A program made the translations under genes and the position numbers. This document shows, piece after piece, positions 1 through 64,000 of a stretch of DNA of 64,000 nucleotides (the stretch's first letter is position 1; each line of letters opens with the position of its first letter). This DNA is from Kangiella sp. HZ709 (GTDB lineage: Bacteria; Pseudomonadota; Gammaproteobacteria; Enterobacterales; Kangiellaceae): the NCBI RefSeq assembly GCF_009674675.1, contig NZ_WKJC01000002.1, forward strand, positions 186,001 through 250,000, written 5' to 3'. The notes under the pieces are model-generated. The model saw only the letters and a list, made by a program, of their open reading frames with translations. It did no database searches and had not been told where the DNA came from.

Positions 1-1253
1 CTATTTTTCAACATAACCGCGCTATCCGATAAGTTTGTATCCCAACTAGGGTTAACTTTGCTTGGATCAAACGGCTCGTAGGCGTTTTCAGAGCTTATAT
101 CAAACAAATAAAGCTGACAGTCTAGCGCGCCATTTTTAAGCTTGTAACGTTTATTAGAACGTAAACCAATGGCTTTTGCATACTCCACTTCAGTGGTGAT
201 CATGGCTGCTTGCCAACCATCAAACTGCGTTTTCCAATAATGACCCAGCTTTTTATATACCTCAACAATGGTTTCGGGATTTCCTAGGCGCTCACCATAG
301 GGCGGATTGGTTACTATAAGCCCTACGGAATCCAGTTCAAATTGTTCAGGCTTGGCAATATCTTGATGCACAACGTCGATAATATTCTCTAAACCCGCTG
401 CTTTAATGTTTTCTTGCGCAAGCTCTATACTTCTCCTATGTCGGTCACTACCAAGAATTTTTCCAGAATGATTAAGTTTATTTTTATTAGCTTGACGCTT
501 TGTCACCGCCAATATTTCTTGCCATAGCTCTTCATCATGTTGCTTCCAATGATGAAAACCAAAATTCGGTTTCAATAAACCTGGCGCCATTCCCAATGCC
601 ATCATGGCCGCCTCTATCAATAAAGTTCCTGTGCCGCACATAGGATCATGAAAATCATACCCAGCAGTCGATAACTCAGGCCATTTAGCACGGGTAAGCA
701 TTGCTGCAGCTAAGTTTTCTTTTATTGGCGCAGCGCCAGTAGAGTCTCGATACCCACGTTGTTGAAGGCTACGGCCAGAAATATCCAAGCCAACCTTTAA
801 TTCTGAGCCATTAACTAAGACATGTACTCGATAATCCGGTGACTCTTTATCTACTGGCGGACGACTTTCATATCGCTCTTGAAAGTAATCCACTATGGCA
901 TCTTTGGCTTTTAAAGCGCCAAAACCCGAGTGCTTAATAAAATTATTTTTCCGACTGGTGCAATCTACAGCTAATGATTGATGGCTATCAAAATGCCAGC
1001 CCCACTCAATAGCATTAATTTTGTTATAAAAATCTTCCGTTGATTGAGCTCTATCATGTAACAACGTCAGATAAATACGGTTAGCCAATCGAGAGTTTAA
1101 ACACACTTTATAAGCAACCGATAAGTCGCCTTGAAAGGTAACATGAGTGGGATGTTCTTTTAACTCGCTAGCACCTAATACTGCTAACTCATCGATTAAA
1201 AGCGACTCTAAACCAGGCGGACATGATGAGTAGAAATTATATTGTTCCGACAT
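1..1253 (-). CDS. rlmL: 23S rRNA methyltransferase RlmKL (RlmL), 3' end cut by the window edge
   Basis: Reading the minus strand from the ATG at 1251-1253 gives an open frame to the window edge, about 417 codons. The product begins MSEQYNFYSSCPPGLESLL, typical of the RlmKL N-terminus. A THUMP region follows at about residues 45-155, then the first SAM-methyltransferase domain with a DPMCGTGT motif near residue 205 and the NPPYGE catalytic motif near residue 315. In the family, the N-terminal half methylates G2445 (m2G) and the C-terminal half (RlmK) methylates G2069 (m7G) of 23S rRNA. The RlmK half and the stop codon lie outside the window, so whether both activities are fused here cannot be checked. 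It lies downstream of pyrD on the same strand, about 90 bp away. Confidence 0.93.
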   Translation of the reverse strand, partial: MSEQYNFYSSCPPGLESLLIDELAVLGASELKEHPTHVTFQGDLSVAYKVCLNSRLANRIYLTLLHDRAQSTEDFYNKINAIEWGWHFDSHQSLAVDCTSRKNNFIKHSGFGALKAKDAIVDYFQERYESRPPVDKESPDYRVHVLVNGSELKVGLDISGRSLQQRGYRDSTGAAPIKENLAAAMLTRAKWPELSTAGYDFHDPMCGTGTLLIEAAMMALGMAPGLLKPNFGFHHWKQHDEELWQEILAVTKRQANKNKLNHSGKILGSDRHRRSIELAQENIKAAGLENIIDVVHQDIAKPEQFELDSVGLIVTNPPYGERLGNPETIVEVYKKLGHYWKTQFDGWQAAMITTEVEYAKAIGLRSNKRYKLKNGALDCQLYLFDISSENAYEPFDPSKVNPSWDTNLSDSAVMLKN

Positions 1254-1266
1254 TAAATAAGCACCT

Positions 1267-1353
1267 TTAATCTTCTAGCATGTGTTGTACTGCAATTAGC
1301 TCTTCAAGTTCTATTTGCAATTGTGATTTTTTTTCAGCGCTTATATCAGACCT
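1267..1353 (-). other. 28-codon open frame between pyrD and rlmKL, possible vestigial small gene
   Basis: On the minus strand, a frame different from pyrD is open from 1353 to the TAA at 1267-1269. It reads as a charged, coding-like peptide containing QLQIELEELIAVQHMLED. There is no ATG or GTG; only a TTG (codon 12) or an ATA could start it. Other gammaproteobacteria carry a small gene such as zapC between pyrD and rlmL, so this may be a remnant or a short unannotated peptide. Function is unknown and the call is weak. Confidence 0.2.
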
Positions 1354-2380
1354 TCATGTCTTTTATTGCTGAAGCCGCTTGATGAATAAGTTTTGGTCCA
1401 TGGAAAATAAAACCCGAATAAATTTGCACCATAGCCGCGCCAGCTTTAATTTTATCAACTGCAGATTGACCATCGGTAATACCACCAACACCAATAACAG
1501 GGATTTTATCATCCATTGCAAGAACTAGCTGTTTGATAACTTGAGTGGATTTACCCGCTAAAGGTTTACCGCTTAAACCGCCTTGTTCATCCGCAAATTT
1601 TAACCCTTCAACTTTAGAACGATCAAAGGTAGTATTGGTTGCGATAATAGAGTCTAGTTCATATTCAACAAAGGTTTTGCCTAATTCATTAATATCATTC
1701 GAATCTAAATCCGGTGCTATTTTTATCGCTAATGGCTTATAAAATCCATACTTTTGCTGTAACTCTGCCTGTTTGTTCTTAAGGTTCTCAAGCAATAACT
1801 TTAAGTTTTCACCAAACTGTAAATCACGCAAACCAGGAGTATTCGGCGATGAAATATTTACCACCATATAATCTGCTCGTTGGTAAATTTTCTCCATGCC
1901 AATAAGGTAATCATCTACCGCTTGTTCTACTGGCGTGTCAAAATTCTTACCGATATTGATCCCCAGAATACCCTTATTTTTATTTCCGAAATTGATATCC
2001 GTGACATTCTTTATGAGTTGCTCAACGCCATCATTATTAAAGCCCATTCGATTGACGATCGCCTTAGCTTCTTTAATTCTGAATAAGCGCGGCTTTGGAT
2101 TTCCCTCTTGAGCTCGCGGAGTAACGGTACCAACTTCGATAAAGCCAAAACCAAACTGGCTCAAGGCATCAACATATTCGCCATTTTTATCCAAACCTGC
2201 TGCTAAACCTACTCGATTAGGGAACTGAAGCCCCATCACTTCAACCGGATCATCAACTAAAGGTTGTGCCATCAGTCCTGACAGCTTTAGTTTATGTAAT
2301 GCATTTAAACTATTTAGTGATAGATGATGCGACCTTTCTCCGTCCATCATAAATAGAATGCTTCTTAGCATTGAGTACAT
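1346..2380 (-). CDS. pyrD: Dihydroorotate dehydrogenase, class 2 (quinone-linked)
   Basis: This 344-residue flavoprotein oxidises dihydroorotate to orotate and passes electrons to ubiquinone in pyrimidine synthesis. The class 2 type is shown by the N-terminal membrane-associating helix region MYSMLRSILFMMDGERSHHL, which aligns with the start of E. coli PyrD and supports this start codon. The FMN-binding stretch NRVGLAAGLDKNG lies near residues 55-67. The active-site segment VNISSPNTPGLR has the expected catalytic Ser at about residue 178, and GVGGIT lies near the C-terminus. Length matches the family. It follows topA on the same strand, but a terminator lies between them, so it probably has its own promoter. 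rlmKL is the next gene downstream. Confidence 0.97.
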   Translation of the reverse strand: MYSMLRSILFMMDGERSHHLSLNSLNALHKLKLSGLMAQPLVDDPVEVMGLQFPNRVGLAAGLDKNGEYVDALSQFGFGFIEVGTVTPRAQEGNPKPRLFRIKEAKAIVNRMGFNNDGVEQLIKNVTDINFGNKNKGILGINIGKNFDTPVEQAVDDYLIGMEKIYQRADYMVVNISSPNTPGLRDLQFGENLKLLLENLKNKQAELQQKYGFYKPLAIKIAPDLDSNDINELGKTFVEYELDSIIATNTTFDRSKVEGLKFADEQGGLSGKPLAGKSTQVIKQLVLAMDDKIPVIGVGGITDGQSAVDKIKAGAAMVQIYSGFIFHGPKLIHQAASAIKDMKV

Positions 2381-2406
2381 AGTTTTTCCTGAAAAATTAA
2401 CGGCAA

Positions 2407-2433
2407 TAAAAAAGGCCAGTCTTGAACTGGCCC
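2407..2433 (-). terminator. Rho-independent terminator of topA
   Basis: A 7-bp perfect stem (GGCCAGT/ACTGGCC, 2414-2432) with a 5-nt loop is followed, in minus-strand orientation, by six T residues. It lies about 30 bp past the topA stop codon. Confidence 0.85.
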
Positions 2434-2460
2434 TATTTTACTGACTTTTAAACAAATATG

Positions 2461-5163
2461 TTACTTTTTTGCTTTTGCAGCTTTTTTCTTGGTCGTTTTC
2501 TTAGTAGTTTTCTTAGCGGCAGCCTTCTTAACAGGGGTTCTTTCAACCCACTTTTTATCTTCATAAAAAGCTGTCCAACCAGAAGCTTTGCCTTCTTTAT
2601 CAAGACCAGCCACATACTGCTCTGCAGATTTACGGCTGTATTTCACAAAAACAGCATTACCGGCCGGATCTTTTTCAGGAGCCTCAGCTAAAAATTTATA
2701 CTTTGGATCCAATTTATCTTTAACTGTCAGCAGTTCACTCACTGAAGGAGCTCTGGTTTCTCTATTTCTTGGAAACTGACTAGCTGCCAAGAAAATACCT
2801 GCAGCGCCATCCCGTAAAATATAGTGATCATCTACTTTTTGGCAAGCTAAATCTGGCATAGGAATTGGATCAGCTTTTGGTGGTGCAGGTTGGCCATTGG
2901 CTAGAAGCTTGCGCGTATTTTTGCAATCGTCACTCATACAACCAAAATACTTGCCAAAACGGCCTGTTTTTAACTGCATTTCATCGCCACACTTATCGCA
3001 ATCTAAAACTGGGCCGTCGTAACCTTTAATTTTGTACTCGCCTTTCTCAACTTCGTAACCCTCACAATCAGGGTTATTTCCGCATATGTATAGCTTAGTC
3101 TTTTCATCCAGAAGGTAATCTTCCATCGCCGATTCACAAATCTTGCAGCGTTTGATACTGACCAAGTGAAGCGCTTCTTCTTCCTCATTGGCCGCCACGA
3201 AATCATCGCCAGGCATTAGATTTTTAGTGTTTTTACAGCGCTCCTTTGGCGGCAAGGAATAACCGGTACAACCCAAGAAAACACCCGTACTAGCGTTTCT
3301 AATAGCAAAATGATGAGAATTACATAAGTCACACGTTAATTCAGTTTCAACCGCATTATTGCGACGCATACCGCCATTGGTTTCTTCTTCATCAGCTTTT
3401 TTAAGCTTATCTGAAAAAGATTGATAAAATTCATCTAAGGTTATTTTCCAATTTTTCTTACCATTAGCAATTGCATCCAAACGCTCTTCCATAGTCGCTG
3501 TGAAAGAATAATCGAGCAAATCATTAAAACTTTCCATTAATCTATCAGTAACAATTTCTCCCATTTTTTGAGCATAAAATCGTTTCTTTTCTTGTTTAAC
3601 ATAACCGCGATCTTGAATAGTTGAAATAATCGAAGCGTAAGTAGAAGGTCTTCCGATACCTCTTTTTTCTAATTCTTTAACCAACGCAGCTTCAGAAAAT
3701 CGAGCTGGCGGCTTAGTAAAATGTTGCTTTGGATCCAGTGCTTCTAGAGTTAAACTCTCGCCTTCTTCAACATTAGGCAATTCATCATCATCTTTAGACC
3801 GTTTTTGCATCGGCAAAACTTTCGTCCAACCATCAAAACGCATGACTCGGCCTTTAGCTTTTAACTCATACTCATTTGCTTCGACGAATAGATTAGTCAC
3901 GTCGTACTCTGCAGGCAGCATTTGACAAGCCACAAACTGCCGCCAAATCAAGTCATAAAGACGCTCAGCATCTTTTTCCATATTATTTAGATGACCAACT
4001 TTCTTAGTGACATCAGAAGGACGAATGGCTTCATGAGCCTCTTGCGCACCTTCTTTGCTTGAATAGCTCATTGCTTCTTTTGGCAAATAATTCTTGCCAT
4101 AGCTATCAGCAATAAAGTCTCGACATTGCGTTACTGCATCAGCACTTAAGTAAGTTGAATCGGTACGCATATAAGTAATATAACCAGCTTCGTATAGGCG
4201 CTGGGCCATCATCATAGTGCGTTTTACACCGTAACCTAATCGGGTACTAGCCGCTTGCTGCAAGGTCGAAGTAATAAAAGGTTTTGGCGCTTTTGATTTC
4301 TGCGGTTTAGATTCTAATGAACGGACTTTGTAATCTGAATGCTTTAGGGCTTCAACCGCTGCTAAAGTATCTTTTTCATTGGTTGGTTTAAAAGCTTTGC
4401 CTTTATATTTAGCAACCAACAAACGTAAGTTATCCCCCCCTTGGCTGATAGTATCGGCATGTAAGTCCCAATACTCATCAGGGATAAAAGCTCTGATTTC
4501 GCGCTCACGCTCTACCAATAAACGCACAGCAACTGATTGCACGCGCCCCGCGGATAAACCCCTAGAGATTTTTCGCCATAACAATGGCGACACCATAAAA
4601 CCAACTACTCGATCAAGAAAACGACGGGTTTGTTGCGCATTGACATAGTGCATATCTAATGTAGCAGGCTTCGAAAAAGCTTCTTGAATAGCTTTTTTCG
4701 TGATCTCGTTAAAAACTACTCGACGATATCTATCGTCATCACCACCTAACAGCTCTTTTAGATGCCAAGCGATAGCCTCTCCTTCTCTATCCAAATCTGT
4801 TGCGAGATAAATAGTGTCAGATTGATCCGCTAATTTTTTTAGCTCATTAAGAACTTTTTCTTTTCCTGGTAGCACTTCGTAATGCGCATCCCATCCCTCT
4901 TCGGGATTGATTCCCATACGAGTGAATAAAGCTGTCTTTTCTCTTAAAGCTTTTTGACGAGCCTTTTCTTCTGGCGGCAACTTGCGAGTAATCGCAGCTT
5001 TTCGCGCTCTTTCCTTGGCACTCACAGGCTCTTTTTTGCTAGCTCCAGTTGGCAAATCACGGATGTGACCAACACTGGATTTAACCACAAAATCATTACC
5101 CAAATACTTATTAATGGTTTTCGCCTTGGCTGGCGATTCCACAATTACTAATGCTTTTCCCAT
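2461..5163 (-). CDS. topA: DNA topoisomerase I
   Basis: This 900-residue type IA topoisomerase relaxes negative supercoils by a transient single-strand break. The Toprim domain starts at residue 2 ([19 protein letters not shown]) and carries the metal-binding [13 protein letters not shown] motif. The nucleophilic Tyr is in [11 protein letters not shown] at about residue 331. Three C-terminal zinc-ribbon units show CxxC pairs (CDLC, CKIC, CDKC). They are followed by a further C-terminal region and a tail made almost only of Lys, Ala and Thr (last about 25 residues), which probably strengthens DNA or RNA-polymerase contacts. Length is slightly above E. coli TopA (865). It is monocistronic by appearance: a terminator follows, and a 14-bp AT palindrome (5185-5198) lies just upstream of the start. 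Confidence 0.97.
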
Positions 5164-5223
5164 AAAAAATTCTTACTTAAGGTTTTGTTTTAAAACAACT
5201 ATTTTAAATTTTAGATTCAAAAA

Positions 5224-5253
5224 AACAGAGCTAGACTGAACTCAAACTCTGTT
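5224..5253 (-). terminator. Possible terminator after ybbP
   Basis: A 7-bp inverted repeat (AACAGAG/CTCTGTT) with a 16-nt loop is followed by a T-run on the minus strand. Another T-run (GTTCCTTTTTTT) follows it on the plus strand. The long loop and A/T-rich stem make it weak. It lies between ybbP and topA. Confidence 0.4.
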
Positions 5254-5366
5254 GTTCCTTTTTTTATTAATAGCAACCAAAGCTGGTGGCTGTCTAGTTT
5301 TTTCTATTATTTTTTATTTTTTGATGAGCCAGTTTTCATTACTAACTCATCCTTTTGCACACTTTT

Positions 5367-7865
5367 TTAAGTTTGCCTCAACACCTGATAAGCAGGTTGT
5401 TTCAGTATCGATTTGATTCCAAACCAACCCACTACGCTAATAAAAATTGCAGCCGCTAAAGGAACCACCAACCAAAATATCAAATGTGGCTTTGCAGTTA
5501 GATCCAATACATTAATGTATAAAGAAGAGACCATTAACTCACTACAAATCACTGCAAGCAAACCTGAAAATATCCCTAACAAAGCTAACTCAGCAATTAA
5601 ACCTGAGCGAATAAATGGACTTTTAGCACCTAAGGTTTTTAATAAAGTAGCTGATAATACTCGCTCTTCTCGATTGGCCTGCAGTACTGCGTACAACACT
5701 GCAATTCCTGCTAACAAAACGAATAACATAATAAACTCAACCGCCAGAGTGACTTGATCCAATATCTTTTGCACCTGCTCCATGATTTTATCCAGCTCAA
5801 TAATGGTAACTGTCGGCATCTGCTCTAAAATTTGATTGAGCATAGGCTTTTGACTTTTCGCTATATTAAAGCTGGTTATGTAGCTGGCGGGAAAATCTTT
5901 TAATCCCTGCGGCTCAAATATTACGAAGAAATTGGGTTGAAAAGAATCCCATTGAATTTCCCGGACATTTGCAATCTGCCCTTCTACGCTTAAACCACCA
6001 ATATCAAAAGAAAGTTTATCGCCAATTTTAACCTTCATCATATTTTGAATTTCAGTTGAAATTGAAATTTTCACCGCGCTAGGATCAAATGATTCGTCAT
6101 CTTGTAACCACCAATTACCTTCTACTAATTTATTGGCCGCCGGCAAATCTTTCATCCAAGTGAGATTTAGCTCTCTTCTAAGAGCTCGAGCCTGTTGATA
6201 TTCTTCTTTGGAAAGCACTTCATTGGCTAACTCACCATTCAATCGGGTTACCCGACCACGCACCATAGGATAAATACCACTGGTTTCTACGTTATTTTTT
6301 TGCAAAATCGTATCAAGTGCCTCGACTTCATAATCTTGAACGTTGATTAAGAAATGATTAGGCGCATCGGCTGGCATTTGATTTTGCCATTCGGTTAAAA
6401 GCTCCGTTCTGATCAAATAAGTCGATAGCATGATCATGAAAGCTAAACCAAAAGCGGTTATCTGACTGATGGTGTAAGCCGGATAACGTTTTAATTGACC
6501 TAAACCAAACCTTACGGATGTTGGACTTCTTTTGCCCAGCCAAATACCAATTTTAAAAATCAACCAAGCAAATAATCGAATCACAATAAAAGCAATAATC
6601 GACACGATTAATAAAATACCTACCAGCAGCCAAGAACCACTTTGCCACCACATTAGAACAGCCATAGAGCCGATTGCTAAAGCATAAATAATCCAGCCCG
6701 AAACTGCTAACGGCATCAACTCTTTACGTAAAACTCTCAGTGGCGGAACTTTAGCGATTTGGAAAAATGAAGGTAATGCAAAACCCAGCAAAACGACTAA
6801 GCCTGAAAAAGCAGAAACTATAATTGGTACTAAACCAATCGAAACCATAGGTTGTGGCAACACATTAGCAAATTGCCAAATAATCAATTGCTGTATCGCC
6901 AAACCAATTACCACACCTAAGCCTACGCCAATCAATCCAATAAGTGCCAATTGCCATAAATAAAGCTGATGAACCTGACGGATCCGCATGCCTAAACAGC
7001 GATAAATTGCCGCATAATCGTAATGCCGACGGCTAAAACGCCCTGCGGCGACCGCTATGGCCACTCCGGCAAGTATTACAGACACTAAACTCGCTAGACG
7101 CAAAAAAGACTCGGCACGACTGAGTGAAGCTTGTAACGCAGGTGTTCCCTCTTTGCCACCGGTTATCCGTTGAGTTTCGTTAAGCTGAGGTTTTAACCAT
7201 TTAATATAAGCTTCGCGGGCAGCTTCCTCTCCAGCCAGCAACATTTGATTATTGACTCGACTACCTGGCCCAAGAATATCCGCAACCGCTAAATCAGCAC
7301 TATTAATAATAATGCCCGGTGCAACATTAAAAACCTCGCTAGCTTGTCCAGGACCTGAAACCACCACTCCAGATATGATTAATTCGGTATTACCAAATTC
7401 GATGATGTCGCCGACTTTTGACTCCAACAAACTTAAAACCCGTGGCTCCACCCAAAGTTTACCTTGGTCAGGTTTCGCTTGAACCTTGTTGCCAACCTCA
7501 AATGGGGCAACAGCAATTTCAAGCTCTCCTTTCAAGGGGTAGAAATCATCCACCACTCGGACAGAAACTAATTGGAATTTATCGCCTCTGGATATTACCG
7601 TACTAACATTTTTACCAGTAGCGGCGATCAAATTGTTATTCTGAGCCTCTAAGAGCCATTCCTGAGGGATTTCTCTTGGAGAGCTAATGACATAGTCTGC
7701 TCCTAAAAATTCGCTAGCCTGCTCGCCCATAGCGCGCTGAATCCGATCAGTGATTACACTGATAGCAGTCATAGCAGCAACCGCGACAATTAATGCGAAA
7801 AATAAAACTTTAACTTCGCCAGCTTTCCAGTCACGACGAAAGTTTTTAATGGCCATCTTAAACAT
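5367..7865 (-). CDS. ybbP: ABC transporter permease, YbbP/FtsX family
   Basis: This 832-residue inner-membrane protein is the permease partner of the adjacent YbbA ATPase. It has an N-terminal membrane helix (about residues 20-40), a large periplasmic MacB-like region, and clusters of hydrophobic segments near residues 255-365, 390-440, 470-490 and 715-825. This is the duplicated FtsX-type arrangement. In E. coli, ybbA-ybbP sits next to tesA as it does here, and the complex is thought to extract or export hydrophobic compounds; the substrate is not established. Its ATG overlaps the ybbA stop by one base (TAATG), showing translational coupling. Length agrees with E. coli YbbP (804). Confidence 0.9.
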   Translation of the reverse strand: MFKMAIKNFRRDWKAGEVKVLFFALIVAVAAMTAISVITDRIQRAMGEQASEFLGADYVISSPREIPQEWLLEAQNNNLIAATGKNVSTVISRGDKFQLVSVRVVDDFYPLKGELEIAVAPFEVGNKVQAKPDQGKLWVEPRVLSLLESKVGDIIEFGNTELIISGVVVSGPGQASEVFNVAPGIIINSADLAVADILGPGSRVNNQMLLAGEEAAREAYIKWLKPQLNETQRITGGKEGTPALQASLSRAESFLRLASLVSVILAGVAIAVAAGRFSRRHYDYAAIYRCLGMRIRQVHQLYLWQLALIGLIGVGLGVVIGLAIQQLIIWQFANVLPQPMVSIGLVPIIVSAFSGLVVLLGFALPSFFQIAKVPPLRVLRKELMPLAVSGWIIYALAIGSMAVLMWWQSGSWLLVGILLIVSIIAFIVIRLFAWLIFKIGIWLGKRSPTSVRFGLGQLKRYPAYTISQITAFGLAFMIMLSTYLIRTELLTEWQNQMPADAPNHFLINVQDYEVEALDTILQKNNVETSGIYPMVRGRVTRLNGELANEVLSKEEYQQARALRRELNLTWMKDLPAANKLVEGNWWLQDDESFDPSAVKISISTEIQNMMKVKIGDKLSFDIGGLSVEGQIANVREIQWDSFQPNFFVIFEPQGLKDFPASYITSFNIAKSQKPMLNQILEQMPTVTIIELDKIMEQVQKILDQVTLAVEFIMLFVLLAGIAVLYAVLQANREERVLSATLLKTLGAKSPFIRSGLIAELALLGIFSGLLAVICSELMVSSLYINVLDLTAKPHLIFWLVVPLAAAIFISVVGWFGIKSILKQPAYQVLRQT

Positions 7866-8608
7866 TAGGAAGCTACCTTAGCTTCAGATGAGACCGCTTT
7901 AACTGTTGCTTTAGTATTTGAAGAAACAGAATCTGACTGCTCAGAAGTATCTGCAACTAAACGCCCAGCTTCTAAACTAAGTTGTCGGTCGCAACGATTA
8001 GCTAGATTCTGATCATGAGTTACTAATACTAAGGTGGTTCCAAACTGCTCATTCAATTCAAACAACAAATCGACCACCTTTTGACCATTAGCACTGTCCA
8101 AATTACCGGTAGGTTCATCTGCAAATAGAATTTTTGGTTCCGATGCAAAAGCTCTAGCAATAGCAACTCGCTGCTGTTCGCCACCAGAAAGTTGATTAGG
8201 ATAATGCTTAACCCTTTCACTCAAACCCACTTTATCCAAAATTGCCAAAGCATCTTTACGTGGTGATTTTCCACCTTTTAATTCAATCGGTAACATCACA
8301 TTTTCAAGTGCTGTTAGTCCAGGTAATAAATGGAATGATTGAAATATAAAACCCACAAACTGTGCTCGAACCCCAGCTCTTTCATCTTCATCCAGCTCAT
8401 GAAGTTTATGATTTGCAAGGATAACCTCTCCACTTGTTGGCACATCGAGTCCTGCCAATAAAGATAAAAGTGTTGATTTTCCAGAACCAGAAGCACCGAT
8501 AATAGCTACGATATCGCCTTCATTAATGGTTAAGGTTACTTCTGATAAGATTGTTAAATCTTGCTCTTGAGAGCTGACTGTCTTAGTTAGGTTTTGAGTT
8601 GTTAGCAT
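7865..8608 (-). CDS. ybbA: ABC transporter ATP-binding protein YbbA
   Basis: This 247-residue ATPase has Walker [10 protein letters not shown] (near residue 36), signature [14 protein letters not shown], Walker [13 protein letters not shown] and a switch His in LVTHD. These mark the LolD/MacB/YbbA group that pairs with FtsX-type permeases. About 25 extra C-terminal residues are Ser/Thr/Lys-rich and look unstructured. The gene is translationally coupled to ybbP and divergent from tesA; the shared upstream region (8609-8836) should hold both promoters, but no strong consensus was recognised there. Confidence 0.93.
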
Positions 8609-8836
8609 TTTTTAAATCTACGGTTAGGATTATTGATAGAATAACGTAAATGCAAACAATTTAAAAAAAACAGTGTGAAAGAAGTGTTACTATCCTTTTC
8701 AAAAGTATCCAAAGCTGACGATTGGCTATTTATATCCTGAAAAACACAGTTGAGCTTGAAGTTATTCACGATAAACTCCATGATCAGGTGATATATGAAG
8801 CTAATTAGCAAACTAATATTTCGGCACTAACAATAT

Positions 8837-9448
8837 ATGAGAAAACTTAACTTCCTGACATTCTTTGCTTTATCGATACTTTTCTCGTGGACAGCAATCG
8901 CTAAACCACTTGAAAAATATAACAAGATCCTAGTACTGGGTGATAGCTTAAGCGCTGGCTATAACATGCCCCTTGAAAGTGGTTGGGTAAATCTACTTCG
9001 GCAAGAACTAAAAACTAAAAACTCTAATATTGAAGTTATCAATGCCAGTGTCAGTGGTGATACCACTGGACAAGGTATGTCTAGACTCAAACCTTTATTG
9101 GAGAAACATGCGCCTGATTTACTCATTCTAGAACTAGGCGGAAATGATGGTTTACGCGGAATTGCCCCAGCATTAATCAAGCATAATCTTGCCAAAATGA
9201 TTGATATGGCGCAAGCAATAGAGAGTGACGTACTATTATTAGGTATGCATATATTGCCAAACTATGGCAAAAGATACACTGAAGCATTCCATCAAAATTA
9301 CTTAGACTTAGCTAAAGAAAAAGAAACCATGCTGATTCCTTTTTTCCTAGAAAATGTAGGGGATAAGCCTGAGCTTATGCAAAATGATGGTATTCACCCG
9401 AATCAGAATGCTCAGAAGATTTTATTAAAAAACATACTATCTTTCTAA
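8837..9448 (+). CDS. tesA: Periplasmic acyl-CoA thioesterase I / lysophospholipase L1 (GDSL/SGNH)
   Basis: This 203-residue SGNH hydrolase hydrolyses acyl thioesters and esters such as lysophospholipids and arylesters in the periplasm. A signal peptide occupies about residues 1-22. Block I GDSLSAGYNM holds the catalytic Ser, block II has a Gly at VSGDTTGQG, block III is LGGNDGLRG (oxyanion Asn), and block V is NDGIHPN (Asp-His). Length and order match E. coli TesA. The divergent ybbA-ybbP neighbourhood is the conserved one. The ribosome binding site before this ATG is weak, but no better start is available. Confidence 0.95.
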   Translation: MRKLNFLTFFALSILFSWTAIAKPLEKYNKILVLGDSLSAGYNMPLESGWVNLLRQELKTKNSNIEVINASVSGDTTGQGMSRLKPLLEKHAPDLLILELGGNDGLRGIAPALIKHNLAKMIDMAQAIESDVLLLGMHILPNYGKRYTEAFHQNYLDLAKEKETMLIPFFLENVGDKPELMQNDGIHPNQNAQKILLKNILSF

Positions 9449-9493
9449 CTTAAAAAGTAATCATTGGCATTTAACTTATACAAACAAAGCTGG

Positions 9494-9518
9494 TAAAAAA
9501 AGGCTCCCTTAGGAGCCT
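9494..9518 (-). terminator. Terminator of astC
   Basis: A perfect 6-bp stem GGCTCC/GGAGCC (9502-9517) with a 4-nt loop is followed on the minus strand by seven T residues. It lies 20 bp after the astC stop. tesA converges on it from the other side. Confidence 0.88.
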
Positions 9519-9537
9519 ATAAACTAAAGCAATAATT

Positions 9538-10770
9538 TCAAGCAATCGCTGCGACGGCTTTTTCGAATCTATCTAAGCCCAGATCAATTTCTTCATTGGT
9601 AATGTTTAGTGCTGGTGCAAAACGAACAACGCTTAGACCCGCAACCAGGCACATAACGCCATGCTCCCAACCTGATACTAAAAACTCACGAGCTTTGCCT
9701 TGCCACTTCTCATTACAAACTGCGCCAATAAGCAAACCTTCGCCACGTACAGTTTCAAACACATCATATTTCTCGCCAATAGATTCCAACCGGGCTTTGA
9801 TTTTCGCGCTTTTCTCTTTAACGCCATTCAACATTTCTGGGGTGTTAATTTCATCAATCACTACGTTTGAGATAGCACAAGCTAGTGGGTTACCGCCATA
9901 GGTAGAACCATGCGTTCCAACGCCCATGCTTTTTGAAATTTTAGTGGTAGTCAGCATAGCGCCGATTGGGAAACCACCGCCCATTGCTTTAGCCGTAGTT
10001 AGAATATCCGGAGTAACGCCTAAACCTTGGTAAGCATATAAATGACCGGTGCGGCCCACACCAGTTTGTACTTCATCAAACACTAATAAAGCGTTGTGCT
10101 TATCACACAATTCGCGCACTGCTTTAGCAAATTCAGGATCCGCAGGAATAATACCTCCCTCGCCTTGTACTGGCTCCATCACCACCGCACAAGTTTTATC
10201 GTTGATTAATCCCTCAAGTGCTTCAATATTATTAAATTCGCCATGGCTGATACCTTGCGGTAAGGGTTCATAACCATGAGTGTATTTAGGCTGACCGCCC
10301 ACACACACAGTAAATAAGGTACGGCCGTGGAAAGCTTGCTTAAAAGCTACAATTTCACTCTTACCTTGATCTGGATAATTATCGTTGGCGTATTTACGAA
10401 CCAACTTAAAGGCCGCCTCATTTGCTTCACCACCGGAATTACAAAAGAAGACTTTGTCGGCAAAAGTTGCATCAGTTAACTTTTGCGCTAATTCAAGAGC
10501 GGGTTTATTTGTGAATACGTTACTTAAGTGCCAAATTTTTTCAGACTGCTCTTTCAGTGCCTTTAACATGCCTGGATGATTATGACCCAGTGCTGTTACA
10601 GCAATACCGCCAGCAAAGTCGATATAGTCTTTACCGTTTTGATCCCAAACTTTTGAACCTTCACCACGCTCTGGGATGATGCTGGCGGGATTGTAATTGG
10701 GCACCATTACTTCATCGAAAGTAGCGCGAGAATATTTTGAACTAGAATTAGGGCTTTGATTATCAGACAT
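9538..10770 (-). CDS. astC: Succinylornithine / acetylornithine aminotransferase
   Basis: This 410-residue class III PLP aminotransferase converts N-succinylornithine to N-succinylglutamate semialdehyde in arginine catabolism. Enzymes of this family often also serve as ArgD or GabT in other pathways. The PLP lysine is in [15 protein letters not shown] at about residue 261. Other family marks are the [17 protein letters not shown] entry motif, [12 protein letters not shown] and [14 protein letters not shown]. The start has a GGTG ribosome site seven bases away. It is divergent from astA-astD-astB, which identifies it as the ast-type enzyme. ArgD rather than AstC specificity cannot be excluded from sequence alone. 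Confidence 0.93.
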
Positions 10771-10844
10771 AAATCACCTGTTTGACACTTGAGAAATTGA
10801 GACACGAATAAGCCGCATATAATCCACTTTTTTTAGCCAAAATA

Positions 10845-10924
10845 CCAGTCTTTACTGGCAAAACCAGTGAATTTCCGACAAACTGATCCTTTCCTTTTCA
10901 AGCCAGATTTCTTATCATCACTGG
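10845..10924. promoter_or_regulatory. Repeated CCAGT/ACTGG half-sites in the astC-astA divergent region
   Basis: The 206-bp intergenic region holds CCAGT (10845), ACTGG (10854), CCAGT (10864) and ACTGG (10920). The first two form an inverted repeat with a 4-bp gap, and the second and third an everted pair with a 5-bp gap. A TATAAT at 10818-10823 with TTGAGA 15 bp before it could be part of the astA promoter. The spacing of repeats suggests a regulator site, but they do not match the ArgR box; the regulator is unknown. Confidence 0.35.
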
Positions 10925-10976
10925 TCTTGTTTGATTTGTGCCTAAAACACCCTAATAATTAAGGATTTATGCTTAT

Positions 10977-12035
10977 ATGATGGTAATTCGACCAGCTCAA
11001 ACTGATGATTTGCAAGATATTCTGCAATTAGCCGCTGCTGCGGGGACTGGTTTAACGACTTTGCCCAACGATCCGGTGCGCATTAAGGATAAAATTGCCA
11101 GCTCGCTTAAGGCCTTTAATACACCGATTAATGAGCCAGGTCCTGAGTATTATTTCTTTGTGCTAGAAGATACTGAACAACAAAAAGTTGTTGGCACTAG
11201 TGCTTTGGTGGCGGCCGTGGGTATGGATGAAGCTTTTTATACCTACAAACTTGGAACCGTGGTTAATACTAGCTTCGACTTGGGTATTTATAATAAACAC
11301 CAAGTTTTAGTACTAGGCAACGATTACACGGGCTGTACCGAAATCGCTACTTTATTTTTATCACCCGATTATCGTGGCGGAGTTAATGGCCGTTTATTGG
11401 CGAAATCTCGCTTTATGTTTATGGCTGATTTCCCTGAACGATTTGCTGATACGGTAATTGCTGAAATGCGAGGTTATTCCGATAAAGAAGGCAACTCGCC
11501 GTTTTGGCATTCCTTAGGTCGCCATTTCTTCAGTATGCCTTTTGCAAAAGCGGATGCCATAAGTGGCCTTGGTTCCAATCAATTTATCGCGGAATTAATG
11601 CCGCAATATCCGATTTATACCACAATGCTTTCACAAGAGGCTCAAGAAGTTATCGGACAAGTTCATCCAAAAACAAAACCTGCGATTTCGATGCTAAAGC
11701 GCGAAGGTTTTCGCTATCAAAACTATGTGGATATTTTTGATGCAGGCCCAACTATCGAAGCACCGAAAGATCAAATAAAGACCTATCGCAGTAGTAAATT
11801 GATGCAACTAATAGTTGGCAAACCGCACATGATTAGCGACAACCCTCCTGAAACATTGATGGTTAGCAATCGACAGTTAGAAACTTTCAGAACAGGCATT
11901 ATCGAATCAGACTTTGATGGCGAAGTTTTATATGTGACTGAATCCTTTTTATCAGCATTAGCTGTTAATGAAGGTGATTCAGTAAGAGTTGCTAGGTTAA
12001 GAGCAAAACCTCAAAGCAATACCAACAGACAATAA
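10977..12035 (+). CDS. astA: Arginine N-succinyltransferase
   Basis: This enzyme transfers succinate from succinyl-CoA to the alpha-amino group of arginine, the first step of the AST pathway. The N-terminus [19 protein letters not shown] matches E. coli AstA closely and fixes the start. It is a GNAT-fold enzyme, with the family segments [16 protein letters not shown] and [12 protein letters not shown] visible. At 352 residues it is near the family length (about 344). There is one copy, unlike the AruF/AruG pair of pseudomonads. The next gene, astD, begins 20 bp downstream. Confidence 0.96.
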
Positions 12036-12055
12036 GTTCTAACAGGACTACTAAT

Positions 12056-13522
12056 ATGACTGAGAAAAATTTATTTATTAATGACCAATGGCTTGCAGGC
12101 AATGGTAAAACTTTCCAATCTATAAATCCTGCAGATGGCTCTATCATCTGGGAAGCCAATGCAGCAGATGAATCACAAGTCGACCAGGCCATTCAAGCGG
12201 CGCAAAAATCAGGTTGGGATTGGAGTCAAAAAAGCCTAACTGAGCGAATAGAAATCATTAAACGTTTTGAAACTTTACTAAAAGAAAAGAAAGAAGCGCT
12301 AGCAGAAATAATAGCCCAAGAAACTGGCAAGCCACTTTGGGAAACCTTAACCGAAGCTGGTGCCATGGCTGGTAAAATTGATATTTCAATTAAAGCCTAT
12401 GAAGAAAGAACTGGAACTAAAGAAAATGCGATGGGCGCTGGCTTAGCAGCTACTCGCCATAAACCACACGGCGTGCTTGCAGTTTTCGGACCCTATAATT
12501 TCCCAGGGCATTTGCCTAATGGTCATATTGTGCCAGCTCTAATTGCAGGCAACACAATAGTGTTTAAACCTTCTGAATTAACTCCTGCCGTTGCTGAATT
12601 TACCATTCGCTTATGGCAAAAAGCCGGTATTCCAGATGGTGTTATTAATCTAGTTCAAGGCGAAGTTGAAACTGGCATTGCTTTGGCTAACCATCCACAA
12701 ATTGATGGCATTTTATTTACCGGCAGTGAAACGGTGGGCAATATTCTACATAAGCAGGTCAGCGGCCAACCCAATAAAATTTTAGCGCTTGAACTAGGCG
12801 GTAATAATCCGTTAATTATCGGCCAAGTTAACGATATTGATGCTGCCGTTTATCATACTGTTCAATCGGCTTATATTTCTGCAGGACAGCGTTGTACTTG
12901 CGCTCGCCGATTATTTGTTCCAAAAACTACACAAGGCGATGAGTTTTTAGTCCGTCTTTCAGAAGCGGTAAAAAATATCCGAGTTAGTCACTATAACGAT
13001 TCAGACAAACCTTTTATGGGGCCTGTGATTTCAGAAAAAGCAGCGCTAGATTTAGTCAAAGCACAAGAAAACTTAATCAAAAAAGGGGCTGGCATTTTAG
13101 TCAAAATGGAGCACATGAAAACAGGCACAGGCTTTGTAAGCCCTGCACTTTTAGATGTGACTCATATTGAAACTATCGATGAAGAATTTTTCGGACCTCT
13201 GCTACAAGTCTATCGTTATGCAGAATTCGACGCTGCTATCGCAGAAGCGAATAATACTCGCTTTGGTTTAGCGGCTGGTTTATTGAGTGATACGCCATCC
13301 GAATACGACACCTTTTATAATAAAATTCGAGCAGGTATCGTGAACTGGAACAATCAATTAACAGGAGCTTCAAGTGCCGCACCTTTTGGTGGCGTTGGCA
13401 ACTCAGGTAATCATCGCCCTAGTGCTTATTATGCTGCTGACTACTGTGCTTACCCTGTTGCTTCGATTGAGAACCCAAGCTGTTCGCTGCCAGAAAATTT
13501 AACCCCAGGAGTTATTCTGTAA
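12056..13522 (+). CDS. astD: N-succinylglutamate 5-semialdehyde dehydrogenase
   Basis: This 488-residue NAD-dependent aldehyde dehydrogenase oxidises succinylglutamate semialdehyde to succinylglutamate. The catalytic Cys is at residue 280 in [12 protein letters not shown], and the general-base Glu is in [24 protein letters not shown] is the family form of the cofactor-site Asn motif, and the C-terminal region has [22 protein letters not shown]. Length matches AstD (about 490). It lies between astA and astB, and its stop overlaps the astB start (TAATG). Confidence 0.96.
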
Positions 13523-14895
13523 TGAGTGCATCGAAAAAAGGAAAAGCTTACGAATTTAACTTTGACGGTTTAGTTGGGCCAACGCACAATTATGCAGGTT
13601 TATCCCACGGCAACGTTGCATCGACAGGCAATGCCAACTTAGTTGCAAAACCAAAAGAGGCTGCTCTACAAGGTCTACAAAAAATGAAGGCTTTGCATGA
13701 CTTAGGATTAAAACAAGGCGTCATTGCTCCGATGGAGCGCCCGGATGTTTTTACATTGCGTAAGTTAGGCTTCACCGGCACCGATGCACAAGTGATCATT
13801 AAAGCTGCAAAACAAGCACCAAAAGTTTTGGCGGCTTGCTCATCCGCGTCCAGCATGTGGACTGCTAATGCTTGTACAATGGCTCCATCAAGCGATACAG
13901 CTGATGCCAAGGTACACTTCACCCCAGCTAACTTATCAAATAAGTTTCATCGTTCAATAGAGCACCCAACGACCGGGCGAATTTTAAAAGCGATGTTCAA
14001 TGATGAAAATTATTTCGCTCATCATCCAGCTTTACCGAATGGTGACCATTTTGGTGATGAAGGCGCAGCCAACCATACGCGTTTTGTAGATGTGAATGCT
14101 AATAAAGGTTATGGCAAAAAAGGGGTACATTTTTTTGTTTATGGTAAATACGCTTTTGATGCATCAAAGCCGGCTCCGCATAAATTCCCAGCGCGCCAAA
14201 CCTTTGAGGCAAGCCAAGCAGTTGCTCGTTTGCATGGCTTAGATATTGACAATGTGGTTTACGCTCAGCAAACCCCCAACGTTATTGACAAAGGGGTTTT
14301 CCACAACGATGTAATTTCAGTCGGTAATGGTAACGTCCTATTTGCTCATCAAAAAGCTTTCGTCAATCAAATGCAGGTTTATACCGATTTAGAAAGAGCC
14401 TTCGACGGCGAAGAATTTCATGTCGTGGAAGTGGGCGCTAGTGACGTACCAGTGGAAGATGCGGTTAAATCATACTTATTTAATAGCCAACTAGTAACTT
14501 TACCTACTGGCGATATGGCATTGATTTGCCCTGGAGAGTGTGAAGCAATTCCTTCAGTCAAAGAATACCTTGATTGGCTGGTTGAGCAAGACACACCAAT
14601 CAAAGAGGTTAAGATTTATGATGTCAAACAATCCATGCAAAATGGTGGTGGCCCAGCCTGTTTGCGCCAAAGAATTGTTTTAAATGAAACAGAGGTGTCG
14701 GCAATGAATCAAAACGTCATTATGTCGGATGATTTATTTAATTCCTTAAACACTTGGGTCGAGAAGCATTATCGTGAAAGTCTTACCGAAGATGATTTAG
14801 CCGATCCAAGTCTATTAACTGAATCAAGAACAGCTTTAGATGAACTGACTCAGACACTACACTTAGGCTCAGTCTATCAATTCCAGCGGGTATAA
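13522..14895 (+). CDS. astB: N-succinylarginine dihydrolase
   Basis: This 457-residue amidinotransferase-fold hydrolase converts succinylarginine to succinylornithine, CO2 and ammonia. The N-terminal [18 protein letters not shown] is characteristic. The catalytic His is in [12 protein letters not shown] and the nucleophilic Cys is residue 380 in [11 protein letters not shown]. Length is about ten residues above the usual 447, mostly as a short N-terminal extension ([11 protein letters not shown]). It is coupled to astD by a one-base overlap and is last in the operon. astE, which completes the pathway, is not in the window. Confidence 0.96.
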
Positions 14896-14900
14896 AAAGC

Positions 14901-14930
14901 AAAAAAGCCCGCAATTGCGGGCTTTAAATT
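14901..14930. terminator. Bidirectional terminator between astB and the BlaR1-like gene
   Basis: A 7-bp GC-rich stem AGCCCGC/GCGGGCT with an AATT loop is flanked by A and T runs, so it can end transcription of the converging genes on both strands. Confidence 0.88.
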
Positions 14931-16427
14931 TTAACTTTTAGGCTCATTTAATCTTGGGAATTTAGATTGAGCTGGCTTAGGAGCTTTAGGAGGCGGAGGG
15001 AATCTTAATCCCGATTGCCCCTTTAGTATTTCCTTTCTCGAACGCTCTAATTGCTGTTTAGCCCTCATCATTTCTTTTTGACGAAGCGATTGAGTTCTTT
15101 GCAATTCTTTATGTGCTTCCTTTAATTCCAGCTGAACTTTTTGTGCCTCTTTTTTAGATAGGTTACCTTCCAAATAATCTGTTTGTAACTTTAATTGGCT
15201 GAATTCTAATTCTTTATACGCTTCCTGCATTTCTTCAAAGCTAAGCGCCATTTCTGCATGAACCCTTTCTGCCTCTTCCATAATTTCCTGCATTTCGGCT
15301 TCTGCTAGCTCCACCTCTTGCTCCGAAATTTTCATTTCTTCTTCAAAACGGCGCATTTCTTCTTCAGCCATTTGCACATGTTTTTCAAATTTACGTTGTT
15401 CTGCTGAAGTCATAACGCGAGCTTTACCATTTTTATAAAGCTTCCATTGGCCATTTTCCTGTACGTAAGATTCACCATCAATAGTCCATTCGACTTTGTG
15501 CTCACTATGCTGACCATTAGGGTGTTGTTGAAATTGATTCATATTAATCGCATATAGCGATGTACAGCCTATTATTGCAGCAGCTCCTATCGCTAGTGCT
15601 ATTTTATTAGACTTTCGTTTAACATTTTTAATGCTCATGATTCTTTCCTCAAGTTGGTTAAACATTTTCCATGAGCAAAGTAAGCTAACCGAGTGTGTGG
15701 CAGAAACGGTTGATAACAGCGCATGACCATATGATTTATGATCTGGTTCTGGCGCTCTATTTAAGACAAGATAATCGCAATACACCTCTTGATCGTGTCT
15801 AAAATTTTGTCGTGACAGGTAAACTAAAGGGTTAAACCACATAAAGCACACTAAGATATCCCATAATAGATTCAACCATAAGTGCTTTTGACTGATATGA
15901 TGTTCTTCGTGTTTTATGATTAGTCGTATTTGTTCCTGGGAAAGCTGCTTTTCCAATTGAACCGGGAAGTATATTTTTGGTTTTATAAACCCGTACACTG
16001 CTGGCGAAAACCCTTCTTTATCAATACCCACAATAGGATATTTGGTTTTGAAGCTTAAATGATGCGGAACTATAATTTTATTTAAGTCTTTCCGTAACAT
16101 TTTATGTTGCTTGAGTAATCTTATAATTAATAAAACGCTTATTGAGCCCCAGATATAAAGTAGATAGTTCCAGCTATCTATTTGCTGTGAAGGCTCGACA
16201 ACATAGTTTGTAATAATAAAATTAATGGTCTGCTGGGGTGCTTGCTCAAACTCTATAAAACTTAACAGTTTGGCAACTAAAAGCCCTATAGGTATCGATA
16301 ACCAGAGTAGATAGGCATTGTAATTTTTTGTGGTTTTTCTAATGACTAATCTTGCTACTAGAATCACGCATAATAATAAACTGAGTTCAATATTGAATTG
16401 CCATAAATATGCGATTAATTCATTCAT
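14931..16427 (-). CDS. BlaR1-like M56 membrane metallopeptidase with coiled-coil periplasmic domain
   Basis: This 498-residue protein has an N-terminal multi-helix membrane part (hydrophobic segments near residues 5-28, 38-56, 88-103) and a cytoplasmic M56 zinc peptidase domain. The HEEHH motif at residues 173-177 and a probable third ligand Glu214 are present. A further membrane segment lies near 275-297. In BlaR1/MecR1 this layout precedes a penicillin-binding sensor domain, and the protease triggers cleavage of the cognate repressor. Here the C-terminal 190 residues are instead a Met/Glu/Lys-rich coiled coil ending in a Pro-rich tail, so beta-lactam sensing is unlikely and the signal is unknown. 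It is three bases downstream of the BlaI-like gene in the same operon. Confidence 0.85.
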   Translation of the reverse strand: MNELIAYLWQFNIELSLLLCVILVARLVIRKTTKNYNAYLLWLSIPIGLLVAKLLSFIEFEQAPQQTINFIITNYVVEPSQQIDSWNYLLYIWGSISVLLIIRLLKQHKMLRKDLNKIIVPHHLSFKTKYPIVGIDKEGFSPAVYGFIKPKIYFPVQLEKQLSQEQIRLIIKHEEHHISQKHLWLNLLWDILVCFMWFNPLVYLSRQNFRHDQEVYCDYLVLNRAPEPDHKSYGHALLSTVSATHSVSLLCSWKMFNQLEERIMSIKNVKRKSNKIALAIGAAAIIGCTSLYAINMNQFQQHPNGQHSEHKVEWTIDGESYVQENGQWKLYKNGKARVMTSAEQRKFEKHVQMAEEEMRRFEEEMKISEQEVELAEAEMQEIMEEAERVHAEMALSFEEMQEAYKELEFSQLKLQTDYLEGNLSKKEAQKVQLELKEAHKELQRTQSLRQKEMMRAKQQLERSRKEILKGQSGLRFPPPPKAPKPAQSKFPRLNEPKS

Positions 16428-16430
16428 GGG

Positions 16431-16790
16431 TTATTCCTTTTCGAGCAATTCTTTTAAGTAAGCAATCTCTTGTTTTGATAATTGTTTGTTCTGCACAAAA
16501 GTTGCTAAGAGATCTTTAACATTTCCGTTAAAGACTTTATTTAAAAAGCCGTTACTTTCCGATTGGATGTATTCTTCTCTTTTGATAATGGGATGATAGA
16601 GGTATTTCCGACCTTCTTTCTCAAATCCAATCACACCTTTTTTAACCATACGATTTAAAAAGGTTTTAACCGTTTTTTCATTCCAGTCTTGTGCTTGTAA
16701 ACGCGCAACTACCTGCTGACTGCTTAATGGAGATTCCTGCCACAGCACCTCCATTACAATTTGTTCTGACTCACTCACTCGGTTTGACAT
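16431..16790 (-). CDS. BlaI/MecI/CopY-family transcriptional repressor
   Basis: This 119-residue winged-helix repressor has the family N-terminus (VSESEQIVMEVLWQESPLSS), a recognition helix region WNEKTVKTFLNRMVKKGVI and the wing EGRKYLYHPII. The C-terminal part is the dimerisation and cleavage region. Length is typical (about 120-128). Two palindromes directly upstream carry the ATTACA/TGTAAT core expected for this family (related to TACA..TGTA in bla/mec/cop operators), so autorepression of the operon is very likely. Its partner protease gene follows at once. Confidence 0.92.
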   Translation of the reverse strand: MSNRVSESEQIVMEVLWQESPLSSQQVVARLQAQDWNEKTVKTFLNRMVKKGVIGFEKEGRKYLYHPIIKREEYIQSESNGFLNKVFNGNVKDLLATFVQNKQLSKQEIAYLKELLEKE

Positions 16791-16808
16791 ACTTTGCTCA
16801 TTTATTTG

Positions 16809-16828
16809 ATGATTACAAATGTAATCAT
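16809..16828. promoter_or_regulatory. Proximal BlaI-type operator
   Basis: A perfect palindrome with 9-bp arms (ATGATTACA/TGTAATCAT) and a 2-bp centre lies 18 bp upstream of the repressor ATG. The ATTACAnnTGTAAT core is shared with the distal operator. Confidence 0.8.
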
Positions 16829-16831
16829 TGG

Positions 16832-16857
16832 TTATAGATTACACCTGTAATCTATAA
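16832..16857. promoter_or_regulatory. Distal BlaI-type operator
   Basis: A palindrome with perfect 12-bp arms (TTATAGATTACA and its complement) and a 2-bp centre lies three bases from the proximal operator. It covers the predicted -10 element and spacer of the promoter, as expected for a repressor that blocks RNA polymerase. Confidence 0.85.
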
Positions 16858-16864
16858 CATGCAA
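16836..16864 (-). promoter_or_regulatory. Predicted sigma70 promoter of the repressor-protease operon
   Basis: On the minus strand TTGCAT (16859-16864) and TAATCT (16836-16841) are separated by exactly 17 bp. The spacer and -10 element are inside the distal operator. The element matches are moderate; position and operator overlap strengthen the call. Confidence 0.55.
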
Positions 16865-16883
16865 TCAAATTATGAAAAAAAGT

Positions 16884-17339
16884 TTAAAAGATGCGAATCG
16901 CCTCAGCCTGCAATTGATAAAGCGTCATTCCTTGTTTAACGTTGGCAGGGGCAAAAGTCTCACCTGCATCATCTGCCATATGCTGTAAATAATTGATAGT
17001 TTCTTCTTTACTCATAACTTTGGACTTTAGAGTACCCGTAGCATAGGCTTCACGCCCTACCGTATAGATAGGTATCACAATCACATCATCAGTTACTTTT
17101 ATGCGTATTTGCTCATCTCCGCTTTTAATGTCTGCCCAACAGCCTTTCTTTTTACAAACTTTAGTGATTTGTCCTTTAAGAGTGATTTGTTGATTGGTAT
17201 AACTTGCAAGCTGCTTGCTGATTTCTTCCAGCGGTTGATATAAGTCCATATTCACGGGATCGCCAAGCAATAACTCTTTTGCATGAGTTCCGTAAATCGT
17301 AAATAGTAAACCTACCGTAATAATTATAATTTTCTTCAT
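16884..17339 (-). CDS. Exported DUF4920-type protein
   Basis: This 151-residue protein has a signal peptide (about residues 1-20, ending near THA) and a compact domain with ITLKGQITKVCKKKGCWADI. This VCxxxGCW pattern and the following OB-like beta region match the DUF4920 family as I recall it. The two Cys residues (in KVCKKKGCW) could bind metal or form a disulfide. Molecular function is not known. It ends just before the BlaI-type operators and runs on the same strand, so it lies upstream of that operon; no terminator was seen between them. Confidence 0.7.
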   Translation of the reverse strand: MKKIIIITVGLLFTIYGTHAKELLLGDPVNMDLYQPLEEISKQLASYTNQQITLKGQITKVCKKKGCWADIKSGDEQIRIKVTDDVIVIPIYTVGREAYATGTLKSKVMSKEETINYLQHMADDAGETFAPANVKQGMTLYQLQAEAIRIF

Positions 17340-17509
17340 AACTTTTACTCACATTGATTTATTGTGATTGATGATAATCCATCTTTAATGATTTTCCTAT
17401 GCAATAACGCTTATGCCATTTACTGATTGATACCGCCATCAGGTTTACCCTTGCAGTTTATAAATCAATCCCTTAGAGTGTTTGCATTGATTTTAAAGGG
17501 CAAATAACA

Positions 17510-18775
17510 ATGAATTTAAGCTTAAAAATACTTATATTTATGGCAGTTGGTGCTGTTGTAGGAACCATTCTGCATCAATTTACGGGAAACGCATTTGTCA
17601 GCGACTATTTAGTTAATGGTCTACTCCATGTAGGCGGTAAGTGGTTTATCAACGCCTTAAAAATGCTGATGGTGCCACTAGTCTTAGTATCTTTAGTGGT
17701 TGGTGTTTGTTCTTTAACTGATCCTGCTAAGCTTGGGCGTTTAAGTTTAAAAACCGTTGCTTTATATCTTCTGACTACAGCTATCGCTTTAATACTTGCA
17801 TTAACCATGGCATCTATCTTCCAACCAGGTGTTGGTATGCCAGTGGGAGATGTATCTTTTACGCCGAAAGAAAAGCCGCCACTGACAGATGTCTTGATCA
17901 ATATGATCCCAACAAATCCTATCGCAGCTATGTCTGAAGCAAATATGCTGCAAATTATCATCTTTGCAATCATTCTAGGCTTAGCGATTTCTTTTTCTGG
18001 CACCAAAGGAAAACTGGTAAAAGACTTTTTCGAAAGCGCTAATCACGTGGTTATGGGTATCGTAAATATCGTTATGAAATTTGCCCCATACGGCGTCTTT
18101 ATGTTGATTGCCAAAACTTTTGCGACCTTCCCTTTCAGTGATCTAGTAGGCGGTCTCGGTAAGTATTTTATTTTGGTGATTATAGTTCTCATCATGCATG
18201 CTGTTTTAACTTACGGATCTCTAATCGCCCTACTTGGCAGAATGAACCCTATTAGTTTCTTTAAAGGTATGTGGCCAGCTATGATTACCGCCTTTGGTAC
18301 TTCAAGCTCTAATGCCACTCTACCTGTCACTATGCGCTGTGTGGAAAAAAACCTAGGCGTTCATAAGAACACCTATTCTTTTACATTACCTTTAGGCGCG
18401 ACCGTTAATATGGATGGCACGGCCATTATGCAGGGCATTGCCACTCTATTTATTGCGCAAGCTTATAATGCCGACTTAACCATGGTACAGATGTTAACCA
18501 TTATTCTAACGGCCACGTTAGCCTCAATTGGTGCAGCAGGCGTTCCAAGTGTCGGCTTAATTCTTTTAGCTGGCGTATTAACACAAGTTAATCTACCCGT
18601 TGAAGCCATTGGTATGATTTTAGGGATTGATAGGCTACTTGATATGACTCGAACCGCCGTGAATATTTCTGGCGATGCTGCGGTTACAGCAATTGTTGCA
18701 AAATCAGAAGGTGAAATTGATATGGATGTGTACAACGATCCTGTGATTCATTCCAACTTCCAGGATGAGAAATAG
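17510..18775 (+). CDS. Dicarboxylate/glutamate:cation symporter (DAACS family)
   Basis: This 421-residue transporter has the diagnostic inner-membrane motifs of the GltP/GltT/DctA family: the Ser-rich hairpin GTSSSNATLPVTMRC, the unwound helix motif LPLGATVNMDGTA, and the second hairpin SIGAAGVPSVGLILL. The final helix has GIDRLLDMTRTAVNISGD, with an Arg typical of acidic amino acid or dicarboxylate carriers. Eight membrane helices are expected. Whether it carries glutamate/aspartate or C4-dicarboxylates cannot be fixed by sequence reading. It is a single gene ended by a strong terminator. The ribosome site AGGG is rather far (11 bases) from the ATG. Confidence 0.92.
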   Translation: MNLSLKILIFMAVGAVVGTILHQFTGNAFVSDYLVNGLLHVGGKWFINALKMLMVPLVLVSLVVGVCSLTDPAKLGRLSLKTVALYLLTTAIALILALTMASIFQPGVGMPVGDVSFTPKEKPPLTDVLINMIPTNPIAAMSEANMLQIIIFAIILGLAISFSGTKGKLVKDFFESANHVVMGIVNIVMKFAPYGVFMLIAKTFATFPFSDLVGGLGKYFILVIIVLIMHAVLTYGSLIALLGRMNPISFFKGMWPAMITAFGTSSSNATLPVTMRCVEKNLGVHKNTYSFTLPLGATVNMDGTAIMQGIATLFIAQAYNADLTMVQMLTIILTATLASIGAAGVPSVGLILLAGVLTQVNLPVEAIGMILGIDRLLDMTRTAVNISGDAAVTAIVAKSEGEIDMDVYNDPVIHSNFQDEK

Positions 18776-18800
18776 CATCTCTAAATTATAGTTCAACTAA

Positions 18801-18827
18801 AAAAGGCTCCAGATGGAGCCTTTTTTT
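18801..18827. terminator. Bidirectional terminator between the symporter and S9 peptidase genes
   Basis: A 6-bp stem GGCTCC/GGAGCC with an AGAT loop is followed by TTTTTTT on the plus strand and preceded by an A-run, serving both converging genes. Confidence 0.9.
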
Positions 18828-20721
18828 AAAGTAGGTATTTTTTATAAAATTCTAACTCTGCTTCAAAAGCTTTGATGATAGTTGCTGGTTTTCTAAAACC
18901 ATGCCCTTCGCCTTCGAACTCTATATATTCGTATGCCAGACCCTTGGCTTCTAGCGCCTTAACCATGGCTTCAGATTGACTAGGAGGCACCACTTTATCC
19001 TCTAAGCCCTGCAGGAGTAATATTGGGCAAGAAAGCTTATCGGTATGCTCACTGGGCGAGCGTTCAAGATAGAGCTTCTCAGACTCTGGCAAAGGGCCTA
19101 CAACCGTATCTAGATAACGAATCTCAAATTTATGACTATCTTGTGCAAGTGATAATAAATCCGCAACACCATAGCGGCTCATACCTACTTTAAATTTATC
19201 ATGAAAGGTCAGCGCACAAAGGGTCGTATAGCCGCCGGCACTGCCGCCTCTGATAGCAAGGCGATTGATGTCCACTTTACCCTCTTGCACCAAGTGTTGG
19301 GCCATAGCAATACAATCGTCCACATCATAAATACCCCACTGGCCTTTTAGCGAGTCACGGAATTTACGTCCATAGCCAGTACTGCCGCGATAATTAACGT
19401 CGGCAACGGCAAACCCACGATTAGTCCAAAACTGTACCTGTAAATTAAAACCGGCATCCGTCATGCCTGTTGGGCCACCATGGCTCATTACAATCAATGG
19501 CGGCAGTTCATTTGTTGGATTCTGGTAATCATCATTTGCTGGCGGATAAAAGAAGCCATGCGCTTTAGCATCCTTGGTGGTACTAAATGTTAGATGTTGT
19601 CCTTGCGAAATACTTTGAAATTGAAAGCTATTTTTAGCAGGAACAAGGGGGCTAATTTCATTGGTTTTACTATCTAAAAGATAAATACTTAATGACTTAA
19701 CTTTGCTGGCTGCCATAAAAAACAGCTGCTCATCTACTTTAGTAAGTTGACCATTGAAATAACAAAACCGTTTCTCTAAAAGTTCAACTTCAGAAGTCTC
19801 TAGGTCGATCTTATATAAATTCTGCTCACCCTTTTTAGTTCCAATGGCATAAAGCTTATTATCAATTAATTGAAAACTATTACAGCCAAATTGCCATTGA
19901 GGAAAACCAAATTCAATTTCATCAAAATCATGACTAAGCTCGCCATTTAAATAGATATGCCACCAACCATTTGAGTCAGACACATAGATTAATTGATTAT
20001 CATCAGTCCACTGAGGATTATAAATTGACGTCTGATCACCTCCAGCGACTTTAAGCGGATTACCAACATCTCCATCAGAATAAATATCTGCTTGCCATAA
20101 CTCAGTTTCATCCCAAGGCATATTTGGATGCGACCACTGTAGCCAACAAATTCTCTTACCGTCAGGACTTATTCTAGGATTAGAGTAAAAATCAGCACCA
20201 TTAGCTATAACTTTCACTTCACCAGTTTCAATATGACAACTGATTAGATCATTAATAACCTGATGAGCATTTGAATCTTTAGGATGAAACTCGCGCACAC
20301 AAACGGTAAAGTTATGCAGATCTGATAAATCTCCATCTGCATACCTTAAGCCAAGCTTGGTTTCACTTTCCTGTGTTAAAGGTCTAACGGTTTCACTAAC
20401 TAGGTTTTGCAAATACAACCTTTGATCTTTGTCATTGGCGAATATGATTTTTCCTTTCGCCCCCCAAAAGTCGCCAGAGCCATATTCGTGGACTCGCGTT
20501 TTAACGCTATACCCTTCTGGCGTAATATCAACCGTTTTGCCATTGCAATATTTAACAATAACGCCACGGCCTTTGTCTTGTGCTCGAGACTCTAGCCAAT
20601 AGACAGAGTTTCCAATCACTTTCATTTGCCCTAATCGATTAGATTTCGCGGCTAACATTTCAGTACTAATGTCAGATTGCCAATGACCGAATGGGGCTAT
20701 ATTTAAGGTGTTATCATTCAT
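18826..20721 (-). CDS. S9-family prolyl oligopeptidase-like serine peptidase
   Basis: This 631-residue protein combines an N-terminal WD40/beta-propeller-like region (about residues 25-380, with repeats such as SPDGKRICWLQW) and a C-terminal alpha/beta hydrolase. The nucleophile is Ser494 in RGGSAGGYTT, the Asp lies in GLEDKVVPPSQSE and the His in EGEGHGF. No signal peptide is visible, so it should be cytoplasmic and cleave short peptides, probably as an acylaminoacyl- or dipeptidyl-type peptidase. It overlaps the upstream methyltransferase gene by four bases (ATGA), so the two are co-translated. Confidence 0.92.
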   Translation of the reverse strand: MNDNTLNIAPFGHWQSDISTEMLAAKSNRLGQMKVIGNSVYWLESRAQDKGRGVIVKYCNGKTVDITPEGYSVKTRVHEYGSGDFWGAKGKIIFANDKDQRLYLQNLVSETVRPLTQESETKLGLRYADGDLSDLHNFTVCVREFHPKDSNAHQVINDLISCHIETGEVKVIANGADFYSNPRISPDGKRICWLQWSHPNMPWDETELWQADIYSDGDVGNPLKVAGGDQTSIYNPQWTDDNQLIYVSDSNGWWHIYLNGELSHDFDEIEFGFPQWQFGCNSFQLIDNKLYAIGTKKGEQNLYKIDLETSEVELLEKRFCYFNGQLTKVDEQLFFMAASKVKSLSIYLLDSKTNEISPLVPAKNSFQFQSISQGQHLTFSTTKDAKAHGFFYPPANDDYQNPTNELPPLIVMSHGGPTGMTDAGFNLQVQFWTNRGFAVADVNYRGSTGYGRKFRDSLKGQWGIYDVDDCIAMAQHLVQEGKVDINRLAIRGGSAGGYTTLCALTFHDKFKVGMSRYGVADLLSLAQDSHKFEIRYLDTVVGPLPESEKLYLERSPSEHTDKLSCPILLLQGLEDKVVPPSQSEAMVKALEAKGLAYEYIEFEGEGHGFRKPATIIKAFEAELEFYKKYLL

Positions 20722-21377
20722 GTTTTTAAATCGTTAAAATTAATTTGAAATAAAACTTCATCCAATTTTGAAAGCTGTAATTCTTTCCAACGGTGATGAT
20801 TGTTGATAAGTGAAATACGATCAAGCTCTCGAATCGAAGACTCTGGAAAAAGCTCCGTTAATTCATTTTGAGCAATATAAAAAGGTGGTCCAGACATTTC
20901 ACCTTCTTCATAATCCATCGTGACCATTAAAATAGTCGCCTTAGGTTGTAATAAAGACTTTAAATGCTTTATATATTTATCTCTTAACTCTTTAGGCAGA
21001 GCAACTAACGCAGCTCTATCAAATACTTGAGAAAATTTACCAATATCTTTGGTCTCTATATCAAAGAAATCAGCTAGCCAAATATCAAAATCCCCAAAGT
21101 CATAACACTTCTTCTGTTCAAAAGTTTTACGCTTGAAACTTAATTCTGAATCAATAATAAAGTTATCGATAGCTGAAGGATTAAACTCTATAGAAGTTGA
21201 GTGGATATTATTTTGCGCTAAAAAAATTGGATCAACCGACTTACCTGATAAAGGTAATAACAACTTTTCTTTGTTATCAAGAAGATACAAGTACCGCCGT
21301 AAGAAAGGGTGAGCTTCGCTTAGATGAAATGGTTGCGAAGCTCTTTGCCAACAAGTATCCCAAAAATGATAATCCAT
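20718..21377 (-). CDS. Thiopurine S-methyltransferase-like SAM methyltransferase
   Basis: This 219-residue protein starts MDYHFWDTCWQRASQPFH, the TPMT-family N-terminus, followed by LLPLSGKSVDPIFLAQN (SAM-binding region) and SIEFNPSAIDNF. An acidic motif and VFDRAALVALP, both typical of bacterial TPMT (Tpm, tellurite or selenium methylation in some species), follow. The natural substrate is not known. It lies between sohB (12 bp upstream) and the S9 peptidase (4-bp overlap). Confidence 0.88.
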   Translation of the reverse strand: MDYHFWDTCWQRASQPFHLSEAHPFLRRYLYLLDNKEKLLLPLSGKSVDPIFLAQNNIHSTSIEFNPSAIDNFIIDSELSFKRKTFEQKKCYDFGDFDIWLADFFDIETKDIGKFSQVFDRAALVALPKELRDKYIKHLKSLLQPKATILMVTMDYEEGEMSGPPFYIAQNELTELFPESSIRELDRISLINNHHRWKELQLSKLDEVLFQINFNDLKT

Positions 21378-21389
21378 TCAATAATAGTG

Positions 21390-22496
21390 TTATTTAAAAA
21401 GATTGGATTGATTAGATCGTTGCACCCACCCCATAACAAAACGATCTAGAAACCCATGAAGGCTAATGGATAACTTATCAGATAGTGGACGTTTTATTTC
21501 GTATTTTACAGTGTAAACATCTCTATCCTTAGTTGCATGTGTGATCAAATCATCACTGGTACTGATAGCATCAATCAGACCTAGCTCCAATGCTTGGGAA
21601 CCATACCAATGCTCCCCAGTAGCAACTTTCTCTATATCCAAGTCAGGGCGATTTTCGGTAATAAACGCTTTAAACAGCTCATGTGTATCTTCTAACTCTT
21701 GCTTAAACTTATCACGAGCATAAGTCGTATTCTCACCAAACATGGTTAAGGTTCTTTTATAATCCCCTGCGGTATGTTGCTCATAGTCTACATGAGCTTT
21801 TTTTAGGAGTTTGTTAAAGTTTGGGATTTCTGCAACCACACCGATAGAACCAATGATTGCAAATGGTGCACTGATGATTTTATCAGCAACACAAGCCATC
21901 ATATAACCACCGCTAGCCGCCACTTCGTCTACGGCAATAGTCAGTTGATAACCCGCAGACTTAATACGACTCAATTGCGAGGCAGCAAGACCGTAGGTAT
22001 GGACCATTCCACCGGGGCTTTTCAAGCGAACTAAGACTTCATCTTGTTTGTTTGCGGTTGCTAAAATGGCACTAATTTCTTCACGTAGAGACTCAACATC
22101 GCTGGCTTCAATATCGCCATCAAAATCTAAAACGTAAGTTCTTGGTTTGATCTCTAATTCGTCTTGAATAACTTCTTCATTTTCTTTAGTGGTATTTTCT
22201 TTTGCTGCTTTAACTTTCTTTTTCTCAGCTTTAGCCTCTTTCTTATCTTGTTCTTTTTCTTGTTTTTGCAGTGCTTTCCATTCAGCTTTAGACAAGACTT
22301 CACTTTGAATCGTGTGTTTATGATCTTTAATTTCTTCACCAAGATTGGTAACTTTAATGTCACCTTTATGAGTCGAGCGTTGCTTTTGACCCGCGCTTAA
22401 AATAAACCCAAACACCATAATAATAGCTACCACAATAGTAGCTGCTTTGAGCAGAAAAAGACCGTAATCGGCTATAAATTCCAATAGAGACTCCAA
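21390..22496 (-). CDS. sohB: Inner-membrane serine protease SohB
   Basis: This 368-residue S49-family protease has an N-terminal membrane helix (about residues 8-30), a Lys/Glu-rich linker (about residues 80-115) and a signal-peptide-peptidase domain. The nucleophilic Ser195 lies in VAASGGYMMACVAD, followed by the family motif IIGSIGVVAE; the general-base Lys should be in the segment YKRTLTMFGE. Length is close to E. coli SohB (349). It is first in an operon with the TPMT-like and S9 genes, which have no evident functional link to it. Confidence 0.94.
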   Translation of the reverse strand: MESLLEFIADYGLFLLKAATIVVAIIMVFGFILSAGQKQRSTHKGDIKVTNLGEEIKDHKHTIQSEVLSKAEWKALQKQEKEQDKKEAKAEKKKVKAAKENTTKENEEVIQDELEIKPRTYVLDFDGDIEASDVESLREEISAILATANKQDEVLVRLKSPGGMVHTYGLAASQLSRIKSAGYQLTIAVDEVAASGGYMMACVADKIISAPFAIIGSIGVVAEIPNFNKLLKKAHVDYEQHTAGDYKRTLTMFGENTTYARDKFKQELEDTHELFKAFITENRPDLDIEKVATGEHWYGSQALELGLIDAISTSDDLITHATKDRDVYTVKYEIKRPLSDKLSISLHGFLDRFVMGWVQRSNQSNLFK

Positions 22497-22530
22497 GTTA
22501 TCAATAAAAGTCGTAACAAGACTAGATACA

Positions 22531-22563
22531 AAAAAGCCCTCGCTATTTTAGCGAGGGCTTTTG
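22531..22563 (-). terminator. Terminator of the lipase gene
   Basis: A very stable stem of about 12 bp (AAGCCCTCGCTA/TAGCGAGGGCTT) is followed on the minus strand by a T-run. It lies about 20 bp past the lipase stop, and sohB starts just beyond. Confidence 0.92.
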
Positions 22564-22581
22564 ATCCTAAAGGATTATTGC

Positions 22582-24750
22582 TTAAGGTTCAACGAGTGCC
22601 GTATCAGTTACCACCACTTGCGTACCGCCAGAAGCTATAAAGGTTGCTATCGCTGTTTGCATTGCCGTAGTTTCTGCTAAGAACTCTGTTGGGCCATTAG
22701 CGCCAGCCGGGCTTAATGGCGTAGCATGGTTACCCGAAACAAACTTCATAAAGGCTCTATCAGTCATAGTGGTATCGGTTACTGTAGCCAAACCGTATAG
22801 AGCAGCATGAGGAATAGAACCAGCTAACGGAGCGCCAGGCGCTGCATTTGGAACTACCGAATCACCGCGTACTTGAATGGATAAAGTAGGAATATTATTC
22901 GCTTGAGCAATCGTTGCATAGTTAATTGGGTCACCCGAATCAACAACTGTCTGAGCCGCAACCAAGAAGCTTTGTAGCGTTCCAGCTAAGAAAGCTGGAT
23001 CAGTTGGGTCTTCACCAGAACCCGCAGCCACACCAGCACGAATACGTGGACCAAATGATTCAGAAGCATTTAACATCTGTGCAATTGAACCGGACGCGGT
23101 AGCAATAATGCTTTGTTGCGCTAAATCAGCTAACGCAGTGTAATTTGAACCGACGATACCGCCTAGAGAGTGTCCCATGAAGCTTACTTTGCTAGCATCT
23201 AAATCAGGCATTGAATCACCATCAATATCCATTCCAGGAATCGCTTTTTCTAAAGTTAACAAGTCTAAAGAGGCTTGACGCAAATTATCACGTGACGCTA
23301 AAAGGTTTAATAAATTAATCGTATGAGCACCAGAGGCGTCAACATTTCCGTCAGGGCCTGGAGCGCCTGTAGCATTATCGATGAAGTCCACACCAAATGT
23401 ACGCTCACGAATTCCACCTGGGATATAGCCTTCAAAAATACCAAGCAAACCACCAGAAGCAGCTTGTAAGCCTAAATGCACTGGATTATCCGCAGCAATA
23501 CCATGCAGTGGTTGATCCATAGACACAACCGCATTACAAGCTCCAGCCATAGTATCAGCTATACCTAACATCGCAGTACGGTCACTAGTAATACCATGTT
23601 GGAAAATCATTACAGGATAAGGTTTTGGACAAGCAGGATTCTTCGGAAGAGAAACCAATAATGGAACCGTCTCATCGCCTTGCTTTTGAGGCAATGGGTT
23701 TGCATAAGTTAGATTACCGCCAGCTAATGGGTTCGGTACTAAGTTACCACCAACAGGAACGAAATCTGCCGCAACCCAGCTATCATCTAAGATAGCAGTA
23801 GGAGTGGCCGCACTTGGAATACCTGACAAGTAAGGAAGCGTCATTTGACCTTTATAAAGGTTGGCGGCGCCAATACCGGTAAAAGGCGTAGTATCCGTCA
23901 TTAAGCTACTGAAACTCGTTGCTGGCAAAGCACCCTGCGAAAAAGGTAGATCAATATAGAAACCTTTTGCGGCTACTAATGAATCAGCTACCGACTGAAT
24001 TGTAAACTGATAGGATAAAATAGCATCATCGCTTTCTATTCCTTGTGTGGCTGCTGCTGCTAGCATCGCGTTCACTAGCTGCCTAATAGGCTCTAACGCT
24101 GCTGCTGCACCACCAAGTGGCTCAGTAGACTTGGCTAAATTATAAGAACTATCACCAGATAATGGCGTTCCATTAGAATCCGTTAAGCCATTTGTTAGAA
24201 CTACCATATAAGATGCTTGAGGTTCAAATGGTCTTAACGGCACAACCGCTACTGTCAATGGACCAGCAACTTGCGCTACATAATCAACACCAGGAACTAG
24301 CTCTGCCTCAATACCTGTAACTGGGCCCGTGGGAGCGATAATACCGGGTTGAACTTCTGATCTTAAAACCGAAGTTTTAAAAATTCTAAAAGATTGCCCT
24401 AGTGTTAAACTCGTGGAATCTAAGGTTGCACCATTATCCGTAAAACTGATGGTAAACGGAGCATGAGTAGACCAACCGTCTAATGCATTAATAGCCGTAA
24501 TTGGATTTGATGCACTTGGATCACTGTTTGGAATATTTAAGGTTAAGTCCTCAGAACCTAAAAATAGCAAATCATTCGGTACAGGCACACTACCTGAAGC
24601 CGGCGAATAGACTGGCGACATTTGAGCTGATGGTCCGCCGCTACCTGAACCTGAGTCTACGCCAGGAATTATAGGTTCTGCTGGGCCATCACCACACGCT
24701 GATAATATCACGCTGCTGGCAAGAGCTAACCCGACTAAAACTTTATTCAT
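22582..24750 (-). CDS. Pla-1/cef (VolA-like) family lipoprotein lipase
   Basis: This 722-residue protein has a lipoprotein signal peptide ending in the lipobox LSAC (Cys19) and a Gly/Ser-rich linker. It continues with the VolA/Pla-1 N-terminal domain (YSPASGSVPVPNDLLFLG) and a C-terminal alpha/beta hydrolase domain. The nucleophile is Ser528 in FMGHSLGGIVG, and the likely His is in VSGNHATPLSP. In Vibrio, VolA is a surface-exposed lysophospholipase that releases fatty acids for uptake. Here fadR is directly upstream on the same strand and a good FadR box lies about 110 bp before the start, supporting a lipid-use role. The ribosome site GGGAG is well spaced. Confidence 0.88.
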   Translation of the reverse strand: MNKVLVGLALASSVILSACGDGPAEPIIPGVDSGSGSGGPSAQMSPVYSPASGSVPVPNDLLFLGSEDLTLNIPNSDPSASNPITAINALDGWSTHAPFTISFTDNGATLDSTSLTLGQSFRIFKTSVLRSEVQPGIIAPTGPVTGIEAELVPGVDYVAQVAGPLTVAVVPLRPFEPQASYMVVLTNGLTDSNGTPLSGDSSYNLAKSTEPLGGAAAALEPIRQLVNAMLAAAATQGIESDDAILSYQFTIQSVADSLVAAKGFYIDLPFSQGALPATSFSSLMTDTTPFTGIGAANLYKGQMTLPYLSGIPSAATPTAILDDSWVAADFVPVGGNLVPNPLAGGNLTYANPLPQKQGDETVPLLVSLPKNPACPKPYPVMIFQHGITSDRTAMLGIADTMAGACNAVVSMDQPLHGIAADNPVHLGLQAASGGLLGIFEGYIPGGIRERTFGVDFIDNATGAPGPDGNVDASGAHTINLLNLLASRDNLRQASLDLLTLEKAIPGMDIDGDSMPDLDASKVSFMGHSLGGIVGSNYTALADLAQQSIIATASGSIAQMLNASESFGPRIRAGVAAGSGEDPTDPAFLAGTLQSFLVAAQTVVDSGDPINYATIAQANNIPTLSIQVRGDSVVPNAAPGAPLAGSIPHAALYGLATVTDTTMTDRAFMKFVSGNHATPLSPAGANGPTEFLAETTAMQTAIATFIASGGTQVVVTDTALVEP

Positions 24751-24858
24751 TGATTACTCCCATTTTAAATATCAAGGACTTACAGGCCTTATTTATATAA
24801 TTTAATGTTATAAACACAGTAAGATAAACAATCCTACTCTGTAATGTATGTCTTTGGC

Positions 24859-24875
24859 AAGTGGACTTACCAGAT
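24859..24875. promoter_or_regulatory. Candidate FadR box upstream of the lipase gene
   Basis: The minus-strand 17-mer ATCTGGTAAGTCCACTT agrees with the E. coli fadB FadR operator (as recalled) at 13 of 17 positions. It also agrees at 13 of 17 positions with the site upstream of fadR. A possible lipase -35 element (TTGCCA, minus strand) lies immediately downstream of it. Confidence 0.6.
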
Positions 24876-24894
24876 TCTCAAATCACTAATAAAA

Positions 24895-25617
24895 TTAACG
24901 ATTTGCAATCTCACTAAAGCTTTTTAACTCTGCTTTAGCGCGGTTCCATAATTCACCACTTTCATGACCGTATTTCCATAGAACATCGATGGCTTTATCA
25001 GCATCACCGTCTTTTACTGCTTGTGCTAAATCTTTGTAGTATTGATAAGCAAGCTTCCGAGTTTGCTCCCAACCAAAATAGAAATTTCCTATTTTATAAT
25101 AAATAGCTTCAAAGCCATTAAGCATTAAAGTGTAGATTGGATTTCCCGAAGCACGTGTCGCCAAGTGATGAAATTGCCAGTCAAATGCTATGTAGCCTTG
25201 GGTATTGTTTGGAACCTGATCAATTTTATCTAGCATTTCGATTAAAGCAGCAGGATCGTTTTTGATAGCTCTGCGTAAAAAGATACTGGCAGTTGAAGTT
25301 CTTGCTTCTAATAAATTATCCGCTAACTCTATAGAGCCTTCGTCATCAAGTTGAATTAAAGTATCTAACACATTTAAAGTAGCCGATTCCCAAATATCAT
25401 TTACTTTAGTTGGCTTACCATGTTGGATAGTTAACCAACCATCACGAGCCAAACGTTGCAATACTTCTCTCAAAGTCGTTCGAGTCACTCCAATAATCTC
25501 TGCCAACTCGCGTTCAGCAGGTAAAATAGTACCGGCGGCGAATTTACCATTCCAGATAGACTCAACAATGTATTGCTCGGCAAAGGCGGCTGGCGTTAAA
25601 GCTTTAGCTGTAGCCAT
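24895..25617 (-). CDS. fadR: Fatty-acid metabolism regulator FadR
   Basis: This 240-residue GntR-family protein has a DNA-binding domain nearly identical to E. coli FadR: LPAERELAEIIGVTRTTLRE followed by LQRLARDGWLTIQHGKPTKV. The C-terminal helical acyl-CoA-binding domain includes NPIYTLMLNGFEAIYYKIG. FadR represses fatty-acid degradation genes and activates unsaturated fatty-acid synthesis; long-chain acyl-CoA releases it. The neighbour nhaB is divergent, the same pairing as in E. coli. A candidate FadR box 33 bp upstream of its start suggests autoregulation. The lipase gene follows on the same strand after 144 bp. Confidence 0.96.
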   Translation of the reverse strand: MATAKALTPAAFAEQYIVESIWNGKFAAGTILPAERELAEIIGVTRTTLREVLQRLARDGWLTIQHGKPTKVNDIWESATLNVLDTLIQLDDEGSIELADNLLEARTSTASIFLRRAIKNDPAALIEMLDKIDQVPNNTQGYIAFDWQFHHLATRASGNPIYTLMLNGFEAIYYKIGNFYFGWEQTRKLAYQYYKDLAQAVKDGDADKAIDVLWKYGHESGELWNRAKAELKSFSEIANR

Positions 25618-25649
25618 TTAGATCCCCAAAATTCTGTTTTAGTAGGAAA

Positions 25650-25666
25650 AAGTGGTAAGAGCACTT
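25650..25666. promoter_or_regulatory. Candidate FadR box upstream of fadR
   Basis: AAGTGGTAAGAGCACTT has AAGTG/CACTT arms and agrees with the E. coli fadB operator (as recalled) at 11 of 17 positions. Read on the minus strand it agrees with the lipase-side site at 13 of 17 positions. It is in the fadR-nhaB divergent region, close to fadR. Confidence 0.5.
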
Positions 25667-25849
25667 ATTTTCAACGTTTTTAACACATAGTCCACCCCAT
25701 TTCTAGCCTATTGGCTAATAAAGCAGCAATAATTGATTAAAAACTCTAATCTAAAGCTTTATCAAAGTTTTTAGCCCGAAAATGCTGGAAAATCTACGAT
25801 AACTCCATAGAATGTATAACCATAAATTCTAAAGAAAAATGACACCAAT

Positions 25850-27442
25850 ATGAGCTATAACGTTCGCAATGCGATTTTCGATAATTTCTTAGGGAATGCC
25901 CCTGACTGGTACAAAACTACCATTATTGGATTTTTGTTACTTAACCCTTTTATTCTGTATGCTCTTGGTCCTGTGATTGCTAGTTGGGTTATTGTTGCTG
26001 AGTTTATTTTTACCCTAGCTATGGCTTTGAAATGCTACCCATTACAACCTGGCGGTTTAATCGCGATTGAAGCCGTCTTTTTAGGGCTAACTTCGACCAG
26101 TACCATCATGCACAAAATTGACGACAACTTAGAAGTATTATTGTTGTTGATTTTTATGGTGGCAGGTATCTTCTTTATGAAGAATCTATTGCTATTTTTA
26201 TTCTCCAGAATTTTGCTAGGTATCAAATCTAAAAGAGCATTGTCGTTAATGTTTTTATTAGTGTCTGCTTTTTTATCAGCATTCTTAGATGCTTTAACCG
26301 TGACCGCGGTAGTGATTTCTGTGGGGGTTGGTTTTTACGGTATTTTCCATAAAGTAGCTGCCGGAATTGATTACAAAGATCGAGCAGATATTAATACGGA
26401 CGAAGAAGTTTATGAGCAACATCGAGCTGATCTAGGTCAATTCCGCTCTTTCTTACGTAGCCTTATGATGCATGCCGCAGTCGGAACCGCTTTGGGTGGA
26501 GTTTGTACTTTAGTAGGAGAGCCGCAAAACTTACTAATTGCTAATACTGCTAGTTGGGAATTTACTGAGTTCTTTTTGCGAATGGCACCGGTAACTATTC
26601 CCGTGTTATTTGCCGGCATTATCGTTTGCTACTTGTTAGAAACATTTAAAGTCATGGGCTACGGTGCGTTGCTTCCAGATACAGTAAGAAAAGTGATGGA
26701 AGAAGACCAAGTTAATCGTGATGCTAAACGCACCAAAAAAGATAACTGGAATTTAGTCATGCAGGCTTTGGTTGGCGTTTGGTTAATCATTGCATTAGCA
26801 CTTCACCTTAGCACTGTGGGCTTAATTGGTTTATCCGTTATTGTTTTAGCAAGTGCCTTTACTGGCGTTATTGACGAACACGCTATCGGTAAAAGCTTCG
26901 AAGAAGCACTACCCTTTACAGCTTTATTAACCGTATTTTTTGTTATTGTTGCGGTAATTTTTGATCAGCAACTTTTCACACCAATTATTCAATATATTTT
27001 CACCATGGACAGCGATTCACAAGTTGCAGCGTTTTACATGGCCAATGGTGTCTTATCCGCTATCAGCGATAATGTTTTTGTAGCCACCGTCTATGTAGGT
27101 GAAATAAAGCAAGCAGCTGTTAATGGCGTTATTAATCGAGAGACATTTGATCTACTGTCTGTAGCGATTAATACCGGTACCAATATTCCAAGCGTTGCCA
27201 CACCAAACGGTCAAGCTGCCTTTTTATTCTTGTTAACTAGCGGTTTAGCGCCATTGATTCGATTATCCTATATGCGCATGGTGGTTATGGCTCTGCCTTA
27301 TACCATTGTTATGACCATTATCGGTTTGATTGGAGTCTTGTATTTCTTAAAACCTGCTACAGCAACCATGTATGAAAAAGGGTTGCTCAATCATCATTCA
27401 ATAGAACAATTAAAGAGCGACGGTAAATCTAATTCTCATTAA
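25850..27442 (+). CDS. nhaB: Na+/H+ antiporter NhaB
   Basis: This 530-residue membrane protein exchanges external protons for internal sodium. The N-terminal segment ([20 protein letters not shown]), the [20 protein letters not shown] region and [16 protein letters not shown] are characteristic of NhaB. About 12 hydrophobic segments are seen. Length is close to E. coli NhaB (513). A sodium antiporter here fits a marine lifestyle, but NhaB is also widespread outside the sea. It is divergent from fadR and ended by its own terminator. Confidence 0.96.
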
Positions 27443-27453
27443 TTAATTATCAA

Positions 27454-27483
27454 TAAAAAAGCAGGCATACGCCTGCTTTTTTA
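27454..27483. terminator. Bidirectional terminator between nhaB and dnaQ
   Basis: A 6-bp GC-rich stem GCAGGC/GCCTGC (extended by A-T pairs) with an ATAC loop is flanked by A- and T-runs. Confidence 0.9.
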
Positions 27484-27509
27484 TTTCCATTTTAAATTTA
27501 ATGGATTAT

Positions 27510-28202
27510 TTATTTCCAAAGAGCATCCGATAAAGATTCGATTTTTTCTTGATGCAATTTTAACTCTTCATCACTGGCTTTAATTACTCTTAAAGGCGCT
27601 CTCTCAGCAGAAAGTTTACGGATTTTTATTTCACCCGTTTGTGAGGTATTAGTAGAGGCCTGGCGTCCCAAAGTTAAACTGGTTTGACCGCCCGTCATTC
27701 TTAAGTAAACGTCGGCTAGAATTTCGGAATCTAATAAGGCGCCATGCAGCTCACGATGGGTATTATCAATATCATAACGCTTACATAAAGCATCTAAGCT
27801 ATTGCGCTGTCCTGGGTGCATTTGCCTCGCCAGCGTCAAGGTATCCAACACCGAGCAATAATCACTCATAGAACCTTTCGAACTGCCCAATAAATTGAGC
27901 TCATGATCCAAGAAGCCAATATCAAACGGCGCGTTATGAATAATAAGTTCAGCACCATCAACAAAATTCAAAAAATCTTGAGCCACATCTTCAAACAAAG
28001 GCTTATCTTCTAAAAACTCATTGGTAATACCGTGTACTTCAATCGCACCCTCATCAATTTCTCGGTTAGGCTTCAAATATTGATGATAGTGATTACCAGT
28101 TAACTTTCGGTCAACTAACTCCACACAACCAATTTCAATGATTCTATGCCCTTCTGAAGGCTCTAAACCGGTAGTTTCTGTGTCTAATACTATTTGTCTC
28201 AT
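27510..28202 (-). CDS. dnaQ: DNA polymerase III epsilon subunit (3'-5' proofreading exonuclease)
   Basis: This 230-residue DEDDh exonuclease proofreads for the replicative polymerase core. ExoI is LDTETTGLEP (residues 6-15), ExoII is IHNAPFDIGFLDHEL, and ExoIII is HGALLDSEILADVYL with the catalytic His and Asp. The C-terminal segment after residue 185 should bind the alpha subunit. Length is slightly shorter than E. coli DnaQ (243). It is downstream of rnhA in a conserved three-gene group (yafS, rnhA, dnaQ). Confidence 0.96.
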   Translation of the reverse strand: MRQIVLDTETTGLEPSEGHRIIEIGCVELVDRKLTGNHYHQYLKPNREIDEGAIEVHGITNEFLEDKPLFEDVAQDFLNFVDGAELIIHNAPFDIGFLDHELNLLGSSKGSMSDYCSVLDTLTLARQMHPGQRNSLDALCKRYDIDNTHRELHGALLDSEILADVYLRMTGGQTSLTLGRQASTNTSQTGEIKIRKLSAERAPLRVIKASDEELKLHQEKIESLSDALWK

Positions 28203-28232
28203 GATTAATTCTTTTTAAATTTTTATCTAGAT

Positions 28233-28715
28233 TTAGTTGCTTTGGTTTACACTTCGACGCGCATTTGATAAGTCTTGCTCTGCAAGCACCTTATCCACAC
28301 CTAAATTAGCAAGCTCATCTGCAATTTCATTTTCAGTATGCCCGCTATGGCCTTTAACCCAATGCCAGTTCACTTGATGCTTGGCAACCTCTTCATCCAG
28401 AGCTTGCCATAAATCTTTATTCTTCACCGGCTTTTTACTAGCCGTTTTCCAGCCTTTGGCTTTCCAACCTTCAAGCCAGGATTGAATACCATTTTTGACG
28501 TAACTTGAATCCGTAGTCAATTCAACTTGCGAAGGTTTTTTTAACGCTTTTAACGCTTCAATAGCCGCCATTAGCTCCATGCGATTATTGGTGGTTTCTA
28601 ATTCTCCACCGTATAATTTTTTTTCATGCTTACCTGAGCGTAACAAAGCTCCCCAGCCACCAACGCCGGGGTTTCCTTTACAAGCACCATCGGTAAATAT
28701 TTCAATTTTTTTCAC
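28233..28715 (-). CDS. rnhA: Ribonuclease HI
   Basis: This 160-residue enzyme cuts RNA in RNA-DNA hybrids. All catalytic residues are visible: Asp in [12 protein letters not shown], Glu in [14 protein letters not shown], Asp in [11 protein letters not shown], and the His/Asp region [19 protein letters not shown]. The basic handle loop ([21 protein letters not shown]) is present in the usual position. Length matches E. coli RNase HI (155). It lies 15 bp after the yafS homologue and 30 bp before dnaQ. Confidence 0.97.
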
Positions 28716-28730
28716 TGCTTCATTCTCAAT

Positions 28731-29435
28731 TTAAGATGCTTCTTTAGTGGAAACATTAGCCAGCTTAGTATTCAGCGGAATGGATAAAGTCTCTTCCAAC
28801 GGTTTAATTGGGTTTAAAGTTGCCACTTTTTTCTGTGCCTTGATCATATAAGCGATAGGCACTGAAAGCCATGCTTTAGACAATTCAGATTTTTTGTGGA
28901 ATTGACTGAAGCCTCGCCACCAAGGACAACTAATGACATCCACATCGGCAATTTCAAAACCAAGCAAACTTAACCAGTCTTTAAAACGATGCAAACCAAT
29001 ACTTTGTTCAGGCACTAGCTTTCTACTATCACTAAGACCCATTTTTGATTTGATATGCCATAGGTTGTTAGGGGCTGATAACAACACATATAAGTTGCCC
29101 TGTGGTTCAAGCGCACGATGAATCTCACCCAGCAATATAGAGCCCGTTTCAGTAAAGTCAAACCCAAGGCTAATGACGCTTGCTTTTAAAGAGTCTGCCA
29201 TTACCGGTAAGGCTTGAGGATCAGCATTGAGATCATGAGCTAGCGAAGGCCCAAGCTTAATATGATGATCAAAAACATTATCAGGCATATTCAAACATTG
29301 GGTAAGGCTATCCAATGTCAATAAGAAGCCACCTTGATAAGCCTCTAATTGACTTTGTAACCATTCTTGCCAGATGTATCGCATGCGATTGCCAGCTGGC
29401 AGCAGCGGCCAGCTAAGTTCGTTTAATAAAGCCAC
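28731..29435 (-). CDS. yafS: YafS-like putative methyltransferase
   Basis: This 234-residue protein holds the position of E. coli yafS between gloB and rnhA. It looks like a Rossmann methyltransferase related to the UbiE/BioC group. VISLGFDFTETGSILLGEIHRALEPQGNLYVLL corresponds to the motif II-III region of such enzymes (quoted here as the segment near residues 88-120). The Gly-rich motif I is degenerate, so SAM binding is uncertain. No substrate is known. It is first in an operon with rnhA and dnaQ and divergent from gloB. Confidence 0.78.
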   Translation of the reverse strand: MALLNELSWPLLPAGNRMRYIWQEWLQSQLEAYQGGFLLTLDSLTQCLNMPDNVFDHHIKLGPSLAHDLNADPQALPVMADSLKASVISLGFDFTETGSILLGEIHRALEPQGNLYVLLSAPNNLWHIKSKMGLSDSRKLVPEQSIGLHRFKDWLSLLGFEIADVDVISCPWWRGFSQFHKKSELSKAWLSVPIAYMIKAQKKVATLNPIKPLEETLSIPLNTKLANVSTKEAS

Positions 29436-29528
29436 GTTTTATTTTCAGTCAGTTTAAATTGACTTCCCACTAACAACTTATTATGTTCATGCTAACCCGT
29501 GGCAGTTTTACAGGCAAGCTTGTAACTT

Positions 29529-30302
29529 ATGATTATTCACCCGATAAAAGCTTTTTCCGATAATTACATCTGGGCCATTCATCAAAAAAAAGACGCTGGC
29601 TTGATTGTCGTCGATCCAGGTGACGCGAAGCCTGTTATCGCTTATATCAATGCTAATGGGTTAAGACTTGATGCCATTCTGATCACTCACTATCATCATG
29701 ATCATATCGGTGGCGTTAATGAGCTAAAGAACAAGTATCATTGCCCGGTGTATGGCTCTAGCTACGATAACTTAGAATGCTGTGATCATTACCTATCTGA
29801 TCAAGATAGACTAAATCTATGGAGCGGCCAGTTAAATTTTGAGCTACTTCATGTACCAGGCCATACCTTAGGTCATATTGCCTATCATGATTCTCAGAAA
29901 AAACTATTGTTCTGCGGAGATACTTTATTTCGCGCTGGCTGTGGGAGAATGTTTGAAGGCGAACCAGAACAATTTTATAACTCTCTAAAAACTCTAGCCA
30001 ACTTGCCTATAGATACTCAAGTTTACTGCACGCATGAATACACCTTAAGTAATCTTGCCTTTGCTCAGCATATTGAGCCGTCAAACCACGATATCAAACA
30101 ATTACTTCAGGAATGCAAGGCTTTAAGGGAAAAGGACCTAGTAACACTGCCCTCAAATCTTGCCAGTGAGCTTAAGTGCAACCCTTTTTTAAGATGCCAT
30201 ATACCCTCTGTATCTGAAAGTGTTAAACAACTGGCTAATGTAAATGTTAAGAAAGAATATGAAATTTTTGCTAGTATGCGTCGCTTGAAAGATAACTTTT
30301 AA
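29529..30302 (+). CDS. gloB: Hydroxyacylglutathione hydrolase (glyoxalase II)
   Basis: This 257-residue metallo-beta-lactamase-fold enzyme hydrolyses S-lactoylglutathione to lactate and glutathione in methylglyoxal detoxification. The metal-binding motif THYHHDH lies at residues 53-59. The other ligand His is in VPGHTLGHI, the bridging Asp in FCGDTLFRAGCGR, and the final His in CTHEY. The C-terminal substrate domain has NPFLRC. Length fits E. coli GloB (251). mltD follows four bases after its stop, as in E. coli. Confidence 0.97.
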   Translation: MIIHPIKAFSDNYIWAIHQKKDAGLIVVDPGDAKPVIAYINANGLRLDAILITHYHHDHIGGVNELKNKYHCPVYGSSYDNLECCDHYLSDQDRLNLWSGQLNFELLHVPGHTLGHIAYHDSQKKLLFCGDTLFRAGCGRMFEGEPEQFYNSLKTLANLPIDTQVYCTHEYTLSNLAFAQHIEPSNHDIKQLLQECKALREKDLVTLPSNLASELKCNPFLRCHIPSVSESVKQLANVNVKKEYEIFASMRRLKDNF

Positions 30303-30308
30303 CTCTTG

Positions 30309-31736
30309 ATGTATAAAAATCAAAAACTTAGCTTTGCTGCTATCACTTTAGCAACATTGACCGCTTGCGCTCATATAACAACACAAGAAGCAAGCGAAAA
30401 GGATCAACATGAAGCTGTTCAAATCATTGAACCTAGGCCAATTGAGCAAACTACAGAACAAACAATCAATGAAGCCCAAAATACTTTTTCAGATGTCGAA
30501 GTAGAAGAGCCGCAAGAAGACACAGCAGTAGCCATTGAGCTTAAACCGGTACTAGATTTATGGGAATACATTCGCTCAAAACAGCAATTGACTCGCATCC
30601 AGCATTCTCGTATCAAGCAATTTGAACAATACTTTTTAAAACATTCAAATTATCTCAAGAAAAAAACTGATAAAGCTGCGCCTTATCTTTACTACATTAT
30701 TCAAGAATTAGAAAAGCGCCAAATGCCACTGGAGCTCGCTTTTACTCCAATGGTGGAGTCTAATTTTGATCCCCTTGCACATTCAGTAGTCCAAGCTGCA
30801 GGCCTTTGGCAGTTTATGCCAAAAACGGCTCGCGGTTTCGGTATTAAGATCAACGATTGGTATGATGGCCGCCGTGATGTTGTTGCTTCAACAGAGGCTG
30901 CTCTAGATTATTATCAATACCTTAATAAACTATTTAATGGCGATTGGTTACTTACGGTGGCGGCCTACAACTACGGCCAAGGCAATGTTTTTAAAGCCAT
31001 TAAGAAAAATAAAAAACGGGGTAAAGCCACTGATTATTGGTCACTTGATTTACCTAAAGAAACTCAGCGTCATATTCCCAAATGGATAGCCCTTTCTAAT
31101 TTGTTGATTAATCAAAGTGATTATAACTTACAACTCACTCCAATAGAAAATGCTCCACGCTTTGAGAGTTTTGGAATTACAGCTCCTGTAAATTTAGTTA
31201 AACTAGCATCTGAAACTAATTTGAACAAAGAAGCTTTTTACAGGCTAAATCCTGCTTTTAACCGTTTATTTATTCCAGCAGAGCATAAAAAAGCTGACTT
31301 ACTAATACCGGTCGAATCTCGAGCAACATTTGAAGAGAAACTATTACAGCTTCCCGCTGATACTTTCAATGTCAGTTTCAGTTATAAAGTTAAATCCGGT
31401 GATAATTTAAGTATGATTGCTCACAAGCACAAAACCAGGGTGTCTGATATTAAGAAAATCAATCATCTTAAATCAGATAAAATTAAAATTGGCCAGTCTT
31501 TAAAATTGCCTGGTGCTGTTACAGTAAGTAAAGAAGAAAATGCATTTTTTACCAAGCTCGGTAATTATAAAAAGCGCAGAAGGTATCAAGTTTATAAAGT
31601 TCGCTCTGGTGACAGTCTATGGAAAATTGCCAAGAAATTTAAAGTTACCACTCGGAAGCTAGCGCGTTGGAATGGCTTATCAGCTAAAAAAGTTTTACGC
31701 ATAGGGCAGTCTTTAAAAATTTGGCCATCGCCTTAA
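30309..31736 (+). CDS. mltD: Membrane-bound lytic murein transglycosylase D with two LysM domains
   Basis: This 475-residue outer-membrane lipoprotein cleaves peptidoglycan glycan strands. The signal peptide ends in lipobox LTAC (Cys20). The SLT domain (about residues 125-280) has the catalytic Glu in FTPMVESNFDP, then AAGLWQFMPKTARGFG and VAAYNYGQGNV. Two LysM repeats lie at about residues 355-400 and 425-472 (YKVKSGDNLSMIA and YKVRSGDSLWKIA). I chose the ATG at 30309; the TTG just before it (30306) is an alternative that adds one residue. It is co-transcribed with gloB and ended by a strong terminator. Confidence 0.95.
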   Translation: MYKNQKLSFAAITLATLTACAHITTQEASEKDQHEAVQIIEPRPIEQTTEQTINEAQNTFSDVEVEEPQEDTAVAIELKPVLDLWEYIRSKQQLTRIQHSRIKQFEQYFLKHSNYLKKKTDKAAPYLYYIIQELEKRQMPLELAFTPMVESNFDPLAHSVVQAAGLWQFMPKTARGFGIKINDWYDGRRDVVASTEAALDYYQYLNKLFNGDWLLTVAAYNYGQGNVFKAIKKNKKRGKATDYWSLDLPKETQRHIPKWIALSNLLINQSDYNLQLTPIENAPRFESFGITAPVNLVKLASETNLNKEAFYRLNPAFNRLFIPAEHKKADLLIPVESRATFEEKLLQLPADTFNVSFSYKVKSGDNLSMIAHKHKTRVSDIKKINHLKSDKIKIGQSLKLPGAVTVSKEENAFFTKLGNYKKRRRYQVYKVRSGDSLWKIAKKFKVTTRKLARWNGLSAKKVLRIGQSLKIWPSP

Positions 31737-31765
31737 TACTTTACAAAGCACGTTTCTTAATTTAA

Positions 31766-31799
31766 ATAAAAAAGAGCGCGTGAAGCGCTCTTTTTTATT
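31766..31799. terminator. Bidirectional terminator between mltD and natB
   Basis: The stem AAGAGCGC/GCGCTCTT with a short loop is flanked by AAAAA and TTTTTT and lies between converging genes. Confidence 0.9.
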
Positions 31800-31815
31800 T
31801 GACAGACTAATATCT

Positions 31816-33012
31816 TTAACTTCTAAACAAGACTTTTTCTTTCTTGAAGAATTGAGTAACAAAAAACAGTAACGCACCTGCAATCAGTGCAGTTGAAACG
31901 AGTAAAACTGCTATCAAAGAATAATCTACGGTTCCTTTGATTAAATCTTTCATAGCTAGAGCGACATTAGTTACAGGAATCATTGCTGTTTTCCAATTAA
32001 GCTCCATACCGGGAACGAACGCTACTAGTACTGGAACAAAACCAAGCATCATAATTGGGGACATATAGGCTTGTGCTTCTTTCATGTTTTTTGCGTAAAT
32101 AGAAGCAGATAACATGATTGATGCAAAAATACTTGTTAAAGGGATTAAGAGAACGCCAATTAGTAAAATATCTAAAGTAGAAACATTTGCCAGGAAACCA
32201 ATTGCATCTAAATTTAAAGCGTTGGTGAAAATATAAGCCCAAAATAGATAACTTAAAAGTGTAAATGCCACGGAAGAAAAGCTTGCCGAAAATATTACGG
32301 CAAATTTTGCTAAAACAATTCTGCTTTTATTCATCGGCGTCAACAATAATGTTTCTAAAGTTCCTCTTTCTTTTTCTCCTACACCAACTTCCAGTGTTGG
32401 GTACATAGCTCCAGCAATTGCCAATAAAATTAAAATATAGGCGATCATGGCTCCTGCAATCTCACCCGTTCTTTCTCTTTTAGAAGCATAGTTTTTATTT
32501 TCAACTTCAAGAGGTTTATTAAACGCTTTTAGAGATGCATTAGGTATATTAAAAGCATCTCCTAGTTTATTTCTTTGGACATTATTATAGCTTTCAAATA
32601 TTTTATTCACTCGATTTGATAAAATATTACTTAATTGAGAGGCTCCCTTGTAATGTAAATTTACTGTTTGCTGTACTCGGGAATTTGATGGTGCTAAAGA
32701 TCCTTCCGGCACTTCAAGAATGAAATCAACATCTTTACTTAAAACTAGTTCTTTATAATTATTTGATTCTATATTGACTTTTTTAAAGTTTTTTTCAGCC
32801 GTAAACAAATCTCTCAAACCCGGCATTTGTTCTGCGTTTACAAAAGCGATTTCTATTTCTTGGACTCTGGCTTCCTGAGCTCTATCACCTGAGAACTTAC
32901 CAACAAAGAAAAAGATAATAGGAAATATTACAGTTGGTAATAGTATTGATAAAATTAAGGTTCTTTTATCTCTTAAGAGTTCCATCATTTCTTTTTTATA
33001 TACTAACCACAT
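31816..33012 (-). CDS. natB: NatB-type ABC-2 exporter permease
   Basis: This 398-residue permease has one N-terminal membrane helix (about residues 18-40), a periplasmic region to about residue 185, then five or six membrane segments. This is the ABC-2/NatB layout. The conserved cytoplasmic segment GVGEKERGTLETLLLTPMNK is the E-loop coupling element that contacts the ATPase. In Bacillus, NatAB exports sodium; the substrate here is not proven. natA starts 1 bp upstream of it, so the two form one unit. Confidence 0.85.
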   Translation of the reverse strand: MWLVYKKEMMELLRDKRTLILSILLPTVIFPIIFFFVGKFSGDRAQEARVQEIEIAFVNAEQMPGLRDLFTAEKNFKKVNIESNNYKELVLSKDVDFILEVPEGSLAPSNSRVQQTVNLHYKGASQLSNILSNRVNKIFESYNNVQRNKLGDAFNIPNASLKAFNKPLEVENKNYASKRERTGEIAGAMIAYILILLAIAGAMYPTLEVGVGEKERGTLETLLLTPMNKSRIVLAKFAVIFSASFSSVAFTLLSYLFWAYIFTNALNLDAIGFLANVSTLDILLIGVLLIPLTSIFASIMLSASIYAKNMKEAQAYMSPIMMLGFVPVLVAFVPGMELNWKTAMIPVTNVALAMKDLIKGTVDYSLIAVLLVSTALIAGALLFFVTQFFKKEKVLFRS

Positions 33013-33013
33013 A

Positions 33014-33811
33014 TTATGCTACCTCTTTTTGAACTTTTACTAACTTAAGGAATGATGAATATAAATCACCATTGTCGGAAATGGCTGAAAACTCTTCCGT
33101 AGTCCCAAAGAACTTAGATTCACCCAAATCAATTAAGCATACTTGATCACATAGTTGTTCAACTTCATGTAAATGATGCGTTGAAAAGATAACTGACATG
33201 TCGGTACCGCGATACGATTCAATAAAATCTAGTACGGTTTTGGCTGAAATCACATCTAAACCGGTTGTAGGCTCATCAAACACTAATACTCTCGGGTTAT
33301 GGATAACAGCTCTTGCTATCGAAGCCCTTTGCGACATACCTGTAGATAAATCGTCGGCACGTTTGCCGGCAAAAGAGTGCATATCCAAAAGGGTAAAAAT
33401 CTTATCAAGTCGCTCATCTAATTCATTTTTTGCTAAGCCATGCATACGACCAAAGTATTCAACATTTTCTTGCACTGTTAAACGATGATATAGACCTGTC
33501 TTACCCGACAAGAAACCAATCTGCTTAGTAGCATACAAGGGATCTTTAGTCACATCTTTACCATCTATAAGAATTTGACCTTCGGTAGGTTGTAAAGCGG
33601 TTGAAAGCATTCGCAAAGTTGTTGTTTTACCGGCACCATTAGGGCCTAATAAGCCTAAAACTTTACCTGGTTCGACATTGAAACTAACATCTTTAACCGC
33701 ATGAAACACTCCCTCTCCTTCACGAGGATCGGTTATTACTTTTTTCTGCCTAGCCTTCGCTTCTTTTTTGTCATAAGCAAAAGTTTTAGCAAGATTTTTA
33801 ATTTCAATCAT
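33014..33811 (-). CDS. natA: NatA-type ABC transporter ATP-binding protein
   Basis: This 265-residue ATPase has Walker A GPNGAGKTT, signature LSTGMSQRASIARAV, Walker B RVLVFDEPTTGLD and switch His in STHHLHEVEQLCD. An insertion of about 20 charged residues (AYDKKEAKARQKKVI) follows the first strand, as in other NatA-like proteins. It energises NatB. The start codon lies inside the ycjF coding region (8-bp overlap), which ties this transporter to the YcjX-YcjF pair by translational coupling. Confidence 0.88.
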   Translation of the reverse strand: MIEIKNLAKTFAYDKKEAKARQKKVITDPREGEGVFHAVKDVSFNVEPGKVLGLLGPNGAGKTTTLRMLSTALQPTEGQILIDGKDVTKDPLYATKQIGFLSGKTGLYHRLTVQENVEYFGRMHGLAKNELDERLDKIFTLLDMHSFAGKRADDLSTGMSQRASIARAVIHNPRVLVFDEPTTGLDVISAKTVLDFIESYRGTDMSVIFSTHHLHEVEQLCDQVCLIDLGESKFFGTTEEFSAISDNGDLYSSFLKLVKVQKEVA

Positions 33812-34853
33812 TGTCTTTCCCCTTATTTAAAGTTTTATCATTCTTTTTAACCATTGAAAGGATCTTATTCGTAATTGATTTACGAATTTGCCCTAGCTTA
33901 GGTTTGTTATCTTCATCAAACTCAATTGGCCTACAAATTTGCATGGTTTGAATGCCTAAACGCGAAATCAAAATACCTACCCCGATACCTTGGGCCATTT
34001 TGCTAGAAATCGCTGCAGCTACACTTTTTCCCAGTAACTCTACCCCAGCCTCTGCCACAAACTCACTTGCTCCAGCCAACATTAGATTGGTTGCAACCTG
34101 CTTAGTCAGTCCTAGACGCCCAAAGGCTGTCTGAGGGCAACCATAAATCCGTGAGATATCTTGCAGCATTCGACTCGAGCGCCAAGCAACTAGGGCCATG
34201 TCAGCAATTGCTAATGGACTCAAGGCTACCATAAGTGCTGACTCTGTGGCATGCTTTCTAATCGCCTCCAGAGCTAGCTGATCTAGACCATTCAAAACTT
34301 GATTGTTATAAATTTGTATTAATTCTGAATCATTATGCGAAGAATTAGCAGTTTGACGGTACAGCGCAAGTGTTTTCGATATATCAACTTCTTGTAAAAA
34401 CTCGTCACTAACTTCATCAAGAACCTTAGCAGCCTTGCCGTAGGTTTCGTTATTTGAATAACTTGATAGCTTTTGCTGAATACTTTTTCGATATTCTAAA
34501 CGCTTACTTTTAATTCTGCCGCTTATTAAGGTACCAAAACCCGCTATAACAACACTCACAAGTAAAGCTGCTACTGTAATGCCTAACACCCTACTAATCG
34601 CAAATAACTCTTGTATAAACTGCCAAGATTCAAATATCGCTGCAGTGACTACTAAGCTACCAAATGAAATGCCAAACCATTTAAGCCACCTGTTGGATTT
34701 TGCTGACTTTTTTAGCTTTAGTCCATTCGCACTAATTGGCAACGATTTTTGCTGCTCTTGTAATAAATCTTCTTTTACCTGTTCCGCATCATCAAGTTGC
34801 GAAGTTTCGACTTTTACTGATTGACTATCAAATTTTATTGGTTGATCACTCAT
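33804..34853 (-). CDS. ycjF: YcjF-family (DUF697, TIGR01620) inner-membrane protein
   Basis: This 349-residue protein has a charged cytoplasmic N-terminus, two membrane helices near residues 70-115, and a C-terminal DUF697 region with LSPLAIADMALVAWRSSRMLQDISRIYG and GASEFVAEAGVELLGKSVA (each given in part). In E. coli, ycjF follows ycjX and both belong to the phage-shock-associated regulon; a biochemical role is not established. Here it overlaps ycjX by four bases and natA by eight. tyrR, the usual E. coli neighbour, is absent. Confidence 0.87.
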   Translation of the reverse strand: MSDQPIKFDSQSVKVETSQLDDAEQVKEDLLQEQQKSLPISANGLKLKKSAKSNRWLKWFGISFGSLVVTAAIFESWQFIQELFAISRVLGITVAALLVSVVIAGFGTLISGRIKSKRLEYRKSIQQKLSSYSNNETYGKAAKVLDEVSDEFLQEVDISKTLALYRQTANSSHNDSELIQIYNNQVLNGLDQLALEAIRKHATESALMVALSPLAIADMALVAWRSSRMLQDISRIYGCPQTAFGRLGLTKQVATNLMLAGASEFVAEAGVELLGKSVAAAISSKMAQGIGVGILISRLGIQTMQICRPIEFDEDNKPKLGQIRKSITNKILSMVKKNDKTLNKGKDND

Positions 34854-36223
34854 AAAAACTTATCTCCAATTAATAGTTCAATCAGCCGATCCATACGATG
34901 GTGCGGAAGCTGTTTATCCGTCGCTAAGTCAGGAACGGCATAATCAATGAAGTTATATCTTTGCTCTGACCATTGTTTCTTGCTCATAGGTTCAGTTGGA
35001 ATTTTTCCAGGGTAATTTATAACCTCTTTATTATTCTCAAACTCTATCCCTTTTACACAGGCTAGCTTTTTACTTTCATGCTCTGCCAATACTGGCTCAG
35101 TCACTTGAATTGCACTAAAAACGACGGTAGCGACGTCGATACCTTGATAGCCAACTTGATTTTCTGCATCGATTAACATATTCGACAAAAAAGCCCTCAT
35201 GGCATTATGCTGCTCCGGCGGAACATGATCAGATTTTGATGATGCGATAATTAATTTATTAATTTTTGGCTGAAACATTCTTTTAAACCAATTTGTCTGT
35301 CCATAATCAAAACTTGTAATCAACTTGGACAACGTTTGCTGCAACTCACGATAAGAGTCATAACCACAGTTTAGAACTTTTAAGACATCAACCAAAAGCA
35401 ACTGTCTATCGACACTTGTAAAGTACTCCTTGAAAAAAGGTTTTACTATATTATCTCTATAATAGTTAAATCGCTGCTCTAATTTTTCTGCTAGTTCATC
35501 AGAAATATTGACATGACTAGGCACAGGAAAAAAGTCTAAAACTGGTGCACCATCTAAATCGCCTGGTAAAATAAAACGACCTGGTTGAATTAAATGAATA
35601 CCCTCAGAGCTATCCTTGCAGCGTACTAAAAACTGCCTAAATTCTTTTGCTAACAGCTTTATATCACTTTCAGAAGAAGGTGCTTTCAATAAATTGTTTA
35701 CACTCTGATGCCAATCATCTGCTAATTTAGACTGAGGCTTTTTATTAGCCCACTCATAAAACTGCTTGGACCAAGTGATAAAATTTAGATCTAGCAAAGG
35801 TAGATCTAGCAGCCACTCACCTGGATAATCAATAATGTCAATATTAAGGTGGCTGTGAGGTTGGATTCGTTTTAACCATTTATTCTTAACCTCAAATTTA
35901 ATACTAATTCTCGATTGGCTTATATTGATTGTAGACTTAGGCCATTGATGTGATTCTAATGCAGATATAGCTTCCTTATAAGGAAACTCAGGGATGTGCA
36001 AATCGGTATATGTAATCTGCTTAACCCCTAATATACGAGATTCTGCATGCGCCAACCAAAAAGGTAGCTGTGCTTTTTTTTGATGTAGAAGCTGACTCAT
36101 CAAAGAGGTAATAAATGCTGTTTTGCCGGAGCCACTAAGTCCCGTAACGCAAACTCTGATATTTTTATCTAGCCCCCTATCTAAAAGCTCTACTGCTTGT
36201 TTTAATTGCTTTTTAATCGCCAC
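34850..36223 (-). CDS. ycjX: YcjX-family (DUF463) P-loop NTPase
   Basis: This 457-residue protein has a Walker A motif near the N-terminus (VCVTGLSGSGKTAFITSL, about residues 24-41) and a Walker B-like NIDIIDYPGEWLLDLP near residue 125. The family is GTPase-like and binds nucleotides, but its cell role is unclear; stress induction with the psp genes is known in E. coli. The C-terminus has the conserved PxxP...HHRMDRLIELLIGD end. It is first in a four-gene overlapping cluster (ycjX, ycjF, natA, natB). Confidence 0.9.
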   Translation of the reverse strand: MAIKKQLKQAVELLDRGLDKNIRVCVTGLSGSGKTAFITSLMSQLLHQKKAQLPFWLAHAESRILGVKQITYTDLHIPEFPYKEAISALESHQWPKSTINISQSRISIKFEVKNKWLKRIQPHSHLNIDIIDYPGEWLLDLPLLDLNFITWSKQFYEWANKKPQSKLADDWHQSVNNLLKAPSSESDIKLLAKEFRQFLVRCKDSSEGIHLIQPGRFILPGDLDGAPVLDFFPVPSHVNISDELAEKLEQRFNYYRDNIVKPFFKEYFTSVDRQLLLVDVLKVLNCGYDSYRELQQTLSKLITSFDYGQTNWFKRMFQPKINKLIIASSKSDHVPPEQHNAMRAFLSNMLIDAENQVGYQGIDVATVVFSAIQVTEPVLAEHESKKLACVKGIEFENNKEVINYPGKIPTEPMSKKQWSEQRYNFIDYAVPDLATDKQLPHHRMDRLIELLIGDKFL

Positions 36224-36341
36224 AGATATCCTAATTTAACGCTATAAGTCATTATAACTAGAGATTATATGTAATGCTGTATTGAAAGGTAAGAAATTAT
36301 TACTCAGGCATATGTTGGTTATATAGCGTTTGCTTGAGTAT

Positions 36342-37970
36342 TTAGTTATAAATTATCTCATCTAAATATTGATTGACTTGCTCGAGGGTAACATTTGAAA
36401 CCATACTGCTGTGAAAATTGATGACATCATATTTATAAATTTCATTAAAGATATAAAAGTGCGGATTGTCTTGAGACAGGTTTAACCGATTAATAAAAGC
36501 TAATTTGATAGTATCTAATCTTTCTACGGATATATTTTTTGTACTCTTCTTGAAGCTGTCTAAAGTAACATCCTGCATAGCAATATCAGTACAGTTACTA
36601 TTTAATACATTAAATGACTTAAAGCCACTAACCTGGTTATTAGATTGGCTGGAAATAAAATCATATACTAGCAGCTTTTCAACACCCCACAACCTATCGT
36701 TCAAATTCAACTGCTCTAAGCAAAAAAGATTGGATGTAAAAGCATGCTGCTCAGCTCTGTCTTGATTAGAAGCTAATAAACTAAGGCTATTTTCTAAATT
36801 TTGAAGCATCGTTGGCTGCTGGCCATCATGAAATATCAAATAATCAAACAAAGATACATCTATACCAGAGTATAATAGTGGTTTTAAGATCATATTATTA
36901 ATGGCTTTGATATTTTCTTCATAATTCAAATCAATATCGCTTATGACCAACAGACTTGGAATAGATTGGGAAAAAGAAAAATTAATAGTTTTTCCTAATA
37001 AATCACAATCTAAAATTGAACAGGCATCGACTAACTGTTTCAAATTAATAGCCAAAGTTAGACTTTGATTATCATCATCAACGACACGTAAACCCTTTAA
37101 AATTTTGAGATTACCACTTGAATCTATTAAGTTATCTTTGCTTATTTTGTTAGAACGGTTAGACGATAATATTTCTAAATAGCGCTGATGCAATGGTTCA
37201 ATAGAAATGCTCGTCAAACTAGCAGGGAGCATCCCCGTAAAAATTGCACCGTCGTCCAGTTTCAAGCTGTTTAATAACAATGTATAATCTTGCTTGCTAT
37301 TATTTACTGCTGTGAAATAACTTTTATAACGCACTAATAAATTTGCAACCTGCCCTTGATTCAATGGGCTGGTAGACGTAGGCTCACTACAATAAAAACT
37401 ATTGCTATAAAAAACATACGCTGTAGTTTTTATATCTTCTCTCACACAAACCATCAGAGCAGCAATAAAATTATCGACTGTTTGATCTTGCTCTTGCAAT
37501 GAATAAATGGTCTTGTTCTTATTTCTAACCAGTTCATTATTAGATTTTATTTTTTTTAAATATTTATATAAGTCTCCAGTAACCTTTTGCTCAGCTACAT
37601 TTCCAAACAAAGTAATACTAAAATAGTTAATATCATTATTATGCTCGTCGATGTAATTATATATTTCAGAAAGAATAGAATCTTTTTGTATTTGATTAAA
37701 AACGATAGAAAACTTACTAGAGAAAACTGATTCATTATTGGTAAATTCGAAGCCTAACTGATAACTCAACAGCTTAATATTACTAGCCAGTAGTTGGCTG
37801 TTTTTTGAATCTAATTCTAAAGTAATGAAGAGGCTTTCAGAATTACTTTTAACAATTTGAAAACCGACGTGCTCAGAAATTTGCTCAGTTATTAGTTTTT
37901 CTGTACTCCAGTTTTTTGCAGCTAGAGCATTACAAAACAAGATAAAATAAATTAGAGTAATATACTTCAT
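36342..37970 (-). CDS. Exported protein of unknown function linked to the ton operon
   Basis: This 542-residue protein has a signal peptide (about residues 1-18, cleavage near ALAAKN) and no recognised motif. It is rich in Asn, Ser, Leu and Ile and has several Cys residues (CVREDI, YCSEP, SILDCD, FCLEQL, NCTDI). The end, VTLEQVNQYLDEII, has a weak likeness to the close of M16-type domains, but no HxxEH zinc motif is present, so this is only a hint of a degenerate relative. The start codon follows the TPR-gene terminator T-run immediately. The only Shine-Dalgarno candidate (AAGAGG, 10 nt before the ATG) lies in the 3' arm of that hairpin. Expression by read-through of the ton operon is likely. 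Confidence 0.7.
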   Translation of the reverse strand: MKYITLIYFILFCNALAAKNWSTEKLITEQISEHVGFQIVKSNSESLFITLELDSKNSQLLASNIKLLSYQLGFEFTNNESVFSSKFSIVFNQIQKDSILSEIYNYIDEHNNDINYFSITLFGNVAEQKVTGDLYKYLKKIKSNNELVRNKNKTIYSLQEQDQTVDNFIAALMVCVREDIKTTAYVFYSNSFYCSEPTSTSPLNQGQVANLLVRYKSYFTAVNNSKQDYTLLLNSLKLDDGAIFTGMLPASLTSISIEPLHQRYLEILSSNRSNKISKDNLIDSSGNLKILKGLRVVDDDNQSLTLAINLKQLVDACSILDCDLLGKTINFSFSQSIPSLLVISDIDLNYEENIKAINNMILKPLLYSGIDVSLFDYLIFHDGQQPTMLQNLENSLSLLASNQDRAEQHAFTSNLFCLEQLNLNDRLWGVEKLLVYDFISSQSNNQVSGFKSFNVLNSNCTDIAMQDVTLDSFKKSTKNISVERLDTIKLAFINRLNLSQDNPHFYIFNEIYKYDVINFHSSMVSNVTLEQVNQYLDEIIYN

Positions 37971-37995
37971 AAAAAAAAGGCCTCTTACGAGGCCT
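37971..37995 (-). terminator. Terminator of the ton operon, overlapping the next gene's ribosome site
   Basis: On the minus strand the 7-bp stem AGGCCTC/GAGGCCT with a GTAA loop is followed by eight T residues and then directly by the ATG of the downstream gene at 37970. The 3' arm contains AAGAGG, the only good ribosome site for that gene. Formation of the hairpin should therefore affect both transcription and translation. Confidence 0.8.
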
Positions 37996-38000
37996 GTATT

Positions 38001-39365
38001 TTAGTTTGTTCTATTTTCAGATTCAGCTTTTTCAGCAGCAACTTCTGCCTCAATTTGTTCTGCATCTTTACGTAGTTCTTCTCTTATTCTTTGCTTTTCT
38101 CTAATAAATCCAATCCATGAAATTGCTTGCTTTTTAGTCTTGTCAAAGTTTTTAGCACTATTCATTGCGGCGATAGCAGCATCTTCTTGACCTAAGTAAA
38201 AGTGAGCAGCGCCCTTTTGTAGGCGTGAATATCCAGCTTCAACAGATTTCATTTTCCCTTTATTAATTGCTTTCGCAAAATTATCAATAGCTTGATTATA
38301 TTTCTCTTGCTCGAAATACATATTACCGATTCTATAGAAATATTCCCCCGAACTATCAGCATTAGCAACCTTTGTATAAGCACTAATTGCTTTATTTCTA
38401 TCTTTTGCCTGTTCCCAATATCTAGCAACTAGCTTTAAATTTTCCAATGATTGGCTGACAACACCTTTTTTGATTCCATCTTCCAACCTAAGAGCGGCCG
38501 TTAACGGAGCACCAGTATTTGCATGTAAAGATGCTAAATTCTTATATTCAGACTCCTTTTCCCAAATACCTTTTTTGTATGCCAACTCATTTACGGCAAG
38601 TGCAGAAGCTGTATCGCCTCTTTGATAATGAATTGAGAATAATTGCTCCCAATATTTTTTTTCTTGAGGCCAAAAATTGATCATTTCACTTAATACTTTC
38701 GCACTACCATCTAGATCACTTAAAGAAAAGTGTAAACCAAATAACATTTTATATAATGGCTCTTTGTCTTTCTTTGTGGTGGTTCCCTTTAACGCAATAT
38801 AAGCTGGACAAACAGCATTTTTATATTGCTTGTCCTGATAATATAGCTGTGCCAATGTCTTATAATCTGATACAGGAGGTTTAATCACTTGCGCAAAGTA
38901 ATCATTCATCCATTTAATAGCATTTTTGATATCCTTTTTAGCAAGGTATGCGTAAGCAACTTGCTTTTTCATTGCTAGCAATGCTTGAACTGGTAAAGCA
39001 TCGAGATCAATTACTTTTTTCGCATTATTAACGGCACCATTGAAGTTACCAACCTCATATTCCATACGTGCAAAATACTGATAAACAACTGATAGTGGAT
39101 AGCCGTCAGTTGTTGAGTCTTTTACTTCTGTTAACAATTGTTTAGCTAAGACTTTATTACCATCAGCCATAGCCTGATTTGCTTCCTGCATTTTTTTATA
39201 CAATGACTCAGATGAGAAACCTTTAATTTTCTTTTTAGGATACTCTCCGCTCTCTTTAGCTAGAGGTCTACACGAGTTTGTATACTTAGTACTGAATAAT
39301 GCATTTGCATCACTTACAACTGTAATGCTAGATATTAAAAGTACGCTTTTTAAAAAAATCTTCAT
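38001..39365 (-). CDS. Periplasmic TPR protein of the TonB system (TtpC-like role)
   Basis: This 454-residue protein has a signal peptide (about residues 1-22, ending DANA) and many tetratricopeptide repeats from about residue 50 to 420, for example YFYRIGNMYFEQEKYNQAIDNF split as a typical TPR pair. The tail is Glu/Ala-rich and charged. In TonB2 systems of Vibrio and Shewanella a TPR protein is encoded with tonB2-exbB2-exbD2 and a DUF3450 protein and takes part in energy transfer. It is 11 bp downstream of tonB and last before the terminator. A direct contact role is inferred from position. Confidence 0.82.
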   Translation of the reverse strand: MKIFLKSVLLISSITVVSDANALFSTKYTNSCRPLAKESGEYPKKKIKGFSSESLYKKMQEANQAMADGNKVLAKQLLTEVKDSTTDGYPLSVVYQYFARMEYEVGNFNGAVNNAKKVIDLDALPVQALLAMKKQVAYAYLAKKDIKNAIKWMNDYFAQVIKPPVSDYKTLAQLYYQDKQYKNAVCPAYIALKGTTTKKDKEPLYKMLFGLHFSLSDLDGSAKVLSEMINFWPQEKKYWEQLFSIHYQRGDTASALAVNELAYKKGIWEKESEYKNLASLHANTGAPLTAALRLEDGIKKGVVSQSLENLKLVARYWEQAKDRNKAISAYTKVANADSSGEYFYRIGNMYFEQEKYNQAIDNFAKAINKGKMKSVEAGYSRLQKGAAHFYLGQEDAAIAAMNSAKNFDKTKKQAISWIGFIREKQRIREELRKDAEQIEAEVAAEKAESENRTN

Positions 39366-39376
39366 AACTCACATAC

Positions 39377-40009
39377 CTAGTTCTTATTAAGCTCAAAAAC
39401 CAACTTATATCTCATATTTGTTTGAGCAACAGGTTGGCCATTGTATTGCTTAGGTTTAAATTTCCAGCGTCTAATAGCCCTTCTCGCTTCTTTTTCAAAT
39501 ACTCTTCGTGGCTTAGCATTTAAAACTTTAATATTTGAAGGGCTGCCATCAGGTTCGATCGTAAAACTAAACTCTACCCAGCCTTCAATTCCTTTAACTG
39601 CAGCTTCTTGTGGATATGTTGCAGGGAATGTAGCCAAAGGTATTGCATCACCATCACCAAAACCTGCAAAGTCAGCTTGTGCGGCGCCTAAAGCACCAGA
39701 GTATAAACCTTCACCTTCAAAGGTAGCATCTAAGTTTTCAATTTCAATGTTCACAATTGCAGTGATCACTTTATTTTTTTCTTGAGCTTGCTGTTGAGGC
39801 GGAGGCGGTTCTTTGGGCGGCGGTGGTTTCTTAGGAACTCGACGTTCTTTACGCTGAACTTCTTTCTCCTCTTCAATAAAGCCTAAATCTATCACTGTGT
39901 TTTCGCGCTCTGAAGCGCCTTCACCCGTGCCGATCAGACTATTCATCAGTAAAAACAAACCAACGACTATACCAAAAGAAATTAATGCACTTAATGCTAA
40001 TCTGCCCAT
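39377..40009 (-). CDS. tonB: TonB-family energy transducer
   Basis: This 210-residue protein has an N-terminal membrane anchor (about residues 4-25), a Pro/Lys-rich spacer with KKPPPPKEPPPPQQQ, and a C-terminal TonB domain (about residues 115-205) with the typical EGWVEFSFTIEPDGSP, a later conserved RAIRRWKFKP, and the final MRYKLVFEL strand. TonB couples the proton-driven ExbB/ExbD motor to outer-membrane receptors. The spacer is short, as in TonB2 types. It starts one base after the exbD stop. Confidence 0.93.
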   Translation of the reverse strand: MGRLALSALISFGIVVGLFLLMNSLIGTGEGASERENTVIDLGFIEEEKEVQRKERRVPKKPPPPKEPPPPQQQAQEKNKVITAIVNIEIENLDATFEGEGLYSGALGAAQADFAGFGDGDAIPLATFPATYPQEAAVKGIEGWVEFSFTIEPDGSPSNIKVLNAKPRRVFEKEARRAIRRWKFKPKQYNGQPVAQTNMRYKLVFELNKN

Positions 40010-40010
40010 T

Positions 40011-40412
40011 CTATTTCTCCGAATCTATGGCGTTACAAACTTCTGCGCCAGTTTTTCTAGCTTGGTCCAATACATCTAAGACCACACCGGCACGAGCATC
40101 TTGATCTGCCTGAATTACAACAGAGCCTTCAGGGTTTTCTACTCGCAATGAATTAAGCTTTGCTTTAATTTCTGAAGGCTGAACTTCTGTTTTATCCATA
40201 TGAATACGACTTTTATCGTCAATTGCGATAAACACATATGCATTCTTACATGGACCTGCAGTAGTACCTGATGTTTTATTAACATCGACACCAGCTTGTT
40301 TAACAAATACGGTAGTCACAATGAAGAAAATCAACATAATGAATACAATATCTAACATTGGTGTCATGTCGATATCGACATCTTCTTGTTTCTTTTTAGT
40401 ATTAATTGCCAT
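40011..40412 (-). CDS. exbD: ExbD/TolR-family proton channel subunit
   Basis: This 133-residue protein has a short cytoplasmic N-terminus, one membrane helix with the essential Asp in MTPMLDIVFIMLIFF (Asp21), and a periplasmic domain ending in the conserved VVIQADQDARAGVVLDVLDQ region. It should form the proton path with the ExbB proteins. It lies between the second exbB and tonB genes, all within 20 bp of each other. Confidence 0.94.
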   Translation of the reverse strand: MAINTKKKQEDVDIDMTPMLDIVFIMLIFFIVTTVFVKQAGVDVNKTSGTTAGPCKNAYVFIAIDDKSRIHMDKTEVQPSEIKAKLNSLRVENPEGSVVIQADQDARAGVVLDVLDQARKTGAEVCNAIDSEK

Positions 40413-40430
40413 TCAATCTAACCTAAAATT

Positions 40431-40943
40431 TTAATGGTGCGGAAGGCTATCAGCGAACTGATGTGACTTCACAAATGCCGCTTGCTCTAGTCTGTTACTA
40501 ACAAACAAACCAGAAAGCGCTGCAACCATGCCTGCCATAGTAGGAATTGTTGCTTTAAAAATGCCTGCCGCCATTTGTCTTGCACTACCAGAACCTTGAC
40601 CAGACATACTATCAAATACGTCGATCATACCCGTAACCGTTCCTGCTAATCCTAATAAAGGACACACCGCGATAAGTGTTTTGATAAACAGAAGATTTTG
40701 ATTCAATGCCAACTTAGCATCGGAAATCCAGTAATCCCTGATTCTATGAGCCTTCCAAGACATAGTGTCTTCTCTTGCGTCCCACTCAGCAATTTTCATT
40801 CTTGCCTGCTTAGGAAACTCGCCATAGATAAACCAAATTCTTTCTACGATAAACATCCACATTAGGAACAGAACACCAGCGATAAACCAAAGGAGATTTC
40901 CCCCTTTGGCTATAAAATCTAAAATGGTGTAAATAATTTCCAT
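40431..40943 (-). CDS. exbB: Short MotA/TolQ/ExbB proton channel protein
   Basis: This 170-residue protein has a membrane helix near residues 12-32 and two more near 85-105 and 125-150. Family motifs are present: CPLLGLAGTVTGMIDVFDSM and FKATIPTMAGMVAALSGL. It is the smaller of two ExbB-like proteins in the operon and resembles the ExbB2 of TonB2 systems. It is 11 bp downstream of the larger one and 18 bp before exbD. Confidence 0.92.
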   Translation of the reverse strand: MEIIYTILDFIAKGGNLLWFIAGVLFLMWMFIVERIWFIYGEFPKQARMKIAEWDAREDTMSWKAHRIRDYWISDAKLALNQNLLFIKTLIAVCPLLGLAGTVTGMIDVFDSMSGQGSGSARQMAAGIFKATIPTMAGMVAALSGLFVSNRLEQAAFVKSHQFADSLPHH

Positions 40944-40954
40944 CAGTGATTACC

Positions 40955-42301
40955 TTAAGAGTTATTCTCTTCGTGTTGAGCCATTAAGCCAGTGCTTTGC
41001 TCTTCCAAAGTATGAATGATGTTTTTACTCTTACCAGCAACAACCGCGTGTAATAAAGTCAAAGGGATTGCACAAATAAGACCCCAAACCGTAGTCACCA
41101 ACGCTTTAGAAATACCATCTGCCATAATACGAGGGTCGCCAGTTCCGTGTAGAGTAATCGATTGGAATACATCAATCATACCGGTTACTGTACCTAATAG
41201 ACCCAACAGAGGACCTACTGCCGCTATAACTTTGATCAAGTTAATACCGCGTTCTATTTTTGGGGTTTCTTTTAGAACCGCTTCATCTAGCTTTAACTCT
41301 AAGTTTTCAGTATCTTCATTCTTATTTGCTAAATAAACTTTCATGATACGGCCAAGAGGATTATTTTTAGGCGTAGAATTTTTCTTTTGACTACTAATCG
41401 CCGGACCAGTAACGAAATATAGCGATACAAAGCTAAATAACCAAATCAATAAACCAATCACTAACAATACCGCAACAGCAATACCAGCAGCGCCCATATA
41501 TTTAACAGTCGTTAAACGCTCAAGCAATCCAACTTTAAGCTTTTGAATTCTTAAAATACCACCTTTTGACGGGTCAACATACAAACTGCCATAACCACCA
41601 GCAGAAGCACCGCTATAATTAGAAATAGTATCTAAAACTTTAGCCCCTGGTTGTACCTGTAAATGGCTAATTTTACCGTTTTCATAATCTAAGTATTCAC
41701 CACCTGATAGAAGGTTAAATGCACCGATACGAGTTACAGTTTCAGACTCTGTTAAACCTTCTTTAGAAACTACGTCAGTAGTAAAAGAAGTGGTTTTACC
41801 TTGTTCTGTCATTTCTTGCAGTAATAATACATAAAACTCGCGTAACTCTTGCATGCTAGGTGTTCCAGCATCATTCAAGTTAGATAGCAATACATCACGG
41901 CCAGGATATTGGGCTGAAATAATTGAAGCGCCCATGTCGCCTTGAATACCATTTGCCGCTTGACGAACAACACCAAACAATTCACCTAAGTTTCCTTGTT
42001 TTGCACGCAACTCTGTTTCTAACTCTGTTAATTGCAATTCATTTGCTTGGAACTGAGCTTGTAAATTGTTAGCTGTTGTTTCGGCTTGTGCTAATTTGGC
42101 ACGTGCATCGCGAAGTTTACGCTCTTGAGTAGCTTTGTTTGCACGAAACTCCGACTCACGCTGCGCATTGACTTGTTGCTGTAACTGCTCTTGATTACGA
42201 ACTTCACGTAACAAATCATCTAACGTGGTTGCCGCTTTAGTATTGAAATTAGCTGATAAACCTACAATTGCAGCTAAGGATAAAGTTATTATTTTTTTCA
42301 T
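40955..42301 (-). CDS. Large MotA/TolQ/ExbB protein with periplasmic coiled-coil region
   Basis: This 448-residue protein has a signal peptide (about residues 1-24), a coiled-coil region rich in Gln and Glu (about residues 25-115), a globular periplasmic region, and then the ExbB channel part. Membrane helices lie near residues 268-298, 355-378 and 400-425, with the conserved AAVGPLLGLLGTVTGMIDVF. This extended ExbB is known as part of TonB2-type operons with DUF3450. It overlaps the upstream gene by four bases. Confidence 0.9.
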   Translation of the reverse strand: MKKIITLSLAAIVGLSANFNTKAATTLDDLLREVRNQEQLQQQVNAQRESEFRANKATQERKLRDARAKLAQAETTANNLQAQFQANELQLTELETELRAKQGNLGELFGVVRQAANGIQGDMGASIISAQYPGRDVLLSNLNDAGTPSMQELREFYVLLLQEMTEQGKTTSFTTDVVSKEGLTESETVTRIGAFNLLSGGEYLDYENGKISHLQVQPGAKVLDTISNYSGASAGGYGSLYVDPSKGGILRIQKLKVGLLERLTTVKYMGAAGIAVAVLLVIGLLIWLFSFVSLYFVTGPAISSQKKNSTPKNNPLGRIMKVYLANKNEDTENLELKLDEAVLKETPKIERGINLIKVIAAVGPLLGLLGTVTGMIDVFQSITLHGTGDPRIMADGISKALVTTVWGLICAIPLTLLHAVVAGKSKNIIHTLEEQSTGLMAQHEENNS

Positions 42302-43080
42302 TGTGCTGCCTCCGCTACGCGAACAGGAATTTTGAACATTTCTACTGGAACAATACCATCAGCCATTTTCATGGCTTCGCTGACTTCATCAATGTACTCA
42401 ACTGGTAACTCTGCCCACTGTTTGTCAGCTTTATTCCAATAACGACCGCTCTTACGATCTTTACTTAAATAAATATATGCTGTACGACCAACGCGTAAAA
42501 AGTCAACTTCAAGTGTCTGTCCGTCACGGTCTATAGAACCAGACGTAGATTGCATGACGTTACCGTAACCCATCTCGATTTGATAAGCCTCGAGAATTTT
42601 ACGATATTTCTCGGATACAGATATATCCGCGTTATCCATCATCTTATTAAGGTCAGCAACACGCTGAGTTCTTCTATCTAAGTTGAATGGGATATCTAAC
42701 TCAACGAACTGCTCAAGGGTTTTAATCATTTCATCCATTAAAGGCAGCACGCCTTTTTCTGTTTCATCAATAGACTCCATTTCAGAGCCCATATTGGATA
42801 TTGACTCTTCCTGGCTTCTAACTTGACGTCTAAGCTGAGTATTGAATGTTTCTAAGCTATCAACACGGCTTAAGGTATTACGATACTCAAAAGCTGCGTC
42901 TGCGGCTTGTTCAGCAAGCTTATCAATTTTAGATTGAGAACTTGCAGAAGCTTTATCTATTCTTTTCTCTACAGTTACTGAAGACTCAAATGGCCCAGCA
43001 AAAGCAGCACCTCCCACAAAGGCACTGGTAATAACGGCCAATGCAGTTTTTTTCAATATTAATGTTTTTTTCATATACAT
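42298..43080 (-). CDS. DUF3450 periplasmic protein of the TonB system
   Basis: This protein of about 260 residues has a signal peptide (ending near GAAFAGPFE) and a predicted coiled coil (about residues 40-105). The family region has ALLEQFVELDIPF-like text, here MIKTLEQFVELDIPFNLDR, and YRKILEAYQIEMGYG. DUF3450 proteins are almost always encoded with exbB/exbD/tonB sets in marine gammaproteobacteria; their job is not settled. A longer frame begins with TTG at 43086; I chose the ATG at 43080, and the ATG at 43074 is equally possible. It is the first gene of the ton operon. Confidence 0.88.
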   Translation of the reverse strand: MYMKKTLILKKTALAVITSAFVGGAAFAGPFESSVTVEKRIDKASASSQSKIDKLAEQAADAAFEYRNTLSRVDSLETFNTQLRRQVRSQEESISNMGSEMESIDETEKGVLPLMDEMIKTLEQFVELDIPFNLDRRTQRVADLNKMMDNADISVSEKYRKILEAYQIEMGYGNVMQSTSGSIDRDGQTLEVDFLRVGRTAYIYLSKDRKSGRYWNKADKQWAELPVEYIDEVSEAMKMADGIVPVEMFKIPVRVAEAAQ

Positions 43081-43112
43081 ACCCAAATTTCAACTTAGAA
43101 ATCTATTGTTAT

Positions 43113-43130
43113 CAATCGTATTAACGATTG
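43113..43130. promoter_or_regulatory. 7-bp inverted repeat in the ton operon leader
   Basis: CAATCGT and ACGATTG are separated by 4 bp, about 35 bp before the first gene and downstream of the predicted promoter. It can form an RNA hairpin in the leader or serve as an operator; neither is proven. Confidence 0.35.
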
Positions 43131-43139
43131 GTTTATAAA

Positions 43140-43160
43140 AAGGGGTTAAAACTATCCCTT
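43140..43160 (-). terminator. Weak hairpin with T-run between the barrel gene and ton operon
   Basis: On the minus strand AAGGG and a following CCCCTTTTT form a 5-6 bp stem with T-run. It is 200 bp past the barrel gene stop but about 60 bp downstream of the predicted ton promoter, so it might act in the ton leader as well. Confidence 0.3.
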
Positions 43161-43220
43161 CTTTACAAAATTCTTTTTAAAATGCCTTAGTTTGGTCATT
43201 CTGAAAATGCGAAGAGACCA

Positions 43221-43249
43221 ACTATAAAGTCAAAGCCAAAGGCGGTCAA
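43221..43249 (-). promoter_or_regulatory. Predicted sigma70 promoter of the ton operon
   Basis: On the minus strand TTGACC (43244-43249) and TATAGT (43221-43226) are separated by 17 bp. This gives a leader of about 130 nt before the DUF3450 gene. Confidence 0.7.
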
Positions 43250-43357
43250 CACAGTAATCCGGCTAATTTGCGATTATTTAACGATATATTTCATAAAATA
43301 TTCACATTGGAGTGTCTTCAGCAAATATAAATCATTAGGTGCTCAAATATTAAGCAG

Positions 43358-44578
43358 CTAGAAGTTAATGCTTCCGCTGACTTTAATAAATTTAGGAGTA
43401 TCAAAGCTAAATGGCTTCAAACCGTTAATGTTTGAATTAACCGAATCTGAATAAGCCTCTGATTTACCCAGTAAATTCATTAAGTCAACTCTAATAATCA
43501 CTCCTACCTGATTCCAACTAGTTTGATATTGCAAACCGATATCTAATGTAGTGCTGTTCAACTGAGCAAAGTCTTGTCTATCTTCTTGTAAAAGAAAACC
43601 ATCAAACCGCCCCTCTTGGCGCTCGATATTAGCTCCTAACACCCAGCTATCAGAAAGATTATAGTTACCCGTCAAAGATAGCTCTTGCGATAAAAATCGA
43701 CTATCGGAAGGACTAAACTCATTTGCAACATTGGATTCGATATCAGCTAAACCGCTTCGTCCTTGTTTATTAGCAGCATTCGCCGTCATGCTGAAATTAT
43801 TCGTGAACTTCCTAGAAACTTTAATTTCAATAGCTGATATATCATTTAAAAAGTTACTATTAGAAAAGTCATTATTAAAAGGCGCAAAATTAACGGTTTC
43901 AACTTTATTAGTCTGATTGAAATGAAATTGGTAATTCAAATTATGCAATGAGCTTGGTGATTGAATGCCTGTAGCGTCAAGCAAATTATTTTCAGACTTT
44001 AAATAAGAAATACTCACAGCCCAGCGTTCATTAATTGATTGCTCAAACTCCATACTGAAATTCTCTTGAGCTAAACTCGAAAACCCTGCTGGATGAGCAT
44101 CAAAACTAATGGATATGGGCACCTTTCTATTGCCATAGTTAACAAAAAATTTAGATGTTTGCTCTGGAGAAACTAAACTAGCTCCCAAGCCCCAGTTAGC
44201 GTTGCTAGTAGCTCGATCTATTGGGTTAGTAACCGCCGTATCAAAATTAAAATCATTAGTAGGTATATTAAATCGATTTAAATCGAATGACACCATCCAT
44301 TGGCCGCTATCTTTCTCAGTACTAGAAGTTAATGCTTCATAACTATTGAGGTTTTGTGACACTTCTTGCTCGATGAAAAGTGTAGGGGATTCATCAATCA
44401 TTGATAGTTGCTGATGACCTTGCAAAACACCTTTTCCAGACAAAGAGTCAAACTGTTGATACACAGCTTTAGTGGATGGCTTTTCAGTACTTTTATCAAG
44501 ACCAATAGAGGGAACAGTAATAACCAAGGTCAATACTGACAAAAGCAATAATGTTTGTTTCAATTTCCCACGTTTCAC
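43358..44578 (-). CDS. Putative outer-membrane beta-barrel protein, TonB-receptor-like C-terminus
   Basis: This 406-residue exported protein has a signal peptide (KRGK then a hydrophobic stretch to about residue 26) and an alternating hydrophobic/polar pattern typical of barrel strands. It ends in Phe (IKVSGSINF), the usual outer-membrane targeting signal. The end region VDLMNLLGKSEAYS resembles the last strands of TonB-dependent receptors, but no plug domain is evident and it is far shorter than a normal receptor. Its start is GTG with no good ribosome site; an in-frame short ORF with a strong site lies 9 bp upstream. It is adjacent to the ton operon on the same strand, suggesting a client or accessory role, but this is inference. 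Confidence 0.65.
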   Translation of the reverse strand: MKRGKLKQTLLLLSVLTLVITVPSIGLDKSTEKPSTKAVYQQFDSLSGKGVLQGHQQLSMIDESPTLFIEQEVSQNLNSYEALTSSTEKDSGQWMVSFDLNRFNIPTNDFNFDTAVTNPIDRATSNANWGLGASLVSPEQTSKFFVNYGNRKVPISISFDAHPAGFSSLAQENFSMEFEQSINERWAVSISYLKSENNLLDATGIQSPSSLHNLNYQFHFNQTNKVETVNFAPFNNDFSNSNFLNDISAIEIKVSRKFTNNFSMTANAANKQGRSGLADIESNVANEFSPSDSRFLSQELSLTGNYNLSDSWVLGANIERQEGRFDGFLLQEDRQDFAQLNSTTLDIGLQYQTSWNQVGVIIRVDLMNLLGKSEAYSDSVNSNINGLKPFSFDTPKFIKVSGSINF

Positions 44579-44587
44579 AATCAGAAT

Positions 44588-44614
44588 TTAAACCTTATCT
44601 TTAGCTATGTTCAT
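44588..44614 (-). CDS. Eight-codon leader ORF before the barrel gene
   Basis: ATG at 44614 opens an 8-codon frame (MNIAKDKV, stop TAA at 44588-44590) with a strong AGGA ribosome site six bases before it. It is in frame with the barrel gene GTG at 44578, separated by the stop and three sense codons. It may serve as a translation-coupling leader, or the stop may be a nonsense change at codon 9 of a once longer gene. Confidence 0.35.
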   Translation of the reverse strand: MNIAKDKV

Positions 44615-44958
44615 TAAATTTCCTTTTCTAATCTAGCAGTGTCCTTTCTAAAAAAGACTGCGGGTTAACCGCATAGTAACGAAAACTTTAATCCATATGT
44701 TATTACAACATATTCGCAAAACATTACTAGGCATAATTTAGTATAGGTAATTAGCTACCCGCTTTCAACTTGAACAGGCGGCTTTTATCCTTATATGACA
44801 AGTGTTTACCGATTATTTACAATCCTTATAAATGTCACTCTTAAGATAATTATCAAATATCCTTTAAATTTTACTAAAACTCGAAAATTAAGCTCGATCC
44901 TAGGTGTTCTAGCCGAATCTTGTTATGATAAGCCATTGAGTATTAAAGCAAAAACAAC
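44615..44958. other. Divergent intergenic region, barrel gene and sapA
   Basis: About 344 bp without a gene. A TATGAT at about 44924 is a possible -10 for sapA, but no good -35 is seen. The ribosome site of the leader ORF is at its left edge. No repeat, RNA gene or terminator was recognised. Confidence 0.5.
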
Positions 44959-46614
44959 ATGAGCTTTGTATCAGAGAAGAAGTCCTCGCATACAAAATTA
45001 CTATTACTGAGCTTTTTGGCCTGTTTAATTGGTTGTCAGCCAAGCATTTCCGTCGATAGTAAGACAGGTTCTAACCTCCTTGTGTACTGCTCTGAAGGCA
45101 GCCCTGTATCCCTTAATCCGCAAACTAATACTTCCGGAACTACAGTAGATGCGACCGCTCCAACGCTATTCAATCAGTTATTAGACTATATTCCTGGGAC
45201 TACTGAATTGAGACCCAGCATAGCCACTGAATGGTCCATTAATGAAAAAGGGACGATTTACCGCTTTACTCTTAGAGATGATATTGCCTTTCATTCTAAT
45301 GAGCACTTTTCGCCTAGCCGTCATTTAAATGCAGACGATGTAATCTTTAGTTATAACCGGCAAAGACTCGCCAACCACCCTCTGCATAACCTTAATGGCA
45401 ATAGTTACCCTTATTTTAATGGCCAAGGCTTAGCAAAGCTTATTAAGCGAATAGAAAAGACAGGCCAATATCAGGTTGAAATAGAACTAACGCGGCCAGA
45501 AAGTCCTTTTTTGTCAATTCTAGCAACCCCATTTCTACCAATTCAATCAAAAGAATATGCAGACACTTTGATGAAAAAAAACCAATTAGAGCTTTATGAT
45601 AAAAATCCGATTGGTACAGGCCCTTTTCAATATCTGGCATATGAAGCAGATTCCTACTTACGATTTAAGCGTTTTGATAAACACTTTGCTTTCCAAAGCA
45701 GCGTTGAGCATTTGGTTTACTCGATCACTCCTGATCCAGCCATGCGCTTCGCCCGATTTTCTGCAGGAGAGTGCGACATTATGCGCTATCCTCTTCCAGT
45801 ACATAACAAATTAGCGGCGCAAGATAACACTATCGAAACCATTCAAACGCCGGCGCTAAATGTTGCTTACTGGGGGTTTAATACTCAAAAACCGCCGCTT
45901 AATGAGCCTAAAGTACGCCAAGCACTTAATTTCGCAGTTAATCGTAAAGCGATTGCTCGTGCAGTCTACGATAATCAAGCAATTTTAGCGGAAGGTCCTT
46001 TGGGTCCCAGCTCTTGGGCTTATGCAATAAGCCAAGACAAAATTATTTATAACCCTGAAAAAGCAAGACAGCTTTTACAAGAGGCTGGATACGGCGAGGG
46101 CTTTAACTTAGATATTTGGGCCATGCCGGTACAGCGAGCATATAACCCCAACGCCCGCAAAATGGCAGAAATGATCCAGCAGGATTTACTAGAAATTGGA
46201 ATAACGTCTAATATCGTGAGCTACCAATGGGGTACTTTTTTAAACCGAGTCGCCGCAGGACAACATCAAACCGTATTATTGGGCTGGAGTGCTGATAACG
46301 CCGATCCCGACAATTTTTTAACACCTTTGCTGAGCTGCGCCGCCAGCAATAATGGCAGTAACTATTCCCGCTGGTGTCACACAGAATTCGATAATATTAT
46401 TTTAAAGGCGAGACAAGAAAGCGATATTGAAAAGCGCAAGCTCTATTACCAACAAGCGCAAAAAATTCTACACTTTGAAAAACCTTGGTTACCGATTGCG
46501 CATACACCCAATAACCTTTTAATTAAAAACACTGTCAAAGATGTTAATTTATCACCACTAGGGACTATTAATTTTGAAGGGGTAACAATTATTAGCAAAG
46601 AGGACGCGTTTTAG
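44959..46614 (+). CDS. sapA: SapA-type peptide ABC transporter substrate-binding lipoprotein
   Basis: This 551-residue SBP_bac_5 protein has a signal peptide with lipobox LIGC (Cys26). The segment GSPVSLNPQTNTSGTTVDAT is typical of SapA. The family core LRDDIAFHSN and later WGFNTQKPPLNEPKVRQALN are present. SapA binds peptides (including antimicrobial peptides in some pathogens) or haem; in E. coli SapBCDF without SapA exports putrescine. It begins a five-gene operon; the next gene starts with GTG overlapping its stop (TAGTG). Length matches E. coli SapA (547). Confidence 0.92.
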   Translation: MSFVSEKKSSHTKLLLLSFLACLIGCQPSISVDSKTGSNLLVYCSEGSPVSLNPQTNTSGTTVDATAPTLFNQLLDYIPGTTELRPSIATEWSINEKGTIYRFTLRDDIAFHSNEHFSPSRHLNADDVIFSYNRQRLANHPLHNLNGNSYPYFNGQGLAKLIKRIEKTGQYQVEIELTRPESPFLSILATPFLPIQSKEYADTLMKKNQLELYDKNPIGTGPFQYLAYEADSYLRFKRFDKHFAFQSSVEHLVYSITPDPAMRFARFSAGECDIMRYPLPVHNKLAAQDNTIETIQTPALNVAYWGFNTQKPPLNEPKVRQALNFAVNRKAIARAVYDNQAILAEGPLGPSSWAYAISQDKIIYNPEKARQLLQEAGYGEGFNLDIWAMPVQRAYNPNARKMAEMIQQDLLEIGITSNIVSYQWGTFLNRVAAGQHQTVLLGWSADNADPDNFLTPLLSCAASNNGSNYSRWCHTEFDNIILKARQESDIEKRKLYYQQAQKILHFEKPWLPIAHTPNNLLIKNTVKDVNLSPLGTINFEGVTIISKEDAF

Positions 46615-47576
46615 TGCTGATTTCTTTACTTCGAATATTTGTTACTGCTTTAATTAGCCTCATTGGCTTGACGGTTATTACTTTCGCTATCAGTCTGCAA
46701 AGCTCGATACCTTTACATGACTATCAATCACATAGTGTGTTTGTCCAGTACTTTGAATACCTTGGATACCTCTTTCAAGCTAACTGGGGAACTTCTAACA
46801 TTACAGGCTCGGACGTCCTAAGCGAATTTTTGAAACACTTTCCGGCAACGCTTGAACTTTTACTTTTTGCTTTGCTTATCGTCTTTATTTGCGGCATTTC
46901 TTTAGGTATTGTTGCTGCTAAAAATCGAGGAACTTGGATCGATAATAGCGTCATGGGAGCGACCTTAGTAGGTTACTCAATGCCTATTTTTTGGTGGGGC
47001 TTGTTACTGGTTTTGTTTTTCTCTTTGTTCTTAGGTATTTTTCCTGTGGCAGGTAGAATTGATTATCAATATTACATTGAGCCCATTAGTCGATTTATGC
47101 TGGTTGATACCTTAATTGGTAATCACTCTTATGGCTTGTCGGCATTTTTTAATGCCTTGAATCATCTTATTTTACCAGCGATCACCTTAAGTTGGGTGCC
47201 TATGGCCATCATGGCTAGAATGACCCGCTCAGCGTTGGTCAATATTTTAAAGTTTGAATACGTAAGAACAGCTCGCTCAAAAGGCTTGTCTGAAAATCGA
47301 ATTATTTGGGTTCATGCGCTTCGTAATGCCCTGCAATCTCTGTTGACCATTGGCGGCTTACAGATCAGTATATTAATGACTGGTATTATCATCACAGAAC
47401 ATATTTTTGCCTGGCCAGGTGTTGGAAATTGGCTGCTTCGCTCAGTCGCAAGACAAGATTACCCGAGTATTCAGGGCGGTATTTTAGCTTTATCATTTAT
47501 GGTCATTATTTTTAATGTTTTCATCGACATTATTTCGAATTTCTTAGACCCCAAAAAACGACGACCACTAGCATAA
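46614..47576 (+). CDS. sapB: SapB-type ABC transporter permease
   Basis: This 320-residue DppB-family permease has an N-terminal helix (about residues 8-28), five more membrane helices, and the coupling EAA motif (EYVRTARSKGLSENRIIWVHALRNAL, residues near 220-245, quoted in part). The length equals that of E. coli SapB (321). The start is GTG and overlaps the sapA stop by one base. It should form the membrane channel with SapC. Confidence 0.92.
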   Translation: MLISLLRIFVTALISLIGLTVITFAISLQSSIPLHDYQSHSVFVQYFEYLGYLFQANWGTSNITGSDVLSEFLKHFPATLELLLFALLIVFICGISLGIVAAKNRGTWIDNSVMGATLVGYSMPIFWWGLLLVLFFSLFLGIFPVAGRIDYQYYIEPISRFMLVDTLIGNHSYGLSAFFNALNHLILPAITLSWVPMAIMARMTRSALVNILKFEYVRTARSKGLSENRIIWVHALRNALQSLLTIGGLQISILMTGIIITEHIFAWPGVGNWLLRSVARQDYPSIQGGILALSFMVIIFNVFIDIISNFLDPKKRRPLA

Positions 47577-47586
47577 GGCTGATTGA

Positions 47587-48486
47587 ATGAATTACGCAAA
47601 AGTAAATGGCCTAGCTCATCGCTTAAAGCTCTTTAAAGCAAAAGCTTCCTGGCAAATGTTCCGCCAAAATTATGGCGCCGTTTTTGGTGCCGCTGTGATT
47701 ATAATTATTATTTTGTTGGCCATTATTGGTCCGTGGATTGCGCCCTATGATCCAGCTCAGCAGTTTAGCAATAAAAGTTTTCAACCACCGGTCTGGAATA
47801 TTGGTGGGAGCTTTTCACATTTTCTCGGTACCGACGACTTAGGGCGCGATTTATTTTCAAGGTTATTACATGGCGCTAGATTGTCGCTTTTTTTATCTGC
47901 TTTCATTGTTTTTGTATCTGCCATTGTTGGGGTTTTGATTGGTGCTTTTACTGCTTTTTTACCACCGATTTTAAGAAGTGTTGTGATGCGAGTAATGGAT
48001 TTGATGTTATCGCTTCCTTCATTGATATTAGCTATTACTGTCGTGGCTATTATTGGCCCGGGGATTACTAATGCTGCCTACGCAGTGATATTAGTTCTCA
48101 TTCCTCAATTCGTAAAGATTACTCAAAGTGGCATATCACAAGAACTCAATAAAGAATACAGTATGGCTGCAAAACTTGATGGAGCCAGTCAAAATCGCCT
48201 ATTGTTCAAACATCTTGGACCTAATATAGTTCCTGCGATTATTGTGCAGATCACTTTTAGTTTTTCTACTGCCCTACTAGACATTGCAGCGCTTGGCTTT
48301 TTAGGACTTGGCGCACAACCTCCAATTGCCGAATGGGGAACCATGCTGGCAGAGTCTCGCTCTTATATCCAGTATGCGCCTTGGACCATGGCACTACCAG
48401 GTCTGGCTATTTTCTTAACAATTTTATCCATTAATTTATTGGGCGATGGTTTACGCGATGCGCTCGATCCGCAAATCAATCAATAG
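47587..48486 (+). CDS. sapC: SapC-type ABC transporter permease
   Basis: This 299-residue DppC-family permease has the N-terminal helix with NYGAVFGAAVIIIIILLAI, the motif FLGTDDLGRDLFSRLLHGAR, and the EAA loop ELNKEYSMAAKLDGASQNRL. Six membrane helices are expected. Length fits E. coli SapC (296). It is 10 bp downstream of sapB. Confidence 0.93.
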   Translation: MNYAKVNGLAHRLKLFKAKASWQMFRQNYGAVFGAAVIIIIILLAIIGPWIAPYDPAQQFSNKSFQPPVWNIGGSFSHFLGTDDLGRDLFSRLLHGARLSLFLSAFIVFVSAIVGVLIGAFTAFLPPILRSVVMRVMDLMLSLPSLILAITVVAIIGPGITNAAYAVILVLIPQFVKITQSGISQELNKEYSMAAKLDGASQNRLLFKHLGPNIVPAIIVQITFSFSTALLDIAALGFLGLGAQPPIAEWGTMLAESRSYIQYAPWTMALPGLAIFLTILSINLLGDGLRDALDPQINQ

Positions 48487-48498
48487 AGATATCTGACT

Positions 48499-49485
48499 TT
48501 GAGCTTACTCCATATAGAAAATTTAACCGTGAATTTTAAAACTGATCACGGTTTAGTCACAGCTGTTGATAAATTCAAATTGCAAATAGATCCAGGTCAG
48601 GTAATAGGCGTTATTGGTGAATCAGGATCTGGTAAAAGTGTTATGGCGCTAGCTCTAGCTGATTTGTTGTCCCCATCCGCAGTAGCTCAGGCAGATTTAT
48701 TTACTCTAGAAAATCAAGATTTAAATCGAATGCAAAGCGTTGATAAGAAAAAACTTATTACCGACAGTATTTCAATCATTTTTCAAGATCCTACTTCCAG
48801 CTTGAACCCAGCTTTAACCATCGGTTATCAACTAGATGAAACTCTTCGTTTCCATGACGGCGGTTCTGCAAAACAATGCAAAGAGCGCTCAATGGAATTA
48901 TTGACCTCGGTAGGAATAAAAGATACTAAGCGCCGCTATCACGAGTATCCACATCAACTTTCTGGTGGCTTAAACCAGAGGGTTATGATTGCTATGGCTT
49001 TAGCTTGTAACCCTAAATTATTAATTGCTGATGAACCAACAACTGCGCTGGATGTTACGGTTCAATCACAGATTTTAGATCTATTGATGAAACTGAATGA
49101 AGAGAGAAGTATGGCGTTAATGTTGATCACTCATGACTTCTCAATTTTATCTGAAACGAGCGAGAAAGTTCATGTGATGTATTCAGGACAAGTGGTTGAG
49201 TCGGGAGCAACTTATAAATTATTAACAGAGCCTCTTCACCCCTACACCAAGGCACTGCTCGATAGTGTTCCGCATTTTGGTATGCATTATAAAAAAGGAC
49301 GCAGGCTTTATAATTTAGCAGGCTCAACTCCGCCAATGCGTCACTTACCGGTAGGTTGCAATCTTGGCCCCCGCTGCCCCTATGCTAGCAAAGAATGTGT
49401 CAATATGCCGGAGTTACGCTCTATCAAAGGTCGTTCCGTGCGTTGCCACTTTCCCCTTGAACAAAAAAAGAAGGCAGCACCTTAA
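48499..49485 (+). CDS. sapD: SapD-type ABC transporter ATP-binding protein
   Basis: This 328-residue ATPase has Walker [10 protein letters not shown], signature [16 protein letters not shown], Walker [13 protein letters not shown] and the C-terminal oligopeptide-transporter motif with Cys residues ([13 protein letters not shown] and CHFPL), which in related ATPases binds an iron-sulfur cluster. The start is TTG at 48499, preceded by a weak site; a downstream ATG would remove conserved sequence. It overlaps sapF by one base. In E. coli SapD is also linked to potassium uptake via Trk. Confidence 0.92.
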
Positions 49486-50273
49486 TGGCAAATTTACTCA
49501 AAGCAGAACTGATAAGGAAGTCTTATAAGGTTTCTAACAATCCATTCAAAGCTCGTTACTTACAAGTACTGCAAGGAGTTAGCTTTTCTATCAATCCAGG
49601 GCAAACACTAGCGGTAGTTGGTGAATCTGGTTCTGGTAAGTCCACCCTTGCTCGAATTTTAGTGGGTGCAGAAAAACCCGATACCGGTGAACTCTTATTT
49701 AATGGTCACAATGTATTAGCTGACAAAAAATTTGCTTGGTACAAAAGCATTCGTATGATTTTTCAGAATCCTAGATCTTCCTTTAATCCAAGATTAACCA
49801 TTGAGCAAATACTTGCCGAACCATTAATTAACTCTAGAGCTTTTAACCGTTTCGAAATCCAGAAAAAAATTCGTATAGCATTAGAAAGGGTTGGACTAAG
49901 AGCCGAATATGCTTCCCGCTATCCGCATACTTTTTCTGGAGGTCAAAGACAGCGCATTGCTATCGCCAGAGCCTTAATATTAAATCCTAAAGTTATTGTT
50001 GCCGACGAGCCAGTATCTGCTTTAGATGTTTCGGTTCAAGCGCAAATCATCAATCTGTTATTGGATTTGCAAGAAGAACTGGATCTTGCCTATATCTTTA
50101 TCTCTCACGATCTTGGTTTGGTACAACATTTTAGTGATAAGGTGTTGGTAATGCATAAAGGCGTGCAAGAAGAGTATGGCCCTGTGGGTGAAGTCTTCAG
50201 CCAACCGCAATCTCAATATACTCAAAAACTATTAAACGCTTCTGCTGGCTATAAAAGAGCCATCGAAATTTAG
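49485..50273 (+). CDS. sapF: SapF-type ABC transporter ATP-binding protein
   Basis: This 262-residue ATPase has Walker [10 protein letters not shown], signature FSGGQRQRIAIARAL and Walker B VIVADEPVSALDVS. The partner of SapD in the heterodimeric motor is usually this length (E. coli SapF 268), and it lacks the C-terminal Cys motif. It is last in the operon, followed by a terminator. Confidence 0.93.
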   Translation: MANLLKAELIRKSYKVSNNPFKARYLQVLQGVSFSINPGQTLAVVGESGSGKSTLARILVGAEKPDTGELLFNGHNVLADKKFAWYKSIRMIFQNPRSSFNPRLTIEQILAEPLINSRAFNRFEIQKKIRIALERVGLRAEYASRYPHTFSGGQRQRIAIARALILNPKVIVADEPVSALDVSVQAQIINLLLDLQEELDLAYIFISHDLGLVQHFSDKVLVMHKGVQEEYGPVGEVFSQPQSQYTQKLLNASAGYKRAIEI

Positions 50274-50305
50274 CTACTTCTCTATATGAGCATTTAATTT
50301 CAGCA

Positions 50306-50336
50306 ATAAAAAGCCCTCATCAAGAGGGCTTTTTAT
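50306..50336. terminator. Bidirectional terminator between sapF and ppiD
   Basis: The 8-bp stem AAGCCCTC/GAGGGCTT with a 5-nt loop is flanked by A- and T-runs, between converging genes. Confidence 0.9.
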
Positions 50337-50358
50337 TATCAGTTTTTAGCGTGAAGAA

Positions 50359-52254
50359 TTACTTAACATCACTCTTCTCTCTAAGTTCCCCAACAAACTT
50401 ACTAAAGTCGCCACGAGAGTTAACGTTTGCTAATAATGATTTTAACTGTTGTTTCTTAGCATCATCCAATTTACTTAGGTCTGGATAGTTAACTTTACGC
50501 AATTCAAGAATCGCAACATCACCAGAAAATAAATCTTCAATTTCTATAGCCGCTTCATCCGTCAATGGAGCAACCTGTTGGAATAATTTCGAATTCAACT
50601 CAGGACCCAAAGCAGCGTCCCTTGAGCCGAAAGCAGAGCTTTCTACCCAGGTTAATTCCTTTTCCGTTAACAGAGTCTCTACTGATTCGCCAGCCTTTAA
50701 TGCTGACTTAATAGATTCAGCATAGGTCTTTGTTTTTTCGGTGACTTTCTCTGCAGTTAATAGACTAACAATTTCAGCTTCAACTTCAGTTAAAGGCTTA
50801 ATGCCGGCAGCTTGGTAATCTTGCACGGCGATATAAACAATTTGCTGCTCGCCCATTGAAATTTCATCAGAAATTTCTTTAGATTGAATGTTATCTTTAG
50901 CAAAAGCTTGCTCAATTACTGCCGGGTGATTAATTGCAACAGGTATACTATTACGATCAAATAACTCTGTCGTTTGTAACTCTAACTCAGCCGTTTTTGC
51001 TAAATCACTTATCGATTCTGTACTGAATAAAGCATCATCTAACAAAGCTTTTTTATTAAAGAATTGGGTTTGTGCCTGGACATCAGCCATTCGCTGCTTA
51101 ATTTCTTCTGAAACTTCAGCCAAAGGTTTAGAATCACCAACCAGACGCTCGTTTAATTTAATGATATGGAAACCAAAATCTGTTTTTACTAAACCTGATA
51201 ACTCATTAGGCTCTGTAAGCTCTAATGCTGCAGATTCAAACTCTGGAACCCAACCTGAATTACCAGCTTGAGCTTCAGTTTGCGGTAACACTCCGCCTTC
51301 AGCACCACTAAAAGTATCGCTAGAGTTGGCTTTAGCTAATTCCGCAAAGTCAGCGCCAGATTGTAACTGAGCCAATAAATCTGTAGCTTTTTGTTCCGCA
51401 TTATCGACATCATTTGCAATTAAAATATGCGCCACAGTGATCTTATCTGGAGCTACGAATTCCGATTTATTTTCTTCGCTATTATAAAAATCTGCTACTT
51501 GCTCATCAGTAATGCTAGATTTAATAGACTGAGCTAAAATGTCTTTGGTAAGCAAAATGTACTGCAAGCTAACTTGCTCTGGCTGTTCAAAATTCGCTTT
51601 GTTGTTATCGTAATAAGTTTGCTTTTCGCCATCTTCGATAACAATACCTTCTGAGAACTTAGCTTTCGGAACCGTTAGAACTCGAGCGTCGCGAGTTTGC
51701 TCTTGAATACGGTAAAAGGCTTCTATCTCTTTATCAGTTACAAAGCTGCTCTCCGAGATGCCTTGATTAAATTGTTCGCGAACAATCTGATTTCTTGCAA
51801 TCGAGTATAGTCTTGTATCGCTGATACCATTTTGCGCCATAATGGTTTTTGCGGTTTGTGGATCATATTGACCCCCTAATTGAAACTCTGGCATTGAATG
51901 GATTTGTTCAATAATCTGAGCTTTCGAAGCTGTTAAACCAGCATTTTCAATCGTATTTGTATAAATACGGTCATTAATTAACTGATTTCGGACTTGCTCA
52001 CGGTACTCAGCTTTACTCGCTTCTGTTGGATACTGTTGGTCAAAGTTAGGGTTTTGTCTTCTTTGATTATTGATCACATTATCAATTTCCGCATTGGTAA
52101 TGTTGACGCCATCAACATTAGCCACAGTTTCATTACCTGGCGTAACAAGGTTAGCACCAAAGTAACCAGCAAAAACAAAGAAAATAATAATTATAGCCAA
52201 CACCACCTTCATGGCTGGGCCTTCCATCTTCTGCTGTATTCTTTCTAGCATCAT
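50359..52254 (-). CDS. ppiD: Periplasmic folding chaperone PpiD (peptidyl-prolyl isomerase)
   Basis: This 631-residue protein has an N-terminal membrane anchor (about residues 15-36), a SurA-like N-terminal chaperone region, and a parvulin domain near residues 265-365 with ITVAHILIAND, SSDTFSGAEGGVLP and TDFGFHIIKL. PpiD assists proteins leaving the Sec translocon. Length agrees with E. coli PpiD (623). It is downstream of lon, hupB and two tRNA genes, as in many gammaproteobacteria. Confidence 0.94.
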   Translation of the reverse strand: MMLERIQQKMEGPAMKVVLAIIIIFFVFAGYFGANLVTPGNETVANVDGVNITNAEIDNVINNQRRQNPNFDQQYPTEASKAEYREQVRNQLINDRIYTNTIENAGLTASKAQIIEQIHSMPEFQLGGQYDPQTAKTIMAQNGISDTRLYSIARNQIVREQFNQGISESSFVTDKEIEAFYRIQEQTRDARVLTVPKAKFSEGIVIEDGEKQTYYDNNKANFEQPEQVSLQYILLTKDILAQSIKSSITDEQVADFYNSEENKSEFVAPDKITVAHILIANDVDNAEQKATDLLAQLQSGADFAELAKANSSDTFSGAEGGVLPQTEAQAGNSGWVPEFESAALELTEPNELSGLVKTDFGFHIIKLNERLVGDSKPLAEVSEEIKQRMADVQAQTQFFNKKALLDDALFSTESISDLAKTAELELQTTELFDRNSIPVAINHPAVIEQAFAKDNIQSKEISDEISMGEQQIVYIAVQDYQAAGIKPLTEVEAEIVSLLTAEKVTEKTKTYAESIKSALKAGESVETLLTEKELTWVESSAFGSRDAALGPELNSKLFQQVAPLTDEAAIEIEDLFSGDVAILELRKVNYPDLSKLDDAKKQQLKSLLANVNSRGDFSKFVGELREKSDVK

Positions 52255-52504
52255 AGCTAAGTACCTACTTTTTATTTATTACTTCAATTATTTATATAAT
52301 CAATATTATAAGAATATATTTATCACAAAATGTACTATTTAAGCACTCTTAACTCTAACAGTTTACTTTTACTGTTATTGCGACTAACGAGAAGCTATTA
52401 GAACGAGGAAAAAATTTGCGAGAATGCGCAGTTTGCTTATTGCAAATGAGCACATTGGAGCGAATTTTTAACAAAGTTATAAAACTTCGAAGTAGTCGCT
52501 ATAA

Positions 52505-52527
52505 AGAAAACGCGCCCTGAGGCGCGT
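52505..52527 (-). terminator. Terminator of the hupB-tRNA transcript
   Basis: A GC-rich stem CGCGCC/GGCGCG with a 4-nt loop is followed on the minus strand by TTTTC, 10 bp after the tRNA-Asp 3' end. Confidence 0.8.
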
Positions 52528-52537
52528 TCATAAATAA

Positions 52538-52614
52538 TGGCGGAGCGGACGGGACTCGAACCCGCGACCCCCGGCGTGACAGGCCGGTATTCTAACCAGC
52601 TGAACTACCGCTCC
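52538..52614 (-). tRNA. tRNA-Asp (GTC)
   Basis: The minus strand folds as a 77-nt tRNA with GGAGCGG acceptor arm, anticodon GTC in CCTGTCACG, TPsiC loop GTTCGAGTCC and encoded CCA. It is nearly identical to E. coli tRNA-Asp. Confidence 0.98.
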
Positions 52615-52691
52615 AGCAGAGTCTTTTAAGCTTAAGTTCAGGGTCACTTAAAAGACTAATTCTATCGCCAATTTATTTTGACTGAAGAATT

Positions 52692-52767
52692 TGGTGGGTG
52701 GTACTGGGCTCGAACCAGTGACCCTCGCCTTGTAAGGGCGATGCTCTCCCAACTGAGCTAACCACCC
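52692..52767 (-). tRNA. tRNA-Val (TAC)
   Basis: A 76-nt tRNA with GGGTGGT acceptor arm, anticodon TAC in CCTTACAAG, loop GTTCGAGCCC and encoded CCA. Its 5' end is 12 bp after the hupB stop, with no room for a separate promoter. Confidence 0.98.
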
Positions 52768-52779
52768 AGAAAACGGCGG

Positions 52780-53052
52780 CTAGTTTACCGCGTCTTTAAG
52801 TGCTTTACCAGCTTTAAATCCTGGAACTTTTGCAGCTTTAATTTGGATAGTTGCGCCTGTTTGCGGGTTACGACCAGTACGGGCTGCACGCTCTTTTACA
52901 GAGAAAGTACCGAAGCCTACTAATGATACTGACTCACCTTTTTGAAGTGATTCAGTTACTGCGCCGATCATTGAGTCTAGTGCGCGACCTGCTGCTGCTT
53001 TTGAAATGTCTGAGCCAGCTGCGATTGCATCAATTAATTCTGATTTATTCAC
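52780..53052 (-). CDS. hupB: DNA-binding protein HU-beta
   Basis: This 90-residue nucleoid protein begins [20 protein letters not shown] and contains the family signature [21 protein letters not shown]. It dimerises and bends DNA. The start is GTG with an AGGGGA ribosome site at good distance. A strong sigma70 promoter lies 87-117 bp upstream. It sits downstream of lon, and two tRNA genes follow on the same transcript. Confidence 0.98.
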
Positions 53053-53139
53053 TCTTATTCCCCTTGATAGATAGAGTTATTACGATATTTTTACTATTAA
53101 AACCAACTTGGTTGTCATCGGTTTTTAATGAGGTTGTTT

Positions 53140-53169
53140 GTTATAGCAACTTGCGCTTTAGAGTGTCAA
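53140..53169 (-). promoter_or_regulatory. Predicted sigma70 promoter of hupB
   Basis: On the minus strand a perfect TTGACA (53164-53169) and a good TATAAC (53140-53145) are separated by 18 bp. Confidence 0.8.
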
Positions 53170-53187
53170 GGAAAATCCCGTCAATTC

Positions 53188-53220
53188 GCGCAAAAACCTT
53201 TAAATACAAGGCTTTTGCGC
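53188..53220 (-). terminator. Hairpin between lon and hupB, possible lon 3' end
   Basis: GCGCAAAA/TTTTGCGC extended by CCTT/AAGG gives about 12 bp with one mismatch and a 7-nt loop. The T-run expected for an intrinsic terminator is weak or missing, so it may be a 3' protective hairpin. Confidence 0.4.
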
Positions 53221-53243
53221 AAAATTCAACCACTTAAAAATTA

Positions 53244-55673
53244 CTAATGAGGATGGATATCCTCTTGCTGCTTTGATTTGTTGGCTACTGCCTTAGATTT
53301 ACTTTGACTAGCAAGACTCTTAGGCTCTGGAGGGCGTTCCAATGCAATATCAATTACTTCATCGATCCACTTCACGCAATTTATCTCTAAATCCTTTTTA
53401 ATGTTTGAAGGGATATCCGCCAAATCGCGTTCATTATCTTTGGGGATCATAACTGTTTTGATACCACCTCGATGCGCTGCCAGTAATTTTTCTTTTAGAC
53501 CACCAATAGGTAACACCTCACCGCGTAAAGTGATTTCACCGGTCATGGCTACATCTTTTCTTACAGGAATTTCTGTCAAGCTCGAAATTAACGCTGTGCA
53601 CATACCAATACCCGCACTTGGACCATCTTTTGGCGTAGCGCCCTCAGGAACATGCACATGGATATCCTTCTTTTCGTAAAAATCCGGCTCAATCCCAAGT
53701 GCCAAACAACGACTTCTAACCACTGTCATTGCAGCTTGGATTGATTCCTTCATAACATCACCAAGCTGGCCCGTAAAACTGGTTTTACCTTTACCTCCAA
53801 CTACGACAGACTCAATAGTCAGCAGCTCGCCTCCAACTGAAGTCCAAGCCAGCCCTGTTACCTGCCCAATTTGATTGTTGTCTCCAACTTTACCGTAATC
53901 AAAGCGTTGCACACCTAGATATTTATCGATATTACCTTTATGTACTTTAATAGTTTTCTTTTCTTTCTTAGCTAATAACTGCTCTTTAACCGTTTTACGG
54001 CAAATTTTAGCCAGTTCACGCTCTAAATTTCGTACTCCTGACTCTCGGGTGTAATAACGAATGATACTGCGCACACCTGACTCTGAAAGTTGCAATTCGC
54101 CATCGCGCAGACCAGCATTTGTCATTTGTTTAGGCAACAAATACCGCGTCGCGATTTCCACTTTCTCATCTTCGGTATAGCCTGGAATTCGAATCACTTC
54201 CATCCGGTCCAATAAAGGCGCGGGGATATTCATGGAGTTAGATGTCGCGATGAACATCACCTCAGAAAGATCATAGTCGACTTCTAGATAATGGTCATTG
54301 AAAGTATGATTTTGCTCAGGATCTAATACTTCTAGCAAAGCCGAAGAAGGATCGCCGCGCATATCCATCGCCATTTTGTCGATTTCATCCAACAAAAACA
54401 GCGGGTTTTTCACAGAGACCTTGCTCATTTTCTGCATGATCTTTCCTGGCATAGCGCCAATATAGGTTCTTCGGTGGCCACGAATTTCAGCTTCATCTCG
54501 AACGCCACCAAGCGCCATACGCACATATTTTCTGCCAGTGGCTTTAGCTATTGACTGGCCCAAAGACGTTTTACCGACACCTGGTGGTCCCACTAAACAT
54601 AATACAGGCCCTTTAAGTTTCTTAACTCTTTGTTGTACCGCCAAATATTCTAGAATACGTTCTTTAACTTTTTCTAAACCATAATGATCAGAATTCAAAG
54701 TGTCTTCGGCACTATTTAAATCATGCTTTACTTTCGAGCGCTTCTTCCAAGGAACCCCTAAAAGCCAATCAATATAGCCTCTAACCACTGTCGCTTCTGC
54801 AGACATTGGTGACATCATTTTTAACTTTTTAAGCTCGGCCTCTGCCTTTTCCTTAGCCTCTTTATTCATCCCAGATTTAGCAATTTTATTTGCTAGCTCT
54901 TCATGTTCCGAAGCCGTTTCTTCACCATCTCCCAATTCTTTTTGGATGGCCTTGATTTGCTCATTTAAATAATATTCGCGTTGGTTTTTTTCCATTTGAT
55001 TCTTAACGCGACTACGAATTCGTTTTTCAACTTGCAACAACTCCATTTCACCTTCCATCTTGCTCATGAGATGTTCAAGACGCTCAGAAGTGTTTTCCAT
55101 TTCCAAGATTTGCTGCTTATCTTGGATATTGAGAGCCATATGCGCCGCGATACTATCCGCTAGACGACTTGGCTCATCAATACCCGATAGTGAAGTCAAA
55201 ATTTCACTTGGAACCTTTTTATTGAGTTTTACGTATTTATCAAAATTAGATAAAGCGGCTCTAGCAAGTCCATCCTCTTCAGCTGGATTCAGTGAAGGAG
55301 CATTCACTGTTTCCACTTCTGCAACATACATAGGTTCAGTTTCAGTGTATTGAGTTACTTTTGCTCTTTGCACGCCCTCTACTAAAACTTTGACATTACC
55401 ATCAGGTAGCTTCAGCATTTGTAAAATGGTAGCAACACAGCCGTATGTATAAAGTTGATCTGGCTCAGGCATATCTTCAGAGGCTTCTTTTTGCGCCACC
55501 AACATAACCTGCTTATCACCATTAGTCGCTTCTTCAAGCGCCAGAATAGATTTTTCTCGCCCCACAAACAATGGAATAACCATATGTGGAAAAACCACCA
55601 CATCGCGAAGTGGTAACAAAGGAAGTTGTTTATTTTTAGATTCTAGGTTCGTTTCTTGGGTATCGCTTTGCAT
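53244..55673 (-). CDS. lon: ATP-dependent protease Lon
   Basis: This 809-residue protease degrades misfolded and regulatory proteins. It has an N-terminal substrate domain ([20 protein letters not shown]), AAA+ domain with Walker [10 protein letters not shown] and Walker [11 protein letters not shown], and a C-terminal protease domain with catalytic Ser686 in KDGPSAGIG and Lys729 in [14 protein letters not shown]. Length is slightly above E. coli Lon (784), mainly a Ser/Lys-rich tail. A sigma32-like pattern (CCCAGTTT with a loose upstream half) lies before it but is not convincing. clpX is 120 bp upstream on the same strand. Confidence 0.97.
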
Positions 55674-55792
55674 TGCGCTTTTTTTCCTAACTGTTGGTTA
55701 AACTCAGTTGGTTAATTAAAAACTGGGCTCTCAAAATTGTTAGCATCAATGGGCCCAGAACGAGCCCACATTTGGATGGTTGCAGCTTAATA

Positions 55793-57058
55793 TTACTCAG
55801 AAGCAGCTTTTGCTTGAGAATCGTATATGAGTAGAGGCTCTGCCTCACCTTTCACCATTGCTGCATCGATACAAACTTTACTAACATTTTCTAAAGATGG
55901 TAATTCATACATGGTGTCTAATAAAATTTCTTCAAGGATAGAGCGTAATCCTCGCGCACCAGTGCGGCGCTGCATCGCTTTTCGCGCTATCGCTTCTAAC
56001 GCATCTTTTCTAAATTCAAGTTCTACATTCTCTAACATCAACAATTTATTGTACTGCTTAGTAAGAGCATTTTTTGGTTCAGTTAATATACGTACTAATG
56101 CATGTTGGTCGAGTTCTTGCAAAGTCGCTACAATCGGTAATCGGCCAATAAATTCAGGGATCAAACCAAATTTCACTAAATCATCTGGTTCTATATTCTT
56201 AAGCATTTCACCAATCGCTTTACCATCATGAACTTCTTTAACATCAGCGCCAAAACCTATGCCGCCTTTTTCAGTGCGTTCCTGAATAATTTTTTCGATT
56301 CCTGCAAAAGCACCACCACAAATAAATAGAATGTTTGAAGTATTCACCTGTAAGAATTCTTGCTGTGGATGCTTACGACCGCCCTGTGGAGGAACAGAAG
56401 CAACCGTACCTTCGATTAATTTTAATAAGGCTTGTTGTACTCCTTCACCTGATACATCACGAGTGATGGAAGGGTTATCGGATTTTCGTGAAATTTTATC
56501 GATTTCATCGATATACACAATTCCGCGTTCAGCTTTTTCAACATCGTAATCGCACTTTTGAAGTAGCTTTTGAATAATGTTTTCTACATCTTCACCTACA
56601 TAGCCAGCTTCAGTTAAAGTAGTTGCGTCAGCCATGGTGAAAGGCACTTCCAACATTCTGGCTAAAGTTTCGGCTAGCAAAGTTTTACCTGAGCCAGTTG
56701 GACCTATTAAAAGGATGTTACTTTTGCCCAACTCAACTTCTTTATTTTCAGAGGATTGCGGTTCATTCTCAAGTCGCTTGTAATGATTATAAACTGCAAC
56801 TGACAATACTTTTTTTGCTCTCTCTTGCCCGATGACATACTCTTCCAAGAATGCGCTTATTTCTTTTGGCGATGGCAAATCACGACCACCAGCTTCTGCG
56901 GCGATATCTTTAACTTCTTCAATGATGATGTCATTGCACAAATCGACGCATTCATTACAAATAAATACACGTGGACCAGCTATTAGTTTTTTCACTTCAT
57001 GTTGGCTTTTGCCACAAAAAGAACAATACAGTGTTTTATTATCGTTGCTATCGCTCAT
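55793..57058 (-). CDS. clpX: ClpX ATPase subunit of ClpXP protease
   Basis: This 421-residue AAA+ unfoldase feeds substrates to ClpP. The N-terminal zinc-binding domain has Cys12, Cys15, Cys34 and Cys37 (CSFCGK and CNEC). Walker A is GPTGSGKT, Walker B is [10 protein letters not shown], and the ClpP-contact IGF loop is within [15 protein letters not shown]. Normally clpP lies directly upstream; here a plus-strand gene of 1.9 kb separates them, so clpX should have its own promoter in 57059-57300. Confidence 0.97.
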
Positions 57059-57300
57059 TCATTCCTCGGTCTTTTCAGACGCCTTATCGATTGGTGCCGC
57101 TAATCCCTGCTATATGGGGACTAACCCTCAGCCTTCAACTGATTCTTGCCTTTATGCACTAACATTAACAAAAACCTTAGGGCAAAAAAAGCAAAATAGC
57201 TTGAGCTGACTGATATTTAGGCAAATTTAGCAAAATAATCCAAATAGCCTCTTTTTTGTAAGACAACTTCTTTATACTTATCATTCATATTCGATCTATC

Positions 57301-59214
57301 GTGATGGAGCTTATTATCATTCAAACATTAAAACTTATAGGTCTATCAATACCCTTGTTACTATTGACAGCCTGCTTATCTATCAACAAGAAGAAAGTTA
57401 CTCTGGACGATAAGCCATATCTTAGATCAGACTCTAATGACATTGCCGTACAACAATTACATCCATTGAACTCTCCTATTACAGTAATAGCAGATGTACA
57501 TGGCGACTTCCCAACTCTGCAAAAGTTATTACAAGCTGGTAAGCTCATCGATGCTCAAAACCGTTGGATTGCTGGTAAACGAATCCTTGTCAGCGTAGGC
57601 GATTTAGTTGATCGAGGTCCTGACTCACGTCAGATACTCGACTTTTTCATGGAACTAGAAAAGCAAGCTGCTAAAGCTGGTGGCGCCTTTTACATGGCGC
57701 TTGGCAACCATGAAGTCATGAATATTCGTGGCGATCTACGCTACGTATCCGATCCGGAATTTGCCGCATTTAAAAATGATGAACCTATTGGGTTACGTCA
57801 ATCCACCTACCAAGCTTTTATTAAAAAGTCCAAATTGACTGACTCAGACAAAAGCCGACAAGAATTCCAGAATCAATACCCTGAAGGTTTTTTTGGTCAT
57901 ATTAAAATGTATGCCCCTGATGGCAAATATGGTCGATGGCTACTCAGCAAGCAAATGATAGTGAATGTCCAAGATAAATTGTTTGCCCACGGAGGTTTTT
58001 CACAAGACTTAATTGATAGCGGTAAGAGTCTTCAAGAACTCAATCAGCAGTTTATTTCTGATTTAAGTCGCTATAGCCAGTTATGGCGTGAGCTTGTTAA
58101 TGCTGGACTTTTCCAATTTTCGGATTCAAAACGTGAGCGGTTAAATATTGCTAAACGGTTCATTGCTGGCAATTTAAAAAGCTCTCTAGCTGATGACGAG
58201 TCTCTCAAACTAAAAACTCAGCAGTTTATAGCTTTAGCTGACTCTTTACTTTTCGACAGCTTTGGGCCTACTTGGTATCGCGGCAATATGCTATGTCATG
58301 AGTATGTTGAAGAAAACACCATTGATAATGTTTTACGACACTTTGGAGCTACTCAAATATTTTTAGGTCACACTCCAGACAGCAGCTTGACAGTTCGCTC
58401 ACGTCTTAATAACAAAGTCATCATGCTCGATACAGGAATGTCTTCCGCATACTATAAAGGCAATCCGAGTTTAGTTTCTATTAATAAAGCTGAGTTAAAA
58501 GTGCTAAACCTCAATGATGCAAACAATACTTCCCCCATTAGTGAATCTGCAAGAAAACCATTAAATCCTCACGGGTTTAATGATAACGAAATAAGCAAAA
58601 TATTTCTTCGCAGTAAACCCAAGTCAAGCCCAGGTCAAGATCTGTCTATTCTTACTTTTCCACTTAAAGATGGGACTATCCAAGCAGCTTTTAGAGAAGC
58701 TAAACCTCACCAGGTAAAAAAAGAGTTAGCCGCTTATCAATTAGATAGATTATTAGAGCTTCACCTAGTTCCATTTGTAATGGAGTATGATTATCAAGGT
58801 AAAGCCGGCATTCTTCAGTATTTACTAAAAAACTCAAAAACTAAACATGAGATTGAAATAGAAAATATTAGTCTTAAGGGTTATTGCAAACCTGAGCAAT
58901 CACAAGAATTAATGCAAATATTTGATTGGTTAATTGCTAATACTGACAGAAGCAATGAGGATCAATTGTATATTCCAGCGAACTCCCAACTTTGGTTAAT
59001 AAATCATGCCGGTGCATTTAGGGAGCTAGATTCTGATAAAAGTTTCTTCAGCGATATGCCAAACAGAGTATCTCCTTTGTTTATAAAATCTCTTAACCTA
59101 CTAAACAGAGATAATTTAAATAAAAGAATTGGGAGGTATATTTCTAAGCAGCAAATTGAACATATACTGCTACGACGTGATCTACTTTTACAACAGTCTG
59201 CTAAAAGTAAATAA
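57301..59214 (+). CDS. Lipoprotein with PPP-type phosphatase domain and kinase-fold-like C-terminal domain
   Basis: This 637-residue protein has a signal peptide with lipobox LTAC (Cys25). A metallophosphatase domain (about residues 58-390) has all motif groups: Asp65/His67 (ADVHGD), Asp101 with GDLVDRG, GNHE at 135-138 and GHTP at 356-359. MYAPDGKYGRWL is typical of Shewanella-like PPP phosphatases. After a linker, residues about 445-610 read like a HipA/Fam20C-type kinase fold: AAFREAKPH, ELAAYQLDRLL, then IANTDRSNEDQLY (Asp549) and LWLINHAGAFR (Asn568 where kinases usually have Asp). Kinase activity is therefore doubtful. It should sit on the periplasmic or surface side. The start is GTG at 57301 or ATG at 57304. 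It lies inverted between clpP and clpX. Confidence 0.8.
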   Translation: MMELIIIQTLKLIGLSIPLLLLTACLSINKKKVTLDDKPYLRSDSNDIAVQQLHPLNSPITVIADVHGDFPTLQKLLQAGKLIDAQNRWIAGKRILVSVGDLVDRGPDSRQILDFFMELEKQAAKAGGAFYMALGNHEVMNIRGDLRYVSDPEFAAFKNDEPIGLRQSTYQAFIKKSKLTDSDKSRQEFQNQYPEGFFGHIKMYAPDGKYGRWLLSKQMIVNVQDKLFAHGGFSQDLIDSGKSLQELNQQFISDLSRYSQLWRELVNAGLFQFSDSKRERLNIAKRFIAGNLKSSLADDESLKLKTQQFIALADSLLFDSFGPTWYRGNMLCHEYVEENTIDNVLRHFGATQIFLGHTPDSSLTVRSRLNNKVIMLDTGMSSAYYKGNPSLVSINKAELKVLNLNDANNTSPISESARKPLNPHGFNDNEISKIFLRSKPKSSPGQDLSILTFPLKDGTIQAAFREAKPHQVKKELAAYQLDRLLELHLVPFVMEYDYQGKAGILQYLLKNSKTKHEIEIENISLKGYCKPEQSQELMQIFDWLIANTDRSNEDQLYIPANSQLWLINHAGAFRELDSDKSFFSDMPNRVSPLFIKSLNLLNRDNLNKRIGRYISKQQIEHILLRRDLLLQQSAKSK

Positions 59215-59229
59215 CCAGCAGGGATTATT

Positions 59230-59260
59230 AAGAGCACTGCAAAAAACAGTGCTCTTTTAT
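59230..59260. terminator. Bidirectional terminator between the phosphatase gene and clpP
   Basis: A 9-bp stem AGAGCACTG/CAGTGCTCT with a 7-nt loop is followed by TTTTATTTT on the plus strand, and the stem is also usable on the minus strand for clpP. Confidence 0.85.
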
Positions 59261-59261
59261 T

Positions 59262-59909
59262 TTATTTTCTTGAATTAATTACTGAATCAATCAAACCATA
59301 TTCAACAGCTTCTTCAGCAGTCATAAAGTTATCACGATCCGTATCCCGCTCTAAATCTTCAACCGGGCGGCCGCAATGACCTGCCATTATTGAGTTCAAG
59401 CGACGCTTTAAATCAATAATTTCTTTAGCATGGATTTCAAAATCAGATGCTTGGCCTTGGAAACCACCTAAAGGTTGGTGAATCATCATACGAGAATTAG
59501 GCAAACAATGACGTTTACCCTTGGCGCCACCGGTTAATAAAAAAGCACCCATACTGGCCGCTTGACCAATACAAACAGTACTAACGTCCGGTTTAATAAA
59601 CTGCATGGTATCGTAAATCGCCATGCCGGATGTAACCACACCGCCTGGCGAGTTTATGTATAAATAAATGTCTTTATCCGGATTTTCGGACTCTAAAAAC
59701 AACATCTGAGCGATAACAGAGTTTGCCATGTAGTCTTCTACTGGGCCTACTAAGAAAATCACGCGCTCTTTTAGCAATCTAGAATATATGTCATAAGAGC
59801 GCTCACCTCTTGAAGTTTGCTCTACGACCATTGGGATCAAGCCACCGGCATAAGGATCAGTAATTATCGACTCTTGGTTGGTAATAATAGGATTTTTAGG
59901 GTTGTTCAT
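59262..59909 (-). CDS. clpP: ClpP serine protease subunit
   Basis: This 215-residue protease forms the ClpXP/ClpAP chamber. Ser119 lies in [12 protein letters not shown], His144 in [12 protein letters not shown] and the Asp in the segment [12 protein letters not shown] short N-terminal propeptide is expected. Length matches E. coli ClpP (207). tig is upstream on the same strand with a terminator between them. Confidence 0.97.
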
Positions 59910-59952
59910 GCGTTATCCTTTGGGAACTTTCTTTTATTTTTGAACAGACATT

Positions 59953-59977
59953 AAAAAAGCGAGCCAAGGCCCGCTTT
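59953..59977 (-). terminator. Terminator between tig and clpP
   Basis: On the minus strand AGCGGGC/GCTCGCT (7 bp with one G-T pair, CTTG loop) is followed by six T residues, 25 bp after the tig stop. Confidence 0.75.
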
Positions 59978-60000
59978 TAGTATTCATTTGACGTTACGAA

Positions 60001-61290
60001 TTATTTTTTATTCATAATATCATCGAACTTTACAGACTCTTCCGATACTTTAGCTTTTTCTAGCACCAAGTCAACCACTGTATCTTCTAGTACTAAAGAT
60101 TCCACTTCACGTAAACGTTGTGGATCGCCATAGTACCAATCAATCACTTCTTGAGGTTGCTCATAGACAGCCGCTAAATCATCTACTTGAGCACGCACTT
60201 TATTTTCATCAGCTTTTAACTCTTCAGTCTTGATGATTTCTGCAACCACTAAACCTAGTTTCACACGACGTGTCGCCTGCTCTTCAAATAACTCAGCAGG
60301 TAAATCAGGAGTATCTGCACCTTCTGGAGCTCGCATTTGCTGCACCATTTCTTGGCGCATACGATCGATTTCTTGGTCGATCATTGCCTTAGGAATATCA
60401 AACTCATGAGCACCTACTAGGGCATCCATCACTTGACCTTTTACCTGCGCTTTAAGCGCATTGCGTAATTCACGCTCCATATTGTCTTTAACGTCAGACT
60501 TTAGACCATCAATATCTTCAGCCGCTAGCGCTGCTGCTAAATCTTCTAGAGATGGCAATTCTTTCTCGTTCACTTTATGAACATGAGTAGCAAATACTGC
60601 GTCTTTACCTTTCAGATCTTCAACGTGATAATCTTCTGGGAAAGCAACTTCAACATTCACATCTTCGCCGGCTTTAGCGCCAATGATTTGCTTTTCAAAA
60701 CCTGGGATCATGCTATCTGACCCAAGCTCTAATGGAAATTCTTTAGCTTCGCCACCGGCAAATGCTTCGCCATCAATAGAACCTGTAAAGTCGATGACTA
60801 CTTGATCACCTTTCTTAGACTTACGTTTAACTTCTTTCCAAGTCGCGCGCTGTCCTTGAAGAGTTTCTAGCATCTTGTCTAAATCAGTATCAGTAACTTC
60901 AGCTGTTTTTGCTGCAACTTCTAATTTATCAAAAGCTGTTAATTCAACCTGAGGATAAATTTCAAATTTAGCAGTGAATTTTAAATTTTCACCATCTTTA
61001 TTTTCTACAAGCTCAAGTTGCGGGTAACCAGCAGGCACTAACTTTTCTTGCTGCACTGCTTCAAAATAATGACGTTGCATAACTTCACCAAGAACTTCTT
61101 GACGAACTGCCGCACCATAACGCTTTTTAACAACACTAAATGGTACTTTACCTGGACGGAAGCCATTCATCTTCACGTTACGAGACATATCCTGTAAACG
61201 TTTTTGTACGGCGCCATCAATGTTCTCTGAAGGAACATCAATTGTTAAAACTCTTTCTAAACCTTGGCTGGTTTCAACTGAAACTTGCAT
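60001..61290 (-). CDS. tig: Trigger factor
   Basis: This 429-residue ribosome-associated chaperone has the N-terminal ribosome-binding signature GFRPGKVPFSVVKKRYG (residues about 43-59), an FKBP-type PPIase domain (about 150-240, with GDQVVIDFTGSIDGEAF), and a long helical C-terminal chaperone region. Length equals E. coli TF (432). It is first of the protein-quality block and follows a four-tRNA cluster on the same strand, 130 bp upstream. Confidence 0.97.
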   Translation of the reverse strand: MQVSVETSQGLERVLTIDVPSENIDGAVQKRLQDMSRNVKMNGFRPGKVPFSVVKKRYGAAVRQEVLGEVMQRHYFEAVQQEKLVPAGYPQLELVENKDGENLKFTAKFEIYPQVELTAFDKLEVAAKTAEVTDTDLDKMLETLQGQRATWKEVKRKSKKGDQVVIDFTGSIDGEAFAGGEAKEFPLELGSDSMIPGFEKQIIGAKAGEDVNVEVAFPEDYHVEDLKGKDAVFATHVHKVNEKELPSLEDLAAALAAEDIDGLKSDVKDNMERELRNALKAQVKGQVMDALVGAHEFDIPKAMIDQEIDRMRQEMVQQMRAPEGADTPDLPAELFEEQATRRVKLGLVVAEIIKTEELKADENKVRAQVDDLAAVYEQPQEVIDWYYGDPQRLREVESLVLEDTVVDLVLEKAKVSEESVKFDDIMNKK

Positions 61291-61420
61291 TATTAATCTC
61301 CGAAGATTAAACCTAAACTATTTAAAAACGGAAAAAGACAAAGCAATTATAATCACTTTGTCTATTATTAAGATGAAGGATAAAGAAATGACCATTTACT
61401 TGAATTGTTCTCTTAGTAAA

Positions 61421-61505
61421 TGGTGCGAAAGGAGAGACTCGAACTCTCACGCCTCGCGGCACTGGAACCTAAATCCAGCGTGTCTACCAATTCCACCACT
61501 CTCGC
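61421..61505 (-). tRNA. tRNA-Leu (TAG)
   Basis: An 85-nt class II tRNA with acceptor GCGAGAG/CTTTCGC, anticodon TAG in GATTTAGGT, a long variable arm and encoded CCA. It is last of the four-tRNA transcript before tig. Confidence 0.97.
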
Positions 61506-61602
61506 GCATTGTTCTTACAGTGGGCTTGCGCCCAGACAGCCCTCATCGAACCGTATTGTTTATTTCACGCTTCTGATATTGGTAGTAGAAGCAGAAAAAA
61601 TA

Positions 61603-61679
61603 TGGGGTGGACGATGGGATTTGAACCCACGACAACCGGAATCACAATCCAGGGCTCTACCAACTGAGCTACGCCCACC
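61603..61679 (-). tRNA. tRNA-His (GTG)
   Basis: A 77-nt tRNA with the extra 5' G (G-1) opposite C73, anticodon GTG in GATTGTGATTCC, loop GTTCAAATCC and encoded CCA. Confidence 0.97.
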
Positions 61680-61718
61680 ATAAATCGTCATATCATCTGT
61701 TGTGCCTGCAACGCTAAA

Positions 61719-61795
<77 letters not shown>

Positions 61796-61831
61796 ATTTG
61801 AATCGATACCGCATAACAAATGACAAAAAAT

Positions 61832-61908
61832 TGGTCGGCGATGAGAGATTTGAACTCCCGACATCCTGCACCCAAAGCAGGCGCGCTACCAGACTGCGCT
61901 AATCGCCG
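61832..61908 (-). tRNA. tRNA-Pro (TGG)
   Basis: A 77-nt tRNA with acceptor CGGCGAT/ATCGCCG, anticodon TGG in CTTTGGGTG, loop GTTCAAATCT and encoded CCA. It is the first gene of the tRNA transcript. Confidence 0.97.
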
Positions 61909-61969
61909 ATTTTGCCTTATTCGGCCCCATACCTTGACTAAGATTAGGTTAACCCGAACAGGGAGCGCA

Positions 61970-61998
61970 ATAATACTGACTCATACGAAATGCGTCAA
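61970..61998 (-). promoter_or_regulatory. Predicted sigma70 promoter of the tRNA Pro-Arg-His-Leu cluster
   Basis: On the minus strand TTGACG (61993-61998) and TATTAT (61970-61975) are 17 bp apart. The next bases, TGCGCTCCC, form a GC-rich discriminator, a mark of stringently controlled tRNA and rRNA promoters. Confidence 0.8.
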
Positions 61999-62146
61999 CA
62001 CTTTTTCAGCCATTTTTTATGGATATTTCATAATTATCAAGAAAAGCTGAATAAGGATTGAGCAAAGCTGCAAATATTGCGACAATATCGCCTTTTCAAA
62101 CGCTCATTTGAATTAAATCAGCTTAAGAATATTCAGGATTATCAAT

Positions 62147-63001
62147 ATGTCTGCTCAAATCTTAGATGGCAAAGCCATTTCTGAAAAAGTAAAAAACCAA
62201 CTAGCCGAAAAGGTACAAGCACGCTTAGATCAAGGCCTTAGAGCACCAGGTTTAGCAGTGGTATTAGTTGGTGGCGATCCAGCTTCACAAATTTATGTGG
62301 GTAAAAAGGTAGAAGCCTGCGAAAAAGTCGGCTTTATCTCACAAAAATTCGTGATGGACGAAGACACCACCCAAGATTCACTATTACGACAAATTGACTC
62401 TTTAAATGATGACCCTGCGATTGACGGCATTTTAGTGCAGCTGCCACTTCCTGCTCACCTAGATTCGAACATCATCTTAGAGCGAATCAAAGCTGATAAA
62501 GATGTGGATGGCTTCCATCCCTACAATATGGGCCGCCTAACGCAAAAAATGCCAACCATGCGCCCTTGTACCCCCTATGGTGTAATGGTCATGTTAAAAG
62601 AAACTGGGATCGATTTAGTTGGCAAAGATGCCGTAGTTGTGGGTGTATCCAATATTGTTGGGCGCCCAATGGGAATGGAACTATTAATGGAGCGCTGCAC
62701 CGTGACTTTCTGTCACAGTAAAACTAAGGACTTGCCAAAGAAAGTTTCGGAAGCCGATATAGTGGTGGTAGGCGTTGGTATCCCGGAAATGGTTAAAGGT
62801 GACTGGATCAAACCTGGAGCTATCGTCATTGATGTAGGCATTAATCGTCTGGAGACAGGTAAATTGGCGGGAGATGTTGAATTTGATATCGCCAAAGAGC
62901 GTGCTTCTTGGATCACACCAGTTCCAGGTGGTGTAGGCCCCATGACTGTAGCAATGCTTATGAGTAATACATTATTTGCTTGCGAGCATTTGCACGACTA
63001 A
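62147..63001 (+). CDS. folD: Methylenetetrahydrofolate dehydrogenase / cyclohydrolase
   Basis: This 284-residue bifunctional enzyme interconverts methylene-, methenyl- and 10-formyl-tetrahydrofolate with NADP. The family motifs are [34 protein letters not shown] and [14 protein letters not shown]. The catalytic Lys is in [13 protein letters not shown]. An AGGA ribosome site lies eight bases before the ATG. A 6-bp inverted repeat (62074-62088) lies about 60 bp upstream. It converges on cysS. Confidence 0.97.
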
Positions 63002-63009
63002 TTTTTTAT

Positions 63010-63038
63010 ATCAAAAAAGCCGCGTATGCGGCTTTTTA
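63010..63038. terminator. Bidirectional terminator between folD and cysS
   Basis: GCCGC/GCGGC with a GTAT loop, extended by A-T pairs, is flanked by an A-run and a T-run. The T-run touches the cysS stop codon. Confidence 0.85.
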
Positions 63039-64000
63039 TTTTCTGCGCCAACTGGTGCCACTGGCACCGTCTTCGAGTTCAATATTTAACTCGTTGAGTC
63101 TATCGCGAATTTCATCAGCTTTAGCCCAATCTTTATCAGCTCTAGCTTGCAAGCGCTGCTGAATCAAATCATCGATCTCCTCATCTGAGACGCCTGACTC
63201 CCCCGCTCCAGATTTTAGGAATTCTTCAGGATCTTGTTGTAATAAACTTAAAACACTAGCCAATTCTTTCAGTTTGACTGCGATAGTGGCAGCTTGCACC
63301 ATATCTGTAGCTTTTAAACGATTGATCTCTTTAGCCAAATCAAATAATACTGGCAATACTTCGGGAACGTTAAAATCATCATCCATCGATTCTACAAACT
63401 TAGCTTCTGCTTTAGTGATAAGTTCGAACTCTTTATTAACAGCTTGGGCAAGATCCACCCCACGCAAGGCTGTATATAAACGCTCCAAAGACGCATCTGC
63501 GGCTTCGAGATTCGCTTGACTGTAGCTAAGTTGCGAGCGGTAATGGCCATTCATTAGAAAATACCGCACAGACTCAGCACGATATTGAGTCAACACATCA
63601 CGGATAGTAAAGAAATTACCCAAAGATTTAGACATCTTTTCTTTGTCCACTTGCACCATTCCGGTGTGAATCCAAGTACGGGCAAATTGACAACCATTAG
63701 CTGCCTCCGATTGGGCAATTTCATTTTCATGATGTGGAAACTGTAAATCAGAACCGCCACCGTGAATATCAAAGGTATCTCCTAAACATTCTTTTGACAT
63801 AGCAGAGCATTCAATATGCCACCCAGGACGTCCTTTACCCCATGGCGAATCCCAAGTAGGTTCATTTGGTTTAGCGGCTTTCCATAGGGCAAAATCCATC
63901 GGGTCACGCTTTTCCGAATTTACTTCAACTCTTTCACCGGAGTTTAATTGTTCCAAGTCTTGTTTGGATAACTTACCGTAATCATCAAATTTGGGGACAT
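63036..64000 (-). CDS. cysS: Cysteinyl-tRNA synthetase, 5' end cut by the window edge
   Basis: The minus-strand frame is open from the right window edge to the TAA at 63036. About 321 codons are present, covering the later part of the class I catalytic domain and the C-terminal anticodon-binding part. The zinc-site segment [12 protein letters not shown] and the KMSKS motif ([15 protein letters not shown]) are visible. The N-terminal HIGH region lies outside the window. The protein charges tRNA-Cys. An internal ATG at 63956 is not the true start because conserved sequence continues upstream of it. Confidence 0.95.

Follow-up and report, generated by a model that had tools for sequence, protein, structure and literature searches.

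The 64,000-nucleotide stretch of Kangiella sp. HZ709 DNA that was analyzed here, henceforth the window, encodes a protein that we propose to be a secreted phosphatase with an attached pseudokinase lobe, the remnant of a periplasmic phosphorylation unit. The reading that we favor, which we consider probable without holding it to be secure, is that this unit was a kinase-phosphatase supplied with ATP by a carrier of the ATP/ADP type, here termed NTT-A, and that the window protein is what remains of it, a phosphatase with a lobe that has decayed to a pseudokinase. It builds on the domain architecture, motif states, gene neighborhood, and co-occurrence counts that we observed.

The gene (positions 57301–59214 of the window, forward strand) starts with GTG, directly followed by an ATG codon, and encodes 637 aa. 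It lies antisense within a tig-clpP-clpX-lon run, with clpX (55793–57058, reverse strand) on one side and clpP (59262–59909, reverse strand) on the other, all gene names having been read from the sequences; the 47-bp gap up to the clpP stop codon (59215–59261) contains no carrier gene, and 10 of the 20 genomes of the genus have a carrier-like gene at this place. Residues 1–25 (57301–57375, forward strand) are a putative signal peptide in which a hydrophobic stretch is followed by the lipobox LLTAC with Cys25, identified by a simple pattern and hydropathy and not by a dedicated predictor; by the same means 4 fused proteins out of 22 have a lipobox (those of the window, G007, G053, and G073). 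Of the 20 genomes in the genus, 15 match the query and 14 of these encode the fused protein, which also occurs in genomes of more distant families, so that the architecture cannot be attributed to chance. The matches to the window protein that carry an organism name are two "uncultured Kangiella sp." records (81% and 49%). No full-length relative was found on plasmids, where neither of the two matched records reaches 80% coverage. A HipA-type toxin-antitoxin system was considered and dropped, the immediate neighbors being read as clpX and clpP with no HipB-like partner among them, a judgment made without a HipB profile search.

The full set comprises 105 fused genes from 96 genomes. The kinase site was scored at four positions, the β3 Lys, the D and N of DRNxGN, and the D of IDH (K/D/N/D when intact), by which 34 genes are intact and 71 degraded. 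In the order to which G362 belongs, the domain was found in 126 of 396 genomes, and regions were scored for G362 and 72 new genomes among these 126; the rest, mostly of one genus, were left out. A standalone kinase of G029 falls outside the 105 genes.

A PPP-type (Shewanella-like) metallophosphatase domain was assigned to approximately residues 57–412 (57469–58536, forward strand) from Pfam, PDB matches, and motifs. The Pfam Metallophos model is matched at 58.2 bits (cut-off 21.5), and the closest solved structures are 2z72, 2zbm, and 1v73 (top score 118.8 bits), which we take to be Shewanella phosphatases. The metal and histidine motifs of this cold-active phosphatase are those of the window's N-terminal domain, but its solved chains have 336–342 aa, without room for a kinase domain like that of the window protein. 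A weak resemblance to Ap4A hydrolases stays below cut-off. On the forward strand, motif inspection and alignment place the metal-ligand motif D65-V-H67 at 57493–57501, the D101, D104, R105 motif at 57601–57615, and GNHE (residues 135–138) at 57703–57714, and alignment places H230 at 57988–57990 and H357 at 58369–58371. D65, H67, D101, D104, R105, N136, H137, H230, and H357 are invariant in all 22 aligned fused homologs, window included, which together with the lipobox pattern bears out the original prediction of a lipobox at Cys25 and of four metallophosphatase motif groups. Seven scored phosphatase residues are intact in 101 of the 105 fused genes; among the other four, two are truncated, one contains masked letters, and one (G960) has Ser for the first His. 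Judged by its residues, the phosphatase active site of the window protein is complete, and enzyme activity is inferred.

The C-terminal part, residues 418–637 (58552–59211, forward strand), was identified by alignment and by profile searches via relatives as a degraded kinase domain of the Fam20/HipA_2/PI4K-like kind. The window protein itself scores 19.9 bits against HipA_2 (PF20613; cut-off 27) and 17.7 bits against TIGR03843 (cut-off 172.4), and has no match to Pfam Fam20C at E ≤ 1. Intact relatives outscore it, the best reaching 26.1 bits for HipA_2, 47.1 bits for TIGR03843, and 20.9 bits for Fam20C (cut-off 26.8), yet every match remains below the curated cut-off, including one of relative L032 to TIGR03843 with an E value of 1.9e-12. 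When a profile of 15 intact domains was compared with the PDB, it matched Fam20A (2.5e-6), Fam20B (1.2e-5), and Fam20C (5.4e-5 and 3.6e-4), the remaining matches being only weak ones to the kinase OspG; the PDB search with the window sequence alone gave matches to the phosphatase part only, among the 60 of 79 matches listed. The window's similarity to Fam20 holds through its relatives, and the predicted kinase assignment rests on these homologs. A standalone kinase-like version with its own leader, without a phosphatase, and with K/D/N/D also occurs (L032/L063). AlphaFold2 models of the window's C-terminal domain and of a full-length intact relative, each from an alignment of three sequences, reached a pLDDT of 49.4 and 43.3, respectively; Foldseek matches listed for the former are almost all kinases, none at E ≤ 0.001. 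Because models with a pLDDT of 49 and 43 are too poor, we make no claim about the fold.

Fam20A, Fam20B, and Fam20C, which belong to the eukaryotic secretory pathway, are likewise extracytoplasmic kinase domains, and Fam20A is named a pseudokinase in its PDB entry, like the lobe of the window protein. The present domains differ from them in being bacterial, joined to a PPP phosphatase, and under the Pfam Fam20C cut-off. The order of catalytic loop and then metal loop is shared with HipA_2, the TIGR03843 SCO1664 family, and PI3_PI4_kinase (PF00454), from which the present domains differ in their sub-cut-off scores, the preceding leader sequence, and the fusion to a phosphatase.

At the four kinase positions the window protein has R465, D549, D554, and N568 and not K/D/N/D. 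Arg465 (58693–58695) aligns with the β3 Lys, the catalytic-loop remnant DRSNED (residues 549–554; 58945–58962), recognized by motif inspection and alignment, corresponds to DRNxGN in most intact relatives, and Asn568 (59002–59004) aligns with the metal-binding Asp of IDH, all on the forward strand. The original prediction had pointed to ELAAYQLDRLL, NTDRSNEDQLY, and LWLINHAGAF as following the order of kinase folds in the C-terminal region and had read Asn568 as replacing the metal-binding Asp. The three segments are present in kinase order, and the aligned residue is Asp in all 15 intact fused homologs and in one standalone homolog; two substitutions that had gone unnoticed, Arg465 for the β3 Lys and Asp554 for the metal-binding Asn, can be added. 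K/D/N/D is invariant in all 15 intact fused genes of the first alignment. The four positions read K/N/D/N in the sister gene of G007, I/gap/D/Q in G053, and F/E/N/S in G564. Among the 105 fused genes, 34 keep all four residues, none keeps three, 6 keep two, 23 keep one, and 42 keep none; since no gene retains three, there is a clear gap between the intact and the degraded class. Of the 71 degraded genes, 2 still have the catalytic Asp, one of them that of the window. Position 568 is occupied by Asp in intact genes; most degraded genes have a different residue there (Asn, Gln, Ser, Glu, or Gly, among others), with Asp still present in 17 of the 71. This survey and the kinase-family matches of the intact relatives are the reasons why the predicted combination of an extracytoplasmic phosphatase with a pseudokinase holds; its support comes from homology, and secretion is inferred. 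As far as these residues tell, the window kinase domain has lost catalysis, activity again being a matter of inference.

Between the window gene and that of G007, dN is 0.164 for the kinase part and 0.051 for the phosphatase part, a ratio of 3.25, compared with 1.84 and 1.96 in two other degraded pairs and 0.68–1.70 in eight intact pairs. At a dN/dS of 0.21 the kinase lobe of this pair is not free of constraint, which makes a noncatalytic role plausible; the original prediction had suggested that the domain may sense or bind a substrate. Trees built from the phosphatase part join the window gene to those of G007 and G053, beside the intact G073 and G032 (support for the two relevant groupings 95/99 and 96/94 in one tree, 94/90 and 99/76 in the other). 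Because the degraded G564 branches outside all of these, parsimony implies two kinase losses within the genus; by the same argument further losses occurred in other families.

In Kangiella genomes with an intact kinase, the fused gene and clpP are separated by a carrier gene. Of the three Kangiella carriers scanned against the TLC ATP/ADP transporter model (PF03219, cut-off 21), L056 passes at 22.2 bits and L055 and L057 fail, and all three have a C-terminal He_PIG Ig domain. Carriers of other families include eight that score 29–45 bits, L265 at 18.0 bits, and L124 without a match, so that 9 of 13 scanned NTT-A proteins pass the PF03219 cut-off (not L055, L057, L124, and L265); the He_PIG cut-off is passed by 11 of the 13. 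A profile of nine NTT-A sequences had ADP,ATP carrier protein 1 (9j3n and 9j3o, E 3.6e-11) as its sole strong match in the PDB, alongside two further weak matches to Ig domains. These proteins therefore resemble, by both PF03219 and a solved structure, the NTT/TLC carriers of plastids, Rickettsia, and Chlamydia; they differ in the C-terminal He_PIG Ig domain (11/13) and in their link to secreted kinases. In the window lineage we found neither an NTT-A carrier nor intact kinase residues, and the only carrier-like gene found in the window genome is a distant paralog elsewhere (28% identity). NTT-A was assigned by score and coverage and has a soft edge. A tree of 61 carriers places NTT-A apart from the distant paralog NTT-B but contains no supported clade that excludes the intermediate carriers of G526, G1052, G1096, and G1146, all with degraded kinases, which fall on the NTT-A side and were scored as NTT-A-absent in the main counts. 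The NTT-A search profile includes two sequences from the G020/G044 lineage, which favors that lineage in the calls, and three calls in intact genomes (G997, G1005, and G1022) are gene fragments.

Within the genus (20 genomes), a linked carrier is present in 10 genomes, every one with an intact kinase, and absent both from the 4 whose kinase is degraded and from the 6 that lack the fused gene (two of these six are 55% and 86% complete). In the initial set of 22 genes, a linked carrier accompanies 14 of the 15 intact ones and 0 of the 7 degraded ones. The rule that an intact kinase implies a linked carrier is broken in the wider set, where NTT-A is the next gene downstream in 21 of the 32 genomes with an intact kinase (leaving 11 without linkage) and in 6 of the 64 with a degraded one; we replaced it with a genome-wide rule, to which exceptions remain. 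Linkage would be invisible in G950, G1001, and G1313, as their fetched regions stop shortly downstream of the fused gene. Linked NTT-A genes are mostly convergent with the fused gene (−97 to +55 bp); only in G044, G064, and G098 do the two share a strand, so that these three alone leave room for a common operon. The pair of fused gene and NTT-A occurs twice in G980 (in tandem) and in G967 (on two contigs).

Genome-wide carrier data were available for 87 of the 96 genomes, and NTT-A was found in 28 of 32 intact vs 17 of 55 degraded ones (Fisher p = 4e-7, relatedness ignored) or, in genomes at least 90% complete, in 24 of 24 vs 10 of 40. The intact genomes in which no NTT-A was found genome-wide, G003, G995, G1028, and G984, are 79–89% complete. 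Counting the intermediate carriers as NTT-A changes these figures to 28/32 vs 21/55 (p = 6e-6, relatedness again ignored) and 24/24 vs 14/40. Fourteen genomes without the fused gene, of the 270 such genomes in the order, had low-scoring carriers only. The gene tree contains only four well-supported independent pairs that differ in kinase state, across which the carrier differs the same way in ~2.4, the opposite way in 0.0, and not at all in 1.6 (sign test, median p = 0.5); a smaller first set had three independent pairs (p = 0.25). With so few independent events, joint loss of carrier and kinase is not significant once relatedness is taken into account.

NTT-A persists in 17 degraded genomes, and in 13 of these a separate kinase-like gene that looks secreted (SK) lies close to the fused gene or to the carrier. 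There are 14 SK genes, of which 13 (in 12 genomes) have K/D/N/D and the one in G1007 has Leu aligned with the Lys; the genus of G1007 has two other sampled members, G961 and G973, both with an intact fused domain. When an SK profile is aligned with the fused domain (hhalign probability 98.1, E 7e-14), the catalytic residues coincide, and in fetched regions with an intact fused gene nothing besides the fused gene itself had an SK score. When a kinase is counted as either fused or SK, 41 of the 45 genomes that have one also have NTT-A, as against 4 of the 42 that have none (8 of 42 with intermediate carriers included), a count that is biased because SK was looked for only in fetched regions. No separate SK was seen in G1336, G959, G971, and G1084. 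A contig of G1336 ends where SK would be sought. In G959 and G971, the neighbor of NTT-A is a large PPDK_N gene that appears to encode a leader, and NTT-A has such a neighbor in the intact G1015 and G954 too. G1084 encodes a carrier (residues 17–439) and a CotH-like domain (462–793) in one open frame of 870 aa; the fused carrier (L260) scores 16.7 against PF03219, below the cut-off of 21, and the domain matches a CotH-like neighbor family with an E value of 1.5e-57 and PF08757 at 12 bits only. This fusion rests on one 4.9-kb contig.

In the mechanism that we propose, the window product would be a periplasm-facing lipoprotein phosphatase of the PPP fold whose Fam20/HipA-like lobe is noncatalytic. 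Its ancestor would have acted in two directions, putting phosphate on an envelope substrate and then removing it, and the adjacent NTT-A would have swapped cytoplasmic ATP against the ADP made by the kinase; transport direction and substrate are inferred, as is whether the target is a protein or a glycan. The window lineage would then have lost the carrier and let the kinase residues decay while retaining the phosphatase, the pseudokinase lobe probably being kept as a docking or structural part.

The neighborhood and co-occurrence could instead stem from shared ancestry, that is, from slow rearrangement and not from function. The scarcity of independent events, the nonsignificant paired sign tests, and the identical clpX-side setting in the fetched Kangiella regions speak for this, but adjacency recurs across several families with orientation and setting changed, other carriers of the class adjoin a different kinase-like gene or are fused to one, and in Kangiella the carrier and the kinase residues are jointly missing at two places of the tree with intact species between them; we regard this explanation as unlikely, if one to be kept in mind. 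Nucleotide salvage, in which the phosphatase would process outside nucleotides for import by the NTT and phosphorylation by the kinase domain would be incidental, accords with the import of nucleotides by the NTTs characterized so far (PMC5381601) and with the weak, sub-cut-off likeness of the phosphatase to Ap4A hydrolases. NTT-A, however, tracks the state of the kinase and not that of the phosphatase, whose residues are nearly always kept (101/105), and 13 genomes with a decayed fused domain pair the carrier with a separate kinase-like gene, which makes salvage improbable in our view.

Two further alternatives concern the C-terminal domain itself. Pseudokinases with other chemistry exist, and the window domain, with its retained Asp549 and a domain dN/dS of 0.21, might still be active, for example through a swapped Asp554/Asn568 metal pair or another transfer chemistry. 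Yet the sister gene, 81% identical, has Asn at 549, the residue is missing in G053, and 42 of the 71 degraded genes have none of the four residues and share no common pattern, so we would be rather surprised to find an altered enzyme. That the C-terminal part is a mere cap or accessory domain of the phosphatase without any kinase lobe is a reading to which we give hardly any credence: the Pfam kinase models all remain below cut-off and confidence in the structure models is low, but the standalone version (L032/L063) has its own leader and no phosphatase, K, D, N, and D are invariant in 15 aligned intact relatives, and the intact-relative profile matches Fam20, with TIGR03843 at an E value of 1.9e-12.

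The proposed remnant of a carrier-fed kinase-phosphatase is assembled from components of known kinds, a PPP phosphatase, a Fam20/HipA-like kinase, and an NTT carrier; no paper on the phosphatase-kinase fusion or on its link to a carrier was found in the open-licence literature searched. The periplasm is generally assumed to contain little or no ATP, which makes it a puzzle how a secreted bacterial kinase could work. Carrier presence that tracks kinase integrity offers a concrete, testable answer as to how a periplasmic kinase is supplied with ATP. In animals, the ATP/ADP exchanger SLC35B1 feeds a secretory-pathway kinase, a parallel to our proposal. The linkage also suggests a possible role for the NTT carriers of free-living bacteria, and the window gene provides a natural loss-of-function case in which the phosphatase was retained and kinase and carrier were lost. 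NTTs without a known role in free-living bacteria are described by Major et al. 2017 (PMC5381601), in the main text of which a word search found none of "kinase," "periplasm," and "Kangiella"; a survey of the Legionella kinome covers other kinase families (PMC9758233).

More widely, and as a tentative generalization that we think could hold but stop short of calling probable, some Gram-negative bacteria may use ATP for phosphorylation beyond the cytoplasm, with dedicated ATP/ADP exchangers (NTT-A, in most cases bearing an Ig domain) supplying kinase-phosphatase fusions, separate secreted kinases, a carrier-fused CotH-like domain, and secreted PPDK_N dikinase-like enzymes; in lineages that lose the exchanger, the kinase would die and the phosphatase survive, as in the window.

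Weakly CotH-like genes were seen in 46 fetched loci, or 41 without four refetched loci and the G1084 fusion, and none was found in the window's region. CotH spore-coat kinases (PF08757) are secreted and kinase-like, as these genes near many degraded fused genes appear to be, but the present ones are separate genes in other genera and fall under the Pfam CotH cut-off wherever scanned. Most of these loci have a degraded fused gene and no NTT-A, and none has an intact fused gene, so that a CotH-like neighbor, if it is an active secreted kinase, would act without NTT-A.

ATP/ADP-carrier-like genes of other subgroups adjoin a gene for a large PPDK_N protein in seven fetched regions (L250, at positions 2121-5036, L251, L258, L259, L262, L263, and L264). 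The PPDK_N ATP-grasp domain of these proteins scored 82-103 bits, and the three that were scanned are about 970-980 aa in size. An apparent leader is present, and it is possible that these proteins represent a second ATP user outside the cytoplasm. A further protein accompanies the carrier and PPDK_N pair in several loci, one such protein being weakly beta-lactamase-like.

A weakly CotH-like gene is located close to degraded fused phosphatase-kinase genes at 41 distinct fused-gene loci (e.g., L230:3177-4301 and L065:8479-9546), and no such gene was found near the intact fused genes that were examined. In a single case (genome G1084, L260:601-3210), on a contig of 4.9 kb, an NTT-type carrier and a CotH-like kinase-related domain are encoded in one 870-aa open frame, in which the two are connected by a hydrophobic linker.

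The kinase-phosphatase and carrier pair is present in two copies in G967 (L184/L185) and in two tandem copies in G980 (L182/L186). Genome G029, which carries the standalone kinase-like version, also contains a 96-aa open frame (L140; G029:C109:26374-26643) that matches a second kinase-like domain in its C-terminal part.

Several Ig repeats resembling the C-terminal domain of the carrier are encoded in the window's genome (G000:C3:336994-339750) within a 6401-aa ORF. Related secreted phosphatases (L062:6055-7884 and L020) have, in place of the kinase domain, repeated FN3-like domains, which were assigned by eye without a domain scan.

The fused gene of G053, whose kinase is degraded, is followed by a cluster of PilY1 and pilin-like genes (L054:8510-14662) at the place that the carrier or clpP occupies in the other fetched Kangiella regions, and in G526 the fused gene is immediately followed by a gene with a PycTM (Pycsar effector) domain (L066:7615-8292; 96.6 bits).
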